From NCBI GenBank assembly GCA_024653485.1, contig JANLFY010000014.1:1-63916 (forward strand): a DNA stretch of 63,916 nt, read 5' to 3'. The notes beneath the pieces are model-generated. The model saw only the letters and a list, made by a program, of their open reading frames with translations, did not search any database and was not told the origin of the DNA. The DNA comes from Bacillota bacterium (GTDB lineage Bacteria; Bacillota; SHA-98; UBA4971). Positions 1-63,916 of this stretch are shown here, piece after piece; position 1 is the first letter of the stretch, and each line of letters begins with the position of its first letter. The translations under genes and the position numbers were made by a program.

Positions 1-256
1 AGATCCCCGATCCCGAAAACCCCCTCTGTGTGCCCTGTCACTGTCGAACCCGGGGCTATGGCTTTCATCGTTTGCCGAACCCTGCCGGCGTTTGGCATTG
101 GCGCGGCAGCTTGCCTTGACTTACCCTGCTCTTGCCCGGTGGTACCCGGGCGCGATGGTGCTCTGGCGAAGGGACCAAATGCCGTCGTCTCGCAAAAAAA
201 GTCACTCTGACGAGGAGGAATTCCCGCGTCGCTATAGAAGAGAGATGTTACCAATG

Positions 257-281
257 TGGGGAAAAGTGGGGAGAAGTGGTG
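257..281 (+). promoter_or_regulatory. MraZ-binding box cluster
   Basis: Three copies of TGGGN-type boxes (TGGGG, TGGGG, TGGTG) start at 257, 267 and 277, each separated by exactly 5 bp, so they repeat once per helical turn. This is the known arrangement of MraZ operator repeats upstream of dcw operons. The cluster runs into the predicted GTG start of mraZ and also provides its SD sequence, so bound MraZ would block both the promoter-proximal DNA and the start region. The boxes are seen in the sequence; autoregulation is inferred from the family. Confidence 0.7.
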
Positions 282-737
282 GAAGCAGCGCCCCCAACCT
301 TCATCGGAACCTATGATCACGCTGTGGATGACAAAGGCCGCCTTGCGATCCCCGCGAGGTTCAGGGACGGCCTCGGGCAGCGTTTTTATGCCACCAAGGG
401 CCTTGACAAATGTCTGTTTCTCTTCCCCGAGATGGAGTGGCGGGCCCAACAGGCTCAGCTCGCATCGCTTCCTCTCACGATGCGCGACGCGAGGGCGTAC
501 AGCAGGTTGTTCTTCGCAGGGGCGTGCGAGTGCGAGCTCGATAGACAAGGGCGCATAAACATCCCTCAGTACCTGCGCGAATACGCTGGGATCACCAAGG
601 ATGTGGTGATCATCGGAGTGATGAGCCGCGTGGAGGTGTGGAGTCGGGAGGTGTGGCTCGAGTACTCCTCCAGGGCGGAGGAATCCTATGAGGAGATAGC
701 CGAGAAGCTGATCTCCGGTGGTGCGGCTCGAGAATGA
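279..737 (+). CDS. mraZ: Transcriptional regulator MraZ
   Basis: MraZ is the DNA-binding, AbrB-like autoregulator of the division and cell wall cluster. The protein shows the first family block FIGTYDHAVDDKGRLAIPAR near its N-terminus and the second copy ACECELDRQGRINIPQYLRE in the middle, as expected for a two-fold MraZ fold. No ATG precedes the conserved block, so a GTG at 279 (or the adjacent GTG at 276) is the likely start. This gives about 152 residues, close to the family's usual 143. The open frame extends further upstream but without family similarity. The stop overlaps the rsmH start by 4 bp (ATGA), so the two are translationally coupled. Confidence 0.9.
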   Translation: MEAAPPTFIGTYDHAVDDKGRLAIPARFRDGLGQRFYATKGLDKCLFLFPEMEWRAQQAQLASLPLTMRDARAYSRLFFAGACECELDRQGRINIPQYLREYAGITKDVVIIGVMSRVEVWSREVWLEYSSRAEESYEEIAEKLISGGAARE

Positions 738-1651
738 ATCCAGAAAGCCTGAAGGAAGCGGACGCGCCTAGACCGTATCATGTCCCGGTCATGAGGGACG
801 AGGTTCTGTGGATGCTGCGACCCAGGCCGAGGGGGACATACGTCGACTGCACGGTGGGCGGCGGAGGCCATGCCGCGGCCGTGCTCGAACACGCAGGGCC
901 GGGCGCATTCCTCGTGGGCATAGACAAGGATCCGGAAGCGATAGAGTGCGCCGGCCGAATGCTGGGGCGTTTCCCAGGAGCATTCAAGCTGGTGCAGGGA
1001 AGCTACGCGGATCTTGCCGTCATCCTTGCGGGTCTCGGGATAACGCGGGTGGATGGGGTCCTCTTTGACCTTGGGGTAGCGAGCCACCAGTTTGACGACG
1101 CAAGGCGGGGCTTCTCGTACATGAGCGACGGCCCCCTCGACATGCGGATGAACCCCGGTGAGGGCCTTTCGGCATACGATCTGGTCAACGGGCTTTCAGC
1201 CGAAGCGCTCGCGAGGATCTTGCGTGAATACGGAGAGGAACGATGGGCGTCTAGGATCGCCCGCTTCATCGTAGACAGGAGGAAGCGCGGTCCCATCACC
1301 ACGACAGCTGAGCTTGTGGACGTGATCAAGCAGGCCATACCCGCAGGGGCCAGGAGATCCGGTCCCCATCCTGCGAAAAGGAGTTTCCAGGCCTTGCGTA
1401 TCGCGGTGAACGACGAACTTCGAAGCCTTTCGCGGGGCCTCGACCAAGCCGTGGATGTCGTGGGGCCGGGAGGAAGGATAGTGGTCATAGCGTTTCACTC
1501 CCTGGAGGACCGCATGGTGAAACGGAAGTTCTCCGAAAGCAGGAACTGCCTTCGCACGATCACGGTACGTGCCCTGACTCCGTGCGACGAGGAGCTCACG
1601 GCAAACCCGCGGTCGCGCAGCGCCAGACTGCGGGCGGCGCAGAGGTTCTAA
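734..1651 (+). CDS. rsmH: 16S rRNA (cytosine(1402)-N4)-methyltransferase RsmH
   Basis: RsmH (MraW) methylates N4 of C1402 in the 16S rRNA decoding centre using S-adenosylmethionine. The 305-residue protein has the N-terminal YHVPVMRDEVL block and the SAM-binding glycine loop VDCTVGGGGHAAAVLE. It also has the acidic GIDKDPEAIE strand end, the long DLGVASHQFDDARRGFSY block and the C-terminal IAFHSLEDRMVKRKF motif. Length is normal for the family. It follows mraZ with a 4-bp overlap and precedes the ftsL-like gene by 23 bp, the standard start of a Firmicutes dcw cluster. Confidence 0.97.
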   Translation: MNPESLKEADAPRPYHVPVMRDEVLWMLRPRPRGTYVDCTVGGGGHAAAVLEHAGPGAFLVGIDKDPEAIECAGRMLGRFPGAFKLVQGSYADLAVILAGLGITRVDGVLFDLGVASHQFDDARRGFSYMSDGPLDMRMNPGEGLSAYDLVNGLSAEALARILREYGEERWASRIARFIVDRRKRGPITTTAELVDVIKQAIPAGARRSGPHPAKRSFQALRIAVNDELRSLSRGLDQAVDVVGPGGRIVVIAFHSLEDRMVKRKFSESRNCLRTITVRALTPCDEELTANPRSRSARLRAAQRF

Positions 1652-1674
1652 GGGCGTTGGAGGGGGAATAGAGT

Positions 1675-2283
1675 ATGGTACTGGCCGAAGCCAGGTCCGC
1701 GGCGCAGCAACGGAGGGACAACGAGAGAAGCGGCGCGAGACCGCGGTCCATCAGGCGGCGGGCCGCAGTCCGGCGTCTTGGCGCTGACGTCGTGGACGGG
1801 GCTCTCGTAACGAAGACGACCTACCCGAGGAAGGCCAACCTGGGAAGGTTCATGATCGCAGCAGCGGTCGTTACGGGGCTTCTCCTCGGCAGTCTCGGCC
1901 TGCGCGCCAAGGTCGTGAAGTGCGGGTACGCGCTCAGCAGGCTGGAGGAGGCACTGGCCTCGGCGCAAACCGAATACGACAGACTGAGCCTCGCCGTCGC
2001 GAACCTCCAATCGCTGGAGAGAGTCGAGGAAGCCGCGAGAGCGCGCCTGGGCATGGTGGATCCCACCTCCGCCGAGTTCGTGGTCCTCGCGCCGGGCGAA
2101 CCTGACCGGACTGCTCCTGCAGGCGCGGAGAACGCTCCTGCGCTTGCGCCGTCCCGGTTGGGGAGAAGCTTCGCCACTCGGGCAGGCGACGCCCTGATAG
2201 GCCTGGTATCTCCCTTCGTTGCACGCTGGTTCTACGACGTGCCTATCCAGGATCACCCGAGGGTGCGAGTGGCGGCAAGATAG
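1675..2283 (+). CDS. ftsL: FtsL-like septum formation protein
   Basis: This small bitopic divisome protein is recognised by layout and position rather than strong sequence similarity. A basic cytoplasmic region of about 55 residues is followed by one transmembrane helix (about 60-80, FMIAAAVVTGLLLGSLGL). Then comes a coiled coil (about 85-125) that ends in the ARLGMVDP-type motif common to FtsL/DivIC proteins. It lies between rsmH and spoVD as ftsL does elsewhere. At 202 residues it is longer than typical FtsL (about 110-120) because of N- and C-terminal extensions. The ATG start has a GGAGGGGG SD 8 bp upstream. FtsL would bridge DivIB, DivIC and the septal transpeptidase. Confidence 0.8.
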   Translation: MVLAEARSAAQQRRDNERSGARPRSIRRRAAVRRLGADVVDGALVTKTTYPRKANLGRFMIAAAVVTGLLLGSLGLRAKVVKCGYALSRLEEALASAQTEYDRLSLAVANLQSLERVEEAARARLGMVDPTSAEFVVLAPGEPDRTAPAGAENAPALAPSRLGRSFATRAGDALIGLVSPFVARWFYDVPIQDHPRVRVAAR

Positions 2284-2433
2284 GACCCGGGCACGCTCTT
2301 CGGGCTCCTGGATGCGGCCAACAGGCCCGACACCGCACGTTGAGAGCGGGGACGAGGTCCGCTCGGTCGGGCTCGTTGGGGAGGCCCGGGCAAGGGAGCA
2401 GGGCGCAGGTCAAGGTAAGGCGAGGTAGGGTCT

Positions 2434-4590
2434 GTGTCAGTGTACTCGGGCGTGACCATCAAGAAGAGGGTAGCCTGGCTTTTTATTATGTGGGGGGCTG
2501 TCAGCCTCCTCCTCACGTTGCGCCTTTCGTGGCTCCAGGTCGTTCAGGGGGACCGTTTCCGCAAGCTTGCTCTCGACCAGCGGCTCTACCCCGTGCCCGT
2601 GGACGCGAGGAGAGGCACGATCCGGGACCGAAACGGGCGCGAGCTCGCGGTGAGCGTGAGCGCCGACTCCATCTACGCCGTTCCCGTGGAGGTGGAGGAC
2701 CCGGCCGGGACTGCGGAGACCCTCGCACGCATCTTGGAACAAGACCCTGTATCCATCCGCAACAAGCTCACACAGAAGTCCGCGACAGTCTGGATAGACC
2801 GCAGGGTGGACCCTGACAAGGCCGCAGCCATTAGGAAGCTCAATCTCCCCGGCATTGGCTTCACCGAGCGAGGACAGAGGTTCTACCCCAAAGATAGGTT
2901 AGCTGCGCACATCCTTGGGATCGCCGGCATCGACAACCAGGGGCTGGAAGGCCTGGAGGTCCAGTACGACTCGCATCTTCGTGGCACGCGTGGCCAGATC
3001 GTCTCGGAGCGCGATGCGACGGGGAAAGAGATCCCTGGGGGCGTGAGCAAGTTCATCCCGCCAGTCGACGGAAACGACCTGTACCTCACCATTGACGAGG
3101 TCATTCAGTACATAGTCGAACGCGAGCTCGATCGCGGGATGACCGAGACCCGGGCAAAGCGCGGCATGATCCTCGCGATGGATCCCAAGAGCGGCGCCGT
3201 GCTGGCGATGGCCGCCCGGCCCACGTACGATCCCAATCGCTACTACGAATACCCTGAGGCGTTCCGGCGGAACATCGTCGTGTCCGACGTTTATGAGCCG
3301 GGGTCGACGTTCAAGATAGTCACGGCCGCGGCGGCCATGGAGGAGGGCCTCGTGAAGCCCTCCGACACGTTCTTCGACCCCGGGTTCATTCGCGTCGAGG
3401 ACCGGTACGTCAGGTGCTGGCTTGCCGGCGGCCACGGAAGCCAGACATTCACCGAGGCAACGGAGAACTCGTGCAACGTCGTCTTCGCCACCCTCGGGAT
3501 GCGTCTGGGCCCGGAGCGGTTCTACAAGTACATTCGGGCGTTTGGATTCGGCAGCCCACTCGGGATCGACTTCCCCGGAGAAGCGAGCGGCCTCCTTCAG
3601 CCGGAGAAGAACGTCGGACTCGTGGAGATAGCCAACATCTCGTTCGGTCAGGGCGTCTCCGTCACTCCGGTGCAGCTGCTCTCCGCTCTCAACGCGATAG
3701 CCAACGGCGGCACCCTGATGAGGCCGCATCTCGCGTCGAGAGTCGTGGCTCCGGACGGCAGTCTCGTCGCAGAGTTTGCGCCCGAGCCCCTTCGTCAAGT
3801 AATCAGCAAGGAGACCGCCAAGGAGCTCTCGCTCATCCTCGAATCCGTGGTGGTCAACGGCTCAGGCTACAGAGCGAGGATACCCGGGTACCGCGTCGCG
3901 GGAAAGACGGGGACCGCGGAGAAGCCCGAGGGGGGAAGGTACGGTGAGAAACGGGTGGCTTCATTCCTCGGGTTCGCGCCCGTGGAGGATCCCAAGATAT
4001 CGGTGCTCGTGGTGTGGGACGAGCCGAACGTGGGGATAAGCTACGGAGGTGTGCTCGCCGCGCCGACGTTCCAGGCGATCGTCCGCGACGCGCTCAGGTA
4101 CATGGAAGTGCCGCCAACGTCGCCGGTGACGGACGGCGATTCAGGTGGAGGGGCGGGAGGAGCGCGCCAATCGGACCTCGTCGCCGTGCCGGACCTTGTG
4201 GGGCGGACTTGTGCTGAGGCCACGAATCTGCTCACATCTAGTTTCGGACTCCAGGCGCGGACGAAGGGGTCTGGCGGCATGGTTCGCGATCAGACGCCGA
4301 GGCCTGGGGCTCGCGTGCCCCGAGGCACCACTGTCGTGCTTTACTTGGAGATGAGTGAACTCTATAATGAAGTGGACGAGGAGGCCGAGGTCCCGAACCT
4401 TGCTGGCAGGACCATGAAAGACGCTGCGCACCTTCTCAGCGCGGTCGGCCTCAGGCTTCAGGCTGAGGGCACAGGAAGCGCCGTGTGGCAGGACCCGAAG
4501 CCGGGAACGCGGATTCCGAGAGGCTCTATAGTGGTCGTGAGGTTTGCGTCGACGCAGGACCGACAAATAGGTAACCCCAGGGAACCTTAG
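2434..4590 (+). CDS. spoVD: Class B penicillin-binding protein with two PASTA domains (FtsI/SpoVD)
   Basis: A monofunctional D,D-transpeptidase that cross-links peptidoglycan at the septum or the spore cortex. A single N-terminal signal anchor (about residues 13-33) leads into the dimerisation domain and then the transpeptidase. The active-site motifs are present: SxxK at S291-K294 (GSTFK), SxN at S346-C347-N348, and KTG at 491-493. Two C-terminal PASTA repeats (about 585-645 and 655-708) follow, as in SpoVD and PBP2b-type proteins. The start is GTG. Only one such gene is present here, so it may serve vegetative division, sporulation or both; I cannot decide from sequence. There is a 150-bp gap upstream without a gene. 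Confidence 0.93.
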   Translation: MSVYSGVTIKKRVAWLFIMWGAVSLLLTLRLSWLQVVQGDRFRKLALDQRLYPVPVDARRGTIRDRNGRELAVSVSADSIYAVPVEVEDPAGTAETLARILEQDPVSIRNKLTQKSATVWIDRRVDPDKAAAIRKLNLPGIGFTERGQRFYPKDRLAAHILGIAGIDNQGLEGLEVQYDSHLRGTRGQIVSERDATGKEIPGGVSKFIPPVDGNDLYLTIDEVIQYIVERELDRGMTETRAKRGMILAMDPKSGAVLAMAARPTYDPNRYYEYPEAFRRNIVVSDVYEPGSTFKIVTAAAAMEEGLVKPSDTFFDPGFIRVEDRYVRCWLAGGHGSQTFTEATENSCNVVFATLGMRLGPERFYKYIRAFGFGSPLGIDFPGEASGLLQPEKNVGLVEIANISFGQGVSVTPVQLLSALNAIANGGTLMRPHLASRVVAPDGSLVAEFAPEPLRQVISKETAKELSLILESVVVNGSGYRARIPGYRVAGKTGTAEKPEGGRYGEKRVASFLGFAPVEDPKISVLVVWDEPNVGISYGGVLAAPTFQAIVRDALRYMEVPPTSPVTDGDSGGGAGGARQSDLVAVPDLVGRTCAEATNLLTSSFGLQARTKGSGGMVRDQTPRPGARVPRGTTVVLYLEMSELYNEVDEEAEVPNLAGRTMKDAAHLLSAVGLRLQAEGTGSAVWQDPKPGTRIPRGSIVVVRFASTQDRQIGNPREP

Positions 4591-4778
4591 TACTGGCATG
4601 TCATAACAGCCAATTGCAGGAGACATAATGGTATTGGCGCAACGGTCACAACCGATGTATGATCGTTCGCAGCCACAACGAGGCCGCGGGCATGGCCTTC
4701 GGGCACGGATGCACGGATGCGCCGAAGATGGGCGCGTCGGTGCGGGCTGCGGTGGCCGTCGGGAGGGCAAGTGAGCAA

Positions 4779-6284
4779 GTGCTGCAATTGAGGGATCTGC
4801 TGAAACAGGTGGGTGTAGAGGCGTCCACGGGCGACATGGGCGTTCTCGTGCGCGGGGTTGCCTATGACTCGCGAGCGGTCGAACCCGGGTACCTGTTCGT
4901 TTGTATTAGGGGCGAGAGACACGACGGCCATGACTTCGCCGAGGAAGCTGTGAGGCGCGGAGCAGTGGCGCTTGTCGTCGAGAAGGATGTGACAGTGGCT
5001 GAAGGCGTGGCGGCCGTCAGGGTGCGGGACTCACGCGAGGCCCTTGCCCGCGTGGCTCAGGCTTTCTACGGCGACCCGTCGCGCTCCATGGTGTGCGTGG
5101 GGGTGACCGGCACCAAGGGAAAGACCACGACGACTCATCTCGTGAAGCACGTGCTTGACGCGTCCGGCAAGTGGTGCGGGATAATCGGAACCATCGGACA
5201 CGTGGTCGGCGATGAGGTGATCGAGTCCAAACACACTACCCCCGAATCCCTCGATGTACAACGCATTCTCGCCGAGATGCGAAAGCGAGGACAGAGAGCT
5301 GCGGCGATGGAGGTGTCATCCCACGCGGTGGTGCAGGGCCGCGTGCTCGGCGTGGATTTCGACATAGGGGTGTTCACGAACATCGGCCACGACCATCTCG
5401 ACTTCCACGGGACGTTTGAGAGCTACTTGGCGGCCAAGACGTCCTTCTTCGAGGCGCTCGACCGCGGGCCTTCGCCGAAGGGGATCACCCGAACAGCCGT
5501 CATCAACCTCGACCAGGCACACGCAAGGCATATCATCTCGAGGACTCGTGCCCACGTGATGACGTATGGCATCTCGAGCGCGGCCGACGTCCGGGCGGAG
5601 GACGTGCGGCTTCTGAAACAAGGGGCGTCGTTCACCGTAAACACTCCCAAGGGTCGGGCGGACGTGCGGCTCAAGTTGAGCGGTGTGTTTAACGTCTACA
5701 ATGCCCTTGCAGCCATTGCGTGCGGCGTGGCTGCGGGCGCCAGCCCCGAAGAGGCGAAGTCCGGGGTTGAGAGCGTGGTCGGAGTGCCGGGTCGCTTTGA
5801 GACGGTGGATGAAGGTCAGCCGTTCGTCGTGATCGTGGACTTCGCCCACACGCCGGACAGCCTCGAGAACGTGCTGAGAGCAGCGCGAGGTCTTGCGATG
5901 GGCGAGATGACGGTGGTGTTCGGATGCGGCGGTGACCGCGACAGAACCAAGAGGCCGATCATGGGAGAGATCGCGGCCAGGCTCGCGAACCACGTGATAA
6001 TAACCTCGGATAACCCGCGGTCGGAGGACCCCGAGTCGATATGCCGGGAGATCGAGGACGGTGTGCTCAGAGTGCGCCGCCCTCTGGAGGGGTACGAGGT
6101 GATCGTCGGCCGTGCGGACGCCATCAGAAGGGCGCTCTTCCGGGCGAAGGAGGGGGATGTGGTCGTCATAGCGGGAAAGGGCCACGAGACGTACCAGATA
6201 TTCCGCGACCGTGCCATCCACTTCGACGACCGCGAGATCGCGAGAGACTGTCTCAGGGAGAGAATGGCGAGTGCCGAGGTTTAG
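4779..6284 (+). CDS. murE: UDP-MurNAc-L-Ala-D-Glu:meso-diaminopimelate ligase MurE
   Basis: MurE is the cytoplasmic Mur ligase that adds the third residue of the stem peptide. The ATP-binding loop GTKGKTTT, the carbamylated-lysine region and the substrate motif DNPR followed by SEDP (D-N-P-R at nucleotides 6009-6020) are present. DNPR is the signature for meso-diaminopimelate rather than lysine specificity. The open frame extends up to an ATG at 4659, but that start lacks an SD. The GTG at 4779 lies after GGGAGG and gives 501 residues, close to characterised MurE proteins. Its 3' end overlaps murF by 14 bp. Confidence 0.93.
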   Translation: MLQLRDLLKQVGVEASTGDMGVLVRGVAYDSRAVEPGYLFVCIRGERHDGHDFAEEAVRRGAVALVVEKDVTVAEGVAAVRVRDSREALARVAQAFYGDPSRSMVCVGVTGTKGKTTTTHLVKHVLDASGKWCGIIGTIGHVVGDEVIESKHTTPESLDVQRILAEMRKRGQRAAAMEVSSHAVVQGRVLGVDFDIGVFTNIGHDHLDFHGTFESYLAAKTSFFEALDRGPSPKGITRTAVINLDQAHARHIISRTRAHVMTYGISSAADVRAEDVRLLKQGASFTVNTPKGRADVRLKLSGVFNVYNALAAIACGVAAGASPEEAKSGVESVVGVPGRFETVDEGQPFVVIVDFAHTPDSLENVLRAARGLAMGEMTVVFGCGGDRDRTKRPIMGEIAARLANHVIITSDNPRSEDPESICREIEDGVLRVRRPLEGYEVIVGRADAIRRALFRAKEGDVVVIAGKGHETYQIFRDRAIHFDDREIARDCLRERMASAEV

Positions 6285-7725
6285 CCTGGAAGAGGTCATA
6301 GTCGCGACAGGCGGACACTTCGAGGCCGCTGACACGACCACGGGACCCGGAGGGCTGGAGGCCACGCAAACGAGGGGTGCCGCCGTGTTCGATGGGGTGA
6401 GCACCGACTCACGCAAGGTCACGGGGGGAGAGCTATTCTTCGCCCTGGTGGGTTCCACTTTCGATGGCCACGACTTCGCTGCCGAGGCGGTCAGGAGAGG
6501 GGCAAAGGGCGTCGTGGCGTCGTCATCCGCTAAGGTCGCAGGACTTGCAAGATCGGTTCCGGTGATTTTCGTCGACGATACGCTCAAAGCCCTTCAGCGG
6601 CTCGCCAGGTATCACAGGTGCCGCCTGGGAATCCCCGTTGTGGCGGTCACGGGAAGCACCGGCAAGACCACGACGAAAGACATGGCCCACAGCATCTTCG
6701 CGGAGCGCATGCGGTCGGCGAGGACCGAGGGCAACTTCAACAACGAAGTTGGTGTACCGTTGACGCTCCTTTCGTTGGAAGCTCGACACGAGATATGCGT
6801 TCTGGAGCTTGGGATGAGAGGGAAGGGACAGATCCGAGAGCTCGCCGAAGTCGCTCGTCCGGACGTGGGAATCGTGACCAACGTGGGGCCCAGTCACATA
6901 GAGCTTCTCGGATCCATCGAAAACGTTGCACTGGCCAAAGCCGAATTGGTTGAGGCTCTAGGGGCTGACGGCACGGCGGTGCTGAACGCGGATTGCGGAC
7001 ACACCGCCGCGATGAGGCGTCGGACCCGCGCGAAAGCAGTGCTCTTCGGGGTCGAGCAAGACTCCGACGTGCGGGCGACCGACATCGAGGTGCTGGGGGA
7101 GGACGGAACGAACTTCACCATGTCGTATGGCCAGAGATCATTCAGGGTCCATGTTCCTCTGCCAGGCGTCCACAACGTGTACAACGCCCTTGCGGCTGGA
7201 GCGGGAGCTCTGGTCATGGGGATGGACTCGTTCGCCGTGGCCGAAGGGCTGTCTCACTTCAAACCGTCCCACGGGCGCTCGGGGGTGCTGGAGAGCGCGC
7301 GCGGTTTCACAGTGATAGACGACACGTACAATGCCAACCCCGCCTCCATGAGGGCTGCCCTGGCCGTTCTGCGAGACGTGGCCGGCGGCAGGAGAAAGAT
7401 CGCTGTTCTAGGCAACATGCTGGAGCTGGGGGAGATCGCCACGGAGGCCCACAGGGAACTCGGACGGGTCGCCGTGGCCCATGGTTGCGACGTGTTGGTG
7501 ACGGTGGGCGACCTTGCACGGCTCGCCGGAGACGAGGCCATGCGGCTCGGCAAGGGAGCGCGCGACGTGATCACGTGCGGCACGGGCGATGAGGCGATCG
7601 CGGCCCTTGAGAGCCTCGCTAGACCAGGCGACGTGATCCTCGTCAAAGGGTCGAGGCTCATGAAGATGGAGCAGATCGTGACCGCACTAATGGGAGGTAA
7701 TGGGGGCGGGTTCCGTGAGTCGTGA
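6271..7725 (+). CDS. murF: UDP-MurNAc-tripeptide:D-alanyl-D-alanine ligase MurF
   Basis: MurF adds D-Ala-D-Ala to UDP-MurNAc-tripeptide in the cytoplasm. The P-loop VTGSTGKTTTKDM is followed by the NNEVGVPLTLL block typical of MurF, the central IDDTYNANPASM motif and the C-terminal VLGNMLELG motif. The GTG at 6271 has an AGGGAG SD and gives 484 residues, a normal length; it starts inside the murE end. The N-terminal domain resembles that of MurE (YDSR-like block, then LFFALVG and GHDF), as in all Mur ligases. The 3' end overlaps the predicted mraY start by 26 bp. Confidence 0.95.
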   Translation: MPRFSLEEVIVATGGHFEAADTTTGPGGLEATQTRGAAVFDGVSTDSRKVTGGELFFALVGSTFDGHDFAAEAVRRGAKGVVASSSAKVAGLARSVPVIFVDDTLKALQRLARYHRCRLGIPVVAVTGSTGKTTTKDMAHSIFAERMRSARTEGNFNNEVGVPLTLLSLEARHEICVLELGMRGKGQIRELAEVARPDVGIVTNVGPSHIELLGSIENVALAKAELVEALGADGTAVLNADCGHTAAMRRRTRAKAVLFGVEQDSDVRATDIEVLGEDGTNFTMSYGQRSFRVHVPLPGVHNVYNALAAGAGALVMGMDSFAVAEGLSHFKPSHGRSGVLESARGFTVIDDTYNANPASMRAALAVLRDVAGGRRKIAVLGNMLELGEIATEAHRELGRVAVAHGCDVLVTVGDLARLAGDEAMRLGKGARDVITCGTGDEAIAALESLARPGDVILVKGSRLMKMEQIVTALMGGNGGGFRES

Positions 7726-8680
7726 GATATACGCGGCCCTTGTGGCACTCGGGACGGTGCTTGCGATAGGACCGACGTCCATAAGGATTCTGCGAAGGAT
7801 GAGGTTCGGCCAATCGGTCAGATCGAACGGCCCGGCGACTCATCTCGCAAAGGCTGGCACGCCGACCATGGGCGGGATAATGATACTCCTGGGAGTTGCC
7901 GTGGCCACCCTCCTCTTTGCTCCGCGGACGTTGGGATCCGCATGGGCCTTGTTCATCACGCTGGGATTCGGAGCCATTGGTCTCGCCGATGATTTCATCA
8001 TAGTGGTGGCCAAGAGGTCCCTGGGACTCAGGGCGAGATACAAGCTGGCAGCCCAGATCGTCCTTGCGGTCCTGCTCGGTCTGTTCGTTGCGTCCAGACC
8101 CGAGCTCGGCACGACGGTGAGCGTTCCCTTCCTTGTCGAGGAGATCGACCTGGGACTCGGATACGTGGCTTTCGCGGCCTTCATCGTCGTGAGCGCCTCA
8201 AACGCGGTGAACCTTACAGACGGCCTCGATGGCCTTGCCTCTGGCACAGTGGCTGTAGCGGCCGTCACGTACGGTGTCGCCGCGATGGACAGAGGGTCCG
8301 CCGACGTCGCGGTTTTTGCTTTCGCCCTCGCTGGCGCGTGCGTCGGGTTCGCCTGGTTCAATTGTCACCCAGCGCAGGTTATCATGGGGGACACAGGGTC
8401 CCTCGCGCTTGGGGCGGCGTTGGGCTGTCTTGCCATACTCACGAAGACAGAGCTCCTCCTCGCTGTCGTAGGCGGCGTTTTCGTTGTGGAGACTCTCTCC
8501 GTTATGATCCAGGTGACGTACTTTCGGCTCACCGGCGGCAGACGCCTGTTCCGGATGAGCCCTCTCCACCATCACTTCGAGTTGATGGGGTGGCAGGAGC
8601 CGAAGGTGGTTACGAGGTTCTGGATACTCGGCCTCGTGTTCGCGGTTCTCGGGATGTTGTGCTTACGGGGTCTGGAGTAG
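7700..8680 (+). CDS. mraY: Phospho-MurNAc-pentapeptide transferase MraY
   Basis: MraY is the integral membrane enzyme that makes lipid I from UDP-MurNAc-pentapeptide and undecaprenyl phosphate. The protein is almost entirely hydrophobic with about ten membrane segments. It carries the conserved GTPTMGG loop, the LADDFIIV aspartates, NLTDGLDGLA, the GDTGSLALG block and the HHHFEL histidine motif near the end. Length is 326 residues. An ATG at 7700 overlaps murF; a GTG at 7715 is an alternative start. No murD follows, although mraY-murD-ftsW is the common order. Confidence 0.96.
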   Translation: MGAGSVSREIYAALVALGTVLAIGPTSIRILRRMRFGQSVRSNGPATHLAKAGTPTMGGIMILLGVAVATLLFAPRTLGSAWALFITLGFGAIGLADDFIIVVAKRSLGLRARYKLAAQIVLAVLLGLFVASRPELGTTVSVPFLVEEIDLGLGYVAFAAFIVVSASNAVNLTDGLDGLASGTVAVAAVTYGVAAMDRGSADVAVFAFALAGACVGFAWFNCHPAQVIMGDTGSLALGAALGCLAILTKTELLLAVVGGVFVVETLSVMIQVTYFRLTGGRRLFRMSPLHHHFELMGWQEPKVVTRFWILGLVFAVLGMLCLRGLE

Positions 8681-8895
8681 CGGAGGGCGGGTGGAGGGCC
8701 TGCGGGGCGGCGAGCGCGACTGCGGCTGTTAGCGTGAGCGCGAGCGCGAGAGCCGCCTACAGCCGGCGCGCCCGCGAGGACGGCTGTCGCGGCGGCGATC
8801 GCAGACGTGGCAGGGTCCTCCGTGCAAGGACGGCGGACGTGGCGCTGACGGGAAGTGACCTCTCCGATCAAGAGAGGAGGGTCGTCGCATCCGCG

Positions 8896-10029
8896 ATGGG
8901 AATGAGAAGCGTGCCAACGCGTTGGAAGCCTCGCGAGAAGCATTCGCCTGACGTCATGATCTTCCTCATCACGCTCGCCCTTCTGAGCCTGGGAGTGGTG
9001 ATGGTCTTCAGCGCGAGCTCGGTCAGCGCGTATGAGATATTCCGCGACTCGTACTATTTCATCAAACGTCAGCTTGCCTGGGCTACAGTAGGCCTCGTGG
9101 CGATGTGCGTAGCGATGGAGATCGACTATCACGTATGGAAGGGGCTGGCCTGGCCGGCTCTCGTCCTCAGCCTCGTCCTCTTGGTTGCCGTGCTCATCCC
9201 CGGAGTGGGCGTGATGATCAGAGGATCTCGGAGGTGGCTTGGAGTTGGGTCGCTTACGTTCCAGCCTTCCGAGGTGGCGAAGATAGTCATGGTGTTCTTC
9301 ATGGCGAGTTTCCTTTCCGACCGCTCCGCGAGGATGCACAGGTTTGTGCAAGGACTGCTCACTCCTCTGGTGGTCTTGAGCGTCGTGTTCGGGCTCATCA
9401 TGTTGGAGCCTGACCTGGGGACGGGTGGCACCATAGTGGGCATCACCGTGCTCATGTTGTTCGCATCGGGAGCAAGCGTGTCGCACCTGGCGGCACTTGG
9501 CGCCATGGGGATCCCCGCGCTGGTGGCGGTGGCGATGGCCGCCCCGTACAGGGTCCGCAGGTTCCTGGCGTTTCTACATCCGTGGGACGATCCGCTGGGA
9601 TCCGGCTTCCACATCATCCAGTCCCTCCTTGCTCTCGGCTCCGGGGGGATATTCGGGGTAGGGCTGGGGCGGAGCCGCCAGAAGTTCCTGTATTTGCCCA
9701 TGCAGCACACGGACTTCATATTCGCCATTATCGGCGAGGAGTTGGGGTTCGTGGGCGCGACGGCCGTCGTGGTGCTGTACTTCCTTCTGGCTTGGCGGGG
9801 CCTGCGCGTGGCGATCGGGGCCCCGGACCCGTTCGGAAGCCTGCTCGCGGTGGGCATCACTACGATGATCGTGTTTCAGGCGGCCGTGAACATCGGCGTG
9901 GTATCCGGGACGCTGCCGATCACGGGAATCACCCTTCCGCTCATCAGTTTCGGCGGGTCTTCCCTGGTAACGACGTTGGCCGCGATCGGAGTGTTGCTCA
10001 ATATCTCCAAATACTCGTCGACCAGGTGA
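8896..10029 (+). CDS. ftsW: Septal peptidoglycan polymerase FtsW/SpoVE
   Basis: A SEDS-family glycosyltransferase that polymerises lipid II and pairs with the class B PBP encoded upstream. About ten membrane segments are visible. The conserved blocks VVMVFSASS, RRWLGVGSLTFQPSEVAKI, HTDFIFAIIGEELGF and GITLPLISFGGSSL are typical of FtsW, RodA and SpoVE. The open frame reaches far back into mraY, but that part has no family similarity. The ATG at 8896 gives 377 residues, the expected size. In sporulating Bacillota the dcw copy is often called spoVE; I cannot separate the two roles. Confidence 0.93.
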   Translation: MGMRSVPTRWKPREKHSPDVMIFLITLALLSLGVVMVFSASSVSAYEIFRDSYYFIKRQLAWATVGLVAMCVAMEIDYHVWKGLAWPALVLSLVLLVAVLIPGVGVMIRGSRRWLGVGSLTFQPSEVAKIVMVFFMASFLSDRSARMHRFVQGLLTPLVVLSVVFGLIMLEPDLGTGGTIVGITVLMLFASGASVSHLAALGAMGIPALVAVAMAAPYRVRRFLAFLHPWDDPLGSGFHIIQSLLALGSGGIFGVGLGRSRQKFLYLPMQHTDFIFAIIGEELGFVGATAVVVLYFLLAWRGLRVAIGAPDPFGSLLAVGITTMIVFQAAVNIGVVSGTLPITGITLPLISFGGSSLVTTLAAIGVLLNISKYSSTR

Positions 10030-10034
10030 GAGTC

Positions 10035-11186
10035 ATGAAAGCGCTTTTCGCCGGAGGCGGCACTGGGGGACACGTATACCCGGCCATAACGGTCGCCAGG
10101 GCGTTGCTGGAAAGGGATCCTGCGGCAAAGGTGATCTTCGTGGGCACCCGCAGGGGACTCGAGGCCGATATCGTGCCGAAGGAAGGGTTCGTTTTCCACA
10201 CCATAGAAGTGGCGGGCCTCCACCGGAGGCTTTCACCGGGCTTGGTCTTGACGGCGCTAGGGGCGTTCAAAGGCCTCGCCCAGTCAATACAGATATTGCT
10301 TCGGGAGAGACCAGACGTGGTGGTGGGGACCGGTGGGTACGTATCAGGCCCCGTGGTCCTTGCCGCATGGATGCTCGGGATTCCCACGCTGATTCACGAA
10401 CAGAACGCTCTGCCGGGTCTCACAACGAGGATGCTCTCGCGGATCGCGAGCGCTGTCGCGGTGACGTACCATGAGTCCGCTCGGTGCCTTGCGAGAAAGT
10501 CGGGGATCGTGGTGACGGGCAACCCCGTGAGGAAAGCCATCATCACCGCCGACAGGCAGGAAGGTGCTCGGGCGATGGGGCTCGACCCTGACCGCCCCAC
10601 GTTGCTTGTGTTCGGAGGGAGTCAGGGGGCAAGGGCCATAAACGAGGCCATGGTGGCGGCGGTGCCCGACCTCCTCGCGCGCAACCGCGACCTTCAGGTG
10701 ATCCACCAAACAGGCAGACGCGATCACGAGTGGGTGTTGGAGGAGCTCGAGAGGAGAGGAGTGGGGCGAGGAAAGACCTCGCGCCTCGTCGTGGAGCCGT
10801 ACCTCTACGAAATGCACATGGCCATGGCCTGCGCTGACTTGGTCGTGAGCCGCGCGGGCGCCATATCGATCGCTGAGATCACAGCGAGAGGTCTTCCCGC
10901 GGTGTTGGTTCCGTTCCCGGGGGCAGCCGAAGGCCATCAGGAGAAGAACGCGCGGGCTTTGGAGTCCGCAGGGGCTGCCGTGGTGATACTCCAGAGCGAG
11001 CTCACGGGGGACTTCCTTCGGGATACCGTGGAGGCTCTACTCCGCGACAGGGCGAAGTTGGAAGGGATGTCGCGCAAGTCTCGCGGCCTCGGACGGCCTC
11101 GCGCTGCCGATGACTTGGCGGACCTTGCAGGGACCTTGGCGTCGCGGCGGCATGGGCCGCGGACCCAAGCTCCACGGACGAGGTGA
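10035..11186 (+). CDS. murG: UDP-GlcNAc:lipid I N-acetylglucosaminyltransferase MurG
   Basis: MurG is a peripheral GT-B enzyme on the inner membrane face that converts lipid I to lipid II. The N-terminal GGGTGGHVYPA loop, GTGGYVSGPVVLAA, IHEQNALPGLTTRML and FGGSQGARAINEA blocks are present. The C-terminal donor-binding region SRAGAISIAEI and HQEKNARALE is also clear, with a less usual PFPGAAEGHQ in place of the common PYPHAADDHQ. The ATG at 10035 lies 5 bp after ftsW and gives 383 residues. A 342-bp stretch without a convincing gene follows. Confidence 0.96.
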   Translation: MKALFAGGGTGGHVYPAITVARALLERDPAAKVIFVGTRRGLEADIVPKEGFVFHTIEVAGLHRRLSPGLVLTALGAFKGLAQSIQILLRERPDVVVGTGGYVSGPVVLAAWMLGIPTLIHEQNALPGLTTRMLSRIASAVAVTYHESARCLARKSGIVVTGNPVRKAIITADRQEGARAMGLDPDRPTLLVFGGSQGARAINEAMVAAVPDLLARNRDLQVIHQTGRRDHEWVLEELERRGVGRGKTSRLVVEPYLYEMHMAMACADLVVSRAGAISIAEITARGLPAVLVPFPGAAEGHQEKNARALESAGAAVVILQSELTGDFLRDTVEALLRDRAKLEGMSRKSRGLGRPRAADDLADLAGTLASRRHGPRTQAPRTR

Positions 11187-11528
11187 GAGGCGGGTTGGGC
11201 AAAGGGGCGGCCGCAAGAGGCGGCCCGGAAGCGGCGCGGCTCATGCGGCTGGATGGATGGTGTCAGCGGTGAGGAGAAATGACTTGGACAAGCAGGGCGT
11301 GCCGCGGACTGCCCCTAGGCATGTGCTCGCGTTTGGCGTGAGGGTGAACTCCAGGCGCAGATGCGAAGGGCGACAGTGTCAGGCTCACGGGATGTGGAAT
11401 ACGATTATACGTAAAGTGCCTGAAACCGCAGCGCAGAGTACCCCCGTGCCTGCGACGCTGGATGAGCCTCCGATCTCGTCTGGGCTTGTCCCGAGCCTCG
11501 TGGAGTTCGTGTGGGAAGGGGAAAGCAC
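11187..11528. other. Intergenic stretch between murG and murC
   Basis: This 342-bp stretch holds an open frame continuing from the murG end, but its translation is rich in Arg and Gly, lacks domains and looks like an accident of high GC. I see no convincing promoter, terminator or structured RNA. A near-consensus SD for murC occupies the last 15 bp. Confidence 0.5.
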
Positions 11529-12911
11529 ATGAAACTACAGGGTAGAGTCCATTTCGTGGGGATCGGGGGTCACGGGATGAGCTCGCTTGCCAGGGTTCTC
11601 CTGGAGACGGGTCGCGAGGTGAGCGGCAGCGACGCGGCTGACTCACCCCGAGCGCGCGCACTACGCTCGGCGGGTGCGGACGTTCACGTGGGCCACTGCG
11701 CGGCCCTCGTCGAGGGGGCTTCCTGTGCGGTTGTGAGTGCGGCCGTCCCAGCGGACAACGAAGAGATCCTCGCGGCCAAGCGCCTGGGAATACCGATCCT
11801 GACCCGCGCTGAGGCGTTGGCGGAGCTGCTGAACCCAAGGCTTGGCATAGCTGTTTCCGGGACTCATGGCAAGACCACGACGTCGTCTATGATCGCCACC
11901 ATCCTTATCGAGGCCGGCCTCGACCCTACCTGCATTCTCGGAGAAGAAGTGGACGCGGTCCCCGGAGGAGGGAGGTTTGGTAGGAGCAACATCGTCGTCG
12001 CGGAAGCGGACGAGGCTTACGGCTCGTTTCTCAAGCTGTGGCCGAAGATAGCGGTTGTGACCAACATCGACGACGATCACCTCGACCATTACGGCACCTC
12101 CGACGCCATCGATCGCGCCTTCCTCGAGTTCTTGTCGCATGTTCCCGAGGACGGTCTTGCCGTCCTCTCGGCCGATGACGGCCGCGTCATGGCCGTGGAG
12201 AAGCGCTTGAGGTGCAGAAAGACCTTATACGGGCTGCGCGCCGGGGAGCTGTCGTGCGCGGATCCGGTTCCGGTGGGGCGCGGCCACCGGTTCGGCGTGA
12301 TCCACCGCGGACGACGCCTTGGCCATCTGGAACTCGAGGTGCCGGGGCGACATAACATAGCTAATGCCCTCGCCTCCGTTGCCGTGGGCCTCGAACTCGG
12401 GGTGCCATTCGAGGCGATAATGCGGGGGCTCGCTAGATTCAAGGGTGCGAGGAGGCGCCAGGAGATCGTGGGAAAGGTGGGGGGCGTCACGGTAGTCGAC
12501 GACTACGCTCACCACCCCACGGAGATCAGGACGACATTGGAAGCGTTGAGGGAGAGCCACAGTGGGCGGCTCATCGCCGTGTTTCAGCCTCAGCGGTTCA
12601 CGAGGACGAAGTTTCTCTTCGACGAGTTCGCGAGGTGCTTCTCTTCGGCGGACATCGTGATAATCACGGAGATATACCATCGGGGGACGGGCGAGGAACC
12701 CATTCCCGGCGTGAGCGGTGAGAGACTGGCCGAGGCTGTCAGGGCGCGTGAAGGTCCTGCCGGTCGGCTTGTGGAGTTCGTGGGCACCTTGCCTGAGATA
12801 GTGTCATGGCTCCTCTCAGAGGTGCGGCCCGGCGACCTCGTTGTGACCATGGGTGCCGGGGACGTGGATTCCGTTGCAAGAGAACTTGTGAGAAGGATGA
12901 GGAACGCTTGA
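11529..12911 (+). CDS. murC: UDP-N-acetylmuramate:L-alanine ligase MurC
   Basis: MurC adds the first stem-peptide residue, L-alanine. The Rossmann-like start VHFVGIGGHGMSSLA, the ATP loop VSGTHGKTTT, the EADEAYGSFL block, NIDDDHLDHYG, the DDYAHHPTEI motif of the C-terminal domain and FQPQRFTRT are all present. The ATG at 11529 has an AAGGGGA SD and gives 460 residues. The stop overlaps the TTG start proposed for murB by 4 bp, which implies coupling of the two steps. Confidence 0.96.
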   Translation: MKLQGRVHFVGIGGHGMSSLARVLLETGREVSGSDAADSPRARALRSAGADVHVGHCAALVEGASCAVVSAAVPADNEEILAAKRLGIPILTRAEALAELLNPRLGIAVSGTHGKTTTSSMIATILIEAGLDPTCILGEEVDAVPGGGRFGRSNIVVAEADEAYGSFLKLWPKIAVVTNIDDDHLDHYGTSDAIDRAFLEFLSHVPEDGLAVLSADDGRVMAVEKRLRCRKTLYGLRAGELSCADPVPVGRGHRFGVIHRGRRLGHLELEVPGRHNIANALASVAVGLELGVPFEAIMRGLARFKGARRRQEIVGKVGGVTVVDDYAHHPTEIRTTLEALRESHSGRLIAVFQPQRFTRTKFLFDEFARCFSSADIVIITEIYHRGTGEEPIPGVSGERLAEAVRAREGPAGRLVEFVGTLPEIVSWLLSEVRPGDLVVTMGAGDVDSVARELVRRMRNA

Positions 12912-13819
12912 TAGGAACGAGCCTGGCATTGCGTCTCAGACAGATCGTCAGAGGTGACGTGCGCGCGAATGAACCCATGTGGCGACACACCTCGTTTCAC
13001 ATCGGAGGACCCGCGGACGTCCTCGTGGTGCCGGCGGACACGGAGGATCTAATCGTGCTCTTGCAGGCCATCGCCGAGGTTCAGGTACCGTTCTATGTGA
13101 TCGGAGCAGGAACGAACCTCCTTGTCGCGGATGAGGGGGTAAGGGGGGTCGTGATCAAGCTTGCGGGCGCGCTCGACGATGTTTCGCGAGACGATCGAAA
13201 TGTGGTGGCAAGCGGCGCCGGGGTCCATCTTCCCGTTCTCTGCCGAAAGCTGGCGGCCTGGGGCCTTGCAGGGCTCGAGTTCGCCAGCGGCATTCCCGGC
13301 ACAGTTGGGGGCGCCGTCGCGATGAACGCCGCCGCGTACGGGCGCAGCATGTGCCAGGTGGTGCGAACGGTCACCGCTCTGACCTACGAGGGAAAGCGCA
13401 TGAGAATCGAGCGCGACGACCTCGCTGCCGGAGTAAAGACCACGAAGCTGCTCCAGGAACCGCTCATCCTGGTAGAAGCGGATTTCCTTCTCAACGAGGA
13501 TGACCCCCGGGCGATCCTCAGACGCATGGAGGAGTACCTCGAGGAACGGTCTCGCAAACAACCTCTTTCCCTTCCGAGCGCGGGATGCGTTTTCAAGAAC
13601 CCATCGGGGGGCGGCGCCGGGCGACTCATCGACGCAGCTGGACTCAAGGGCACGCGCGTAGGAGGTGCCGAGGTCTCCACCCTCCACGCTAACTTCATAG
13701 TGAACACAGGCAGCGCCACCGCACGGGACGTGCTGTCCCTGATGGAGATGGTCCGGCAGGCCGTGTACGACAAGTTCGCGGTGGTGCTCGAGCCGGAGAT
13801 AAGGGTCCTCGGGGGCTGA
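12908..13819 (+). CDS. murB: UDP-N-acetylenolpyruvoylglucosamine reductase MurB
   Basis: MurB is the FAD enzyme that reduces UDP-GlcNAc-enolpyruvate to UDP-MurNAc. RHTSFHIGGPADVLVVP and VIGAGTNLLV form the FAD-binding part. GLEFASGIPGTVGGAVAMNA and SAGCVFKNP contain catalytic-site blocks. The protein lacks the extra loop of E. coli-type MurB, so it is type II as in other Bacillota. A TTG at 12908 overlapping the murC stop, with an AAGGATGAGG SD, gives 303 residues and is preferred to upstream starts that lie within murC. Confidence 0.94.
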   Translation: MIGTSLALRLRQIVRGDVRANEPMWRHTSFHIGGPADVLVVPADTEDLIVLLQAIAEVQVPFYVIGAGTNLLVADEGVRGVVIKLAGALDDVSRDDRNVVASGAGVHLPVLCRKLAAWGLAGLEFASGIPGTVGGAVAMNAAAYGRSMCQVVRTVTALTYEGKRMRIERDDLAAGVKTTKLLQEPLILVEADFLLNEDDPRAILRRMEEYLEERSRKQPLSLPSAGCVFKNPSGGGAGRLIDAAGLKGTRVGGAEVSTLHANFIVNTGSATARDVLSLMEMVRQAVYDKFAVVLEPEIRVLGG

Positions 13820-13841
13820 CTGGCCGGAGGTGACGTCTTCA

Positions 13842-15116
13842 GTGAAACTCGTAATCGCCGGCTCAAGAGCGCTTTCCGGCGCGGTGCAAGTTGCGGGGGC
13901 CAAGAATGCCGCTCTGAAGATCATGGCAGCTTCTCTCCTTGCGCGGGGCGTGTGCCGTCTTGCGAACGTCCCCCGTATCACGGACGTTGACACGATGATC
14001 GGGGTGCTTCGCGGGCTTGGTGCCCGTGTTGAAGCTCGCCAGGACGGAAGCGGCATCATCATTGACCCTTCGGGAGTGGACCGCTGTGAACCCCCGGAGG
14101 AACTCGTGAAGGAGATGCGGGCTTCAATACAGGTGATGGGGCCGCTCTTGGCCCGTCTGGGGTACGTACGCGCGAGACAGCCAGGGGGTTGCAACATAGG
14201 CCCGCGCCCCATAGACCTGCATCTCAAGGGCTTTGCGGCGTTGGGAGCGAGGATCACAGAGGAGCGCGGGTACGTCTCGGTATTCGCTGAAAGGCTCAGA
14301 GGAGCGGAGATCTTGCTCGACATCCCGAGCGTGGGCGCGACCGAGAACATCATGATGGCTGCCTGCCTGGCTCAAGGGACCACGGTCATAAGAAACGCGG
14401 CGCGTGAGCCCGAGATAGTGGATCAACAGAACTTCCTGAACAGGCTCGGTGCCAAGATTCGGGGAGCGGGCACGGACACTATCAGGATCGAGGGTGTGGA
14501 CTCTCTCGGCGCGACGGACTATGCGGTCATACCAGACAGGATCGAGGCCGGCACGTTCATGGTGGCGTGTGCCATGACGGGAGGCGAGGCACGCATCGAG
14601 AACGTCATCCCCGAGCACCTCCATGCCATCGTCGCCAAGCTGCGCGAGACGGGGGCGGAGATAGCGGAAGGGGACTCGTACGTGTTGGTGAAGGGCCCGC
14701 GGCGCCTCCGGGCGGCGAGCGTCCGGACTCTGCCCTATCCGGGTTTCCCCACAGACATGCAGCCGCAGTTCGTGGCGGCCATGAGTATGGCGGACGGAAC
14801 GAGCATAGTAACGGAGACGATATTCCCGAACAGGTTCAGATACACCGAGGAGCTCAGACGCATGGGGGCGAACATCAGGGTCGAGGGCCGCGTGGCGATA
14901 GTGCAGGGCGTTCCCGCGCTGTCGGGAGCGCACGTCGAGGCCCCTGACCTCAGAGGGGGCGCTGCTCTCATATTAGCGGCGCTTGCCTCGGAGGGGACAA
15001 CCGAGATCACCGGTGTCCATCACCTGGACCGAGGGTACGAGGATCTCCCAGGGAAGCTGGCGAAGCTGGGCGCGGCCATCGAAAGGGTCCCTACTTCAGA
15101 GCTCCAGGCGGGATGA
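13842..15116 (+). CDS. murA: UDP-N-acetylglucosamine 1-carboxyvinyltransferase MurA
   Basis: MurA transfers enolpyruvate from PEP to UDP-GlcNAc, the first committed step of peptidoglycan synthesis. The GAKNAALK block with the conserved lysine lies near the N-terminus. The active-site loop PGGCNIGPRPIDLH contains the cysteine (C117 from this start) that fosfomycin alkylates, so the enzyme should be fosfomycin-sensitive at the residue level. The C-terminal part has FPTDMQPQ and the final DRGYEDLPGKL block. The GTG at 13842 is preferred because the GTG at 13830 coincides with the SD. Length is 424 residues. Confidence 0.95.
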   Translation: MKLVIAGSRALSGAVQVAGAKNAALKIMAASLLARGVCRLANVPRITDVDTMIGVLRGLGARVEARQDGSGIIIDPSGVDRCEPPEELVKEMRASIQVMGPLLARLGYVRARQPGGCNIGPRPIDLHLKGFAALGARITEERGYVSVFAERLRGAEILLDIPSVGATENIMMAACLAQGTTVIRNAAREPEIVDQQNFLNRLGAKIRGAGTDTIRIEGVDSLGATDYAVIPDRIEAGTFMVACAMTGGEARIENVIPEHLHAIVAKLRETGAEIAEGDSYVLVKGPRRLRAASVRTLPYPGFPTDMQPQFVAAMSMADGTSIVTETIFPNRFRYTEELRRMGANIRVEGRVAIVQGVPALSGAHVEAPDLRGGAALILAALASEGTTEITGVHHLDRGYEDLPGKLAKLGAAIERVPTSELQAG

Positions 15117-15129
15117 CAGGAGTAAAGCG

Positions 15130-15975
15130 ATGGCTTTGAAAATCGGGACTGCGCAACCAGCCGGGGAGTCAGCGCCCGGCGGGGAGAGAACGCGAAGCCG
15201 GGAAGGGCTCGAGCTAGGGCGCGAGCGCAGACGCGATAGCGGCCGCGGACGAGCTGATCCGGGCCGCGGGCTCGTTCCTTATGCGTTCGTCGTGCTCCTC
15301 GTGGCGAGCGCCGGGTATACCTTTCTGAGATCACCGTACTTCCGGGTGCAGCACATCGATGTCCGCGGGCTCACAAGCCTCTCGACTGAGGAGGTCGTGG
15401 TGGCGTGCGGCCTGGCGGAAGACGAGAACATCTTCGATGTCGACATCGGTGGCCTCGCCTCGCGGGTGAGGGCTATTCCGAGGGTGGACAAGGTGCTGGT
15501 CTCTCGGCGGCTTCCGTCCACCATTGTCATCCAGGTACAGGAGCGGCTTCCGGTAGCCGTGCTCCCGTACGCGGGGTATTTCGTGGAGGTGGATGGCGCG
15601 GGCACTGCCATTGGGCTGGAGGAGAGCTACCGGGCGAATGAGCTTCCGCTCTTGACCGGGCTTACGCTGCGATCGGTCAAGGTCGGCTACCGCGTGGACG
15701 CGCCCGAACTTCCGCTGGCGCTCGCGATTGCCGCGGCTTTACCGGAACGAGTCCTCCGGCGGGTATCTGAGATCAACTTCGACGAGTCGCGCGGATTCTC
15801 CCTGTACATGCAGTCGCATACGCAGGCTCTGCTGGGCAGTGGAACGGAGGCGGAACTCAAGTCCCGAGTAGCGGTGCTTGACGCACTGCTCGCGAGGATC
15901 GAGGAGGAAGGGAAGCACGCGACGTACGTCGACGTCAGGTTCGAAAAGCGGCCGGTCGTGAGGACCGGGAGATAG
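15130..15975 (+). CDS. divIB: Cell division protein FtsQ/DivIB
   Basis: A bitopic divisome scaffold. After about 55 charged cytoplasmic residues comes one membrane helix (LVPYAFVVLLVASAGYTFL). It is followed by a POTRA-type domain (FRVQHIDVRG to ERLPVAVLP) and a beta domain (YFVEVDGAGTAIGL, then LPLLTGL). These blocks are typical of FtsQ/DivIB. The ATG at 15130 has an AGGAG SD and gives 281 residues. It follows murA, as in many Firmicutes, and closes the peptidoglycan part of the cluster. A sigma-A promoter begins at its stop codon. Confidence 0.88.
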   Translation: MALKIGTAQPAGESAPGGERTRSREGLELGRERRRDSGRGRADPGRGLVPYAFVVLLVASAGYTFLRSPYFRVQHIDVRGLTSLSTEEVVVACGLAEDENIFDVDIGGLASRVRAIPRVDKVLVSRRLPSTIVIQVQERLPVAVLPYAGYFVEVDGAGTAIGLEESYRANELPLLTGLTLRSVKVGYRVDAPELPLALAIAAALPERVLRRVSEINFDESRGFSLYMQSHTQALLGSGTEAELKSRVAVLDALLARIEEEGKHATYVDVRFEKRPVVRTGR

Positions 15976-16002
15976 TGACAAGCGTTCCGGGAGGTGTATA
16001 AT
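15975..16002 (+). promoter_or_regulatory. Sigma-A promoter for the DUF881-sbp-ftsA segment
   Basis: GTGACA at 15975-15980 and a perfect TATAAT at 15997-16002 are separated by 16 bp, with a TG directly before the -10. The -35 overlaps the divIB stop codon. It would give the DUF881, sbp, ftsA and ftsZ genes expression independent of the upstream dcw promoter. Seen directly; activity is inferred. Confidence 0.7.
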
Positions 16003-16054
16003 TGACGTAGAGTCGGTTCCAGGCGTGCATCGGTGCTTTCCAGGGGGAGAGAGC

Positions 16055-16777
16055 TTGAGGAGAGTGCGGGACTTCGAGGTATACGTTGCCGTGGTCTGTG
16101 TAGTCCTCGGTGTGTTGCTCGTAGCCCAGTTCCGGACGCAGGAATACATCGGCCGCGCGCAGATTCCATCCAGGAGGCTTGAGGACCTCAGTGACATGCT
16201 GCGGAGGTCCGATGCCGAGAGGAGCCTCTTGGAGAAGGAGGTCAACACGCTCCGTAAGCAACTCGCCGCTGTGGGAGAGGGCGAGCGCGCGAACGAAGCT
16301 CTGAGCGTCGAGCTTGCGAAGGCGCGCATGGCGGCCGGGCTGGTCCAGGTTGAGGGGCCCGGCGTCGTCGTAATGGTGGACGACAGCAAGCGGCAAGCCG
16401 CGCCCGGTGAGAGCCCCGAGCTTTTCCTTGTACACGACGAGGACCTCCTCAAGATCGTGAACGAGCTCTTCGCGGCGGGTGCGGAGGCCATTGCCATCAA
16501 TGGCCAGCGGGTAATCGCCACAACGGAGATAAGGTGCGCCGGTCCGGTGGTTTCGGTGAACAATACGAGAATAGGGCCTCCGTACGAGATCGTGGCCATC
16601 GGCGAGCCTGCCACTCTCGACGCGGCGCTGCACATGCGCGACGGCATCCTCGATACGCTCAGGGCATGGGGAATCGAGGCCAAGGTCACGAAGATGACGA
16701 GCGTGCGGGTGCCGGCGTACAAGGGCAGTCTATACTTCCAGTACGCGAAGCCCGTGACGGAAGGAGCGAAAGAGTGA
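16055..16777 (+). CDS. DUF881 family membrane protein
   Basis: This belongs to the DUF881 family that sits next to sbp and ftsA in many Bacillota (YlxW/YlxX of Bacillus). One N-terminal membrane helix (about 9-26), then a coiled coil (about 45-90), then a DUF881 domain with the GAEAIAINGQRV block and the final coil SLYFQYAKPV. The family's role is not established; position suggests a link to division or envelope assembly. A TTG at 16055 lies 6 bp after GGGGGAGA and gives 240 residues, starting just before the membrane helix. The stop overlaps the next gene by one base. Confidence 0.85.
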   Translation: MRRVRDFEVYVAVVCVVLGVLLVAQFRTQEYIGRAQIPSRRLEDLSDMLRRSDAERSLLEKEVNTLRKQLAAVGEGERANEALSVELAKARMAAGLVQVEGPGVVVMVDDSKRQAAPGESPELFLVHDEDLLKIVNELFAAGAEAIAINGQRVIATTEIRCAGPVVSVNNTRIGPPYEIVAIGEPATLDAALHMRDGILDTLRAWGIEAKVTKMTSVRVPAYKGSLYFQYAKPVTEGAKE

Positions 16778-17139
16778 TGCTGCCGGTCCTCGGCCTCGTT
16801 CTGGGGATCATCATCGCGCTGCTGACGCCCGTGAGATTCCCCGCAGTCTATTCGGACTATATGGCCGTGGGCATCCTTGCGGCGCTTGATAGCGTGTGCG
16901 GCGGGATACGCGCGGGCCTAGAGGACAGGTTCGACAAGGTCGTTTTCATCTCCGGTTTCGTGAGCAATATGGCACTGGCCGCATGCCTTACGCTGGTCGG
17001 AGACAAGCTAGGGGTCGACCTCTTCCTTGGAGCTACCGTGGCGTTCAGCATAAGGATATTCAACAACGTCGGGATGATCCGCCGCTATCTCCTTCAGCCG
17101 GGGCAGCGGTCTTCCGGGACGCGATCGCGGAACTCGTAG
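16777..17139 (+). CDS. sbp: Small basic protein Sbp (DUF1290)
   Basis: A 120-residue membrane protein with three hydrophobic segments, starting MLPVLGLVLGIIIALLTP and containing the family block IRIFNNVGMIRR. The DUF1290 family is encoded directly upstream of ftsA in Bacillus and many Clostridia; its biochemical role is unknown. The ATG overlaps the DUF881 stop (TGATG). The open frame extends upstream, but that part is a shadow of the DUF881 gene. Confidence 0.88.
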   Translation: MLPVLGLVLGIIIALLTPVRFPAVYSDYMAVGILAALDSVCGGIRAGLEDRFDKVVFISGFVSNMALAACLTLVGDKLGVDLFLGATVAFSIRIFNNVGMIRRYLLQPGQRSSGTRSRNS

Positions 17140-17353
17140 AGGCGAGTGACCGGAAAGAGGAGATACGACATGCTCGTTGAAGTGTACACAAGTTTACAGA
17201 CCCGCGCAGGCTGGCCGGCAAGCCGCCGGGCCTCCCCGCTTTGGAGAGAGGACGGAGCGGGGACGGGGAGAAGCCTAGTGTGAAGAGTTGAATCGAACAT
17301 GGACGGACCGCAAGGCCGACAAGAGGCCGGCGGGCCGCTTGGGGAGGTACGAC

Positions 17354-18652
17354 ATGCCTGGTAGAAAAGTGGTGGCCGGGCTCGACATAGGTACCACTAG
17401 GGTGTCAGAGGTCATCGCGGTTGTCGGGCCCGACTGGGGCGTGGAGATGGTCGCGGCCGGTGTTGCGCCCTGCCAAGGACTCCGCCGTGGTGTGGTAGCG
17501 GACATAGAGGCGGTGGCGGAGGCGATAAAGACGGCCAACAAGCGGGCGTGCCACATGGCTGGGTTCGATGTCCGAAGCGTGTTCGTGGGGGTTCCGGCGG
17601 TCCACACGATCCGGCGGGACACCCGGGGCGTCGCGGCTGTTAGCGGGGGAGACGGAACCATCACCGTTGAAGACATGAGACGAGCCCTGGAGGCAGCGAA
17701 GGTGTTGGCCATCCCGCCGGACCGGGCGATAATCTCCGTGCTACCTAGAGAGTACATTGTTGACGGGGTCGGCGGGATAAGGAACCCGGAAGGGATGGCA
17801 GGCGTCCGGCTGGAGGTCGACGCGGCCGTGATCATGGGACAAGCGGCCTCGCTGGTGAATCTTCAGGCGGGCGTCGAGAGGGCGGGGCTCGCGGTCACCG
17901 GGTGGATCCTCGAGCCCGTTGCGGCCGCATACGCAGTTCTTGAAGCAGAGGAACGCGAACGGGGCGTCATCCTTGTGGACGTCGGAGGGCAGATCACGCA
18001 GATAGCCGCGTTCTACGAAGGGGCGCCCGTTCTGCTGTCGTGGGTGCCCGCAGGCGGCATGCACATCACGAACGACATCGCAATAGGAATGAAAGTCCCT
18101 CTGGAACAAGCCGAGAGAGTGAAGAGGGAGCTGGGCCTGAGCCGGGAGCGGCACGAGACGCGCGCGAGGACGCTGACGCGCGAAGCGGGATTTGGGCAGC
18201 GGGATGCCCACGAGCAAAGACGACCCTCAGGCCGACAGCCCCAGGGACCGCAGCGTTTGCCCGCGGACGAAGATGGTTTCCTGGATAGGATCGTCGAGGC
18301 GAGGCTACGAGAGATCCTCGAACTAGTGGAAGTGGAAACCAGGCAGGTGAGGGCGAAGGGCCTTGCTCCGTGCGGCGTGGTGTTCACAGGGGGCGGCTCG
18401 CTCGTGCCGGGCATCCTGGATCTCGCCGGTGAGATCCTGGACGCTCCCGCGAGGACGGGTGCGCCTTTTGAGATGAAATGGCGGGGCGGAAGGGAGCCTG
18501 AGGAGGTCTCCGCCGTTGCGCTCGGCATAGCGGCTCAGATCGCGAACGATTCAGCATGCGGACTCTTAGGAGAGACGATGCGCTCGCCGATAAGGGACCT
18601 GCTCGCCGGGGTCCGCGGGTGGTTCAGCGATTTCATCAAGGACTTCTTCTAG
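17354..18652 (+). CDS. ftsA: Cell division protein FtsA
   Basis: FtsA is the actin-like ATPase that tethers FtsZ to the membrane. The phosphate-1 motif VVAGLDIGTTRVSEVIAVV is at the start, the SHS2/1C region follows, and phosphate-2 is ILVDVGGQITQIAAF. The TGGGSLVPGI block is the adenosine motif. The C-terminus RGWFSDFIKDFF is an amphipathic membrane-targeting helix. The ATG at 17354 has a GGGGAGG SD 7 bp upstream and starts just before the actin fold, giving 432 residues. A polar Arg/Gln-rich insertion of about 45 residues lies around residues 260-305. The 214 bp upstream contain no gene. Confidence 0.94.
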   Translation: MPGRKVVAGLDIGTTRVSEVIAVVGPDWGVEMVAAGVAPCQGLRRGVVADIEAVAEAIKTANKRACHMAGFDVRSVFVGVPAVHTIRRDTRGVAAVSGGDGTITVEDMRRALEAAKVLAIPPDRAIISVLPREYIVDGVGGIRNPEGMAGVRLEVDAAVIMGQAASLVNLQAGVERAGLAVTGWILEPVAAAYAVLEAEERERGVILVDVGGQITQIAAFYEGAPVLLSWVPAGGMHITNDIAIGMKVPLEQAERVKRELGLSRERHETRARTLTREAGFGQRDAHEQRRPSGRQPQGPQRLPADEDGFLDRIVEARLREILELVEVETRQVRAKGLAPCGVVFTGGGSLVPGILDLAGEILDAPARTGAPFEMKWRGGREPEEVSAVALGIAAQIANDSACGLLGETMRSPIRDLLAGVRGWFSDFIKDFF

Positions 18653-18762
18653 TGGGACGTGAGGCGCGACCCGGTTGGCTCGCATGACGAGACATTCAGG
18701 AGCGTCCGGCGGGCCGTGTCGAGGGCGGCCGGCGCGGCGGCGGAGCGCAGGAGGGATGGTTT

Positions 18763-19824
18763 GTGTTCAACCTTGAGCTTGAGATGGAGCAGTTTACCAA
18801 CATAAAAGTGGTGGGCGTTGGCGGCGGAGGGTCGAACGCGGTGAACCGCATGATCGCTTCTGGACTGTCAGGCGTGGAGTTCGTCGCCATAAACACTGAC
18901 GCTCAAGCGCTCGCCGCGTCTGACGCCAGCGTGAAGATCCAGGTTGGTGAGAAGCTCACCAAGGGTCTCGGGGCGGGGTCGAATCCGGAGATCGGAGCTC
19001 AGGCGGCCCAGGAAAGCTACGAGGTCCTTCGCCGGGCGCTGGAGGGCGCGGACATGGTCTTCATCACGGCCGGGATGGGTGGTGGCACCGGCACGGGCGG
19101 GGCGCCGGTGGTGGCGGGCATCGCCAAGGAACTCGGGGCGCTCACTGTGGGAGTCGTGACGAAGCCGTTCTCGTTCGAGGGACGCAGACGAATGACTCAA
19201 GCCCTCGCAGGGCTGGATAACCTCAAGTCCAAGGTCGACGCGCTGATAGTCATCCCTAACGACAGGTTGCTGCAAGTGAGCGAGAAGAAGACGTCCATCC
19301 TCGAAGCGTTCCGCCTTGCTGACGATGTCTTGAGACACGGGGTCCAGGGCATATCCGACCTCATCACTGTGCCGGGCTTGATCAACGTGGATTTCGCCGA
19401 CGTACGCACGATCATGAGCGACGCCGGCTCGGCTCTGATGGGAATAGGAGTCGCCTCGGGTGAGAACCGGGCTCAGGAGGCCGCGAGAGCAGCGATCGAG
19501 AGTCCGCTTCTCGAAACGTCGATAGATGGCGCCAAGGGTGTGCTCATGAACATCACCGGCAACAGCACGCTCGGGCTGTTCGAGGTGAACGAGGCGGCCG
19601 AGATCATCGCTCAGGCGGCCGATCCGGACGCGAACATAATCTTCGGGGCCATGATAGACGAGACTCTCAAGGATGAGATAAGAATCACGGTGATCGCGAC
19701 CGGCTTCGAAGCGAGGTCACGTCAGCAGAAAGTGGGGCTCGAAGAGGTGGAGATAAGCGACTTCGCGACGTCCAGTGACGATCTGGACATCCCGGCGTTC
19801 CTGAGACGCGGACAGAGAAAATGA
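18763..19824 (+). CDS. ftsZ: Cell division GTPase FtsZ
   Basis: FtsZ is the tubulin-like GTPase that forms the Z ring. The nucleotide-binding [13 protein letters not shown] block and the tubulin signature [15 protein letters not shown] are present. The T7 synergy loop region ([13 protein letters not shown]) is also present. The C-terminal peptide [11 protein letters not shown], which binds FtsA and SepF, is intact, and both partners are encoded in this window. The GTG start at 18763 has a GGAGGG SD with 7-bp spacing. Length 353 residues is typical; the C-terminal linker is short. Confidence 0.97.
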
Positions 19825-19896
19825 CGACCCAGACGAGCTCGGACACCGGTTGAGGTGCCGAGGAGCGTACGAAGCGGAGCGGCTTACTTAAGGGAT

Positions 19897-19920
19897 GGGC
19901 CCCGGCACGCGCCGGGGCTC
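19897..19920 (+). terminator. Hairpin after ftsZ
   Basis: An 8-bp perfect GC stem (GCCCCGGC/GCCGGGGC) closes a 4-base loop at 19907-19910 and can extend two more pairs. It lies 73 bp after the ftsZ stop. No T-run follows, so it may be a weak or factor-assisted terminator or only stabilise the mRNA end. Confidence 0.5.
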
Positions 19921-19926
19921 ATCCTC

Positions 19927-19967
19927 GTCACCGTGTGACATATTTCTACTGAGCATGGCTGTATACT
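19927..19967 (+). promoter_or_regulatory. Promoter region of spoIIGA-sigE with inverted repeat
   Basis: TATACT at 19962-19967 is a good -10. The best -35-like hexamer, GTGACA at 19935-19940, lies 21 bp upstream, longer than the usual 17. The Bacillus subtilis spoIIG promoter is known for a similar overlong spacer and needs Spo0A. A 13-bp inverted repeat (GTCAC, CGT, GTGAC at 19927-19939) overlaps the -35. I did not find a clear Spo0A box. Confidence 0.5.
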
Positions 19968-19982
19968 TTTAGGGAGGAAGGG

Positions 19983-20102
19983 ATGGCCGAGAGAGGAAAG
20001 ATGCGCCATGAGAGGCTTTGCGGATACGGACGAGTAAGCCCGGCGCGAGGCAGCGGCGACATCCAAGCGAGGCGGGAGGAGTCCGGGAGGCGGAAGAGGT
20101 GA
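19983..20102 (+). CDS. 39-codon leader ORF coupled to spoIIGA
   Basis: A short open frame between the spoIIGA promoter and spoIIGA. It starts with ATG after AGGGAGGAAGG and encodes 39 residues, strongly basic (many Arg and Lys), without hydrophobic segments. Its TGA overlaps the GTG start of spoIIGA by 4 bp (GTGA), the same arrangement used for translational coupling elsewhere in this window. It could be a leader that times spoIIGA translation, or a chance frame in GC-rich DNA. I recognise no family. Confidence 0.4.
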   Translation: MAERGKMRHERLCGYGRVSPARGSGDIQARREESGRRKR

Positions 20103-20977
20103 ACGGTCAGTTGATCGCGAACGCCTGCGTGATGACGTTGGTGATGCAGTGGCTGACGCTGTGGGCCACCGCGGCTGTGTTGGGCTTGAGGGCCGGGCCT
20201 CCGAGGCTCTTGGCCGGGTCAATCGCGGCCGGGATCATTGACGCGGGGATCATAGCGGCGTTCTTCTCGGATCTCATCTCAGCTGGGGCGGCGATCCCTC
20301 TTGCTGTTCTCTCGGTAATCCCCGCCGCCAGGGTGGCGTTCGGGCGTCTGTCGCCAGGAAGGTTGCTGCTCGTATGCGCGCACGTTCTTGGCATCAGCGT
20401 GCTTGCTTTCGGGGGAGCGCTGGCGAGTGCGTATCTCACCGGGTGGCGCCTCGTGCCGACGATCGTAGGACTCGTCGGCACCGTCCTCTTGACCGCCGAG
20501 GTGGGGTGGGGCCTCGTTCACCGCAGGATCCGGGACTGGCTTCTTTTCGTGCCCATTGAGGTCCGCCTCGGCGACGTGAGTCTCAGGGTGAACGCGCTCA
20601 TCGACACGGGCAATCGGCTCAGGGACCCGATCACCGGGTCCCCCGTGGTCCTCCTCGAGTACGACGCGGTCGCCGACGTGCTGCCTGAGAAGGTGAGGCG
20701 GGCCTTCATGGCGTTCGACGCCGGCGACTTCGGACTCGTTTCCGAGCTCCTGGCCGATTCCATGTGGCTTTCCAGGTTCCGCATCATCCCGTTCGTTTCG
20801 GTGGGAGAGGAGAGAGGGTTGCTCGCCGGGCTCCGAGCGGACGAGGTCAGGGTTTTCGGTGGCGCTCGGTCGACTTCTAGCCGAAATGCCGTGGTCGGAG
20901 TGATGATGAGACGGGTCTCGCCCGAAGGAGCTTTTGCCGCGCTCCTCCATCCCGATATCCTGGCCGAGGCGTCCTGA
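20099..20977 (+). CDS. spoIIGA: Sporulation sigma-E factor-processing peptidase SpoIIGA
   Basis: SpoIIGA is the membrane-embedded aspartic protease that removes the pro-sequence of sigma-E in the mother cell after the SpoIIR signal. About five N-terminal membrane segments (residues 5-145) precede a cytoplasmic protease domain with the catalytic [12 protein letters not shown] motif. The GTG at 20099 has a GGGAGG SD with 8-bp spacing and gives 292 residues. It is directly upstream of its substrate gene sigE, and the cognate signal gene spoIIR lies about 4 kb further on, on the other strand. Confidence 0.9.
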
Positions 20978-21041
20978 GCAGGGTTCGCCATGCGGGCGCC
21001 ACCGCTGCGGCGGCTCCATTTCCGTCCGGGAGGGGACCAGG

Positions 21042-21782
21042 ATGAGCGTAGGGTCGAATCTGAGGCACCGGCTGTCCGCTCTGAGGATCGCCCTCGTGCT
21101 CTACGCCGTGAGGCGTGGGTTCCTCCCGCGCCATGTCGTGCTCTATGTGGGCAACGGCGAGGTCCTCCCGCCCCCGCTTTCCAGCGACGAGGAGAGCGAG
21201 CTCTTGGCGAGGTTGGAGCGCGGCGATTCCCAGGTGAAGAGCGAACTCATCGAGAGGAATCTGAGACTGGTGGTGTACATAGCGCGAAAGTTCGAGAACA
21301 CGGGGATCGGCGTGGAAGACCTGGTGTCCATCGGGACGATAGGCCTCATCAAGGCGGTCAATACTTTCGACCCTTCGAAAAGGATCAAGCTAGCAACTTA
21401 CGCCTCGCGGTGTATCGAGAACGAAATCCTCATGTATCTTCGCCGCACCAGCAAGTCCAGAGCTGAAGTGTCATTCGATGAGCCGCTCAACGTGGACTGG
21501 GACGGCAACGAGCTCCTGCTTTCAGACGTAATGGGGACGGACACGGACGTCGTGTACAAGTGCATCGAAGAGAAAGTCGACAAGTCCCTGCTCGACGACG
21601 CCATGAAGAGGTTGTCAGCGAGGGAGAAGTGCATAATGGAGTTGAGGTTTGGCCTGCGTGACGGCACTGAGAAGACCCAGAAGGAGGTGGCGGACCTCCT
21701 TGGCATTTCGCAGTCGTACATCTCCCGGCTGGAAAAGAGGATCATCCGCAAGCTCCGCAGAGAGATGAGAAAGGTGGAATAG
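21042..21782 (+). CDS. sigE: RNA polymerase sporulation sigma factor SigE (pro-form)
   Basis: The first mother-cell-specific sigma factor. The N-terminal pro-sequence region with the [14 protein letters not shown] block matches the place where pro-sigma-E is cleaved. Region 2 follows ([52 protein letters not shown]). Region 4 is [20 protein letters not shown]. The ATG at 21042 with a GGAGG SD gives 246 residues, near the usual 239. It should be inactive until SpoIIGA removes roughly the first 30 residues. Confidence 0.96.
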
Positions 21783-21842
21783 AGGCACCGACGACGCCTT
21801 CGAGGGGTCGCCGGATCCCGCGGGTTCGAGATCTGGCGCTGG

Positions 21843-21872
21843 TTGACGGATACGGCGAACGGAATGTATTCT
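21843..21872 (+). promoter_or_regulatory. Sigma-A promoter for the winged-helix regulator
   Basis: TTGACG at 21843-21848 and TATTCT at 21867-21872 are separated by 18 bp, with TG directly before the -10. It is placed to transcribe the regulator starting at 21962 and puts the hairpin at 21898 into its leader. Two -10 bases deviate, so this is a moderate prediction. Confidence 0.5.
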
Positions 21873-21897
21873 AGTCTTGATGCGGGATGACAAGAGG

Positions 21898-21926
21898 ACG
21901 CTGGTATTCATATGCCAGCGTTTCTT
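21898..21926 (+). terminator. Hairpin with T-run between sigE and the regulator gene
   Basis: A 10-bp stem with one G-T pair closes the 4-base loop TCAT (21908-21911) and is followed by TTTCTT. It can terminate sigE transcripts. Because a promoter lies just upstream, it would also sit in the 5' leader of the next gene, so attenuation or a protein operator is possible. Confidence 0.6.
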
Positions 21927-21961
21927 GGAGAGCAGCTTTTGGGTCTTTTGGGGGAGTGTCC

Positions 21962-22696
21962 GTGGGTTTGACGGAGCGGAAGAGGGAGTTTCTTGCGGCC
22001 CTGTGCAAGCTGTACGACGAACGCATGGAGCCGGTTCACTACGAGGACGTGGCAAGGGAACTCGGCGTGAGCAAGTGGACGGCGTACGACGTGCTACGGA
22101 GCCTCGCCGCGGAAGGGCTCGTTGCGGTGGAGTACACTTTGAACAGGCGTGCGAGGACTCCAGGAAGGTCCATGGTGGTGTTCCGTCCTGACACGTGTCG
22201 GGAAGACCTGCATAGTTCACTTGCGAGACATTGCGGGCGTTCGCCTTTCGACGAGGAACTGGACGGAATCAAGAACTACCTCGTCGCGTGCCTCGGGGCA
22301 CTGGGAGACCCCACATCCCAGGGCATCTGGCAGGGGTTCATGGAGAAGCTCGATCGCGCGACTGGGCCCGCGGCGTTCTGCGGCTACATGGCCGTGCTTC
22401 TCGTTGCGTGCACGCGCCTTCTCGGAGGGAATGGCTTGGACGCTCTGGGGCGGCTCGTGGAAGCAGGCGCGGACGCCCATAGCGCCCTGGTGGTGTTCTC
22501 GGGGGCAATCATAGGGATGTTCGTTTCGCATCCCTGTCTGCCAGGGGATGTCACCGGGAAGATAGCGGGCTATATGAGAAGGTTTCAAAACCAAGTCGAC
22601 AACTTGAGCGGGCGGGAAAGATGTCTGCTGCTCGAATTCGTGAGGGAGATCCTGGGACGTACATGCCGTAGCGGACGGAGTCCGTCGGGTTCGTGA
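21962..22696 (+). CDS. Winged-helix transcriptional regulator, unknown target
   Basis: The first 75 residues form a winged helix-turn-helix: LTERKREFLAALCKLYD, then VHYEDVARELGVSKWTAYDVLRSLAAEGLVAVEY. This pattern resembles MarR/IclR/DtxR-like DNA-binding domains. The remaining 165 residues are mostly helical with two hydrophobic stretches (CGYMAVLLVACTRLL and SALVVFSGAIIGMFV) and match no family I know. A GTG at 21962 with a GGGGGAG SD gives 244 residues. It lies between sigE and a radical SAM gene on the same strand, so it may regulate that gene or itself. Confidence 0.65.
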   Translation: MGLTERKREFLAALCKLYDERMEPVHYEDVARELGVSKWTAYDVLRSLAAEGLVAVEYTLNRRARTPGRSMVVFRPDTCREDLHSSLARHCGRSPFDEELDGIKNYLVACLGALGDPTSQGIWQGFMEKLDRATGPAAFCGYMAVLLVACTRLLGGNGLDALGRLVEAGADAHSALVVFSGAIIGMFVSHPCLPGDVTGKIAGYMRRFQNQVDNLSGRERCLLLEFVREILGRTCRSGRSPSGS

Positions 22697-22878
22697 GCCG
22701 GGCTTGCGGCACGGACGGTTGCAGCCGAAGCTCGCGTGTCGCGAAAGCTTGGACGAATAGGGACCGGGGGAGGTGTTGACCGGAAGCGATCATGGCTCCT
22801 CGGCGGGTGGGGGCATGTCAACGGAGCGGCCTGCGTGTGTTGAGTGACTCGATGACGTCCCGGAAAGGAGGCTGGAGG

Positions 22879-24264
22879 GTGAGAGCGTACGAACTGATGA
22901 AGAAGTATGCTGCGACCCAGGTGGTTGACTACATGCTTTCGTTGCTTTCCAAGGATCCCCAACGTCACCTGGTGGCACTCACGAAGATTCTCGAAGCCTT
23001 CGCCGCGACGGTGGAGCACAAACAGCAGATCGAGATGGCGAGGCGCGCTTTCGAGAATCCAGACCATGTGTGGACCCGGTATGCCGAGAGGGCGTTTTCA
23101 TCCCTTCACCCGAGTTTTCGAACGAAGGGGCTGGTCAATCTGTTCGTGAACGAGGTCTATCTAGGATGGCAGGAGCGCAAGAAGCACGCTGACAGGCTCG
23201 GAACGAACGTCCCAGCCCTCCTGGTGATAAGCCCCACGATGAGGTGTAACCTCGCGTGCACCGGGTGTTACGCTGGGAGGTATACGAAACGCGATGAAAT
23301 AGACACGGCGACCTTTGACAGGATCATTACAGAAGGCAAGGAGCTCGGCATCCACTTCATAGTGGTATCTGGCGGCGAGCCATTCACGCGGGAAGATCTC
23401 CTTGACATGGCTGCGAAGCACGATGACGTCGTGTTCATGGTGTATACCAATGGCACTCTGATCGACAAGCCCGTGGCGAAACGGCTAGCCGAATTGGGCA
23501 ACATATCGCCCGCCATCAGCGTGGAGGGGTTCGAGGAGGAGACAGATGCTCGGAGGGGACCTGGCACGTTTGCCCGGGTGATGCAGGCCATGGACAATCT
23601 CAAGGAGGCAGGGGCCATCTTCGGCTTCTCAGCCACATACACAAGGCTGAACGTTGACGTCGTAGCGAGCGACGAATTCGTGGACATGTTGATCGACAAG
23701 GGGGCCATGTATGGATGGTTCTTCACGTTCGTGCCGGTTGGCAAGGACGCCGACATGGACCTCATGTGTTCTCCCGAGCAACGGGACAGGATGCGCAGAC
23801 ACATCCTTCACATCCGCGAGACGAGGCCCATATTCGTGGCTGACTTCTGGAACGATGGGCCTCTCGTGGCTGGATGTCTTGCGGGCGGAAGATCCTATCT
23901 TCACATAAACGCGAGAGGCGACGTCGAGCCCTGCGTCTTCGTGCATTTCGCCGTGGACAACATAAAGAATACAACCATCAAAGATGTACTTACCTCTCCC
24001 TTCTTCATGGACATAAAGTCCAGGATGCCCTTGAATCGGAATCATCTCAGGCCGTGCATGATAATAGACAACCCGCACATCTTGAGAGACGTGGTGACCA
24101 AGCACGGGGCTCGTCCGACCCATGAGGGGGCCGACTGTGTCACGACCGTGCTTGCTGGGGCGCTTGACGAATACGCCGAGGCTTACGGCAGGATAGCGGA
24201 TGCCGCATGGGAACGGGAATACGAGCAGGCGCGGGCGAAAGCAGTGGCGGCGGCGGGCAAGTAA
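22879..24264 (+). CDS. Radical SAM/SPASM-like protein
   Basis: A radical S-adenosylmethionine protein of unknown reaction. A helical N-terminal region (1-110) precedes the 4Fe-4S motif C123-x3-C127-x2-C130 (CNLACTGC). The VVSGGEPFTR block is the SAM-binding GGE motif. A SPASM-like C-terminal cysteine region is present (GCLAGGRSYLHINARGDVEP followed by C, then a later cysteine in LRPCMI), which would hold an auxiliary cluster. GTG at 22879 lies 7 bp after AAGGAGG and gives 461 residues. The gene follows the winged-helix regulator with a 182-bp gap and ends facing the ymxH-like gene. No obvious peptide substrate is next to it apart from a doubtful 23-codon frame. Confidence 0.8.
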   Translation: MRAYELMKKYAATQVVDYMLSLLSKDPQRHLVALTKILEAFAATVEHKQQIEMARRAFENPDHVWTRYAERAFSSLHPSFRTKGLVNLFVNEVYLGWQERKKHADRLGTNVPALLVISPTMRCNLACTGCYAGRYTKRDEIDTATFDRIITEGKELGIHFIVVSGGEPFTREDLLDMAAKHDDVVFMVYTNGTLIDKPVAKRLAELGNISPAISVEGFEEETDARRGPGTFARVMQAMDNLKEAGAIFGFSATYTRLNVDVVASDEFVDMLIDKGAMYGWFFTFVPVGKDADMDLMCSPEQRDRMRRHILHIRETRPIFVADFWNDGPLVAGCLAGGRSYLHINARGDVEPCVFVHFAVDNIKNTTIKDVLTSPFFMDIKSRMPLNRNHLRPCMIIDNPHILRDVVTKHGARPTHEGADCVTTVLAGALDEYAEAYGRIADAAWEREYEQARAKAVAAAGK

Positions 24265-24387
24265 AGGTCTCGGCAAGGCTGGAGGGGTCGCATGTCGAGG
24301 CGAGGCGGCTGAAGAGCGGGAGCGCTAAGCATCATTCGATGGAAGAGCGCCCCGGTCATAGGCTGCCTCGCCGGCAACTCTACGCGA

Positions 24388-24648
24388 TCACTGTTTGGGA
24401 GGTTCGGCGTATTCGCTCGCCTCGACGAGAATGACGTCCAGGCCGATCCTGCGGATCTTCTCCCAGGGGATGACATAGTCGTTGTAGCGGCCAAGTATGC
24501 CCATCAGCCTGGCGGGTCCGGGCACCATGATGGCTTTGACTTGCCCTGTGGCAAGGTCGATCTCCATGTCACAAATGGGGCCCAGTCTGCGGCCGTCCAC
24601 GACGTTCACGACCTCACGGCTCCGAAGATCGGAGATGCGGACCAGCAT
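24388..24648 (-). CDS. ymxH: YlmC/YmxH family PRC-barrel sporulation protein
   Basis: An 86-residue PRC-barrel protein. It begins VRISDLRSREVVNVVDGRRLG, the standard YlmC/YmxH start, and has the block GRYNDYVIPWEKIRRIGLDVI. Members are found near sigG in Bacillus and in most spore formers; the function is not established. The start was set at the second ATG because the conserved region begins there. It is the last gene of the reverse-strand sigG-spoIIR-ymxH group and converges on the radical SAM gene. Confidence 0.85.
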   Translation of the reverse strand: MLVRISDLRSREVVNVVDGRRLGPICDMEIDLATGQVKAIMVPGPARLMGILGRYNDYVIPWEKIRRIGLDVILVEASEYAEPPKQ

Positions 24649-24759
24649 CGCCACCACCCCCAAGGCTTGCATAGATCACTATATTCGCAGGGACGGCGTC
24701 GCGTGCGCGTCCTTGCGTGTTCTCTTGACTCGAGTGGGATGGGTGGCACGCGCCATGAG

Positions 24760-25578
24760 TCATCCCGCTGTGAGGGCTAGGAGAGGGCGGTATAGATCAC
24801 CGTCTCCGCGGCTACGAGGGGGGCTGAGCAGGCCGATGCATCCCGCTTGCGTATCCGGGACGAACGAGAGCAACAACCGTGTGTCTCCAGGCGTTGGCGG
24901 CCGAAAAGCCGGCGGGGACGCAGTCGCCTGTTCTCCCGGGCGCGCGAGCGCCGGCCAACCATCGGGGCCGTCAGAAGTAGACGCCCCGAAGTCCAACCGG
25001 AGTTTGGCAAGGGCTTCCCCGGGCGAGAGCTCGAGAGCGAGGCCCTTGACTTCCCTGTTCCCGTCGAGTTGGATGAAACACAGCGGCGGGAACAGGACAC
25101 ACCACCAGTTTCGTCCCTTTCCTGCTCCGAGGATCACTCTTACGGCGTCGTAGTTGCCGCCAGGAAGCGTGACCGAACCGTACGTGCGTTCAGGAAAGGG
25201 AAACGTGCCCATCTCCACCTGGGCGCCGTACGACTTCCCCGCCGCCAGGACGCGTTCCGACGCGACCGCCTCAATCTTGCCGGCATCCTCCCGAAGGACC
25301 CGCCAGGCCTCCTCCTTGGTCGCGACAGATCCCAGAATGTCCTTCGCCCGTGCGAGGACGGCGTCGCGGACGGCGAGCTTCAAAGCCTGATCCTCGGGGC
25401 TGTCGCTGTTTGCGACGACGTGCAAACGTATGAGGTTCTCTGTGTTGAATGCCTTCTCTGCCTCCGACGTGGGGCTCGAAGGTAGGATCATGCTATCGAA
25501 AACCGCCGCCGACAGAGCCACGCCGGCGGCAGTGATGACGAGTATGAGCGCGCTTACTGCTATCCTCACCCGCAACAC
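24760..25578 (-). CDS. spoIIR: Stage II sporulation protein R (SpoIIR)
   Basis: SpoIIR is made in the forespore, exported, and triggers SpoIIGA to process pro-sigma-E. An N-terminal membrane or signal segment (ALILVITAAGVALSAAV) is followed by the family block IRLHVVANSDSPEDQALKL and by GRNWWCVLFPPLCF. The C-terminal 70 residues are poorly conserved and Pro-rich. The GTG at 25578 with a GGGAGGT SD gives 272 residues. It lies 37 bp downstream of sigG on the same strand, so both are probably co-transcribed in the forespore. Confidence 0.92.
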   Translation of the reverse strand: MLRVRIAVSALILVITAAGVALSAAVFDSMILPSSPTSEAEKAFNTENLIRLHVVANSDSPEDQALKLAVRDAVLARAKDILGSVATKEEAWRVLREDAGKIEAVASERVLAAGKSYGAQVEMGTFPFPERTYGSVTLPGGNYDAVRVILGAGKGRNWWCVLFPPLCFIQLDGNREVKGLALELSPGEALAKLRLDFGASTSDGPDGWPALARPGEQATASPPAFRPPTPGDTRLLLSFVPDTQAGCIGLLSPPRSRGDGDLYRPLLALTAG

Positions 25579-25615
25579 ACTTACCTCCCATTCCCACAGC
25601 GCGCGGCGTGGGTCC

Positions 25616-26386
25616 TCACATGAACCGCCTCATGTGTTTGAGAGCGGCTTTCTCAAGCCGAGATACCTGGGCCTGCGAGATACCGATCTCGTCTGCCACT
25701 TCCATCTGGGTCTTCCCTTCGAAGAACCTCAGTCTCAGGATGAGCCGTTCCCTGTCACTCAGCTTCTCCATGGCCTCCCGAATCGATATCCCTTCGAGCC
25801 AGGTGGAATCCTGGTTCTTCTCGTCACTGACCTGGTCCATGACGTAAATCGGGTCGCCACCGTCGTGGTAAATCGGTTCGAAGAGCGATACAGGATCCTG
25901 TATCGCGTCGAGCGCGTACACCACTTCCTCACGAGGCATTTTGAGCTCGTCAGCGATTTCCGTGATGGATGGCTCCTTGGAGTTCCTGTTGACAAGGACG
26001 TCCCTTACCTGGAGGGCTTTGTAAGCGACATCTCGGAGCGAGCGGGAAACCCTGATAGGGTTGTTATCTCTGAGATAGCGGCGGATCTCTCCGACTATCA
26101 TCGGGACCGCATACGTCGAGAACTTGACGTTCTGAGACAGGTCGAAATTGTCAATGGCCTTCATCAGACCTATGCACCCAACCTGGAAGAGGTCGTCCAC
26201 ATACTCACCTCTGTTATTGAAACGCTGTATCACGCTGAGCACCAGGCGGAGGTTTCCGTAAATGAGCTTGTCGCGGGCGTCTTTGTCACCCCGTCTGACG
26301 AGATCGAGGAGTTCGCGCATCTTCTGGTTGCTCAGAACGGGGAGCTTCGAGGTGTTGACCCCGCATATCTCGACCTTGTTCGTCAT
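25616..26386 (-). CDS. sigG: RNA polymerase sporulation sigma factor SigG
   Basis: The late forespore sigma factor. The N-terminus NKVEICGVNTSKLPVL is diagnostic for sigma-G. Region 2 contains LVLSVIQRFNNRGEYVDDLF and KFSTYAVPMIVGEIRRYLRD. Region 4 ends KTQMEVADEIGISQAQVSRL. The ATG at 26386 gives 256 residues, close to the B. subtilis protein; the open frame extends 14 codons further without similarity. It is inverted relative to spoIIGA-sigE, whereas sigE and sigG usually lie in tandem. A forespore-type promoter lies upstream. Confidence 0.96.
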   Translation of the reverse strand: MTNKVEICGVNTSKLPVLSNQKMRELLDLVRRGDKDARDKLIYGNLRLVLSVIQRFNNRGEYVDDLFQVGCIGLMKAIDNFDLSQNVKFSTYAVPMIVGEIRRYLRDNNPIRVSRSLRDVAYKALQVRDVLVNRNSKEPSITEIADELKMPREEVVYALDAIQDPVSLFEPIYHDGGDPIYVMDQVSDEKNQDSTWLEGISIREAMEKLSDRERLILRLRFFEGKTQMEVADEIGISQAQVSRLEKAALKHMRRFM

Positions 26387-26431
26387 TGTGAGGGGTTCCC
26401 CCGTGTTTCCAGAATATCTCAGCTCCAATAC

Positions 26432-26462
26432 AAGTATTGCCCCCTGCGCACGCTTTTATTCC
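26432..26462 (-). promoter_or_regulatory. Possible forespore (sigma-F/sigma-G) promoter of sigG
   Basis: Read on the reverse strand, GGAATA (26457-26462) and CAATACTT (26432-26439) are 17 bp apart. They resemble the sigma-F/sigma-G pattern of GNATA and CATNNTA-like elements. It lies 46 bp before the sigG ATG. The match is partial; the placement fits the known forespore expression of sigG and spoIIR. Confidence 0.4.
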
Positions 26463-26635
26463 GGTCTGGACTGGCGGAATCTTAGATGTGCTGAGCTTTC
26501 CGTGCGTGTGGGGCTCGTTGGCGCGTCCCGGGACAGGCACGACGGACATATGAAGCAAGGATGAGATAAGGGACGTGCCGAGGAGCTGGGGTCTCGTGAG
26601 CCGCCCTCTGTCGCGGGAGGATGGCAAATAGGGGT

Positions 26636-26664
26636 TCGACATACAATATGTTGGGCGATATAAT
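26636..26664 (+). promoter_or_regulatory. Sigma-A promoter of nrdR-nrdD-nrdG
   Basis: TCGACA at 26636-26641 and a perfect TATAAT at 26659-26664 are separated by the ideal 17 bp. It lies about 70 bp before the nrdR ATG and is surrounded by two NrdR boxes. The promoter elements are read directly. Confidence 0.8.
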
Positions 26665-26689
26665 GGTAATTGCCCACAACATATAGACA
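26641..26689 (+). promoter_or_regulatory. Pair of NrdR boxes
   Basis: Box 1 (26641-26656, ATACAATATGTTGGGC) matches 12 of 16 positions of the NrdR consensus ACACWATATMTWGTGT. Box 2 (26674-26689, CCACAACATATAGACA) matches 11 of 16. Their starts are 33 bp apart, near the three helical turns usual for NrdR pairs. Box 1 fills the spacer between the -35 and -10; box 2 covers the start-site region. Repression by NrdR-(d)ATP is inferred from the family. Confidence 0.75.
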
Positions 26690-26732
26690 GTGGCGGCCCT
26701 ACCTGACAAAGCATGTGCTCGGGAGGGGACAT

Positions 26733-27188
26733 ATGAAGTGCCCATATTGCGGACAGCCCGACAGCAGGGTGATCGACTCGCGTGCCACAGATGAGGGAGC
26801 TGCGATCCGGCGAAGGCGGGAGTGCGTGTCGTGCGAGCGGAGGTTCACGACGTATGAGGTCGTCGACGAAGTGCCGCTCATGGTCGTCAAGAAGGACGGC
26901 AGGAGGGAGCCGTTCAGTCGCAACAAGATACTGACCGGACTCATGAAAGCGTGTCAGAAACGTCCCGTCCCGATGAGAGTCCTTGAGGACATAACCAGCG
27001 ACGTGGAAAGAGAGCTCAAGGGCCGCCTGGAGCGCGAGGTATCCAGCAGAGAGATCGGGGAGATGGTTATCCGGAGGCTTCGTGACCTCGACAAAGTTGC
27101 GTACGTCCGCTTCGCTTCCGTCTACCGGGAGTTCAAGGACATCGACACGTTCATGGAGGAGTTGAGAAAACTCCTGAATGAGGAGTGA
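26733..27188 (+). CDS. nrdR: Transcriptional repressor NrdR
   Basis: NrdR represses ribonucleotide reductase genes when its ATP-cone binds (d)ATP. The N-terminal zinc ribbon is intact (MKCPYCGQPDSRVIDSR, then CVSCERRFTTYE), and the ATP-cone follows (VVKKDGRREPFSRNKILTGL to about residue 140). Length is 151 residues, the usual size. The ATG at 26733 follows GGGAGGGG. It is first in an operon with the anaerobic reductase genes nrdD and nrdG, behind a promoter with two NrdR boxes, so it should control itself and both. Confidence 0.96.
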   Translation: MKCPYCGQPDSRVIDSRATDEGAAIRRRRECVSCERRFTTYEVVDEVPLMVVKKDGRREPFSRNKILTGLMKACQKRPVPMRVLEDITSDVERELKGRLEREVSSREIGEMVIRRLRDLDKVAYVRFASVYREFKDIDTFMEELRKLLNEE

Positions 27189-27275
27189 CCGTCCTCCGGG
27201 GCTCGGGCGAGGCGCGGGCGAGGATGTAGGAAGCGGCGGGCGGGCCTAGGAGGATGGAGGTCCCGAGCGAAATCG

Positions 27276-29396
27276 ATGAGGGTCTTTGGGAGAGGTGAGG
27301 TTCCTTTGGCCGTTGGGGCTGGTGCGACACAAGTGATCGTCGAGGCGAGCGGGAAGGCGGGGTCTGAAAGACAGCTGCGGGTTTTCTCCAGCATTCAGAA
27401 GCGCGATGGACGTATCGTGCCTTTCGACAAGGCTAAGATAGTGAACGCGATCTACAAGGCGATGCGGGCAGTCGACGAAGAGAACCTCCGACTTGCGGAG
27501 GAGCTCACGGAGAGGGTGCTCGCGCACGTCGCTGTCGAGTGCGTGGGCGCGATCCCCACCGTTGAGGGCGTCCAGGACGTCGTGGAAAGGGTGCTCATCG
27601 AGGCCGGCCACGCGAAAGTTGCCAAGGCGTACATCCTGTATCGCGACAAGCGCACCAGGATCCGCGAGGCGAAGGCGGAACTCATGGACGTGGTGGCCGA
27701 CATCCTCGTGGAGACCAACCGCGAGAACGCCAACGTAGGAAACTCGCCTTCGGCCAAGATGCTGCAGATCGCCTCAGCGGCGAGCAGGCATTACTATCTC
27801 CACAGGCTCATCCCGGAGGACATAGCCCGTGCGCATGTGGAAGGGGACATCCACATTCACGATCTCGATTGGTACGGCAAGACGCTAACGTGCGTTCAAA
27901 TACCGCTGTACGATCTCCTATCGAAAGGCTTCAGCACAGGGCATGGGTACATACGGCCACCGAGACGCCCGGCGTCTGCCGCAGCGCTTGCCGCGATCAT
28001 CCTACAGAGTTCGCAGAACGACATGCACGGAGGCCAGTCCTTCGGGTTCTTCGACCGCGATCTCGCTCCCTTCATGGACGGTCACTCGGAGGACGAGGTC
28101 TTTCAGGCAATGGAGGCGCTCGTCTACAACCTCAACTCCATGCACAGCAGGGCAGGGTCGCAGGTGCCTTTCTCTTCGATCAACCTCGGGTGCGACTTGA
28201 GCGAAGCCGGAAGGATGGTCACGCGCTGCCTGCTACTCGCGTTTGAGAAGGGTCTCGGCCGCGGGGAGAATCCGATATTCCCAAACATCATATTCAGGGT
28301 GAAAGACGGCATCAACATGAAGCCCGGCGACCCGAACTACGACCTGTTCAGGCTGGCCGTGCGAGTCGCGAGCCGCCGGATGAACCCGACCTTCTCGTTC
28401 ATGGATTCCTCGTTCAACCGCAAGTACGGCTCCGAAGTCGCGTACATGGGGTGCCGCACGCGCGTCATAGCCAACAGGCACGGTCCCGAGGTTACCACGG
28501 GCCGCGGCAACCTTTCGTTCACGTCTGTCAATCTGCCGCGCGTGGCGCTCTTGGCCAGAGGAGACATTGAGAGGTTCTTCGTAGGGCTCTCGGAGGTCAT
28601 GCGCCTTGCCGCAAGGCAGCTCTATCATCGCTACAACGTGCAGCGGAAGTTGAGAGTGAAGGACATGCCGTTTCTCATGGGTCAGCGCCTCTATCTGGGG
28701 TCGGAGGCGCTCGGTCCGGATGATTGCATCGAGTCGGCGATACGCCACGGCACGCTGTCCATTGGGTTCATAGGACTTGCCGAGACCCTCAAGGTGCTGG
28801 TGGGAGCTCATCATGGGGAGAGCGCCGACGCTCAGAAGCTGGGGCTCGAGATAGTGGGATTCATGAGGGAACGTGTGGACGAAGCAGCGGAGATCCACGA
28901 TCTCAACTACACTCTCCTCGCGACCCCCGCGGAAGGCCTCTCAGGAAGGTTCGTCGCCCTCGACCGCAAGAGGTTCGGGGTCGTACCGGGCGTAACCGAC
29001 AAGAAGTTCTACACGAACAGCTTCCACGTGCCCGTGGACTTCGAGATAGGCATGTACGACAAGATAGCGTTGGAGGGGCCGTACCACAGGTTCACCAACG
29101 CGGGACACATCTCATATGTAGAGCTTTCGTCGCCCCCGCTCCACAATGCCGAGGCGGTCGAGGCCATACTGCAGCACATGGCGAGGTGCGACGCGGGCTA
29201 TGGCGGCATAAACTTCCCCATAGACGAGTGCAGATCGTGTTCCTTCTGTGGGGTCATAGCCGAGGCCTGCCCGAGGTGCGGATCGGTAGACATAAGGAGG
29301 GTCCGGCGGATAACGGGATATCTATCGACCATCGACAGGTTCAACGATGCCAAACGCGAAGAGCTTGCTGCAAGAAGACCCCACCTCTCGTTCTGA
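27276..29396 (+). CDS. nrdD: Anaerobic (class III) ribonucleoside-triphosphate reductase NrdD
   Basis: NrdD reduces NTPs to dNTPs with a glycyl radical under anaerobic conditions. An N-terminal ATP-cone (about residues 35-125, IQKRDGRIVPFDKAKIVNAI) gives allosteric control. The catalytic barrel follows with LTCVQIPLYDLLSKGF and the QNDMHGGQSFGFFD block. The C-terminal zinc site has four cysteines (CRSCSFCG and CPRCGS), and the radical glycine lies in RRITGYLST (G681). Length is 706 residues. The ATG at 27276 has only a distant SD, so the true start may be a few codons later. It is co-transcribed with nrdR and its activase nrdG. Confidence 0.95.
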   Translation: MRVFGRGEVPLAVGAGATQVIVEASGKAGSERQLRVFSSIQKRDGRIVPFDKAKIVNAIYKAMRAVDEENLRLAEELTERVLAHVAVECVGAIPTVEGVQDVVERVLIEAGHAKVAKAYILYRDKRTRIREAKAELMDVVADILVETNRENANVGNSPSAKMLQIASAASRHYYLHRLIPEDIARAHVEGDIHIHDLDWYGKTLTCVQIPLYDLLSKGFSTGHGYIRPPRRPASAAALAAIILQSSQNDMHGGQSFGFFDRDLAPFMDGHSEDEVFQAMEALVYNLNSMHSRAGSQVPFSSINLGCDLSEAGRMVTRCLLLAFEKGLGRGENPIFPNIIFRVKDGINMKPGDPNYDLFRLAVRVASRRMNPTFSFMDSSFNRKYGSEVAYMGCRTRVIANRHGPEVTTGRGNLSFTSVNLPRVALLARGDIERFFVGLSEVMRLAARQLYHRYNVQRKLRVKDMPFLMGQRLYLGSEALGPDDCIESAIRHGTLSIGFIGLAETLKVLVGAHHGESADAQKLGLEIVGFMRERVDEAAEIHDLNYTLLATPAEGLSGRFVALDRKRFGVVPGVTDKKFYTNSFHVPVDFEIGMYDKIALEGPYHRFTNAGHISYVELSSPPLHNAEAVEAILQHMARCDAGYGGINFPIDECRSCSFCGVIAEACPRCGSVDIRRVRRITGYLSTIDRFNDAKREELAARRPHLSF

Positions 29397-29426
29397 GAGC
29401 CGACCTTGTTCGGGAAGGGTGATGCA

Positions 29427-29978
29427 ATGACTGAGGTCACGCTCAGACTTGCAGGGATCACAAGGGAAAGCGTGGTGGACGGCCCAGGGATAAGGGCGGT
29501 CGTGTACGCCCAAGGCTGTCCGCATCGCTGCAAGGGATGCCATAATCCAGAGACCCACGACCCGGACGGCGGGCGGACGCTTGCCTTGGGAGATATCGTG
29601 GACCAAATGCGGCTGACCCCGATAGTGCGCGGCATCACTTTCAGCGGTGGGGAGCCATTCGCCCAGGCGGGGGGCTTCGCGCTTCTCGGGCGGCGGCTCA
29701 AGCGCATGGGCTTCGATATCGTGACGTACACAGGATACACGTGGGACGAGCTCGTGAGACCCGACGCGCCGGCGGCCTGGCGCGAGCTCCTCGACGTCAC
29801 CGACATCCTCGTGGACGGCCCGTTCCTGGAAGGCGAGAAAGACGCCAATATCGCATTCCGGGGGTCGCGTAACCAGCGCATCATAGACGTAAAGGGATCC
29901 TTACGCCTGGGCGCCGTGGTCGACCTTGGCCGGAAGTACGATCTTGGGGCCGCTTCGGCGCCTCCCGACGAGCGCTGA
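29427..29978 (+). CDS. nrdG: Anaerobic ribonucleotide reductase-activating protein NrdG
   Basis: NrdG is a radical SAM activase that forms the glycyl radical on NrdD. The 4Fe-4S motif C31-x3-C35-x2-C38 (CPHRCKGCHNPETHD) is in its standard place after the VDGPGIRAVVYAQG block. The GGEPF motif and TGYTWDEL follow. The ATG at 29427 has a GGGAAGGG SD and gives 183 residues. It follows nrdD by 30 bp. Its end is followed by pgeF, whose open frame extends back into it. Confidence 0.95.
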   Translation: MTEVTLRLAGITRESVVDGPGIRAVVYAQGCPHRCKGCHNPETHDPDGGRTLALGDIVDQMRLTPIVRGITFSGGEPFAQAGGFALLGRRLKRMGFDIVTYTGYTWDELVRPDAPAAWRELLDVTDILVDGPFLEGEKDANIAFRGSRNQRIIDVKGSLRLGAVVDLGRKYDLGAASAPPDER

Positions 29979-30024
29979 GGCGCGCGAAGATGCTTGGCTG
30001 GCGTCGCTCGAGCGGTGTCGAAGG

Positions 30025-30846
30025 ATGGTGAGGGGCTTGGAGGCGCGTCGCGCAGGCGGCGTTGAATACCTGGTATTTCCTGAGCTAGAGGCGATCGGAG
30101 CGGTATCGCACGCCTTTACCACGAGGCGTGGCGGGACGAGCGAAGGCCCCTTTGCCACGCTCAACATGGCGTTTCACGTGGGCGACGATCCACACCGGGT
30201 ACGGAAGAACCGTGGCCTGGTGCTGTCGGCGCTAGGAGCCCCAGAGGGGGGACTCGTCGCTGGAGAGCAGGTGCACGGCGAGGCCGTGGCGGTCGTCGGT
30301 CCCGAAGACAGGGGGCGGGACTGGTCGCCTTGGTCGCAAGGCATACCGTCGACTGACTGTCTCGTGACGGCGTCCCCGGGCGTGGTGATCTCGTGTTACG
30401 TGGCTGACTGCGTGCCCGTCTTCCTCGCTGACCGGTCGGGCCGAGCGATTGGGCTCGTGCACGCAGGATGGCGCGGGATCGCTCGTCGCGCGCCGGTAAG
30501 AGCCGTGGAGGCGCTGTGCGCAGAGCTCCACGTGAGCCCGCGCCGCCTCGTGGCGGGGATCGGTCCTTCGATAGGGCCGTGTTGCTACGAGGTTGGGCGC
30601 GAAGTAGCCGAGGCGTGCGAGTCCGCGGCGGGCACGGCCGATATCGCTCGTCCGACGGGAAGCCAACGTTTCAGGCTGGATCTCAAGGAAGCGTGTCGTA
30701 GGGAGCTCGAGCTTGCGGGGCTCGAGCCAGACAGCATCGTCGTCGCGCCCCATTGCACGTCCTGCAGGTTCGACCTCTTCTTCTCGCACAGGGCGGCGCG
30801 CGGCACCACCGGGCGCATGGCGGCCATCATGTTCATCTCCGAGTGA
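30025..30846 (+). CDS. pgeF: Purine nucleoside phosphorylase / YfiH family protein PgeF
   Basis: This belongs to the YfiH/YlmD family (DUF152), copper/zinc enzymes reported to cleave purine nucleosides and named peptidoglycan editing factor in E. coli. Metal-ligand and family blocks are intact: HAFTTRRGG, HVGDDPHRVRKNR, GEQVHG, TDCLVT, YVADCVPV, HAGWRG, GPSIGPCCYEVG and HCTSCRFDLFFSHR. An ATG at 30025 or GTG at 30028 gives about 273 residues, the usual size; a TTG at 29926 would overlap nrdG. In Bacillus the orthologue ylmD lies next to ylmE and sepF, as here apart from the inserted HlyD-like gene. Confidence 0.9.
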   Translation: MVRGLEARRAGGVEYLVFPELEAIGAVSHAFTTRRGGTSEGPFATLNMAFHVGDDPHRVRKNRGLVLSALGAPEGGLVAGEQVHGEAVAVVGPEDRGRDWSPWSQGIPSTDCLVTASPGVVISCYVADCVPVFLADRSGRAIGLVHAGWRGIARRAPVRAVEALCAELHVSPRRLVAGIGPSIGPCCYEVGREVAEACESAAGTADIARPTGSQRFRLDLKEACRRELELAGLEPDSIVVAPHCTSCRFDLFFSHRAARGTTGRMAAIMFISE

Positions 30847-31041
30847 CTGCCGTAGCTTCTTCCGCTTACATTCGATCGCCCGTCAGTTTGTGTCCGGCAT
30901 GTCGAACCTCCAAGGTTTCGGTGCCGCGATGTCATACAGCTCCGAATCGCGACGAACACAAGTTGACCGGTGCCGTCCCCATCGAGGCAGGACTTGAACG
31001 CGGCCTGTAGAAAGACTATCGCTGTACGGGAGGTATCGGGC

Positions 31042-32490
31042 GTGCGCGGTGCCAGAACCTGGACTTGTGGCAGAAACAGTGGAAGAAGGAGGCACACGCC
31101 CCCAGGGCCCAGGGGAGACACGACCGGAAAGGCGGGTCTTGGCCGCTCCCACTTGACGCTCGCTGGAAGCGCTCCGCACCGCGCGGCGGCCAGCGGGACG
31201 ACGGTTTCCGCCGCGTGCGACGCCGGCAAGCGGCGGCGCACCCGCTCGCTCGTTGCGGGCAGCGCCATGTTCCTGCTGGCTGTCATCAGCTTCGCCGTGT
31301 GGTCTCTTCACAAGGCAACGACGATCTCCGCGTTCGAGAGGCGGCTGGAGTGCGCGCAGGCGGTGTGGGGCTCGGTCGAGGAAGGCCCGGAGGTCGACGC
31401 GGTGATCGTGAGGGACGAGAGGGTATTCGTGTCGCCCATCGCGGGGAAGGTCAGGCTGCTGGCTCAGGAGGGGGAGCGAGTCAGGGCGGGAACGACGGTT
31501 GCCGAGGTTGTGCGGGAAGACGCCAGGCAGACTCTGGAACCTCGACTTGCAGACGCTACGGAAGAACTTGCGAGGTTCGACGCGTACGCCCGGGCGAGGC
31601 TGGAGGACCTGCGGCGGCAACAGGCCGTCCGGAAGATCGAGGTCGAAAACGAGAAGCGTGCGCTTGACCTGGCGAGGGCTTCAGGGGATGCGAAGGCTGA
31701 GAAGGAGCACCGGGAGTCGCTCGCCCGAGCGAATGCCGAGGTCGCCGCGGTGACCACACGCCTGGAGCAGGAGGAGAAGGCGCTTCGGGAGAAGGGGCTG
31801 GCGATCGCCGCGAAGGTGCGGTCAAGGGAGGACGCATACAAGACGGCCGTTTCCGACCTGCGCGCCGAGGCGCCCGGCGTTGTCAGCTACGAGCTGGATG
31901 GCCTGGAGATGGTCCTGACACCTGTCTCCGCCCGAGAGATCTCGCCAGGCCGAGTCCGGTCACTTGCTGGATCAGCCGTACACGTGACCGACGGACTCGA
32001 GGTGAGCCAAGGGGAGCCCGTATTCCGGCTCGTGGACAATTACCGCTTGCTCCTGCTCGTGCCCCTTTCAGGAGGGGAAGCGGACGGCATCGCGTCGTCG
32101 AGCGTGAGCGTGAAGTTCACTTCTCCGGAGGTGGGGGGAGGGGTGCTTCGCGCGCGCGTCATTGCCCAGAGTGATCCCGCGCCCTCAGGGGAGCGAAACG
32201 TGCTCTTGGAGGTATCCGGCTTTCCACAGGAGCTATGCCGCGTGCGGCGGGCACGTGCGAAGCTGGTCACGAAAGTGGCATTCGGGCTTACGATCCCGCG
32301 CCGCGCGGTCGTGCAGGACGGCGACGAGCGTTTCGTGTACTCCCCCGTCAATCTTGGTGTGGTGAAGAGGCCTGTGGAAATCGTGGCCGCCGAGCGGGAC
32401 ACCGTCGTCGTGAGGGGCCTGAAGGAAGGTCAGAGGGTCCTCACAAATCCGGCGATAGTGAAGGAAGAGCGCATCGCGGTGTGGCGCTGA
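31042..32490 (+). CDS. HlyD-like membrane fusion protein
   Basis: A predicted periplasmic-adaptor-like protein anchored by one N-terminal membrane helix (AMFLLAVISFAVWSL). A biotinyl-lipoyl-like half (VFVSPIAGKVRLLAQEGERV) follows, then a long alpha-helical hairpin rich in Glu, Arg and Ala (about residues 165-285). A second lipoyl half and beta-barrel region end in TVVVRGLKEGQRVLTNPAIV. This is the HlyD/AcrA layout. The GTG at 31042 lies 7 bp after GGGAGGT; the first 75 residues are basic and poorly ordered. No transporter partner is adjacent. It sits between pgeF and yggS in a division-related group, so a role in the envelope is possible but unproven. Confidence 0.7.
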   Translation: MRGARTWTCGRNSGRRRHTPPGPRGDTTGKAGLGRSHLTLAGSAPHRAAASGTTVSAACDAGKRRRTRSLVAGSAMFLLAVISFAVWSLHKATTISAFERRLECAQAVWGSVEEGPEVDAVIVRDERVFVSPIAGKVRLLAQEGERVRAGTTVAEVVREDARQTLEPRLADATEELARFDAYARARLEDLRRQQAVRKIEVENEKRALDLARASGDAKAEKEHRESLARANAEVAAVTTRLEQEEKALREKGLAIAAKVRSREDAYKTAVSDLRAEAPGVVSYELDGLEMVLTPVSAREISPGRVRSLAGSAVHVTDGLEVSQGEPVFRLVDNYRLLLLVPLSGGEADGIASSSVSVKFTSPEVGGGVLRARVIAQSDPAPSGERNVLLEVSGFPQELCRVRRARAKLVTKVAFGLTIPRRAVVQDGDERFVYSPVNLGVVKRPVEIVAAERDTVVVRGLKEGQRVLTNPAIVKEERIAVWR

Positions 32491-32546
32491 GGCCGAAGGC
32501 GCCCGTGAGACATTAGGAGCAGCAGCGGTCCCGGAGGCGCACGTAG

Positions 32547-33266
32547 TTGACGGACATTGCTTTTAGGATACAAGTCATCCAGCGGCGGATACGTGAGGCA
32601 GCCGCCAAGGCAGGTCGAGACCCTCGTGACATCGGGATCGTGGCCGTCACCAAGAACGTGCAGGTCCAGGCGGTGCGCGAGGCGGTCCTTGCTGGGATAT
32701 CCACCATCGGCGAGAACCGCGTGCAGGAAGCGGTGAGCAAGTTCGCCGTCCTCGGCCCGTGCGTCGAAGGGAAGCCCGTCGCGTGGCACTTCATCGGACA
32801 TCTCCAAACGAACAAGGTGAGGCTCGCACTGGACGTGTTCAGTCTCATCCACTCGTTGGATTCGTGGAAACTGGCGTGCGAGATCCAGCGGGTCGCCGAG
32901 AAGACCGACAAGACCGTTGATTGCCTCCTTGAGATCAACGTGTCGGGCAAGCAGACAAGGTTCGGCGCGGACCCGGCGGAGGCGGTGGGTCTCGCGAAAC
33001 GAGTGAGCGTCTTGGACAGGGTAAGGCTTATCGGCGTAATGGCAATCGCTCCCGTGGTCGACACCAAGGAGGAGGCGAGGCCATACTTCCGCATGGCCAG
33101 GGAGATTTGCGGCAGAATACGCGACGAGGGCCTGTTCAGGGCGAGCAGGGTTCACTTGTCCATGGGGATGACCCAAGATTTCGAGGTGGCAGTGGAAGAA
33201 GGCTCCACACTGGTGAGGATCGGCACGGGCATTTTCGGGCCTCGGCGAGAGGGGGCGGTGATGTGA
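32547..33266 (+). CDS. yggS: PLP homeostasis protein YggS/YlmE
   Basis: A PLP-binding protein of the alanine racemase-like fold without racemase domain, involved in pyridoxal phosphate and amino acid balance. The PLP lysine lies in VAVTKNVQ. Further family blocks are IGENRVQEA, WHFIGHLQTNK and, at the end, MGMTQDFEVAVEEGSTLVRI followed by GTGIFG. Length is 239 residues from a TTG start with GGAGG 10 bp upstream. Its stop overlaps the GTG start of sepF by 4 bp, the same ylmE-sepF coupling as in Bacillus. Confidence 0.94.
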   Translation: MTDIAFRIQVIQRRIREAAAKAGRDPRDIGIVAVTKNVQVQAVREAVLAGISTIGENRVQEAVSKFAVLGPCVEGKPVAWHFIGHLQTNKVRLALDVFSLIHSLDSWKLACEIQRVAEKTDKTVDCLLEINVSGKQTRFGADPAEAVGLAKRVSVLDRVRLIGVMAIAPVVDTKEEARPYFRMAREICGRIRDEGLFRASRVHLSMGMTQDFEVAVEEGSTLVRIGTGIFGPRREGAVM

Positions 33267-33730
33267 GGAAAGGCTTCATCGATCGGATTCTCGACTTCAT
33301 GGGCTTCGGTGAAGTTGTAGAAGACGAGGATGAGATGGGAAACGAAGGCCTGAACGACCAGCGTTTTTCCGAGCGGGAGCCTGTAGCCGCAGCGAGGTGT
33401 GGCCGGGGCCGGGGCGTGGTTCCGCTCCCGCAACCGCCCAGAGCCAAGCTGGTCGTGACGGAGCCCCGTGCTTTCGACGACATCCCCGGTATTCTCGAGC
33501 ACCTCAAGAAGCGACGGCCCGTCATAATAAGCGTCGCAGAACTAGATCGCGATCTCGCCCGGCGAGTGTTGGACTTCGCCGGCGGGGCCGCATACGCTCT
33601 CGATGGCAGCATGCAGAAGGTAGGCGACGGGATTTTCCTTTTCACGCCGAGCAACTTCGAGATAGGCGTGGACCTGCCGGCGAAGGGCGAAGTAGCCGCG
33701 GCGGCGTCTTCGATCTTCAGCCGACCCTGA
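33263..33730 (+). CDS. sepF: Cell division protein SepF
   Basis: SepF binds membranes and FtsZ and helps arrange the septum. The N-terminal membrane-binding amphipathic region is RKGFIDRILDFMGFG. The core domain has RPVIISVAELDRDLARRVLDF, then the GAAYALDGSMQKVGDGIFLF block and TPSNFEIGV. The central linker is Arg- and Pro-rich. The GTG at 33263 overlaps the yggS stop and gives 155 residues, typical for the family. The open frame upstream is a shadow. Confidence 0.94.
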   Translation: MRKGFIDRILDFMGFGEVVEDEDEMGNEGLNDQRFSEREPVAAARCGRGRGVVPLPQPPRAKLVVTEPRAFDDIPGILEHLKKRRPVIISVAELDRDLARRVLDFAGGAAYALDGSMQKVGDGIFLFTPSNFEIGVDLPAKGEVAAAASSIFSRP

Positions 33731-33817
33731 TCCGTCGACGAGTCGGGAGGGCGGGTGCGGGTAGCTGAGCGGGTATCGAGGTCGGGGCTTTGGGTAGTGG
33801 GGAAGGAGGATGGTTCG

Positions 33818-34153
33818 TTGGCCGGTGGGCGTGTCGAACGAGAGGAAGGGGGCACCGAACCAGGCTTGGAGCGACGCACAAAGGTCGTGAAGGGCACCGT
33901 TGCAAGGCTGCGGCTGGACGCCGTGGCGAGCCTTGGGTTCGGAGTCTCCCGAACGGCCATGGCAGAGGAGATCAAGCGGGGACGCGTCGCGGTCAACGGC
34001 GTCCGGAGGCTCGACCCGTCATTCGGAGTGAAGCCTTGTGACGTGATGACCCTCGAAGGCAGGGGCAACGTGAGGCTCGCCCACGTTGCGGGGGAGACCC
34101 GCAAAGGGCGCACGCTGGTCCACCTCGAACGGGAGGTGGGGGAAGGTCTATGA
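33818..34153 (+). CDS. S4 domain protein, short YlmH
   Basis: An RNA-binding S4 domain (about residues 40-105: RLDAVASLGFGVSRTAMAEE, RGRVAVNGVRRLDPSF, DVMTLEGRGNVRLAHVAGET). This matches the C-terminal S4 part of YlmH, which lies after sepF in Bacillus and has been linked to ribosome-associated functions. A TTG at 33818 with a perfect AAGGAGG SD gives only 111 residues; complete YlmH proteins have about 250 and an N-terminal domain that is absent here. The open frame extends upstream to 33755 without restoring it. The end overlaps the next gene by 4 bp. Confidence 0.8.
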   Translation: MAGGRVEREEGGTEPGLERRTKVVKGTVARLRLDAVASLGFGVSRTAMAEEIKRGRVAVNGVRRLDPSFGVKPCDVMTLEGRGNVRLAHVAGETRKGRTLVHLEREVGEGL

Positions 34154-34476
34154 GTGAGGGGCGGGCCGATGCGCGGGCCGGCGGTTCCATTCCGGCGGAA
34201 AGCGAGGGGCGTGCACGGCAGGGCAAAGCGACGGAAAGAAGGATAGCGGTCGTTGGCATACTGGTTGAGGACAGACTGAGGGCAGTCCCTAAGGTCAACG
34301 AGATCCTGAGCTCCCACGCTGACATGATCCTCGGGAGGATGGGCGTGCCGTACCGGGAGAAGAACATCGCTGTGATCGCCCTCATTGTTGACGGAACCAC
34401 CGACGAAATAGGAAGCCTCACCGGCAAACTAGGCAGCCTTCCGGGGGTGAAGGTGAGGTCGGCCGTGACGGCGTGA
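34150..34476 (+). CDS. TM1266 family putative iron-only hydrogenase regulator
   Basis: After a polar N-terminal extension of about 30 residues, the protein matches the small ACT-like TM1266 family. Matching blocks are RIAVVGILVEDR, VPKVNEILSSHADMILGRMG, PYREKNIAVIALIVDGTTDE, and IGSLTGKLGSLPGVKV. In several anaerobes this family is encoded with [FeFe]-hydrogenase maturation genes and is thought to be a regulator. None of those genes is in this window. Length is 108 residues. The ATG overlaps the preceding stop (ATGA). Confidence 0.82.
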   Translation: MSEGRADARAGGSIPAESEGRARQGKATERRIAVVGILVEDRLRAVPKVNEILSSHADMILGRMGVPYREKNIAVIALIVDGTTDEIGSLTGKLGSLPGVKVRSAVTA

Positions 34477-34485
34477 GAGGAGGCG

Positions 34486-34809
34486 ATGGAAACGGCATCC
34501 GGAAGCAAGCAAGGCAACAGGGCGAGGCTGAGTGTGAGGGTGAAGCCTCGCTCTTCTGTTTCACGGGTGGCTGGGTTCGAGGGCGGCACCCTTGTGGTGA
34601 GGGTGGGCGCTCCTCCAGTGGACGGTCTGGCCAATCGAGCGGTGTGCGAGCTCGTGGCGGAACTGGTCGGCGTGAGCAAGTCCTCGGTCAAGATCGAGAG
34701 AGGGGAGAGATCCCGGGACAAGGTCGTGGCGGTAGACGGCATTTCCCAGGAGCGAGTCGACATGGTGCTGGCGAAATTAGGGAGGGAGCAAGAAGGGCAA
34801 ACTAAGTAA
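34486..34809 (+). CDS. DUF167 / YggU family protein
   Basis: A 107-residue protein with the DUF167 signature: LSVRVKPRSSVSRVAG, then APPVDGLANRAVCELVAELV and the RGERSRDKVVAVDG region. The family is widespread and small; no molecular function is established. It often neighbours yggS/yggT genes, consistent with this location. It starts 9 bp after the TM1266 gene, so both are probably in one operon. Confidence 0.85.
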   Translation: METASGSKQGNRARLSVRVKPRSSVSRVAGFEGGTLVVRVGAPPVDGLANRAVCELVAELVGVSKSSVKIERGERSRDKVVAVDGISQERVDMVLAKLGREQEGQTK

Positions 34810-34820
34810 GGTCACGGCAG

Positions 34821-35174
34821 GTGAGAGGTGGCGGGCTTCGCGAGGCGATGGACAGAAGGCGCAGACAGGTTAGGACGGCGCTCGACCAGGATACGGCGAA
34901 CACTCTGGTTCGCCGTATGGCAGAGCTGTCGCTTGCCATGGACAAGATGAACATCGCGGAGTACGTGGAGTTCCTGAGGAGCCCCAGGCGGATCATCTAT
35001 GTCAACTTCATTGGCGGGCTCGCACGAGGTTTCGGTATCGGCATAGGTGCGACCGTGCTGGCCGCCGCATTCCTCCTGATACTCTCCCGCCTCGTTCAAC
35101 TCAATCTCCCGGTCATCGGCAGATTCATCGCGGAGATCGTGAGGATAGTGTCCGAGCACCTGAGGGTGAGATGA
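34821..35174 (+). CDS. DUF5665 family membrane protein
   Basis: The 117-residue protein has a charged N-terminal helix, then the conserved block MNIAEYVEFLRSPRRIIYVN. One or two membrane segments follow (FIGGLARGFGIGIGATVLAA to LILSRLV), then LNLPVIGRFIAEIVRIV. These blocks match DUF5665, found in this location in Clostridia-like genomes. Function is unknown. A GTG at 34821 or an ATG at 34848 could start it. It lies 11 bp after the DUF167 gene. Confidence 0.8.
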   Translation: MRGGGLREAMDRRRRQVRTALDQDTANTLVRRMAELSLAMDKMNIAEYVEFLRSPRRIIYVNFIGGLARGFGIGIGATVLAAAFLLILSRLVQLNLPVIGRFIAEIVRIVSEHLRVR

Positions 35175-35193
35175 GGATTGAGATGAGCATAGC

Positions 35194-35925
35194 GTGGTGA
35201 TGCCAGCCTGGGGGAAGGGGGAGGGGCGGCTCGATACACTGGAGTTGAGGACATTGGAAAGACGACTGCAACAGGCGTTCCTTGCAAGGCTCCTCGAGGA
35301 GAGATCGAGGCTGGAAAGCCGCATAGGTGCCCTCGAGGGGCGCGGCGGCCAGGGAGGGCTCGACACGTCCATGAGGGACTCCATAGGCGAGTTCTCTCTA
35401 TATGATAATCACCCGGCGGACGTCGGGAGCGAGCTCTTCGAAAGAGCAAAGGACCTGAAGTTCCGGGATGACGCCCGCTTGCTGCTGAAGCTCATCGACG
35501 AGGCCATCGAGAGGGTGAGAAGCGGGGTCTACGGGACGTGTGAACGCTGTGGCCGGGAAATAGGCGAGGAGAGGCTGGAGATGGTGCCGTACACGGCGGT
35601 GTGCGCCCGCTGCAAGGAGCAAGTGGAGAAGGAGATCCCCGCCCGGCGCGTGCGTCCTATCGAGGAGGAGGCCATAGGCAGGCCATTCGGCCCGCACATA
35701 TTGGACGGCAAGTCCCCCGGCATAGACGGCGAGGACGTGTGGCAAGACGTGGCTCGCTACGGCACCTCAAGCACGCCGCAGGACGTGCCCGGCGCTGAGG
35801 AGTATGGTGAGGCGTTCGATGACGCCGACGAGGTCGAGGGGGCGGTCGAGCGGGTGGACCTCATCATGGCAGAAGACCCAGACGAAATCCCGCCCGATCC
35901 CGACGCGCCTAGGCGGCGTCCTTGA
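35194..35925 (+). CDS. yteA: YteA-like TraR/DksA zinc-finger protein
   Basis: A DksA-superfamily protein. A coiled-coil N-terminal half is followed by the C4 zinc finger YGTCERCGREIGEERLEMVP with the second CxxC in AVCARCK. After this comes the block RPIEEEAIGRPFG and EDVWQDVARYGTS, which is typical of YteA-like proteins of spore formers. The C-terminal 50 residues are very acidic. Length is 243 residues. Its stop codon overlaps the -35 of the lspA promoter. The role is not established; DksA relatives act on RNA polymerase. Confidence 0.85.
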   Translation: MVMPAWGKGEGRLDTLELRTLERRLQQAFLARLLEERSRLESRIGALEGRGGQGGLDTSMRDSIGEFSLYDNHPADVGSELFERAKDLKFRDDARLLLKLIDEAIERVRSGVYGTCERCGREIGEERLEMVPYTAVCARCKEQVEKEIPARRVRPIEEEAIGRPFGPHILDGKSPGIDGEDVWQDVARYGTSSTPQDVPGAEEYGEAFDDADEVEGAVERVDLIMAEDPDEIPPDPDAPRRRP

Positions 35926-35954
35926 AAGCCCCCCAGGTATGTGGTACAATACCT
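35922..35954 (+). promoter_or_regulatory. Sigma-A promoter of lspA-lgt-rluD with inverted repeat
   Basis: TTGAAA at 35922-35927 and TACAAT at 35945-35950 are 17 bp apart, and TGG before the -10 makes an extended -10. A 6-bp inverted repeat (AGGTAT at 35935-35940, ATACCT at 35949-35954) flanks and overlaps the -10, a plausible operator. Seen directly; regulation is inferred. Confidence 0.75.
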
Positions 35955-36016
35955 ACGGCACGCGCGGCGCCGTCAGAGCTGACTCTGGGCGCAGACGATC
36001 TCCGGACGGGCGGGAT

Positions 36017-36493
36017 GTGTCGAGGGTGGGCGCAAGGACCCGGCCGTGGCTCATCGCTGCGGCTGTCATCGCAGTAGACCAAGGTACCAAGATCCTCGTG
36101 GAGAGGAGCATGCCCGGGGGCGGCGCCATCGCCCTGCTGGGAGGCGCGGCGCACATAGTGCACGTGCGCAACGCCGGGTCGGCTTTCGGCATATTCCGCA
36201 CGGCGACCATCCCGATGCTCGTGTCCGCTCTCGTGGTCACATGGTGGCTCGTCGCGAACCTGACCGGCACGATGCGCGGGTCAGGCCGGGTGTTCGAAAC
36301 GGGATCGTCCGTCATGGTAGGGGGAGCTCTGGGAAACCTCATCGACAGGGTCCGCGCCGGGTGCGTCGTGGACTTCGTGGATTTTCACTTCTGGCCGGTG
36401 TTCAATCTCGCGGATACCGCTATTGCCGTTGGAGCGTTGCTGGTAGTGTACGCAATGGTTCTGGGGAAAACCAGGGGGAGGAGTAGCGAGTGA
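36017..36493 (+). CDS. lspA: Lipoprotein signal peptidase LspA
   Basis: LspA is the membrane aspartic peptidase (signal peptidase II) that removes prolipoprotein signal peptides. Four membrane segments are visible. The DQGTK block, the NAGSAFG block and the two catalytic-aspartate motifs (GNLIDR and FNLADTAI) are intact. A GTG at 36017 gives 158 residues, the normal size; a GTG at 36026 is also possible. The stop overlaps the lgt start by 4 bp, so two consecutive lipoprotein-processing steps are coupled. Confidence 0.93.
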   Translation: MSRVGARTRPWLIAAAVIAVDQGTKILVERSMPGGGAIALLGGAAHIVHVRNAGSAFGIFRTATIPMLVSALVVTWWLVANLTGTMRGSGRVFETGSSVMVGGALGNLIDRVRAGCVVDFVDFHFWPVFNLADTAIAVGALLVVYAMVLGKTRGRSSE

Positions 36494-37263
36494 GGCCAAT
36501 ACTGTTCCAAATCTGGAGGATACCGGTCTTTTCGTACGGTTTTCTTCTCGCGGTCGCGTTCGTGGTTGGCACGATCTTGGGAGTCAGGGAGGCAAAGCGG
36601 AGGGGCATAAACCCCGACAAGATCATCGACCTCGCGCTCTATACGTGTATTGCCGGGATCATCGGCGCGCGCCTGCTTTTCATCCTGTTGGACATACCGA
36701 CCTACTTCCAGGATCCGGTCAAGATCGTGAATTTGAGAGATGGAGGCCTCTCATTCCAAGGAGGTCTCGCCTCGGCGATACTCGTGGGCATTTGGTACTC
36801 TCGCCGCGAGAAGCTGGATGCTTGGGTCCTGGCTGACATAGCTGCCCCTATCATCCCGCTGGGCTACGCGCTGGTGAGAGTGGGCTGCCTTCTCAACGGG
36901 TGTTGCTATGGGCTTCCGGCTGGTGTGCCGTGGGCTCTCGCAGCGAAGGCGGGTGACCAGACGCTGCGCCATCCCACCCAGGTGTATGCGGCTCTCCTGA
37001 GCCTGGTGATCTTTGCGGTGCTCTTCATGAAGAGGAACCACAAGAAGTTCCCGGGTTACCTAATGTTCCTCTACGTCGGGTTGTATTCGGTGGCTCGTTT
37101 CATCGTGGAGATCTTCCGGGACGTCCCGAGGATGCTGGGGCCTCTCTCCATCACGCAGCTGGCAAGCATCGTGGTGGCCTTCGGTGCATTCGCGTGCATC
37201 GCCTTGTTATCGTCGGACGAACTGCGGCAAGAGCGCTCGGGTCAGGCGGTGGGGCGCGAGTAG
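36490..37263 (+). CDS. lgt: Prolipoprotein diacylglyceryl transferase Lgt
   Basis: Lgt transfers diacylglycerol from phosphatidylglycerol to the lipobox cysteine, the step before LspA. About seven membrane segments are predicted. The Lgt blocks GARLLFIL, GGLSFQGGL, the signature LVRVGCLLNGCCYGLP and RHPTQVYAA are present. Length is 257 residues from a GTG that overlaps the lspA stop. Order lspA-lgt with a shared promoter suggests dedicated lipoprotein maturation. Confidence 0.93.
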   Translation: MRPILFQIWRIPVFSYGFLLAVAFVVGTILGVREAKRRGINPDKIIDLALYTCIAGIIGARLLFILLDIPTYFQDPVKIVNLRDGGLSFQGGLASAILVGIWYSRREKLDAWVLADIAAPIIPLGYALVRVGCLLNGCCYGLPAGVPWALAAKAGDQTLRHPTQVYAALLSLVIFAVLFMKRNHKKFPGYLMFLYVGLYSVARFIVEIFRDVPRMLGPLSITQLASIVVAFGAFACIALLSSDELRQERSGQAVGRE

Positions 37264-37264
37264 A

Positions 37265-38227
37265 ATGGACCGGTCGCCGCTGGAGATCCACGTGGACGAA
37301 GCTGACGAGGGCAAGCGCCTTGATGTGTACGTCGCAGGGCGGCTTGCCCTCTCCCGTTCCGCAACGCAGAGGCTTATCGACGAGGGTCGCGTGCTGGTGG
37401 CCGGAGAGCGGGCGAAGGCCGCGAGACGCGTGGGCACGGGAGACATAGTAACTGTGAGCCTTCCCGATCCGAGGCCCCTGGCTGTGGTGGCTGAGGACCT
37501 CCCCCTTGACGTCCTGTACGAAGACTGTGACATCATTGTGGTCAACAAACCCCGGGGGCTGGTGGTTCATCCGGCTGCCGGAAACTGGTCCGGCACGCTC
37601 GTCAACGCCCTGTTGGCCCACTGCGCCGACCTCTCGGGCATTGGCGGTAAGATCCGGCCCGGGATAGTCCACCGCCTCGACAAGGACACTTCGGGCGTCA
37701 TCGTCGCCGCCAAGAACGATGTGTCTCACCTTGCCCTTGCGCGCGACCTCAAAGAGCGCGCGGTGGACAAGACGTACCTCGCAGTTGTCCATGGCGTGCC
37801 GCGACCGAGGCGGGGCACGGTCGACGCTCCCATCGGACGTCATCCAGTCCACAGGAAGAGGATGGCGGTGGTTCCCGAGGGGCGCGGGAGAGCCGCGGTG
37901 ACCGAATACGAGGTGCTGGAGGACCTGAGAGGCAGCGCGCTAGTCAAGGTGCATCCGCTTACGGGAAGGACCCATCAAATCAGGGTACACCTCGCGCACA
38001 TCGGCCATCCCATCGTAGGTGATCCGGTATACGGAGGGCGAGCCCGCTCGAAAGAAGTGGCCACCGCCGTTGCCGCATCTGGGCTCTCTGGTCAGGCGCT
38101 TCACGCTTCGTCGCTCAGCTTCGCGCATCCGCGCACCCGAGAGAGGATGACCTTTTCGGCGCCCTTGCCTGAAGACATGCAGCGCCTACTCACTCGTCTG
38201 CGCCAGGAGCCGCAAGTTGGCCCTTGA
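37265..38227 (+). CDS. rluD: Pseudouridine synthase, RluA/RluD family
   Basis: A pseudouridine synthase for 23S rRNA or tRNA. An N-terminal S4 domain (about 15-75, LSRSATQRLIDEGRVLV) precedes the catalytic domain with the HRLDKDTSGVIV motif; the catalytic aspartate is D139, as in E. coli RluD. The block KVHPLTGRTHQIRVHLAHIG and GDPVYGG follow. Length is 320 residues from the ATG at 37265. In Bacillus the orthologue ylyB lies after lspA, as here. The exact target uridine cannot be read from sequence. Its stop lies within the -35 of the purine promoter. Confidence 0.92.
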   Translation: MDRSPLEIHVDEADEGKRLDVYVAGRLALSRSATQRLIDEGRVLVAGERAKAARRVGTGDIVTVSLPDPRPLAVVAEDLPLDVLYEDCDIIVVNKPRGLVVHPAAGNWSGTLVNALLAHCADLSGIGGKIRPGIVHRLDKDTSGVIVAAKNDVSHLALARDLKERAVDKTYLAVVHGVPRPRRGTVDAPIGRHPVHRKRMAVVPEGRGRAAVTEYEVLEDLRGSALVKVHPLTGRTHQIRVHLAHIGHPIVGDPVYGGRARSKEVATAVAASGLSGQALHASSLSFAHPRTRERMTFSAPLPEDMQRLLTRLRQEPQVGP

Positions 38228-38253
38228 CATCTTCGGACGGCTTGTGATATGGT
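38224..38253 (+). promoter_or_regulatory. Sigma-A promoter of the purine operon
   Basis: A perfect TTGACA at 38224-38229 is followed after 18 bp by TATGGT at 38248-38253, with TGA before it as an extended -10. The -35 overlaps the rluD stop. Transcription from here gives a leader of about 270 nucleotides before purE. Confidence 0.65.
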
Positions 38254-38340
38254 CGAGGCAAGGACAAGGGAATACCGTCTAGCACCGGCAGCGGCGGCCG
38301 AGGAGTTCCGGAACGGCGAGGCGGCCGAGGTGCGGGTGCG

Positions 38341-38470
38341 CGAGGGAAAGTGCGTCTAGGGTTCCACCCGCATGGCGCGTGACACATGGCGCGGCGGGGA
38401 TCGGTCCGAGCGATGCAGGCGCGGCGCGTAGCGGCGCTACACCTTGAGGGATAAAAGCCCCGGCGGATGG
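38341..38470 (+). promoter_or_regulatory. ykkC-family riboswitch, probable PRPP class
   Basis: The leader carries the conserved elements of the ykkC RNA in order: GTCTAGGGTTCC (about 38354-38365), CGGTCCGAGCGA (about 38402-38413), and CTACAC (38437-38442) followed by GGGATAAAAGCCC (38448-38460). The ykkC family divides into guanidine-I, ppGpp and PRPP classes; PRPP members precede purine biosynthesis genes. This one lies directly before purE, so PRPP is the likely ligand. Its 3' element overlaps the left arm of the terminator at 38453, so ligand binding would favour read-through. Motifs are seen; the ligand is inferred from context. Confidence 0.8.
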
Positions 38471-38502
38471 GTTTCACTCGAAGCCTATCCGCCGGGGCTT
38501 TT
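38453..38502 (+). terminator. Riboswitch-controlled terminator before purE
   Basis: A stem of up to 19 bp (38453-38471 with 38484-38502, one G-T pair, core AAAAGCCCCGGCGGAT) closes a 12-base loop and ends in TTTT. It lies 30 bp before the purE start and shares AAAAGCCC with the riboswitch aptamer, so the two structures exclude each other. Confidence 0.85.
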
Positions 38503-38532
38503 GGCATTTCCTGCGGTGGGGAGGGGCTGAAC

Positions 38533-39105
38533 ATGGGTCAGACGGAAGGGCCGCGAACGCAGACGGAGGACACCGGCCGCGGCGTGAAGGTCATCGTGAT
38601 GATGGGCAGTGACTCAGACCTGCCCGTCATGGGCGAGTGCATCAAAACGCTGGAGGAGTTCGGCGTTGAACACGAGGTCGTGGTGACGTCGGCGCACAGG
38701 TCGCTCGACAGGACCGTGTCCATCGCCCGGGGGGCAAGGGACAGAGGGGCTCGGGTCATCATCGCCGCAGCCGGCGGGGCGGCGCATCTCGCCGGAGTGG
38801 TGGCGGCGGCCACGGCGCTCCCTGTGATAGGGGTGCCATGCGCAGGCTCGGCTCTCACCGGACTCGACGCGCTGTATTCCACGGTGCAGATGCCGCCCGG
38901 CGTGCCTGTCGCGTGTGTAGGAGTGAACGCGGCGCGAAACGCTGCTCTCCTCGCAGTTGAGATCCTCGCTATAGCTGACCGGGGTCTATCCGAGGAGATC
39001 GATCGGTATCGGCAGCGCTTGGTGCGAGAGGTGGAGGCGAAACACGAGCGTGTGGCGGAAGCACTTGCTGAGGCTCGACAGGTCAAGACGAATGAGACGC
39101 ATTAG
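38533..39105 (+). CDS. purE: N5-carboxyaminoimidazole ribonucleotide mutase PurE
   Basis: PurE converts N5-CAIR to CAIR in IMP synthesis. The MMGSDSDLPVM phosphate-binding block, TSAHRSLDR, the AAAGGAAHLAGVVAA block and the class I-type VQMPPGVPVACV motif are present. Length is 190 residues with an extra polar N-terminus of 16. The ATG at 38533 has a GGGGAGGGG SD. No purK follows, so either CO2 is used through the spontaneously formed carbamate or purK is elsewhere. First gene of the riboswitch-controlled operon. Confidence 0.94.
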   Translation: MGQTEGPRTQTEDTGRGVKVIVMMGSDSDLPVMGECIKTLEEFGVEHEVVVTSAHRSLDRTVSIARGARDRGARVIIAAAGGAAHLAGVVAAATALPVIGVPCAGSALTGLDALYSTVQMPPGVPVACVGVNAARNAALLAVEILAIADRGLSEEIDRYRQRLVREVEAKHERVAEALAEARQVKTNETH

Positions 39106-39228
39106 CGAGGTGCGACCGCGTCGGCGATGGGTAGACGAGGAAGGGCCGGCGATGAGCGCACGAGCACACATTTGGGCCAGCGATGAACACGCGGAACGGA
39201 TAGCAATGGCAAGGGGGGCGCAGCTGAC

Positions 39229-39975
39229 GTGACACCGGGCGACGTGAAGATGGGTGAGGAGCTCGTATACGAAGGCAAGGCCAAGCGGGTCTATCGCATG
39301 CAAGATCCGAGGCACTATCTCATCGAGTTCAAGGACGACGCAACGGCTCAAGACGGTCGCAAGCGGGGACGGATCCTAGGAAAGGGCGTGGTGAACTGCC
39401 AGGTATCGGCGGTGCTCTTCTCGCATCTGGCTTCGCGCTCCATACCTACGCACTTCGTGGAGGTCGCTGGCGAGAGCGAGATGATCGTACGGAGACTTTC
39501 CATGCTTCCCCTGGAAGTCGTCGTGAGGAACATAGTCGCGGGCAGCCTTGCCAAGAGGCTCGGGATCGCGGAAGGCACGAAGCCCGCTTTCCCCATTGTG
39601 GAGTTTTACTACAAGAGTGACGCGCTGGGCGACCCGCTGGTCGTGGAGGATCACGTGATCGCTCTGGGCTTCGCCACGCGGGACGTGGTGGCTAAGCTCA
39701 GGGAGGCTTCGTGCGCCGTGAACAGGGAGCTCGCCCCCTTTCTAGCGGATAGGGGCCTGACACTAGTGGACTTCAAACTCGAGTTCGGCTGGTGCGACGG
39801 CGAGCTGCTTCTTGGGGATGAGATCTCTCCTGACACGTGTAGGCTTTGGGACGCGGCGACCGGTGACCGCCTGGACAAGGACCGCTTCAGGCGGGACATG
39901 GGAGGCGTGGAGGAAGCGTACGCCGAGGTGCTGCGGCGTGTCAGCGGCACGGATCGTTGGAGTATCTCGCGATGA
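39229..39975 (+). CDS. purC: Phosphoribosylaminoimidazole-succinocarboxamide synthase PurC
   Basis: The SAICAR synthetase condenses CAIR with aspartate using ATP. The EGKAKRVYR start, FKDDATA block, the PLEVVVRNIVAGSLAKR signature and the LVDFKLEFGW and DEISPDTCRLW blocks are intact. Length is about 248 residues; GTG at 39229 or 39244 or ATG at 39250 could start it. A 123-bp gap separates it from purE and holds only a doubtful basic frame. Confidence 0.96.
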   Translation: MTPGDVKMGEELVYEGKAKRVYRMQDPRHYLIEFKDDATAQDGRKRGRILGKGVVNCQVSAVLFSHLASRSIPTHFVEVAGESEMIVRRLSMLPLEVVVRNIVAGSLAKRLGIAEGTKPAFPIVEFYYKSDALGDPLVVEDHVIALGFATRDVVAKLREASCAVNRELAPFLADRGLTLVDFKLEFGWCDGELLLGDEISPDTCRLWDAATGDRLDKDRFRRDMGGVEEAYAEVLRRVSGTDRWSISR

Positions 39976-39992
39976 GAGGGGGACGAGGGACC

Positions 39993-40268
39993 ATGCGGTT
40001 CGTCGCTCAGGTCAAGGTGACCCTGAAACGGTCCATCCTGGACCCGCAGGGGTCAGCGGTGAAGAGGGCGCTTCATGCGATGAGCTACGACAACGTGCTG
40101 GACGTGCGCATCGGAAAGCACATCGAGGTTACGCTCACCGCTGATAGCGCAGAGTCCGCACAACGCCAGGTCCGGGAGATCACGGACAAGCTCCTTGCCA
40201 ACCCTGTGATCGAGGACTTCTCATTCGACCTCTCTGAAGCTGGCAACGATGGAGGCGGGGCAGGGTGA
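39993..40268 (+). CDS. purS: Phosphoribosylformylglycinamidine synthase subunit PurS
   Basis: PurS is the small structural subunit that links PurL and PurQ in the multi-subunit FGAM synthetase. It starts [19 protein letters not shown], has the [11 protein letters not shown] block and ends [13 protein letters not shown], all typical. The ATG at 39993 gives 91 residues. The stop overlaps the GTG start of purQ by 4 bp. Confidence 0.94.
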
Positions 40269-40969
40269 AGGTCGGCATCGTGGTGTTTCCAGGCTCGAAT
40301 TGCGATGCCGACTGCTATCGCGCCGTCGCCTCATTCGGCGTGGAAGTGGGGTATGTCTGGCATCAAGACCGTAAGCTGGATGGATATGACCTCGTCATCC
40401 TGCCGGGCGGGTTCTCGTACGGTGACTATCTGCGTGCAGGCGCGATAGCGAGGTTCTCCCCCATCCTGGACGAGGTCATGGGGTTCGCCGAAGCGGGCGG
40501 GCTCGTTCTGGGGATATGCAACGGCTTCCAGATACTCTTAGAGTGCGGGCTGCTTCCGGGGGCCATGCTGACGAACGCGGTCCCGCGGTTCAGGTGCGAA
40601 ACCGTTCACTTGCGCGTGGAGAACGCGCAGACCCCTTTCACGCGCTCTTGCAACCGGGGGCAGGTCCTTTCGATGCCGATAGCCCACGCCAGCGGCAACT
40701 ACTATGCCGACGATGAGACTCTAGCCGAGATCGAGTTGCGGGGTCAGGTGGTGTTCAGATACGTCAACGAAGACGGCGTCGCGACGTCGGAGGCCAACCC
40801 AAACGGATCGCGCCGGTCCATCGCCGGCATCACTAACAAGCAAGGAAACGTCCTGGGAATGATGCCCCACCCGGAGCGCGCGTGCGACGCACTTCTCGGA
40901 GGAACGGACGGCCGAGTGGTCTTCGCGTCGGTGTTCGATTTCCTTGCGGGAGGTGGAGAGCGTGGGTGA
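40265..40969 (+). CDS. purQ: Phosphoribosylformylglycinamidine synthase glutaminase subunit PurQ
   Basis: PurQ is a class I glutamine amidotransferase that supplies ammonia to PurL. The nucleophile is C85 in GICNGFQIL, and the His/Glu pair lies in [14 protein letters not shown]. The start [20 protein letters not shown] is typical of PurQ. Length is 234 residues. Its GTG overlaps the purS stop and its end overlaps purL by 8 bp, matching the stoichiometric complex. Confidence 0.96.
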
Positions 40970-43214
40970 GAGCATCTGGCGGGAGATGGGCCTTGCAGAC
41001 GAGGAGTACCAGCGCATCATCGCCATCCTCGGCCGCGAGCCCAATCTAGTGGAGCTGGGGATGTTCGCAGTCATGTGGTCGGAGCACTGCAGCTACAAGA
41101 ACTCGAGGGCGGTGCTCTCCCTGCTTCCCACCTCGGGAAGGCGAGTTCTCCAGGGCCCCGGCGAGAACGCTGGCGTGGTAAGCATAGGGAACGGCTTGGC
41201 CGTCGTGTTCAAAATCGAGAGCCACAATCATCCGTCTGCCGTCGAACCGTATCAGGGCGCTGCGACGGGGGTCGGAGGCATCATCCGCGACATCTTCACG
41301 ATGGGGGCCAGGCCCATCGCGCTTCTCGACGCGCTCCGGTTCGGCCCGCTCTCCGATTCCCGGTCGCGCCACCTCTTCACCCAGGTTGTGGCGGGCATAG
41401 CCGGGTACGGGAACTCCATCGGTATTCCCACTGTGGGCGGAGAAGTGGCCGTGCACGAGAGTTTCAGGGAGAGCCCTCTTGTGAACGTCATGTGCGTCGG
41501 GGTCGCTCCGGCTTCGGCCATCAAGAAGGCGGCGGCCAGGGGAGCAGGCAACCTCGTGATGGTCGTGGGTGCCCGGACCGGGCGCGACGGCATGCACGGC
41601 GCGACGTTCGCATCTGCCGAGCTCTCTCCGGAGGCAATGGCAAAACGTTCCGCCGTTCAGGTAGGAGACCCGTTCATGGAGAAGCTCCTGGTCGAGGCGT
41701 GCCTCGAGCTGTACGGGCTCGGGGACGATGTGGTCATCGGCATTCAGGACATGGGCGCAGCCGGGCTCACGTGCTCGTCGTGCGAGATGGCGGCACGCGG
41801 TGGCGTCGGCATGGAGATAGACGTCTCCAAGGTGTTGAGGCGCGAGGATGGCATGACGCCGTACGAAGTCATGCTCTCGGAATCGCAGGAAAGGATGCTC
41901 GTGGCCGTGAGGACCGGGAGCGAGCCCCAGGTCGAGCGGGTATTCAGGAAATGGGGCTTGGAAGCGACCGTTGTCGGCCGCGTGACGGACGATGGGATCC
42001 TCAGAATCAAGGACGGCGATGTAGTGGTCGCCGAGGTTCCGGCGAAAGCCCTCACCGATATGGCTCCTTGTTACACGAGGGAGGTCAGGGAGCCCGAGTA
42101 CTATCGGCGTGAGAAGGAACGCGATCTCTCAAGCGTGCCTGAGCCCGATGATTACGCCATCGCTCTGGGACGGCTCCTCGCCTCGCCCCGCATAGCCTCC
42201 AAGGAGTGGGTGTACGGCCAATACGACCATCAGGTGGGGACGAACACAGTGGTGCTCCCCGGGCGAGGGACGTCCGTAGTGAGGGTGCCCGGGACGAACA
42301 TGGGCCTCGCGCTCACTTGTGACGCCAATTCCCTGTACTGTTACCTCGATCCATGGGCGGGTGCGGCCCACGCTGTGACCGAGGCCGCTCGGAACATTGC
42401 CGCAGCGGGGGCCGAGCCCATAGGGATCACAGACTGCCTAAATCTCGGCAACCCCGAGAAACCCGAGGTGTTCTGGCAGTTCAGGCGGGCCGTTGAGGGC
42501 ATGGCAGAGGCGGCCAGGGCGCTCGAGATCCCCGTGACCGGTGGAAACGTGAGCTTCTACAACGAGTCGAAGCGGGACGGATCCGTGGTTGTGGCGATTC
42601 ATCCCACCCCGATGGTAGGGATGGTGGGGCTTGTCGAGGACCTCTCGCACGTAATGACTCCCGGCTTCAAACGAGAGGGGGATGTCGTGGCGCTTCTCGG
42701 ACGGACCGGCGACGAGATCGGGGCCAGCGAGTACCTCTCCGAAGTCCACGGGATAGAGGGAGGGCCCGTGCCCGCTGTGGATCTCGAGGCTGAGCGGGCC
42801 GTGATCGAGCTCTCCTTGGCCATCATCCGGGGAGGACTCCTCTCGTCGTGTCATGATCTCTCTGAGGGCGGGCTCGCCGTGGCTCTGGCGGAGGCGTGCG
42901 TTCTGGGTGGAAACGGCAAGGGGCAGGGGGCCAGGCTCAGGCTTCCTGGCACGATGCGCGCCGACCGCTATCTCTTCAGCGAGTCGGGTGGGCGCATGCT
43001 CGTGTCGTTTAGGCCGGCCGCGACGAGCGCGGTTAAGGAAATGGCCGATGAGTACGGTGTGCCCGTCATGATCCTCGGCGAGGTGGGCGGAATGCGCCTG
43101 GTCATCGACGATGCGAGCCATGCGGGGGAGCGCGCCCGGAGGTTGGTGGACGTTCCCGTGAGCGGATTATCGCAGGTGTACCGGGGGGCGATATCATGGG
43201 CCCTGGAGTCGTGA
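40962..43214 (+). CDS. purL: Phosphoribosylformylglycinamidine synthase subunit PurL
   Basis: The ATP-dependent synthetase subunit of FGAM synthase, small type. The [12 protein letters not shown] block, [39 protein letters not shown] and the C-terminal [17 protein letters not shown] signature are present. The GTG at 40962 after GGAGGTGGAG gives 750 residues, the normal size for the PurS-dependent form. The 3' end overlaps the purF-purM start by 19 bp. Confidence 0.96.
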
Positions 43215-45793
43215 ACAGAGTGTGCGGCAAGGTCGCAAGCAGGGCGTGCGTGGCGCGGGGATGGCCGTTGGACTGGCGCGAGCAATGCGGCGTCATCGGG
43301 GTGATGACCGGCGCGGGCGGGCGCGCTTCGGAGCTAGCGCTTTACGGGTTGCATGCCCTCCAGCACAGAGGACAGGAGAGCGCGGGGCTCGCCGCGTCAT
43401 CGGGCCCCACGACCGGCATTCGTCTTCACAAGGCCATGGGCCTCGTATCCGAGGTTTTCTCCGACGGTGCGGCGGAGGGCCTTGACGGGAACTTGGCCAT
43501 CGGTCACGTCCGCTATTCAACGGCGGGCTCCACAGGGATAGCGGATGCCCAGCCCCTCGTCTTCCACTACGCCTGGGGCGATCTCGCGCTTGCCCATAAC
43601 GGGAACGTGGTCAACGCGGACGCCCTCCGAAAATCCCTGGGCATGTCGGGTTCGGTGTTCCAGACCACCGTCGATACGGAGGTCCTGGGGTGTCTTCTTG
43701 CGAGATACTCCCAGAACGATCTGGGAGACGCCCTCGTCAAGTGCATGATCGACCTGGAGGGAGCGTACTCCGTCGTACTCATGACAGAGACCCAGCTCAT
43801 CGGGATGCGGGATCCGCACGGCTTCAGGCCCCTCTGCATGGGCGTGCTACCGTCCGGCGGCTTCGCGCTTGCCTCCGAGTCGTGCGCCTTGGACGTGATG
43901 GGAGCAGAGCTCGTCCGGGACGTGGAACCGGGCGAGATCGTGTTCATCGACGGGGAAGGAGTCAAGTCTATACACGGACCAAAGGCCCAGAGGCGTGCCG
44001 TGTGTGCGTTCGAGTACATCTACTTTGCCAGGCCGGACAGCGTGATCGAGGGCATCAACGTGAGCGAGGCCAGGTACGAGATGGGTCGGGTGCTTTCGGA
44101 AGAGCACGACCTGGAGGGAGACGTGGTCGTGCCCGTGCCTGAGTCGGGCGTCGCCGCGGGCCTCGGCTTTTCGCGGGGAAGCGGCATACCCTTCGAATAC
44201 GGGCTTGTCAAGAACAGGTATCTGGGCAGGACCTTCATCCAGCCGACGCAGGGCGCGAGGAGCCTTGGTGTGAGGTTGAAGCTCAACGCCGTCCGTCGCT
44301 TGGTCGAGGGAAAGCGCGTGCTTCTCGTGGACGATTCGATCGTCAGGGGAACGACCAGCGCGAGGCTGGTAAGGCTTCTCCGCGAAGCGGGAGCGAGGAG
44401 CGTGGGCCTGGTCGTGGCATCACCGCCCGTGGCTTACCCATGCTTCTATGGGATCGACACGTCCAGACGCGGTGACCGTCTGGCCGCATCGGGCGGAGAG
44501 GACTTCGTTCTGGCCTTGACTGGGGCAGACACCCTTCACTACTTGAGCCGCGAGGGCCTCCTGGAGGCGCTCAGGCGCGCAGCGGACGACGGTGGCAGTG
44601 ACGGGCGCGATGAAGCGGGGTTTTGCCTGGCGTGCTTTGATGGAGACTATCCGGTCCCGGTCGCTGAGGCAAGATCGATCCGGGCCGGTCGCCCGAAGGA
44701 GACGGGGGCGCAGAAAGGCGTGCAGTCCGGGGAGAGCGGACCATCGAGGACGACGTACGCCGCGGCGGGCGTGGACATCGATCGCGGCGCAAAGGCGGTC
44801 GAGCTCATGCGAGACAAGGTGGCCGCGACGTTCGACAAAGGCGTCGTCGGAGGGATCGGGGGATTCGGCGGAGTGTACAGGCTGGGCGCGGCGGTCTCGC
44901 CCGGCGGCGACGCTCTCCTCGTCGCGGGGGCGGATGGCGTCGGCACGAAGCTGCGCATAGCCATAGAAGCCGGGAGGCACGACACCATCGGCATCGACGC
45001 GGTGGCGATGTGCGTGAACGATGTGCTCACGTGCGGCGCACGCCCGCTGTTCTATCTGGATTACGTGGCCCAGTCGAGGATAGACCCGGAGAAGGTCGCA
45101 TGCATCGTCTCCGGGATGGCAGAGGGTTGCAGGAGGGCAGGTTGCGCCTTGCTCGGAGGGGAGACCGCGGAGATGCCCGGTTTCTATTCCAACGGAGACT
45201 ACGATGTAGCAGGGTTCGCCGTTGGCATCGTGGAACGGGACAGGTTCGTGGATGGCACTGCCATCGAGCCGGGGGACGTCCTCCTGGGCCTCGCGTCGTC
45301 GGGCCTTCACAGCAATGGATTCTCCCTCGCGAGGCACGTTCTCTTTGACATCGCCGGGTTGGGACTGCATGACGAACCCGACGGCTTGGGGCGGCGGCTC
45401 TGGGAGGAGCTCCTCGAGCCGACCAAGATCTACGTGAAACCCATCCTGAGGCTGATGGATGAGGTTCCGGTCTGCGGCATGGCGCACATCACGGGAGGGG
45501 GGCTAGTAGACAATCCGCCCAGGATGCTTCCGCCCGGCCTCGGTCTGAGGTTTGAGACGGGTTCGTGGCCCGTTCCTCCCATCTTCGGCCTGATCCAGAG
45601 GCTCGGAAACGTGGACCTTCGTGAAATGATGCGGACTTTCAACATGGGCATAGGTTTCGTGGTAGCGGTGAAGCAGAGCCACGTCTCGTGTGCAGTGGAG
45701 ATCCTCGAGGCAGCGGGCGAGCGTTGCTACGTGGTGGGAGAGGTAGTCCCAGGCGGCGGGGAGGTGACTTTCGCCGATGGGAGGGACGTGTGA
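43196..45793 (+). CDS. purF/purM: PurF-PurM fusion: amidophosphoribosyltransferase and AIR synthetase
   Basis: One uninterrupted 865-codon frame encodes two purine enzymes. Residues about 27-490 are PurF: after a propeptide, the glutaminase nucleophile is C31 (REQCGVIGV), followed by [12 protein letters not shown] and the PRPP loop [13 protein letters not shown]. The four cysteines of the 4Fe-4S PurF type are present ([32 protein letters not shown]). A polar linker (about 490-518) leads to PurM from about 520: [52 protein letters not shown]. PurF and PurM are normally separate proteins. An internal GTG at about 44720 could also allow separate PurM synthesis. Confidence 0.93.
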
Positions 45794-46400
45794 GACGTTC
45801 AGGTTGGTCGTTATGGCCTCTGGTCGAGGCACCAACCTCCAGGCGATAATCGACGCTGCTCAGCGTGGAAGCCTCAAAGCCCAGGTGGCAGGGGTGGTGT
45901 GCGACAACCCCGGGGCGCGCGCGCTAGAGAGGGCCGCCGCCTGCCGGATCCCGTCGTCGGTCGTGGTCCGCGAGGCTTATCAATCGAGAAGCGAGTTCGA
46001 AATGGCGCTGGTCGGAGCGGTAAGGAGATTCGACCCCGAGCTCGTGGTGCTGGCCGGCTTCATGAGGGTGCTGGGTGAGACGTTCCTCCAGGCGTTTCCC
46101 GGTCGGATCATAAACATACACCCATCGCTCCTCCCGGCGTTTCGTGGCCTGGAGGCTCAGCGTCAAGCCCTCGAGTACGGTGTGAAGTACACCGGCTGCA
46201 CGGTGCACTTCGTTGACGCAGGGGTGGACACGGGCCCGATAATCGGCCAGCGCGCGGTGCCGGTTCTGCCGGGTGACACCGTGGACTCGCTCTCCGCCCG
46301 GATCCTCGAGCACGAGCACGAGCTCCTGGTGGAGTGCATACGAGCTATCGCTGAGGGTAGGGTGAAGGTCGAGGGGAGAAGGGTCCAGGTAAGAGAGTGA
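45777..46400 (+). CDS. purN: Phosphoribosylglycinamide formyltransferase PurN
   Basis: PurN transfers the formyl group of 10-formyltetrahydrofolate to GAR. The [15 protein letters not shown] block is the phosphate loop. The catalytic Asn-His are in [13 protein letters not shown] and the Asp is in VDTGPIIGQ. Length is 207 residues. The ATG at 45777 overlaps the fusion gene by 17 bp and has a GGGAGGT SD about 11 bp upstream. Confidence 0.95.
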
Positions 46401-46460
46401 GGTCGCGATGGCCTGTCTCCCCTTGGCGCCCGGACCATCATTGACACGGAGGTGGACGAA

Positions 46461-48059
46461 TTGGGGACACGCAGGGCGATCATCAGCGTTCATGACAAGA
46501 CCGGCGTGGTGGAATTCGCGAAGGCCCTGGCGGAATTGGGTTACGAGATCGTTTCGACCGGCGGCACCGCGGCTGTTCTCGAAGAGGCCGGGGTCCCGGT
46601 GACTCCTGTTTCTACAGTGACGGGTTTCCCCGAGATTCTTGGGGGCAGAGTGAAGACTTTGCACCCTGCCGTGCACGCGGGTATACTCGCCCGCCGAACC
46701 CCGGGGCATGAGGGCGAGCTTCGCAGGCTCGGGATAGAGTTCGTAGACATCGTTGCGGTCAACCTGTACCCGTTCGTCGAGACCGTGGCGAAGCCCGGTG
46801 TCACGCTGGAAGAAGCCGTGGAGAACATCGATATCGGTGGCCCGACGATGGTGCGCGCGGCGGCCAAGAACTTCGAACGCGTCACGGTGGTCACTAGTCC
46901 GTCAAGATACGCGGAGGTGGTTGCGGAGCTCGAGTCGCAGGGGCAGGTGTCGCTTCGCACGCGGATGCGCCTTGCTGCAGAGGCGTTTCGGCATACGTCA
47001 GAATACGATCGCGCCGTGACGGAGTTCTTGGGACGGACGCGCGAGGAGCAGGGGCTGCGCGGCGAGGGCGACAAGGACGGCTCTGGATGCCATGGCACCC
47101 TCCAAGACGAGCTATGGATACGCGGCGCGAAGGTGTTAGACCTCCGATACGGGGAAAACCCGCACCAGGCGGCGGCGTTCTACGCCCTGGAGGGAATCGA
47201 GGCGGCGGGGCTTGCTGCGGCGCGGCAGGTGCAGGGCAAGGCACTCTCGTTCAACAACATCCTGGACGCTGATGCCGCTTTGCGGATAATGAGGGAATTT
47301 TCCGAGCCTGTCGCAGTCGTGATCAAACACACGAATCCCTGCGGCGTGGCAGTGGCCAACGACCTGGCAAACGCGTACGTGCGGGCGCGGGATGCCGATA
47401 GCGTGTCCGCCTTCGGCAGCGTGGTCGGACTCGGCGGGACGGTAACGGCAGACGTTGCGGCGAGACTCGTCGAGACCTTCGTGGAGGTTGTGCTCGCCTG
47501 GGGCGTTGCCGACGAGGCGCTCCCGATCCTCGCCACAAAACCCAACCTTCGAGTGCTCGTCGTGCCCGGAGCCCCGAACGGTTCTGTCGGTGCCCGAGCC
47601 GGTATCGACGTTCGTTGGGTGGACGGAGGCTTTCTGGTGCAGCAGGCGGATGTTCCTTGCGAAGACGAAGAGCACGCTGTCCGGGTGGTGACTTGCAGGA
47701 GACCTAGCGTTCAGGAGGCCAAGTGGCTCCTGCACGCCATGAGAGTAGCGAAACACGTGAAGTCGAATGCCATCGTCTTGTGGAAAGATGGCGCCACCGT
47801 GGGTGTCGGAGCAGGCCAGATGAACCGGGTGGGCTCTGTGAGGATTGCAGCTGCCCAGGCAGGCGCGCACGCTCGGGGCGCGGTGTTGGCGTCGGACGCC
47901 TTCTTCCCGTTCAGGGACGGCATAGATGAGGCCGCCAGGGCAGGCGTGACCGCCATAGTTCAACCGGGAGGATCGCTTCGGGACAAGGAATGCATCGAGG
48001 CCGCGAACGAACATGGCATCTCCATGGTCTTCACAGGCATCCGGCATTTTCGGCATTGA
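46461..48059 (+). CDS. purH: Bifunctional AICAR transformylase/IMP cyclohydrolase PurH
   Basis: PurH performs the last two steps of IMP synthesis. The cyclohydrolase domain (1-200) has [22 protein letters not shown] and [16 protein letters not shown]. The transformylase domain contains [14 protein letters not shown], the catalytic [10 protein letters not shown] and the final [17 protein letters not shown] with IVQPGGS. A TTG at 46461 has an ACGGAGG SD with 8-bp spacing, better than the GTG at 46452 that overlaps the SD. Length is 532 residues. Confidence 0.96.
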
Positions 48060-48145
48060 GGCCAGCGCGGTGGCATTCGGATTCGGCCGGTCCCTCGCGG
48101 ACTCGGTCCGACTCGCGGGACCCGGACGCGGCGCAGGTCAAGGAG

Positions 48146-49480
48146 ATGATGGTGGTGAAGGCAAGACTGAAACGGGATGGCTTGAGCGTCCTCGTTGTGG
48201 GCGGAGGCGGAAGGGAGCACGCCCTGGCTTGGAAACTCGCGTCAAGTCCCAGGGTTGCCAAGCTGTACGCAGCTCCCGGCAATCCTGGTATCGCCCGGAT
48301 CGCGTCGTGCGTGCCCATCGGGGCGACCGACACGGCCGCTCTGGCGAACTTCGCGGTCCAGAGGCGAGTGGATATCACTGTGGTGGGACCTGAGGGGCCA
48401 CTGGCCCTTGGTATCGTGGACGAGTTCAACCGACTCGGGCTTGCGGTCTTCGGGCCGACGAAGCGCGCGGCGGAGATAGAGTCCAGCAAGGCGTGGGCGA
48501 AGGGATTCATGACGAGACACGGGATACCCACCGCCGGTTATTGCGTCTTCGGAGATCCCGATGCTGCCAGGGCTTTCATTCGGCAGAGCGGAGGGCCCGC
48601 GGTTGTCAAGGCCGACGGCCTCGCTGCGGGCAAAGGGGTCATCGTGGCTCATACAGTGGAAGAAGCGGAGAAGGCCATCGAGACCGTGGCATCGCTCGGA
48701 GCAGGTGGCGCCATCGTCATCGAGGACCTCCTCATCGGTCAGGAGATGAGCTTTTTCGCGGTAACCGACGGTGAGACCTCGGTGCCCCTGCTTTCTGCGC
48801 GCGACCACAAGCGTGCATGGGACGGCGACGTTGGCCCAAATACGGGGGGCATGGGCGCGGTAGCTCCTGCTCCCGAGTACGACGAGGACCTGGAGACCAG
48901 GATCATGTCTGAGATAATAGACCCCGCGGTGAAGGGTCTTGCGCGGGAAGGGAGGCGATACGTTGGCGTGCTGTACGCTGGCCTCATGCTCACGTCCTCC
49001 GGTCCGAAAGTCCTGGAGTTCAACGCGAGATTGGGCGACCCCGAAACGCAAGCCATTCTTCCCATGATGGAGTCAGACCTCGTCGATCTGATGGAGGCGG
49101 CTCTTGAGCGCCAGGGCCTCGGCCCGGGCGTGGTGAGGTGGCGACCAGGCGCCAGCGCCTGCGTGGTTCTCGCGTCCCGAGGGTACCCCGACAAACCGGC
49201 GCTCGGCGAGGAGATCCACATAGACGACGCTGGCATTGAGGCTGACGACGTCCTCTTGTTCCATGCCGGCACGAAGCTCGTCCAAGACAGGCTCGTTACG
49301 TCGGGAGGTCGAGTCTTGAACGTGGTGGCCACGGGACGCTCGATGGGGGAAGCGGCGGACCGTGCGTACCGGGGGATACGCCACGTGAAGTTTCAGGGGA
49401 TGTGGTGCAGAACGGATATCGGCAAGAGTTGCGTGCCGGTGGCGGGCGTCTTGGATTCTCTTCCGCCCGGCGGGGAATGA
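48146..49480 (+). CDS. purD: Phosphoribosylamine-glycine ligase PurD
   Basis: The GAR synthetase, an ATP-grasp enzyme. [17 protein letters not shown] begins the N-terminal domain. [13 protein letters not shown] and the block [20 protein letters not shown] are in the ATP-grasp core, and [17 protein letters not shown] closes the metal site. Starts at 48146, 48149 or 48155 are all possible after AAGGAG; the upstream open frame overlaps purH and lacks similarity. Length is about 444 residues. It is the last gene of the purine operon; purB is not present. Confidence 0.95.
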
Positions 49481-49631
49481 TAGCCCATGACAGTCATCAT
49501 AAGCCGTGGCGCGCTCGGGCGCCTGCGACCCGGAGGCCAAAGGGGCCGCCAAGCGTGGTGGGCTTGAAGGCGTCCCGCGGTCCGAGGGGCTCGTCGGCGT
49601 GAGGCGTGACGGGAACATGGAGGTGGACCTC

Positions 49632-49853
49632 ATGGCAGCAGATTCGGGCAGGTTAGACAGGGCGAACGCCAAGCCTGCTCATGTGGCTAGAGATACTGCG
49701 CAGGCCAGGGAAACCATGGCCGTGGAAGCCAGTAAGCCCAAGGGCACCCCGCGCGGCAGGGAATCCTCGTCTCAGAAGGTTCAGGTGAGGGGAGTCCACG
49801 CGCACGGGACGAACAAGGCCAGAAAGACGTCTATGGGGGACAAGATCCGCTGA
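49632..49853 (+). CDS. Small basic hypothetical protein
   Basis: A 73-codon frame starting with ATG 7 bp after GGAGGTGG, a good ribosome binding site. The product is rich in Lys, Arg, Ala and Ser, with no membrane segment and no known domain, and looks intrinsically disordered. It could be real because of the SD, or a chance frame in GC-rich DNA after the purine operon. I recognise no family. Confidence 0.3.
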   Translation: MAADSGRLDRANAKPAHVARDTAQARETMAVEASKPKGTPRGRESSSQKVQVRGVHAHGTNKARKTSMGDKIR

Positions 49854-50270
49854 GAAAGCCACGCTCATTGCCTCATGAGCCCGCTCCCAAGCCTGGACCA
49901 CGAAAGAGACCGTATCTCGGAAGGGTCGCCAGATCCGGTTCCCTCCTCTGTCCGGACACGTGAGTCCGGGCGCCAGTGCGCCGGGAGAGTCGAGTCCATT
50001 CCACACCACTCCTTCTTCCGCTCAGACTGTGGCGCTGGGGCCGCAGCTCTGAGGCGGACCGCTTTGCGCCTCGCCTCGCCGCGTCCGTGCGCGGGTCGAA
50101 GCTCTAGTTCCGGGCGGCTGTCAGGGTGCACGCGCCAACTGGAACAGGCCCGAAAGTGCTGAATAGTGGGCAAGTGCCGAAGACTAGGCACACTGAGTGC
50201 CGCGGCGGATGAACGATCCTAAGGAAAACTCGTTGTTTCGCCTGGTTTCGCAGCGGTAGCCGCGGTGCGT
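49854..50270. other. Long intergenic region upstream of the lysine operon
   Basis: No coding signal is seen. It contains several inverted repeats: CCGGAC-ACGTGA-GTCCGG at 49952-49969, and GGCAC-ACTGA-GTGCC at 50187-50201, about 85 bp before a sigma-54-type promoter. The second lies at the distance expected for an activator (enhancer) site. No terminator with a T-run is apparent after purD. Confidence 0.45.
50187..50201. promoter_or_regulatory. Candidate upstream activator site
   Basis: A perfect 5-bp inverted repeat (GGCAC, 5-base spacer, GTGCC) centred about 80 bp before the -24 element of the predicted sigma-54 promoter. Enhancer-binding proteins typically use dyads at 80-150 bp. This is inference from spacing alone. 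Confidence 0.35.
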
Positions 50271-50271
50271 A

Positions 50272-50287
50272 CGGCACGCGCTTTGCT
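50272..50287 (+). promoter_or_regulatory. Sigma-54 (-24/-12) promoter of the lysine fermentation operon
   Basis: CGGCACG, four bases, then TTGCT matches 11 of 12 conserved positions of the TGGCACG-N4-TTGCW consensus. The invariant GG (50273-50274) and GC (50285-50286) are exactly 10 bases apart. It lies about 145 bp before kdd. A TATAAT follows at 50288 but has no acceptable -35. Transcription would need RpoN and an enhancer-binding activator, neither of which is in the window. Confidence 0.7.
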
Positions 50288-50323
50288 TATAATAGTGAGT
50301 TGCCGCGAGTCGCCGAGTGGTCG

Positions 50324-50342
50324 GTGGGCCATGAAGGCCCAC
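50324..50342 (+). repeat. Hairpin in the lysine operon leader
   Basis: GTGGGCC and GGCCCAC form a perfect 7-bp stem around ATGAA, about 30 bp downstream of the predicted sigma-54 start site and 88 bp before kdd. No T-run follows. It may stabilise the leader or bind a protein. Confidence 0.5.
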
Positions 50343-50429
50343 TATGCCACGGGCAACGGAAGCGCCCGGGCGACGGGCCCTGCCTGATGCGAGGCCTGTG
50401 CGGTCATTGCGGACTCGGGGGGAACGAGC

Positions 50430-51470
50430 GTGAAAGGGTGCAAGTACGGAACGCATCGCGTCGTGGAGCCTAAGGGAGTGCTGCCTCAGGCTGCCTGGAG
50501 GATCGACAACACCATGGAGCCCTATGACAACGAGATCCTGGTCGACGTCGATACGCTGAACGTGGACGCGGCCAGCTTTACTCAGATCAAACAACAGGCC
50601 GGAGGCGACGAACGCGAGATCGCGCGGATCATGCTCGAGATAGTGAAAGAGCGGGGTAAGCACCACAACCCCGTCACGGGGTCCGGAGGCATGTTCACAG
50701 GCACGGTCCGGGAGATCGGGTCTGAGCTCGTCGAAAAGGTGAGGCTCAGTCCCGGAGACAGGATAGCCAGCCTGGTCTCGCTCTCCCTCACGCCCCTTGT
50801 CATCGAGGAGATCCTCGACGTACGGAAGGACGCTGACCAGGTCAGTATAAGAGGCCAGGCCATCCTCTTCGAGAGCGGCATTTGGGCAAAGCTGCCCTGC
50901 GACATGCCGTCTTCGCTCGCGCTGGCCGTGCTCGACGTTGCGGGTGCCCCGGCTCAGACAGCGAAGCTCGTGAAACCCGGGGACACTGTGCTGGTCATAG
51001 GGGCGGGTGGGAAGTCCGGGCTCTTGTGCCTTCACGAAGCGAAGAAAAGGGCTGGAGTGACGGGGAGGGTCCTGGGGCTTGCGCATAGTCGCTCCAGCCT
51101 CGACAGGGTCATCGAGTCCGGCCTCGCCGATCACGCGTTCTCAGCTGACGCCACGCGGCCCCTCGAGGTACTGGAGAGAGTGAGCGAGCTAACATGCGGA
51201 AGGCTCGCCGATATCACGATAAACTGCGTGAACGTCCCGGGCACTGAGATGGCGTCTATCATGGCCACGCGCGACAAGGGAGTAGTGTACTTCTTCAGCA
51301 TGGCGACGAGCTTCACCGCGGCCGCGCTGGGGGCCGAGGGCATAGGCAAGGACGTCACGATGATCATCGGAAACGGCTACACGGAGGGCCACGCGGACAT
51401 CGCCCTCGCGACGCTACGGGAGAATCCTCGGCTAATGGAGATGTTCTTGAGAAGATGGGCGGCTGCCTGA
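50430..51470 (+). CDS. kdd: L-erythro-3,5-diaminohexanoate dehydrogenase Kdd
   Basis: Kdd oxidatively deaminates 3,5-diaminohexanoate to 5-amino-3-oxohexanoate with NAD, step three of lysine fermentation. The 346-residue protein starts CKYGTHRVVEPKGVLPQAAW, typical of the family. It has the FTGTVREIG block and a Rossmann loop LVIGAGGKSGLLCLHEA. It resembles medium-chain dehydrogenases without their usual zinc ligands. The GTG at 50430 follows GGGGGG by 7 bp. It is first in the operon behind the sigma-54 promoter, and kamA follows after 15 bp. Assignment rests on family resemblance and the complete pathway downstream. Confidence 0.88.
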   Translation: MKGCKYGTHRVVEPKGVLPQAAWRIDNTMEPYDNEILVDVDTLNVDAASFTQIKQQAGGDEREIARIMLEIVKERGKHHNPVTGSGGMFTGTVREIGSELVEKVRLSPGDRIASLVSLSLTPLVIEEILDVRKDADQVSIRGQAILFESGIWAKLPCDMPSSLALAVLDVAGAPAQTAKLVKPGDTVLVIGAGGKSGLLCLHEAKKRAGVTGRVLGLAHSRSSLDRVIESGLADHAFSADATRPLEVLERVSELTCGRLADITINCVNVPGTEMASIMATRDKGVVYFFSMATSFTAAALGAEGIGKDVTMIIGNGYTEGHADIALATLRENPRLMEMFLRRWAAA

Positions 51471-51485
51471 AGGCCGTCGAAGGAG

Positions 51486-52769
51486 ATGTCTAGTCTGATG
51501 AGACGGTTCCGCGACATCCAGCTGTGGAAGGATGTCAGTGATAGCGACTGGAACGACTGGCGCTGGCAGATACGAAACAGGGTCACTGACGTTGAGACGC
51601 TCAAGCGGGCTGTGAACTTGACACCAGAGGAAGAAGACGGGGTAAGGCGGTGCCTCGAGCGGTTCAGGATGGCGATAACACCATACTACCTGAGCCTGAT
51701 GTCGCCCGATGACCCGAATTGTCCTGTGAGAAGGCAGGGTGTGCCCACTTCATTTGAGCTGGAGACCATGCCGTATGACATGGTGGATCCCCTGCACGAG
51801 GACGTGGACTCACCGGTCCCGAACCTCACCCACCGGTATCCCGACAGGGTGCTCCTGCTCGTGACGGCGTCATGTTCCATGTATTGTCGGCATTGCACGA
51901 GGCGCAGGTTGGCGGGACACGAGGACGCGATCGTGACGCAGAGGGACATAGACCGCGCGATCGAATACATTCGCAACACACCTCAGGTGCGCGACGTGTT
52001 GGTGTCGGGGGGAGACCCGCTGGTCCTCGAGGACGAGGTGATAGAGCACATCCTCGGCGCGTTGAGGGAGATAGATCATGTGGAAGTCATCCGTATCGGA
52101 ACGAGGACTCCTGTTGTCCTGCCACAGCGGATCACGCCTGACCTTTGCGGGATGCTGAAAAAGTACCATCCACTCTGGGTCAACACTCACTTCAACCATC
52201 CGAAGGAGGTCACCCCGGAATCGAGGCGGGCGTGCGAGATGATGGCGGACTCCGGGATCCCGCTCGGAAACCAGTCAGTGCTCCTTCGTGGGGTGAACGA
52301 CTGTCCTCACGTGATGAAGAAGCTGGTCCACGAGCTAGTGAAGATGAGAGTTCGTCCCTACTACATTTACCAATGCGACCTCGCGATGGGGCTTGAGCAC
52401 TTCAGGACGCCTGTTGCGAAGGGCATCGAGATCATCGAGCACCTGCGAGGCCACACATCGGGCTTTGCGGTGCCTACGTTCGTAGTGGACGTTCCAGGGG
52501 GAGGCGGGAAGATTCCCGTGGGGCCTCAGTACCTGATCTCCCAGGGCGAGCGGAAGGTCGTGCTCCGGAACTACGAGGGCGTGATCAGCGTGTACAACGA
52601 GCCTGAGTCGTACGCGAGCTCCTGCGGCAGCTGTAAGGAGTGCGCGGAAGAGGCTCCGACACCCGTGGGGGTCGCGGGCCTGCTCGAGGGCGATGGCGTG
52701 AACCTGGAGCCAGGCGACCTGGAGAGGCGTTCTCGCAGGCGGCGGATGCCGCAGACTCCGCTCGAGTGA
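51486..52769 (+). CDS. kamA: Lysine 2,3-aminomutase KamA
   Basis: A radical SAM and PLP enzyme that converts L-lysine to L-beta-lysine, the first step of the pathway. The 4Fe-4S motif is C130-x3-C134-x2-C137 (CSMYCRHCTRRRLAG). VLVSGGDPLVLED, RIGTRTPVVLPQRI, NTHFNHPKEVTPES and the late VPTFVVDVPGGGGKIP block are characteristic. A C-terminal cysteine cluster (CGSCKEC) may bind metal as in other KamA proteins. Length is 427 residues. The ATG at 51486 touches the SD, so the ATG at 51498 may be used. Confidence 0.95.
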   Translation: MSSLMRRFRDIQLWKDVSDSDWNDWRWQIRNRVTDVETLKRAVNLTPEEEDGVRRCLERFRMAITPYYLSLMSPDDPNCPVRRQGVPTSFELETMPYDMVDPLHEDVDSPVPNLTHRYPDRVLLLVTASCSMYCRHCTRRRLAGHEDAIVTQRDIDRAIEYIRNTPQVRDVLVSGGDPLVLEDEVIEHILGALREIDHVEVIRIGTRTPVVLPQRITPDLCGMLKKYHPLWVNTHFNHPKEVTPESRRACEMMADSGIPLGNQSVLLRGVNDCPHVMKKLVHELVKMRVRPYYIYQCDLAMGLEHFRTPVAKGIEIIEHLRGHTSGFAVPTFVVDVPGGGGKIPVGPQYLISQGERKVVLRNYEGVISVYNEPESYASSCGSCKECAEEAPTPVGVAGLLEGDGVNLEPGDLERRSRRRRMPQTPLE

Positions 52770-52874
52770 AGCGCGGGTCTAGTGTGAGAAAGATGTGAGA
52801 AAGGGGTGCCGGGTTCCTTGCCAGGCTGGGGCAAGGTTCAGTTTGAACGAGAGGGGCGAGAGGGGGTGAGTGCG

Positions 52875-53963
52875 ATGGCTCGGACCGAACCTGACATCGT
52901 CGAGCTCGTCTTGGCTGCCGGCACGAGCGTGGCTGTCGTGGGCATGAGTAAGAACTGCGGCAAGACCGTGACCCTCGGGGCCATACTCCGCGGCCTCGGT
53001 GCGAGGGGCATATCGGTGGGTGTGGTTTCTGCGGGTAGGGACGGCGAGGACTTGGACGCCGTCACGATGTTGCCGAAGCCCCCTATATGGCTTCCTGACG
53101 GGGCGCTTTTCGCCACCTCCGAGCACTTCGCGGTCAGGGCGCGGGCCAAGGTGAAACCGGTGGCCGCGACCGACCACGCCTCAGCTCTCGGACGCCTCAT
53201 GATATACCGCGTCCTCGCGGCGGGGAAGGTCGAGGTAGGCGGGGGGAACAGCCTTGCCGCGGCGAGAGACGCCATCGCGCTCATGCGCCGACTCGGAGCG
53301 AGCTTCGTGGCGGTCGATGGAGCCGCGGGAAGAAAGTTCTCGTGCGCCCCGTCTCTCGTTGACGCTACGGTGCTTGCTACGGGCGCCGCCCTTGGGGAGA
53401 CGATGGACGGCGTTGTACGTCGCAGCGGTCACGCGGTTCGAACCCTCACGGTACCGGCGTGGGACGCACCGGCTGCGGCTCGGCTTGCGGAGAGCGGGCT
53501 GTCCCACGCCGACGTGGTGCTGGTGCTCAGGGATGGGCCCCTGCGGCGGCTGTCCGTCCCCAGCCTGCTACTTCGGATAGACGAGGTAGCCAACGAGGTA
53601 ACTGAGAATGTCGAGGCGGTCGTCGTTGGAGGCGCGTTGACCGGCGGTTTTCTTCGCGCCCTTCTGAGGAGGAGAAGGTCAAGGGGCATCACTGTGGTGG
53701 TGCGGGATTCCACGAGAATCCTAGCGGATCTCGCGGACGTTCAGAGGTTTTCGTCAGCCGGAGGGAGACTCGCACAAGCGCGTCCCATCAGGCTCGTGGC
53801 CGTCACGGCGAATCCCACGTCGCCGGACGGGAGGCGCTTTGACCCTGCCGTGTTTCTCGACAACCTGGCTGAGGCGGTAGCTCCCGTGCCGGTGTTCGAC
53901 GTCGTCGCGGGGGCAAGCCGCTTCGTCTCGCCCAGCGACCGGACGGGAGTAGAGGCGTCCTAG
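52875..53963 (+). CDS. P-loop protein of the lysine fermentation locus, KamB-like
   Basis: A 362-residue protein with a nucleotide-binding P-loop near the start (VVGMSKNCGKTVTLGAIL) and a conserved central block DGAAGRKFSCAPSLVDATVL followed by ATGAALG. Proteins of this kind lie between kamA and kamD in lysine fermenters and are annotated KamB, a component of the reactivase that exchanges damaged cobalamin on lysine 5,6-aminomutase. The usual partner, the MutS-like ATPase KamC, does not follow it here. The ATG at 52875 has a GAGGGGG SD. The assignment comes from position and resemblance recalled for the family, so it is moderate. Confidence 0.6.
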   Translation: MARTEPDIVELVLAAGTSVAVVGMSKNCGKTVTLGAILRGLGARGISVGVVSAGRDGEDLDAVTMLPKPPIWLPDGALFATSEHFAVRARAKVKPVAATDHASALGRLMIYRVLAAGKVEVGGGNSLAAARDAIALMRRLGASFVAVDGAAGRKFSCAPSLVDATVLATGAALGETMDGVVRRSGHAVRTLTVPAWDAPAAARLAESGLSHADVVLVLRDGPLRRLSVPSLLLRIDEVANEVTENVEAVVVGGALTGGFLRALLRRRRSRGITVVVRDSTRILADLADVQRFSSAGGRLAQARPIRLVAVTANPTSPDGRRFDPAVFLDNLAEAVAPVPVFDVVAGASRFVSPSDRTGVEAS

Positions 53964-54081
53964 CTCCGGCAGGCTGGTCGACGACTCATGTTCGAGGGTA
54001 GGTAGGGCACGGCGACGCGACCGCACATTTCGCCGTGGCGCATGGCGACGCGGCGAACGTTGTGGAGAGGGGGGATGTCGC

Positions 54082-55803
54082 GTGGGCAAGATCAGACTCG
54101 ACACGTCCCTTGTCGAGCGAGCCAGGAGAGCCGCTCGCTACATAGCGGACGGCGTGGAACCCGAGATCGCCGCCAACACTACCACGACCATCGAGAGGAC
54201 GGTGCTGCGTCTACTCGGGCTGAACGGCGTGGACGAGAAGGGCGTCCCGCTCCCCAACGTGATAGTGGAGCGGGCTCAGGAGGCGGGGCTGCTTGGAGAT
54301 GGCATAGCGTATTGGCTAGGATCGGCGATGGTGCAGGAGGGAAGGTGCGCCTCGGAGGTCGCCAAGATGATAGCTCGCGACGAACTCCGCCTCGAGGACA
54401 TTCCGCCTTCAGACGACGAGGCCGTCCGGGAGGCGGTGGAGACCGAGGCCGTGCGCACGTGCGCATACATCAGAGCTCGACGCCAAGAGCGCGAACGCCT
54501 CATAGAGGAGCTCGACACTGCGCAGCCGCCGTACATCTACGTCATCGTGGCCACGGGAAACATCTACGAGGACGCCACTCAGGCCAAGGCGGCAGCCAAG
54601 TGCGGTGCTGACATAATAGCAGTGATCCGAAGCACTGCCCAGAGCTTGCTGGATTACGTGCCGTACGGGGCGACCACCGAAGGTTACGGCGGAACGTACG
54701 CGACCCAAGCCAACTTCAGAATCATGCGCCAAGCACTAGATGAGGTGAGCAGAGAGTGCGGCAGGTACATACGCCTTGTGAACTATTGCTCAGGGCTGTG
54801 CATGCCTGAGATCGCGGCCATGGGCGCCATGGAACGCCTCGACATGATGCTGAACGACGCCATGTACGGCGTGCTCTTCCGCGACATCAACATGCGACGA
54901 ACGTTCATCGACCAACGCTTCTCCCGGATGATAAACGCATACGCCGGAGTGATCATCAACACGGGCGAGGACAACTACCTCACCACCGCGGACGCGTACG
55001 AGCAAGCCCACACGGTTCTGGCGTCCCAGTTCATAAACGAAGAGCTCGCCTTGCGCTCGGGGCTCCGCCCAGAGCAGATAGGACTGGGACACGCCTTCCA
55101 GATGGACCCGGACATGACAGACGGTTTCCTTTGTGAGCTCGCCCAGGCGGAGATGACACGGGAGATCTTCCCATACGCGCCGCTCAAGTACATGCCTCCC
55201 ACCAAGTACATGACGGGCAACATCTTCAAGGGTCACCTCATGGACGCCATGTTCAATTTGGCGGGGGTCGTGTCGGGGCAGACCATCCAGCTCGTCGGCG
55301 TGCTCACGGAGCACATACACACGCCGTTTCTGCAAGATAGATACTTGGCCATAGAGAACGCCAGGTACGTCATGAACAACGCGCGGAACTTAGGGAGCGA
55401 GATATGCTACCGGGCGGGCGGCAGGATGGAGGAGCGCGCTTGCGAGGTCCTTCGGAAGGCCGCGGCCATGCTCGAACATGTCGCGGAGATCGGGCTCATG
55501 TCCGCGATATCCCAGGGCATGTTCGCCGGGGTCAGGAGGGACCCGAGAGGCGGGCGAGGCCTCGACGGGGTCGTAAGCAAGAGAGACCGTTACTACAATC
55601 CATTCCCGGCGTTGCTCATGAAGGAACTCTCCTCTCCGAGTTTCGCGCCGAAGCTCTGGCGGGCCCAGGTTCGGGCTAGGCAGGAGGGGCAGGCGCAGCG
55701 CCGAGCGCCAGATGAGGCCGAGGATCGGCCGTGGGATCACGCGGAGGGTACGTCCGCGGTCCGCGAAGGACGCGGCGTGGCCGAGGGGGGGCGGTGGGGA
55801 TGA
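54082..55803 (+). CDS. kamD: Lysine 5,6-aminomutase alpha subunit KamD
   Basis: KamD is the PLP-binding TIM-barrel subunit of the adenosylcobalamin-dependent mutase that moves the 6-amino group of beta-lysine to carbon 5. It contains the blocks VIVATGNIYEDATQAKAAAK, PYGATTEGYGGTYATQANFR, EIAAMGAMERLDMMLNDAMY, LGHAFQMDPDMTDGFLCELA and KYMPPTKYMTGNIFKGHLMD. These match the alpha subunit closely. Length is 573 residues, about 50 longer than usual because of a polar Arg/Glu-rich tail after residue 525. The GTG start follows a GGGGGG run. Its stop overlaps kamE by 4 bp. Confidence 0.94.
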   Translation: MGKIRLDTSLVERARRAARYIADGVEPEIAANTTTTIERTVLRLLGLNGVDEKGVPLPNVIVERAQEAGLLGDGIAYWLGSAMVQEGRCASEVAKMIARDELRLEDIPPSDDEAVREAVETEAVRTCAYIRARRQERERLIEELDTAQPPYIYVIVATGNIYEDATQAKAAAKCGADIIAVIRSTAQSLLDYVPYGATTEGYGGTYATQANFRIMRQALDEVSRECGRYIRLVNYCSGLCMPEIAAMGAMERLDMMLNDAMYGVLFRDINMRRTFIDQRFSRMINAYAGVIINTGEDNYLTTADAYEQAHTVLASQFINEELALRSGLRPEQIGLGHAFQMDPDMTDGFLCELAQAEMTREIFPYAPLKYMPPTKYMTGNIFKGHLMDAMFNLAGVVSGQTIQLVGVLTEHIHTPFLQDRYLAIENARYVMNNARNLGSEICYRAGGRMEERACEVLRKAAAMLEHVAEIGLMSAISQGMFAGVRRDPRGGRGLDGVVSKRDRYYNPFPALLMKELSSPSFAPKLWRAQVRARQEGQAQRRAPDEAEDRPWDHAEGTSAVREGRGVAEGGRWG

Positions 55804-56564
55804 TGGCGCCCGGGATGAAGCTGGACCTCACCAGGATCAGGCCGTACGGCGACACAATGGACGACGGGTGGGTACAACTGAGCTTCACGCTGCCGGTCCC
55901 GTGCGGGCGCGAGGCGAGGAGGGCGGCGGAGTTGCTCTGCGAGAAGATGGGCCTCGATGATGTGCGGGTCGTGTACGACCACGACGTCGCGGACAACTTC
56001 ACGTTCTTTGTGGCGTATGGCAGATGCGTGCACTCCGTTGACTTCACAGCGATAGAGGTCCCGAAGGTGAACATGAGGCACATGTCGTTCGACGAGATCA
56101 ATAGGTTCATCGAGCAACGCATCCGCAGGAAAGTAGTGGTCGTAGCGGCGTGCACCGGGACCGATGCCCACACCGTCGGGATCGATGCGATCATCAACAT
56201 GAAAGGGTACGCTGGGGAATACGGTTTGGAGCGGTACCCGTGGTTCGTTGCGTACAATCTGGGAAGCCAGGTGCCGAACGAATCGCTCGTGGCCAAGGCC
56301 ATCGAGGTCGGCGCTGACGCCATCTTGGTCTCGCAGGTCGTGACCCAGAAGAACATCCATATCGACAACCTCACTAATCTGGCGGAGCTGGTGGAGGCGG
56401 AAGGAATTCGTGACAAGGTCCTGCTCATAATGGGGGGTCCGCGCATAACCCACGAGCTCGCAGTGGAGCTCGGGTACGACGCTGGATTCGGCCCAGGCAC
56501 CCTCCCGTCGCACGTTGGCGCGTTCATAGCCCAGGAGCTGGCCAGGCGCATGGGCGAGGGATGA
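55800..56564 (+). CDS. kamE: Lysine 5,6-aminomutase beta subunit KamE
   Basis: KamE is the cobalamin-binding subunit. The base-off/His-on motif DAHTVG has the cobalt-ligand histidine at H124. The lysine K135 in NMKGYAGEYGLERY lies 11 residues later, the same distance as between His133 and the PLP lysine Lys144 of the characterised enzyme. An N-terminal dimerisation part (about 1-100) precedes the Rossmann B12 domain, which ends LLIMGGPRITHELA and GFGPGTLPSHV. The ATG at 55800 overlaps the kamD stop and gives 254 residues. Confidence 0.95.
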   Translation: MMAPGMKLDLTRIRPYGDTMDDGWVQLSFTLPVPCGREARRAAELLCEKMGLDDVRVVYDHDVADNFTFFVAYGRCVHSVDFTAIEVPKVNMRHMSFDEINRFIEQRIRRKVVVVAACTGTDAHTVGIDAIINMKGYAGEYGLERYPWFVAYNLGSQVPNESLVAKAIEVGADAILVSQVVTQKNIHIDNLTNLAELVEAEGIRDKVLLIMGGPRITHELAVELGYDAGFGPGTLPSHVGAFIAQELARRMGEG

Positions 56565-56675
56565 TGAGGCCGCTTCGCGTCGCGTGCGCCCGGGATGGCC
56601 CGGCGTCGACCATAGGAGTCTCCCCTTTGGGAACGAATCGCCTGTCGACAGATGAGGGAAGGTGGCGGAGTGACA

Positions 56676-57092
56676 ATGGCAGTGCGACTGGACGAAGCGC
56701 TGATCAGAGTGAGAATCAGTCAGAGCGACAGCCACTACGGTGGGGGCGTAGTGGACGGCGGGCGCCTCATGCAGCTCTTGGGCGATGTCGCGACAGAGCT
56801 CCTCATCAGGCACGACGGAGACGAGGGGCTGTTCAGGGCATACGACAACGTCGAGTTCCTCGTGCCGGTGTACGCCGGAGATTTCCTCGAGGCCAGGGGG
56901 CGCATCACCGCAGTGGGCAACACCTCGCGCAGGATGGAGTTCACTATCCACAAGGTCATCGCATCCATAGCTCAGGATTCATCGTCCGCCGAGGTGCTCC
57001 CGGAACCCGTGCTCGTGCTCCGGGCGAGCGGAACGTGCGTAGTGCCGAAAGACAGGCAACGCAGGAGGGGCGAGCATGGCCACTCTGGGTAA
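56676..57092 (+). CDS. kal: 3-aminobutyryl-CoA ammonia-lyase Kal
   Basis: Kal is a hotdog-fold enzyme that removes ammonia from 3-aminobutyryl-CoA to give crotonyl-CoA. The [20 protein letters not shown] start, [20 protein letters not shown] and [20 protein letters not shown] blocks match the family, with the hotdog helix in the first half. Length is 138 residues from ATG 56676; a GTG at 56670 is possible. It overlaps kce by 17 bp. Position between kamE and kce supports the assignment. Confidence 0.9.
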
Positions 57093-57909
57093 GCTCATAA
57101 TCACGGCGGCCTTGACCGGAGCGGAGACCACAAGGGCCGACAATCCGAACCTCCCGCTGACGCCGGAGGAGATAGCGCGGGCCGCAGCGGAGGCGGCCGA
57201 GGCTGGGGCGTCCATCATCCATCTCCACGTGCGCGACGCCGAAGGGAAGCCCACACAAGACGTGGACGTGTTCAGGAAGACCACTTCCCTCATACGCAAG
57301 AGTTGCGATTGCATCGTCCAGTTCTCGACAGGCGGCGCGGTGGGGACTCCGCCCGAGGAAAGGTTGCGCCCGTTGGACCTCGTCCCGGAAATGGCGACGC
57401 TGACGTGTGGCACGGTGAACTTCGGCGACGCCGTGTTCGAGAACCCGCCGAGGCTCATTGAGGCACTGGCAAGGAAGATGGCCGAGCTGGGCGTGAAACC
57501 AGAGCTCGAGATATTCGACGTCGGAATGGTCGCAACCGCTATGAACCTGGCCAAACGAGGGCTGGTCGGAGAGCCCATGTACTTCGACTTTGTCATGGGG
57601 GTGCCCGGAGGCATCCCGGGAACTATCGACAACCTGATGCACTTGGTCCGACAGATCCCCGCCGGGTCTCTGTGGCAAGTTGCGGGGGTGGGAAGAGCAG
57701 AGCTTCCCCTAGCCGTTGTCGCGGTAGTGGCCGGCGGCCACGTAAGAGTGGGGTTCGAAGACAACGTGTATTACTCCAAGGGCGTGCTTGCTCGCAGCAA
57801 CGCTGAGCTGGTGGCTCGCGTGGCGCGTATTGCGCGAGAAGTCGGAAGGGACGTGGCAAGCCCTGCTGAGGCCCGGCAGATGCTGGGTATAGCCCCCGTG
57901 CCGGGCTGA
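57076..57909 (+). CDS. kce: 3-keto-5-aminohexanoate cleavage enzyme Kce
   Basis: Kce (BKACE family, DUF849) condenses 5-amino-3-oxohexanoate with acetyl-CoA and splits it to acetoacetate and 3-aminobutyryl-CoA. The zinc-ligand pair H49/H51 is in [17 protein letters not shown]. The blocks [30 protein letters not shown] and the FDVGMV and [10 protein letters not shown] regions follow the family order. Length is 277 residues. The family acts on several beta-keto acids, but the pathway context fixes this substrate. Confidence 0.93.
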
Positions 57910-58059
57910 CGGGCTGACCGCCAACTCCCACGCGATAGGCGTGTCTTGGAGCCGGCTGTTCTGCGCGCTGCAGGCACCGCCAAGGTAGTGGCTCCACCGG
58001 ATGGGGCAAAGACAAGTCAAGGGGGTCAGCATGGGACGGCCGCGAGGGAGGGGTCATGG

Positions 58060-58713
58060 ATGAACAAGGTGAAATCCATTGCCGACGCGGTGGGCCTCTT
58101 GCACGACGGCATGACCGTCATGCTACCGGGATTCTTGGGTGTGGGGACCCCTAAGGCGCTCGTCGAAGCGGTGTGCGAAAGGGGCGTGAGGGCTCTTACG
58201 GTCATTTGCAACGACGGCGCCTTTCCGGACGTGGGGCTTGGCAAGCTCGTGAAGCGGGGCCTTGTGCGGAAGCTCATCGGGACGCACACTGGCACCAATC
58301 CGGAGCTTGCCAGGCTTGTTGCGGAGAAGGGAATCGATCTCGAGCTGTATCCCCAAGGCACGCTGGTTGAGAAGATCCGGGCGGGGGGCGCGGGGCTCGG
58401 GGGAATCCTCACGCCCACCGGGGTGGGGACTGCGGTCGAGGAGGGCAAGTCCCTCATTGAGATAGGCGGGAGGGCTTACCTCCTGGAGCTACCGCTTCGC
58501 GCGGACGTCGCGTTGTTGTACGCTCACATTGGAGACAGGGCAGGAAATCTGGTCTACCGAAGGGCGGCCCGTAACTTCAACCCCATAATGGCTAGCGCCG
58601 CCGATCTAGTGATAGCCGAGGTCGCCAACTTGGTCGAGGTGGGAGAGATAGACCCGGACAGGGTGATGACGCCCGGGATCTTCGTGGACGTCGTCGTGAG
58701 GGGGGTCGAGTGA
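58060..58713 (+). CDS. ctfA: Acetoacetate CoA-transferase alpha subunit
   Basis: The alpha subunit of a family I CoA-transferase that moves CoA from butyryl-CoA (or another acyl-CoA) to acetoacetate. The GMTVMLPGFLGVGTPKALV block, GTHTGTNPELA, LYPQGTLVEKIRAGGAGLGG and GNLVYRRAARNFNP regions are typical of CtfA/AtoD. The ATG at 58060 has a GGGAGGGG SD and gives 217 residues, exactly the usual size. The upstream open frame is not similar. A 150-bp gap separates it from kce; its stop overlaps the beta gene. Confidence 0.93.
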   Translation: MNKVKSIADAVGLLHDGMTVMLPGFLGVGTPKALVEAVCERGVRALTVICNDGAFPDVGLGKLVKRGLVRKLIGTHTGTNPELARLVAEKGIDLELYPQGTLVEKIRAGGAGLGGILTPTGVGTAVEEGKSLIEIGGRAYLLELPLRADVALLYAHIGDRAGNLVYRRAARNFNPIMASAADLVIAEVANLVEVGEIDPDRVMTPGIFVDVVVRGVE

Positions 58714-59375
58714 TGGGCGCGGATGCCAGTCGCGAATTGATAGCGAGGCGGGTCGCGCGCGAGCTCAGGGGCGGCGAGGTGGTGAACCTCGGCATCGGCA
58801 CACCTACGCTGGTGGCAAACTACATTACGCCGGAGATGGACATCACCCTGCATTCCGAGAACGGTTTCGTCGGCCTTGGGCCTGCCCCTCCTTCCGGACA
58901 GGAGATCCCCGACTTAGTGAACGCGGGCGGGCAGCCCGTCACGGTCGTCCCGGGAGCTTGCTTCTTCGATACGGCGATGTCCTTCGCGATAATACGAGGC
59001 GGACACGTTGACGTGACAGTCCTTGGAGCGCTCGAGGTCGACGAGGAGGGAAGCCTGGCCAACTGGTGGATACCGGGGAAGGGTGGGCCCGGGATGGGCG
59101 GCGGGATGGATCTCGTAGTGGGGGCCAAACGGGTCATCGTGGCGATGGAGCATACTAGGAGGGACGGCGCTCCCAAGATCGTGCGCCGGTGCACGATGCC
59201 TGTCACTGCGAAGGGCGAGGTCAACCTGATCGTCACGGACATGGCCGTCATCGAGGTCACCAAGGAGGGCCTGGTCCTCAGAGAGGTGGCACCCGGCGTG
59301 TCCACTTCTGACGTGCTGGCGAAGACCGAAGCGCGCCTCATAGTGCCTGACGATGTCCGAGAGATGAGCATCTAA
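58710..59375 (+). CDS. ctfB: Acetoacetate CoA-transferase beta subunit
   Basis: The beta subunit carries the catalytic glutamate that forms the enzyme-CoA thioester, in LHSENGFVGLG (about E50). NLGIGTPTLVANYI, the GGMDLVVGAKRVIVAMEHT block and the end CTMPVTAKGEVNLIVTD are characteristic of CtfB/AtoA. Length is 221 residues. It starts with GTG-ATG overlapping the alpha stop by 4 bp. It closes the lysine fermentation operon, which then needs only crotonyl-CoA reduction and thiolysis enzymes from elsewhere. Confidence 0.94.
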   Translation: MMGADASRELIARRVARELRGGEVVNLGIGTPTLVANYITPEMDITLHSENGFVGLGPAPPSGQEIPDLVNAGGQPVTVVPGACFFDTAMSFAIIRGGHVDVTVLGALEVDEEGSLANWWIPGKGGPGMGGGMDLVVGAKRVIVAMEHTRRDGAPKIVRRCTMPVTAKGEVNLIVTDMAVIEVTKEGLVLREVAPGVSTSDVLAKTEARLIVPDDVREMSI

Positions 59376-59433
59376 GTGAATAGAGGCGCGAGAGACAGGA
59401 CACACGGGAGAGATGGGAGAGATAGAGGCGTAG

Positions 59434-60606
59434 ATGCCATACGTTGTGCTGAAACGGGGAAGGGAAGGCCGCGCTCTGGCGCGTCACCCGTGGGTTTACA
59501 AGGGTGAGATCGATGCGATCGTGGGAGAACCCGTGCCAGGCGACATAGTAGACGTCGTGGATCACAGGAAGAGGTTTCTCGGGAGGGGCTTCATCAATCC
59601 CGTCTCCAACATCACTGTGAGGATTCTCACTTGGGACGGAGAAGAGATAGACGAGGGCTTTCTATACAGGCGGATCGAAGCTGCGCGCGACTACCGCAGG
59701 GACGTGGGGGCCGAAGCGCCGTGTTACCGCGTGGTCTTCAGCGACGGGGACATGCTCTCGTCTTTGATCGTCGACGCGTATGAGGATGTGTGCGTAGTCC
59801 AGACCCTTGCTCTCGGCATGGACGTGAGGAAGGATGCGGTCGTCGCCGCAGTGCGCGACATCATGGGAACGCGCAAAGTGTACGAGCGCAACGACTCGCG
59901 AGCTCGGGAGCTCGAGGGCCTCGACCAAAGGTCGGGGTTTGTCGGCGAGGAGTTCCCCGCGGAGTTCTGGGTGAGGGAGAACGGCCTGAAGTTTCGGGTG
60001 GACGTAGCTCGTGGTCAGAAGACGGGGCTTTTCCTTGACCAGCGGGAGAATCACAAGGCCATCGAGCCGTGGTGTGGCGGTGCGCGCGTGCTTGACGTGT
60101 TCTGCTACACGGGTGGCTTTGCTGTCCACGCCGCAGCTTTCGGCGCGCGCGAGGTGTTGGCGGTGGATTCGTCCGCGCAGGCGCTCGAGACGGCGAGGCT
60201 GAACGCGGCTGAGAACGGCTTTGACGGCAAGGTCTCTTTCGTCGCAGGGAACGCTTTCGACGTGCTCAGGCAGCTGGAAGCTGAAGGCGAGACCTTCGAC
60301 CTGGTCGTCGTGGACCCGCCCGCCTTCGCCCCGGGCAAACGAGCGGTCGAGGCTGCGTACAGGGGCTACAAAGAGGTGAACCTCCGCGCCATGAGGATTC
60401 TCGCGCCGGAGGGGACGCTCGTCACCTGTTCGTGTTCGTACCACATGAAGCCCGACGCGTTCTTGGTCATGCTGGCGGACGCCGCGGCGGACGCGGGCAG
60501 GGAAGCGAGACTGGTGGACATGAGGACCCAGGCGAAGGACCACCCGGTGCTCCTGGGTGTGGAAGAGACTCACTACCTCAAGTGCGCCATCGTGCACGTA
60601 AGTTGA
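59434..60606 (+). CDS. rlmI: Class I SAM-dependent rRNA methyltransferase, RlmI family
   Basis: A PUA-domain methyltransferase of the RlmI/RlmK type that probably forms m5C in 23S rRNA. The N-terminal PUA domain begins LKRGREGRALARHPWVYKGE. The middle part includes QKTGLFLDQRENH. The SAM fold has VLDVFCYTGGFAVHAAAFG and VVVDPPAFAPGK, and the catalytic cysteine region is VTCSCSYHM. Length is 390 residues. It follows ctfB by 58 bp on the same strand but belongs to no obvious pathway with it. Confidence 0.9.
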   Translation: MPYVVLKRGREGRALARHPWVYKGEIDAIVGEPVPGDIVDVVDHRKRFLGRGFINPVSNITVRILTWDGEEIDEGFLYRRIEAARDYRRDVGAEAPCYRVVFSDGDMLSSLIVDAYEDVCVVQTLALGMDVRKDAVVAAVRDIMGTRKVYERNDSRARELEGLDQRSGFVGEEFPAEFWVRENGLKFRVDVARGQKTGLFLDQRENHKAIEPWCGGARVLDVFCYTGGFAVHAAAFGAREVLAVDSSAQALETARLNAAENGFDGKVSFVAGNAFDVLRQLEAEGETFDLVVVDPPAFAPGKRAVEAAYRGYKEVNLRAMRILAPEGTLVTCSCSYHMKPDAFLVMLADAAADAGREARLVDMRTQAKDHPVLLGVEETHYLKCAIVHVS

Positions 60607-60727
60607 CCGAGGCGTTCAGACCTCAAGTTGAGGCTTGGGGCCGGCGTCCCGTGTTGGGGCGCGACGTGGAGCAACGTATTGGGGCTCCGCGCCGACTTGA
60701 GGAGCGCGGACACAAGACCCGGTGCTG

Positions 60728-60770
60728 TTGACATTCGAGGGCCTGCGGGGTAGGATCTCCGCAGGCCCTC
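60728..60770 (+). promoter_or_regulatory. Promoter with long inverted repeat before the HAD gene
   Basis: A perfect TTGACA (60728-60733) and TAGGAT (60751-60756) are 17 bp apart. A perfect 12-bp inverted repeat (60737-60748 with 60759-60770, loop of 10) spans the spacer and the -10. It could be an operator, or a terminator of the upstream gene, although no T-run follows. It lies 35 bp before the HAD gene start. Confidence 0.5.
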
Positions 60771-60804
60771 ACCGCTTGGTGTGGAGTGACGAGGGGGTGC
60801 AAGA

Positions 60805-61455
60805 TTGGGTTTTCGCTGCGTCCTATTGGATTTCGATTTCACGCTCGCCGACTCGTCCGGCCCTATCGTAAAGTGCGTTCGCCACGCCCTGCTAACCGTG
60901 GGGGCGCCAGAACGCACGGATCGTGAGATCCTCCGTACCGTGGGTCTGGCCCTGCCAGAGATGTTCCGGATCCTCGCGCCTGGGTGTGACCTGGAGGCGC
61001 TTACCAGGTCGTTCATGAAGAAGGCTGACGAGGTCATGGTGGAGGGAACGAGGCTTTATGGAGAGGTGCCTGAAGCCGTGGAGGGCCTCAAGGCAGCCGG
61101 GATGACGATAGGCATAGTCTCTACGAAGCTCAGGAGGAGGATAGAGCGCATCCTCGACAGGCACGGACTCGGCAGGGCGTTTGACGTCATAGTGGGCGCT
61201 GAGGATGTTGCGCGCCACAAGCCCGCTCCGGACGCGCTCCTGCTTGCCGCGTCACGGCTGGGCGTGGACCCGGGAGAGACCCTCTATGCGGGCGACAGCC
61301 TCGTGGACGCCGAAGCCGCCCGGCAGGCCCGAACCCCGTTCTGCGCAGTTCTACACGGCCCGACGCTCCGTGAGGAGTTCGCACCTTACAGCCCGGTGTC
61401 AATCGTAACAGACGTCCGCGACATCGTTCCTCTCCTGGCGAGGCACACCGCGTGA
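60805..61455 (+). CDS. HAD-superfamily phosphatase, Gph/PpaX-like
   Basis: A haloacid dehalogenase hydrolase. Motif I is LLDFDFTLADS, with both catalytic aspartates. A helical cap (about 20-80) follows, then motif II GIVSTK, the motif III lysine in RHKPAPDALLL and motif IV YAGDSLVDAEAA. The order and 216-residue length fit the phosphoglycolate phosphatase/PpaX group. The substrate cannot be read from sequence. A TTG at 60805 has a GAGGGGG SD with 8-bp spacing. It converges with the histidine phosphatase gene. Confidence 0.85.
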   Translation: MGFRCVLLDFDFTLADSSGPIVKCVRHALLTVGAPERTDREILRTVGLALPEMFRILAPGCDLEALTRSFMKKADEVMVEGTRLYGEVPEAVEGLKAAGMTIGIVSTKLRRRIERILDRHGLGRAFDVIVGAEDVARHKPAPDALLLAASRLGVDPGETLYAGDSLVDAEAARQARTPFCAVLHGPTLREEFAPYSPVSIVTDVRDIVPLLARHTA

Positions 61456-61518
61456 GCGCCAGCGGCTGCCCGGACTCCAGGATGCCGCCTGGCTCCTGAG
61501 CCGTCGCGAGGCCTGCTC

Positions 61519-62160
61519 CTAGAAATCCCGTTGCGCGTCCGGGAATGGCCTGCAACGGGCGAGGTGGCATCTATCGTTGAGAGCGTGCAGCACGAAGCCG
61601 GCGGGACCATGGCTGATCACATTTATACAGCACGTATCCTGACGTATCTTCCAGAACGCCGAGCTGCCGAGGCCGAGAACCCACAGGAGGAGCAGCTTGT
61701 TCACCACGCGGTGCGACACGATCACTACTGTCTCATTCTCAGCGTGGGAGGCCTGGATCTCCTGGAGAGCCGAAGTGGCTCTTGCCGCAACGTCATCAAG
61801 GCTCTCGCCCTCGGGGAACGTCACGGTATGAGGGGCATTCTGCCACGCCTCGAACACCTGGGGATACTTCGACCGTGCCTCTTCCACCGATAGGCCTTCC
61901 CAAGCCCCGCAATCGATATCGGCAAGACCATCCACCGCCCGCACGAGGAGACTATGGGGGCGGGCTATGATGCGGGCGGTTTCGTGGGCCCTCGCGAGCG
62001 GGCTCGAGTAAACCGCAGCCATTTCGACGCTCGCAAGCGCGGAAGCGGTGGCTTCCGCCTCCGCCGTCCCGGTGTCGTCGAGCGGGACGTCTGCCCTGCC
62101 TCGGAATACCTCGTCCTTGTTCCATTTCGTCTGACCGTGACGAACCAGGATGATCCTCAT
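61519..62160 (-). CDS. Histidine phosphatase family protein
   Basis: A phosphoglycerate mutase-like phosphatase. The catalytic RHG motif is at the very start (IILVRHGQTKWN), followed by FRGRADVPLDDTG and VYSSPLARAHETARIIA. The second catalytic histidine lies in VIVSHRVVNK. Length is 213 residues from an ATG with an AAAGGAG SD on the reverse strand. Relatives include broad-specificity phosphatases and CobC; nothing nearby indicates cobalamin synthesis, so the substrate is open. Confidence 0.9.
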   Translation of the reverse strand: MRIILVRHGQTKWNKDEVFRGRADVPLDDTGTAEAEATASALASVEMAAVYSSPLARAHETARIIARPHSLLVRAVDGLADIDCGAWEGLSVEEARSKYPQVFEAWQNAPHTVTFPEGESLDDVAARATSALQEIQASHAENETVVIVSHRVVNKLLLLWVLGLGSSAFWKIRQDTCCINVISHGPAGFVLHALNDRCHLARCRPFPDAQRDF

Positions 62161-62649
62161 GCAATCGCAAGCTCCTTTCGCTAACGACTACATCTTACCA
62201 GGCGCGGCGCGTGAAGACAACACCGGGGGCCGCGCAGGACGTGCGCGCCACGTGGGCTACTCCAGGCAACGGGATTGCGCGATCTGCGTCGATGGCGAAT
62301 GCGGGCGCGACCGCCCCGACGGACCCACCTCCTCCTTTGGCAGGACGAATGCGGGTGAAGGAAGGTGAATATGGTATGACCTGGCAGGACCTTCGGCCGC
62401 TCTCGGAGAACGGGAGAGCGTCGAGCCCGAGGCCGGCGAACCGCTCGTGCGCCGCCCGCTCGTGCGCTGCCCGCTCATGCGCGGTCCGTTGGTCTGCGGC
62501 CCGTAGGTGCACGGAAGCGGATCGCCGTTTGCTTGACTTGCCGTGGTCCCGCGGGTGCGCCCGAAGGCGTCACCCCCTGAGGCCGCTGCGACTGCTTAAG
62601 GCAAGTGATGCAGGTGAGAGGCGAGCCAGGACGAGGTGGCACGGCGAAC
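62161..62649. other. Intergenic stretch with short tandem repeats
   Basis: This 489-bp region between divergent genes has an open frame on the plus strand, but its translation is Arg/Ala/Cys-rich and repetitive and resembles no protein. It contains the 15-bp tandem repeat noted separately. No clear promoter is visible for the downstream gene. Confidence 0.4.
62441..62485 (+). repeat. Three tandem 15-bp repeats
   Basis: CCGCTCGTGCGCCGC (62441-62455) is repeated at 62456-62470 with one change and at 62471-62485 with four. The next 15 bases are more degenerate. It lies in non-coding DNA and looks like a small minisatellite. Confidence 0.75.
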
Positions 62650-63102
62650 ATGGAGAAAGAGCACAGACAACGAACGCACTCTTCGGAGCGGGGATTCCGC
62701 GGTAGAACGCGGCTCCTGGCAGCGGCCGCGCTGACGGCTGTCGTGGCGATAGGCGGGACCATCGCATCCATGGCCATTCGCGCCACTTTGAGCTCTCAAA
62801 GGCCGGCTGCGCGCGTCTCCTGGACGGGTGTCGTGGATCGGATAGAGGCCGGCAAGGTTGTGGTGATCCCTCACGAGGGCGTCGGGGGAGCTGCAGTACC
62901 TAGAGGGGAAAGGGATGGATCCCACGGAGAGGTGGACGCGCCTCGGGCTGAGGTCGTGATGCCCGCGATCCTCCTTCCTCCGACCGTGTGCGAGGGCGCG
63001 GTGCTCGACTTCTCGGTGATTTCACGCCATGGCGAGACACAATCACGCGCTGCCCGCGTCGAGGCGCTCGTCTTGAGGCTCAACCGTGCCCGGCGGAACT
63101 AG
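62650..63102 (+). CDS. Small membrane-anchored protein, DUF3006-like
   Basis: An N-terminal basic segment of about 20 residues is followed by one membrane helix (LLAAAALTAVVAIGGTIASM). An external domain then begins WTGVVDRIEAGKVVVIP and ends VMPAILLPPTVCEGAVLDFS. This pattern of a short beta barrel with a DRIE-like start and an EGAVLDFS end resembles DUF3006, a small family of unknown function. Between them is a Gly/Glu-rich insertion. The ATG at 62650 has GAGGTGG 9 bp upstream and gives 150 residues. The assignment is tentative. Confidence 0.5.
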   Translation: MEKEHRQRTHSSERGFRGRTRLLAAAALTAVVAIGGTIASMAIRATLSSQRPAARVSWTGVVDRIEAGKVVVIPHEGVGGAAVPRGERDGSHGEVDAPRAEVVMPAILLPPTVCEGAVLDFSVISRHGETQSRAARVEALVLRLNRARRN

Positions 63103-63244
63103 CAGCCGAAAGACCTTCGCCATGAGGAACGCACCTCCTGGAGATTCGGCGCGCCGTCAGGGACTACGGTCTTCTCGGAAAAGTCGCTGGAAATCCGGCA
63201 TTCAGGCGAGAGGTCTAATGCGGTCCAGCACGCAGTACAAAAAC

Positions 63245-63320
63245 TGGCAGGGGAGACAGGACTTGAACCCGCAACCTACGGTTTTGGAGACCGCCGCTCT
63301 ACCCATTGAGCTACTCCCCT
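63245..63320 (-). tRNA. trnW: tRNA-Trp (CCA)
   Basis: On the reverse strand a complete cloverleaf is visible. The acceptor stem AGGGGAG/CTCCCCT has discriminator G and an encoded CCA end (63245-63247). The D arm is GCTC...GAGC, the anticodon stem CGGT/ACCG holds the loop CTCCAAA with anticodon CCA, and the T loop is GGTTCAAGT-like. Length is 76 nucleotides. A T-run follows the CCA. It stands alone rather than next to secE-nusG, where tRNA-Trp often lies in Bacillota. Confidence 0.96.
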
Positions 63321-63362
63321 GCGCACAGTCACGATATTCAGTTGCTTTCTCTTTGCACGCCC

Positions 63363-63391
63363 ATTCTATCAAACGGCCGTGGTTTTGTCAA
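63363..63391 (-). promoter_or_regulatory. Sigma-A promoter of tRNA-Trp
   Basis: On the reverse strand TTGACA (63386-63391) and TAGAAT (63363-63368) are separated by exactly 17 bp, 42 bp before the tRNA 5' end. The -35 is perfect and the -10 has one mismatch, as expected for a strong stable-RNA promoter. Confidence 0.85.
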
Positions 63392-63474
63392 CGACGCGCG
63401 GGCCGTCGGGCCGTCGGGTGCGTGTAGCGTTTGTGGCGTCTAGGGGTTACCACCACTTCCTGGGCGGCGGCATA

Positions 63475-63916
63475 TCAGGCTACTTTTGCAGGCGATGCCA
63501 CGGTTTGGTTGCCTGACAACGCCTTTTGCCTCCTCCTCTGCCAGAACTCGTCCCACCTGCCGTTTATGAGGAAGACCCTGAGGTTCATCACTTCCTGCGC
63601 CCCTGGCGCGCTCCAACGCATTCCTGACCTCTTGTGTCTCATCTGTACCACGTGTTTGCACGCGCTCTCCACTACGCCGCTACCGATGTGATAGCTCTTG
63701 GCCCGGTATTCGTCATACCTCATCCGGTCTCGATTGTCTCGTAGATACTTCATGAGTCTATCACGCTCGAATGCAACCTCGTCAGATAGACCAGCCATGG
63801 CATCGAGCCGGGTTATGAGATCCTCGACCCCGCCGTCCTTTAGAAGCTCGAGCTGCTCTTGCACCCAGGCCTTGCATCGTTCCTCATCGCCATCGCAAAG
63901 AGCCCGTCCAAATCCC
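63475..63916 (-). mobile_element. C-terminal part of a transposase, ISKra4-like
   Basis: A reverse-strand open frame that continues through the right edge of the window, so its start is not visible; the visible part is 146 codons. The block YHIGSGVVESACKHVVQMRH and GMRWSAPGAQEVMNLRVFL followed by GRWDEFW is typical of the C-terminal DDE region of ISKra4-type transposases, with the catalytic glutamate in VESAC. The frame stops normally at 63475. I could not identify the terminal inverted repeat between the stop and the tRNA. It may be an intact insertion sequence extending beyond the window. Confidence 0.7.

Follow-up and report, generated by a model that had tools for sequence, protein, structure and literature searches.

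The leader RNA that precedes purE in this Bacillota bacterium is, with a probability that we put at about 0.9, a singlet PRPP riboswitch (ykkC subtype 2b) acting as an ON switch for the purine operon. The window, i.e., the whole stretch of 63,916 nt that was analyzed (contig JANLFY010000014.1), carries a ykkC-scaffold aptamer at positions 38341-38480, and a complete purine operon (purE, C, S, Q, L, F-M, N, H and D) follows the leader. As judged from its residues, the RNA almost certainly senses PRPP, the compound from which purine synthesis starts, and on sequence grounds it is a well-preserved ordinary member of the known class in its singlet form. The coordinates of its parts are given in Table 1. 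In the operon, purF and purM are fused into one open frame (43196-45793, 865 aa) with glutamine amidotransferase, phosphoribosyltransferase and AIR synthase domains; the genus keeps this fusion, as does at least one genome of the sister genus.

Table 1. Features of the purE leader and the operon downstream (window coordinates).
Feature	Position	Strand	Evidence
Sigma-70-type promoter: TTGACA, 18 nt, TG-n-TATGGT (extended -10)	38224..38253	+	Sequence; layout also in sister genomes
Extra GC-rich 5' hairpin, at the position of the guanine aptamer of tandem relatives	38274..38337	+	Fold, genus alignment; weak support
P0 5' arm CGAG	38341..38344	+	Alignment, pairing with CUCG
A5, G6: PRPP pyrophosphate contacts	38349..38350	+	Numbering of PMC6031431; invariant in all high-scoring aligned leaders
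P1/P1a/P1b domain, with CTAGGGTTCC (38356-38365) and GGTCCGAG (38403-38410)	38351..38417	+	RF00442, alignment
G48, C49: 5'-phosphate and metal contacts	38410..38411	+	Residue alignment
P2 hairpin	38419..38437	+	RF00442, alignment
C75, C77, C78 region (CACC), ligand pocket	38440..38443	+	Residue alignment
P3 GGGAUAAAAGCCC	38448..38460	+	RF00442, alignment
Terminator-like hairpin of 24 pairs that shares sequence with P3, G96-G105 and the P0 3' arm	38452..38503	+	Pairing; weak U-tract
G96 (38462), A101 (38467), position 103 = G (38469), G104-G105 (38470-38471)	38462..38471	+	Residue alignment
P0 3' arm CUCG	38477..38480	+	Alignment, pairing with CGAG
purE (AIR carboxylase), first operon gene	38533..39105	+	Pfam AIRC 3.5e-59
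purC, purS, purQ, purL, purF-purM, purN, purH, purD	39244..49480	+	Gene order, domains

The membership in the ykkC family, proposed in an earlier note made from the sequence alone, was borne out by covariance search, in which the Rfam model RF00442 (ykkC/guanidine-I) matched positions 38345-38467 over its full length with 57.9 bits and an E-value of 7.9e-10. The leader is the only match of this model in the 3.0-Mb genome, and the ordered core motifs that the note had quoted are all in place (CTAGGGTTCC, GGTCCGAG and, at 38448-38460, GGGATAAAAGCCC). The score falls just short of the gathering cut-off of RF00442 (63 bits), so a default Rfam scan misses the leader, and many purine-gene leaders likewise score below this cut-off. 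No Rfam match to a PRPP or ppGpp riboswitch model was detected, RF00442 being the sole ykkC-scaffold model that matched.

An alignment of 16 purine-type leaders was then used, in which P0, P1, P1a/b, P2, P3 and the long-range C75-G96 pair were written down as a structure of 26 pairs. In it, 93.9% of the cells were paired and 16 of the 26 pairs showed double changes; none of 500 shuffles matched the structure on any of five measures, and the pairing fell to 27-49% when the partners were shifted by 1-3 columns. The P0 helix covaries across the leaders, in such a way that none of 300 permutations was equally good. A model built from this alignment (R1) gave the window 122.5 bits, with the window itself in the training set, and a hold-out model (R2), built from eight leaders that are all of other families, recovered 38335-38481 end to end with 75.5 bits and an E-value of about 1e-18. 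The fold energy of 38345-38505 corresponded to a z of -4.1. The P0 arms, as well as a separate 5' hairpin (about 38274-38337), were absent from the earlier note.

To assign the ligand, residues were numbered as in the PRPP aptamer of T. mathranii (PMC6031431), where the primers given in the methods fix G96 and the tails. The window carries A5, G6, G48, C49, C75, C77, C78, G96, A101, G104 and G105, and all the residues in direct contact with PRPP in the crystal structure are present. Among 121 high-scoring rows (window included), A5, G6, G48, C75, C77, C78, G96 and G105 are invariant, G104 is found in all but one, and position 49 is always a pyrimidine.

These residues also decide between PRPP and the other ligands of the scaffold. 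That the RNA is a guanidine-I riboswitch, as the name of the Rfam match says, has in its favor that RF00442 is the sole convincing family match, but we consider it extremely improbable: position 49 is a C and not the guanidine-specific A, the guanidine-I-type controls L034-L036 differ at positions 49 and 78 (A49 and G78), P0 tails are present in the window, and a guanidine-related gene is absent downstream. The C at 38411 (C49) therefore excludes guanidine-I, and the name of RF00442 as the identity of the RNA is ruled out by residues 49 and 78 and by P0. A ppGpp-sensing aptamer (subtype 2a), which would switch the purine genes in starvation, shares with the window the scaffold, C49 and P0, and the altered position 103 was counted on its side too; however, the window has G96, and the genes downstream are a purine operon and not amino-acid genes, so that this reading appears very unlikely. 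Position 96 is a G in over 97% of PRPP aptamers and not a G in ppGpp aptamers, and the change G96A shifts the specificity about 40,000-fold (PMC6031431); an A at this position was found in the leader L022. The G96 at 38462 therefore favors PRPP over ppGpp. The PRPP assignment, previously made from gene context, is thus backed independently by C49, G96 and both P0-forming tails.

The window differs from all the other distinct leaders at position 103 (38469), where it has a G, unique among 120, and every other one has an A. In the crystal structure of the PRPP aptamer A103 stacks under G105 (PMC6031431), and therefore a modest effect of G103 on the aptamer is possible. In the competing hairpin described below, the change merely turns an A-U pair into G-U. 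The G at 38469 may also be an assembly error.

Upstream of the aptamer, the perfect TTGACA element of the earlier note was found at 38224-38229, separated by an 18-nt spacer from TATGGT (38248-38253); one such promoter site was observed against 0.1 expected in shuffles. Transcription would start near 38260, which makes the leader about 270 nt long. A leader peptide of about 36 codons, from the ATG in TATGGT to the TAG of CUAGGG, was considered and rejected: its ATG lies within the -10 element, most of the changes between species are non-synonymous, and the frame is broken in the sister species G001 (as read by eye).

Downstream, 38452-38475 pairs with 38480-38503 around an ACUC loop in a hairpin of -46 kcal/mol. 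The terminator stem that had been described is thus present, but with 24 pairs instead of 19 and ending 29 nt, not 30, before the purE ATG (38533). The segment AAAAGCCC (38453-38460) is common to P3 and the left arm of the hairpin, as had been noted; this arm contains the P3 3' strand, G96, A101 and G104-G105. The P0 3' arm CUCG corresponds to the hairpin loop plus the first pair. As the hairpin shares the strands of P3, G96, G104-G105 and P0, the aptamer and the hairpin are predicted to be mutually exclusive, in such a way that by their pairing the PRPP-bound aptamer and the hairpin cannot coexist. In characterized members of the class, PRPP binding allows transcription to continue past a terminator overlapping P3, and this ON switching by an overlapping terminator has been demonstrated for the class (PMC5912903). 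Here the U-tract is poor (UUUUGGCAUUU, with its first four U within the stem), and because of this we infer termination at the hairpin from the class, as we do PRPP binding and the switching on of the operon by PRPP. At high PRPP, the nascent RNA would dock P3 and close P0 (CGAG with CUCG) around the ligand, the closed aptamer would hold the strand 38452-38475 and block the 24-bp hairpin, and RNA polymerase would continue into purE-purD, with PurF consuming PRPP. At low PRPP the hairpin would form and most transcripts would stop before purE.

Because the hairpin is without a good U-tract, it was also considered that a genuine aptamer might act on translation or RNA stability and not on transcription termination. 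A consensus terminator scan of the leader called no terminator, and the U-tracts are short in sister species as well (GGGGCUUUAGCAUUUCC), both of which point in this direction. Nevertheless, the Shine-Dalgarno-like GGTGGGGAGGGG (38515-38526) begins 11 nt past the hairpin and is unpaired with it, and in the sister genus this stem is followed by CUAAUUAUUUUUCC, as would fit a terminator in the family, so we regard this alternative as improbable and keep transcriptional ON switching as the preferred reading.

In many relatives a guanine aptamer lies immediately 5' of P0, in tandem with the PRPP aptamer, and these leaders were analyzed for the strand that forms P0. Such an aptamer was confirmed with RF00167 at 12 of the loci scanned and found by motif in 41 of 116 distinct leaders. 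In the tandem leaders, a 4-6 nt arm before GAAAG pairs with both the 5' strand of the guanine P1 and the 3' strand of P0. Both complementarities were present in 35 of the 36 tandem leaders tested, the arms (e.g., CGAG, CGUG, CAGC and CGGAG) varying in step with both partners, and both exceeded all 300 permutations, although related sequences make these counts optimistic. The 3' strand of the guanine P1 is thus the P0 5' arm of the PRPP aptamer, with three-way covariation (e.g., L004, L009, L071 and L177). According to a 2022 review, the structural basis of the IMPLY gate formed by these riboswitches is yet to be established (PMC9481103). As guanine P1 and PRPP P0 lie on the same strand, a testable mechanism for the logic gate is suggested, and the shared strand would be a simple candidate for it. 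If true, this sharing would explain the IMPLY gate, and the opposition between guanine and PRPP would come down to one strand with two mutually exclusive covarying partners.

In leaders that lack the guanine aptamer, a plain hairpin takes the arm in several other families (e.g., L070, L083, L176 and L191; pairing 1.00), and in 19 of 75 such leaders the pairing of the arm was at or below 5% of shuffles. A short hairpin that sequesters the P0 5' arm was observed at this place in L176, L179, L188, L193, L069, L070, L072 and L083.

These observations bear on the 5' hairpin of the window, which could be a second control element that alters the PRPP response, e.g., by competing for the P0 arm. The arm pairs with both guanine P1 and P0 in nearly all the tandem leaders tested, and substitute hairpins sequester it in several families; those of the sister genus do so to a moderate degree (0.67-0.87). 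In the sister genus the hairpin is an 11-pair helix, 98.7% paired, with CGA of the P0 arm taken up in its outer stem. By contrast, the covariation of the hairpin in the genus of the window is weak: across five species it has 15 pairs and 92% of paired cells, with just two pairs doubly changed. The pairing of the window arm in a 75-nt fold was 0.44, the same as in shuffles (0.44), although two of its four bases were paired when folding of the leader began at the start site. Sequestration of the P0 arm specific to the window was discarded for this reason, and since the arm pairing is no better than in shuffles, competition by the 5' hairpin for the arm is not supported at this locus. A second control element is consequently doubtful to us. 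We are equally tentative about the view that the GC-rich hairpin of this genus stands in for the guanine aptamer, competing for CGAG and so controlling P0 as an unliganded threshold setter or a second-signal aptamer, and about the broader sharing of a strand by guanine P1 and PRPP P0. No known aptamer was found within the hairpin in Rfam up to an E-value of 10, RF00167 had no match in this leader or in the loci of its own family, and the idea that the hairpin of this genus is a relic of a guanine aptamer was rejected, as its core motifs are absent. The only purine riboswitch of the genome (RF00167, 46.5 bits) lies on another contig (G000:C9:110906-111009, L270).

We compared the leader with known systems. 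It is similar to the singlet PRPP riboswitches of Heliobacterium modesticaldum purB and Thermoanaerobacter mathranii (PMC5912903, PMC6031431) in the P0-P3 architecture, C49, G96 and contact residues, as well as in the terminator-like hairpin over P3 and P0 and the purine gene downstream, whereas the GC-rich long P1b, the G at position 103, the 24-bp hairpin with a weak U-tract and the extra 5' hairpin set it apart. With the tandem guanine-PRPP riboswitches (IMPLY gate; PMC5912903, PMC9481103) it shares the PRPP aptamer, a single shared expression platform and a structured element immediately 5' of P0, but it has no guanine aptamer, the one purine aptamer of the genome being elsewhere. From guanidine-I riboswitches (RF00442), alike in the ykkC scaffold and P1-P3 core, it differs in C49 instead of A, the conserved P0-forming tails and the purine genes, and from ppGpp riboswitches (subtype 2a), alike in scaffold, C49 and tails, in G96.

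A second, divergent ykkC-type RNA was observed in the sister species G001 and G004 (L033:1492-1633, plus strand; L032:1488-1624, minus strand) and is absent from the genome of the window. Its core is altered (CUUGGGGUUCC, GGUUCUAGC, GGGCAUAGAAGGCCC), with C49 and G96 kept, and Rfam E-values were 4e-5 and 7e-4 for the L033 and L032 copies, respectively. The L033 copy precedes a cytosine/purine permease (PF02133), and a similar ORF lies downstream of the L032 copy. The altered core was found just in these two of the 398 genomes searched. The RNA may be a PRPP switch of variant form, or it may represent a new ykkC subtype.

Regarding its distribution, the purE leader RNA was found before purE in 12 of the 13 genomes of the family, which are all 12 with an assembled leader, as purE of the thirteenth (G003) is at the edge of a contig and its leader is unassembled. 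In two sister families of the same class, the genomes have purE and showed no convincing match to the RNA. At the level of the phylum, R1 matched in 231 of 398 genomes, a count that includes other ykkC subtypes. A single close relative sharing this leader came out of a PurE search of genome contigs (L093, Firmicutes bacterium UBA4981), the other PurE genes being distant and uninformative. The Rfam ykkC model at its cut-off misses purine-type members such as this one (57.9 versus 63 bits). With the riboswitch proposed here, PRPP would govern the complete purine operon in an uncultured family that is GC-rich and related to the Firmicutes, and the RNA is present in every genome of the family that could be checked.
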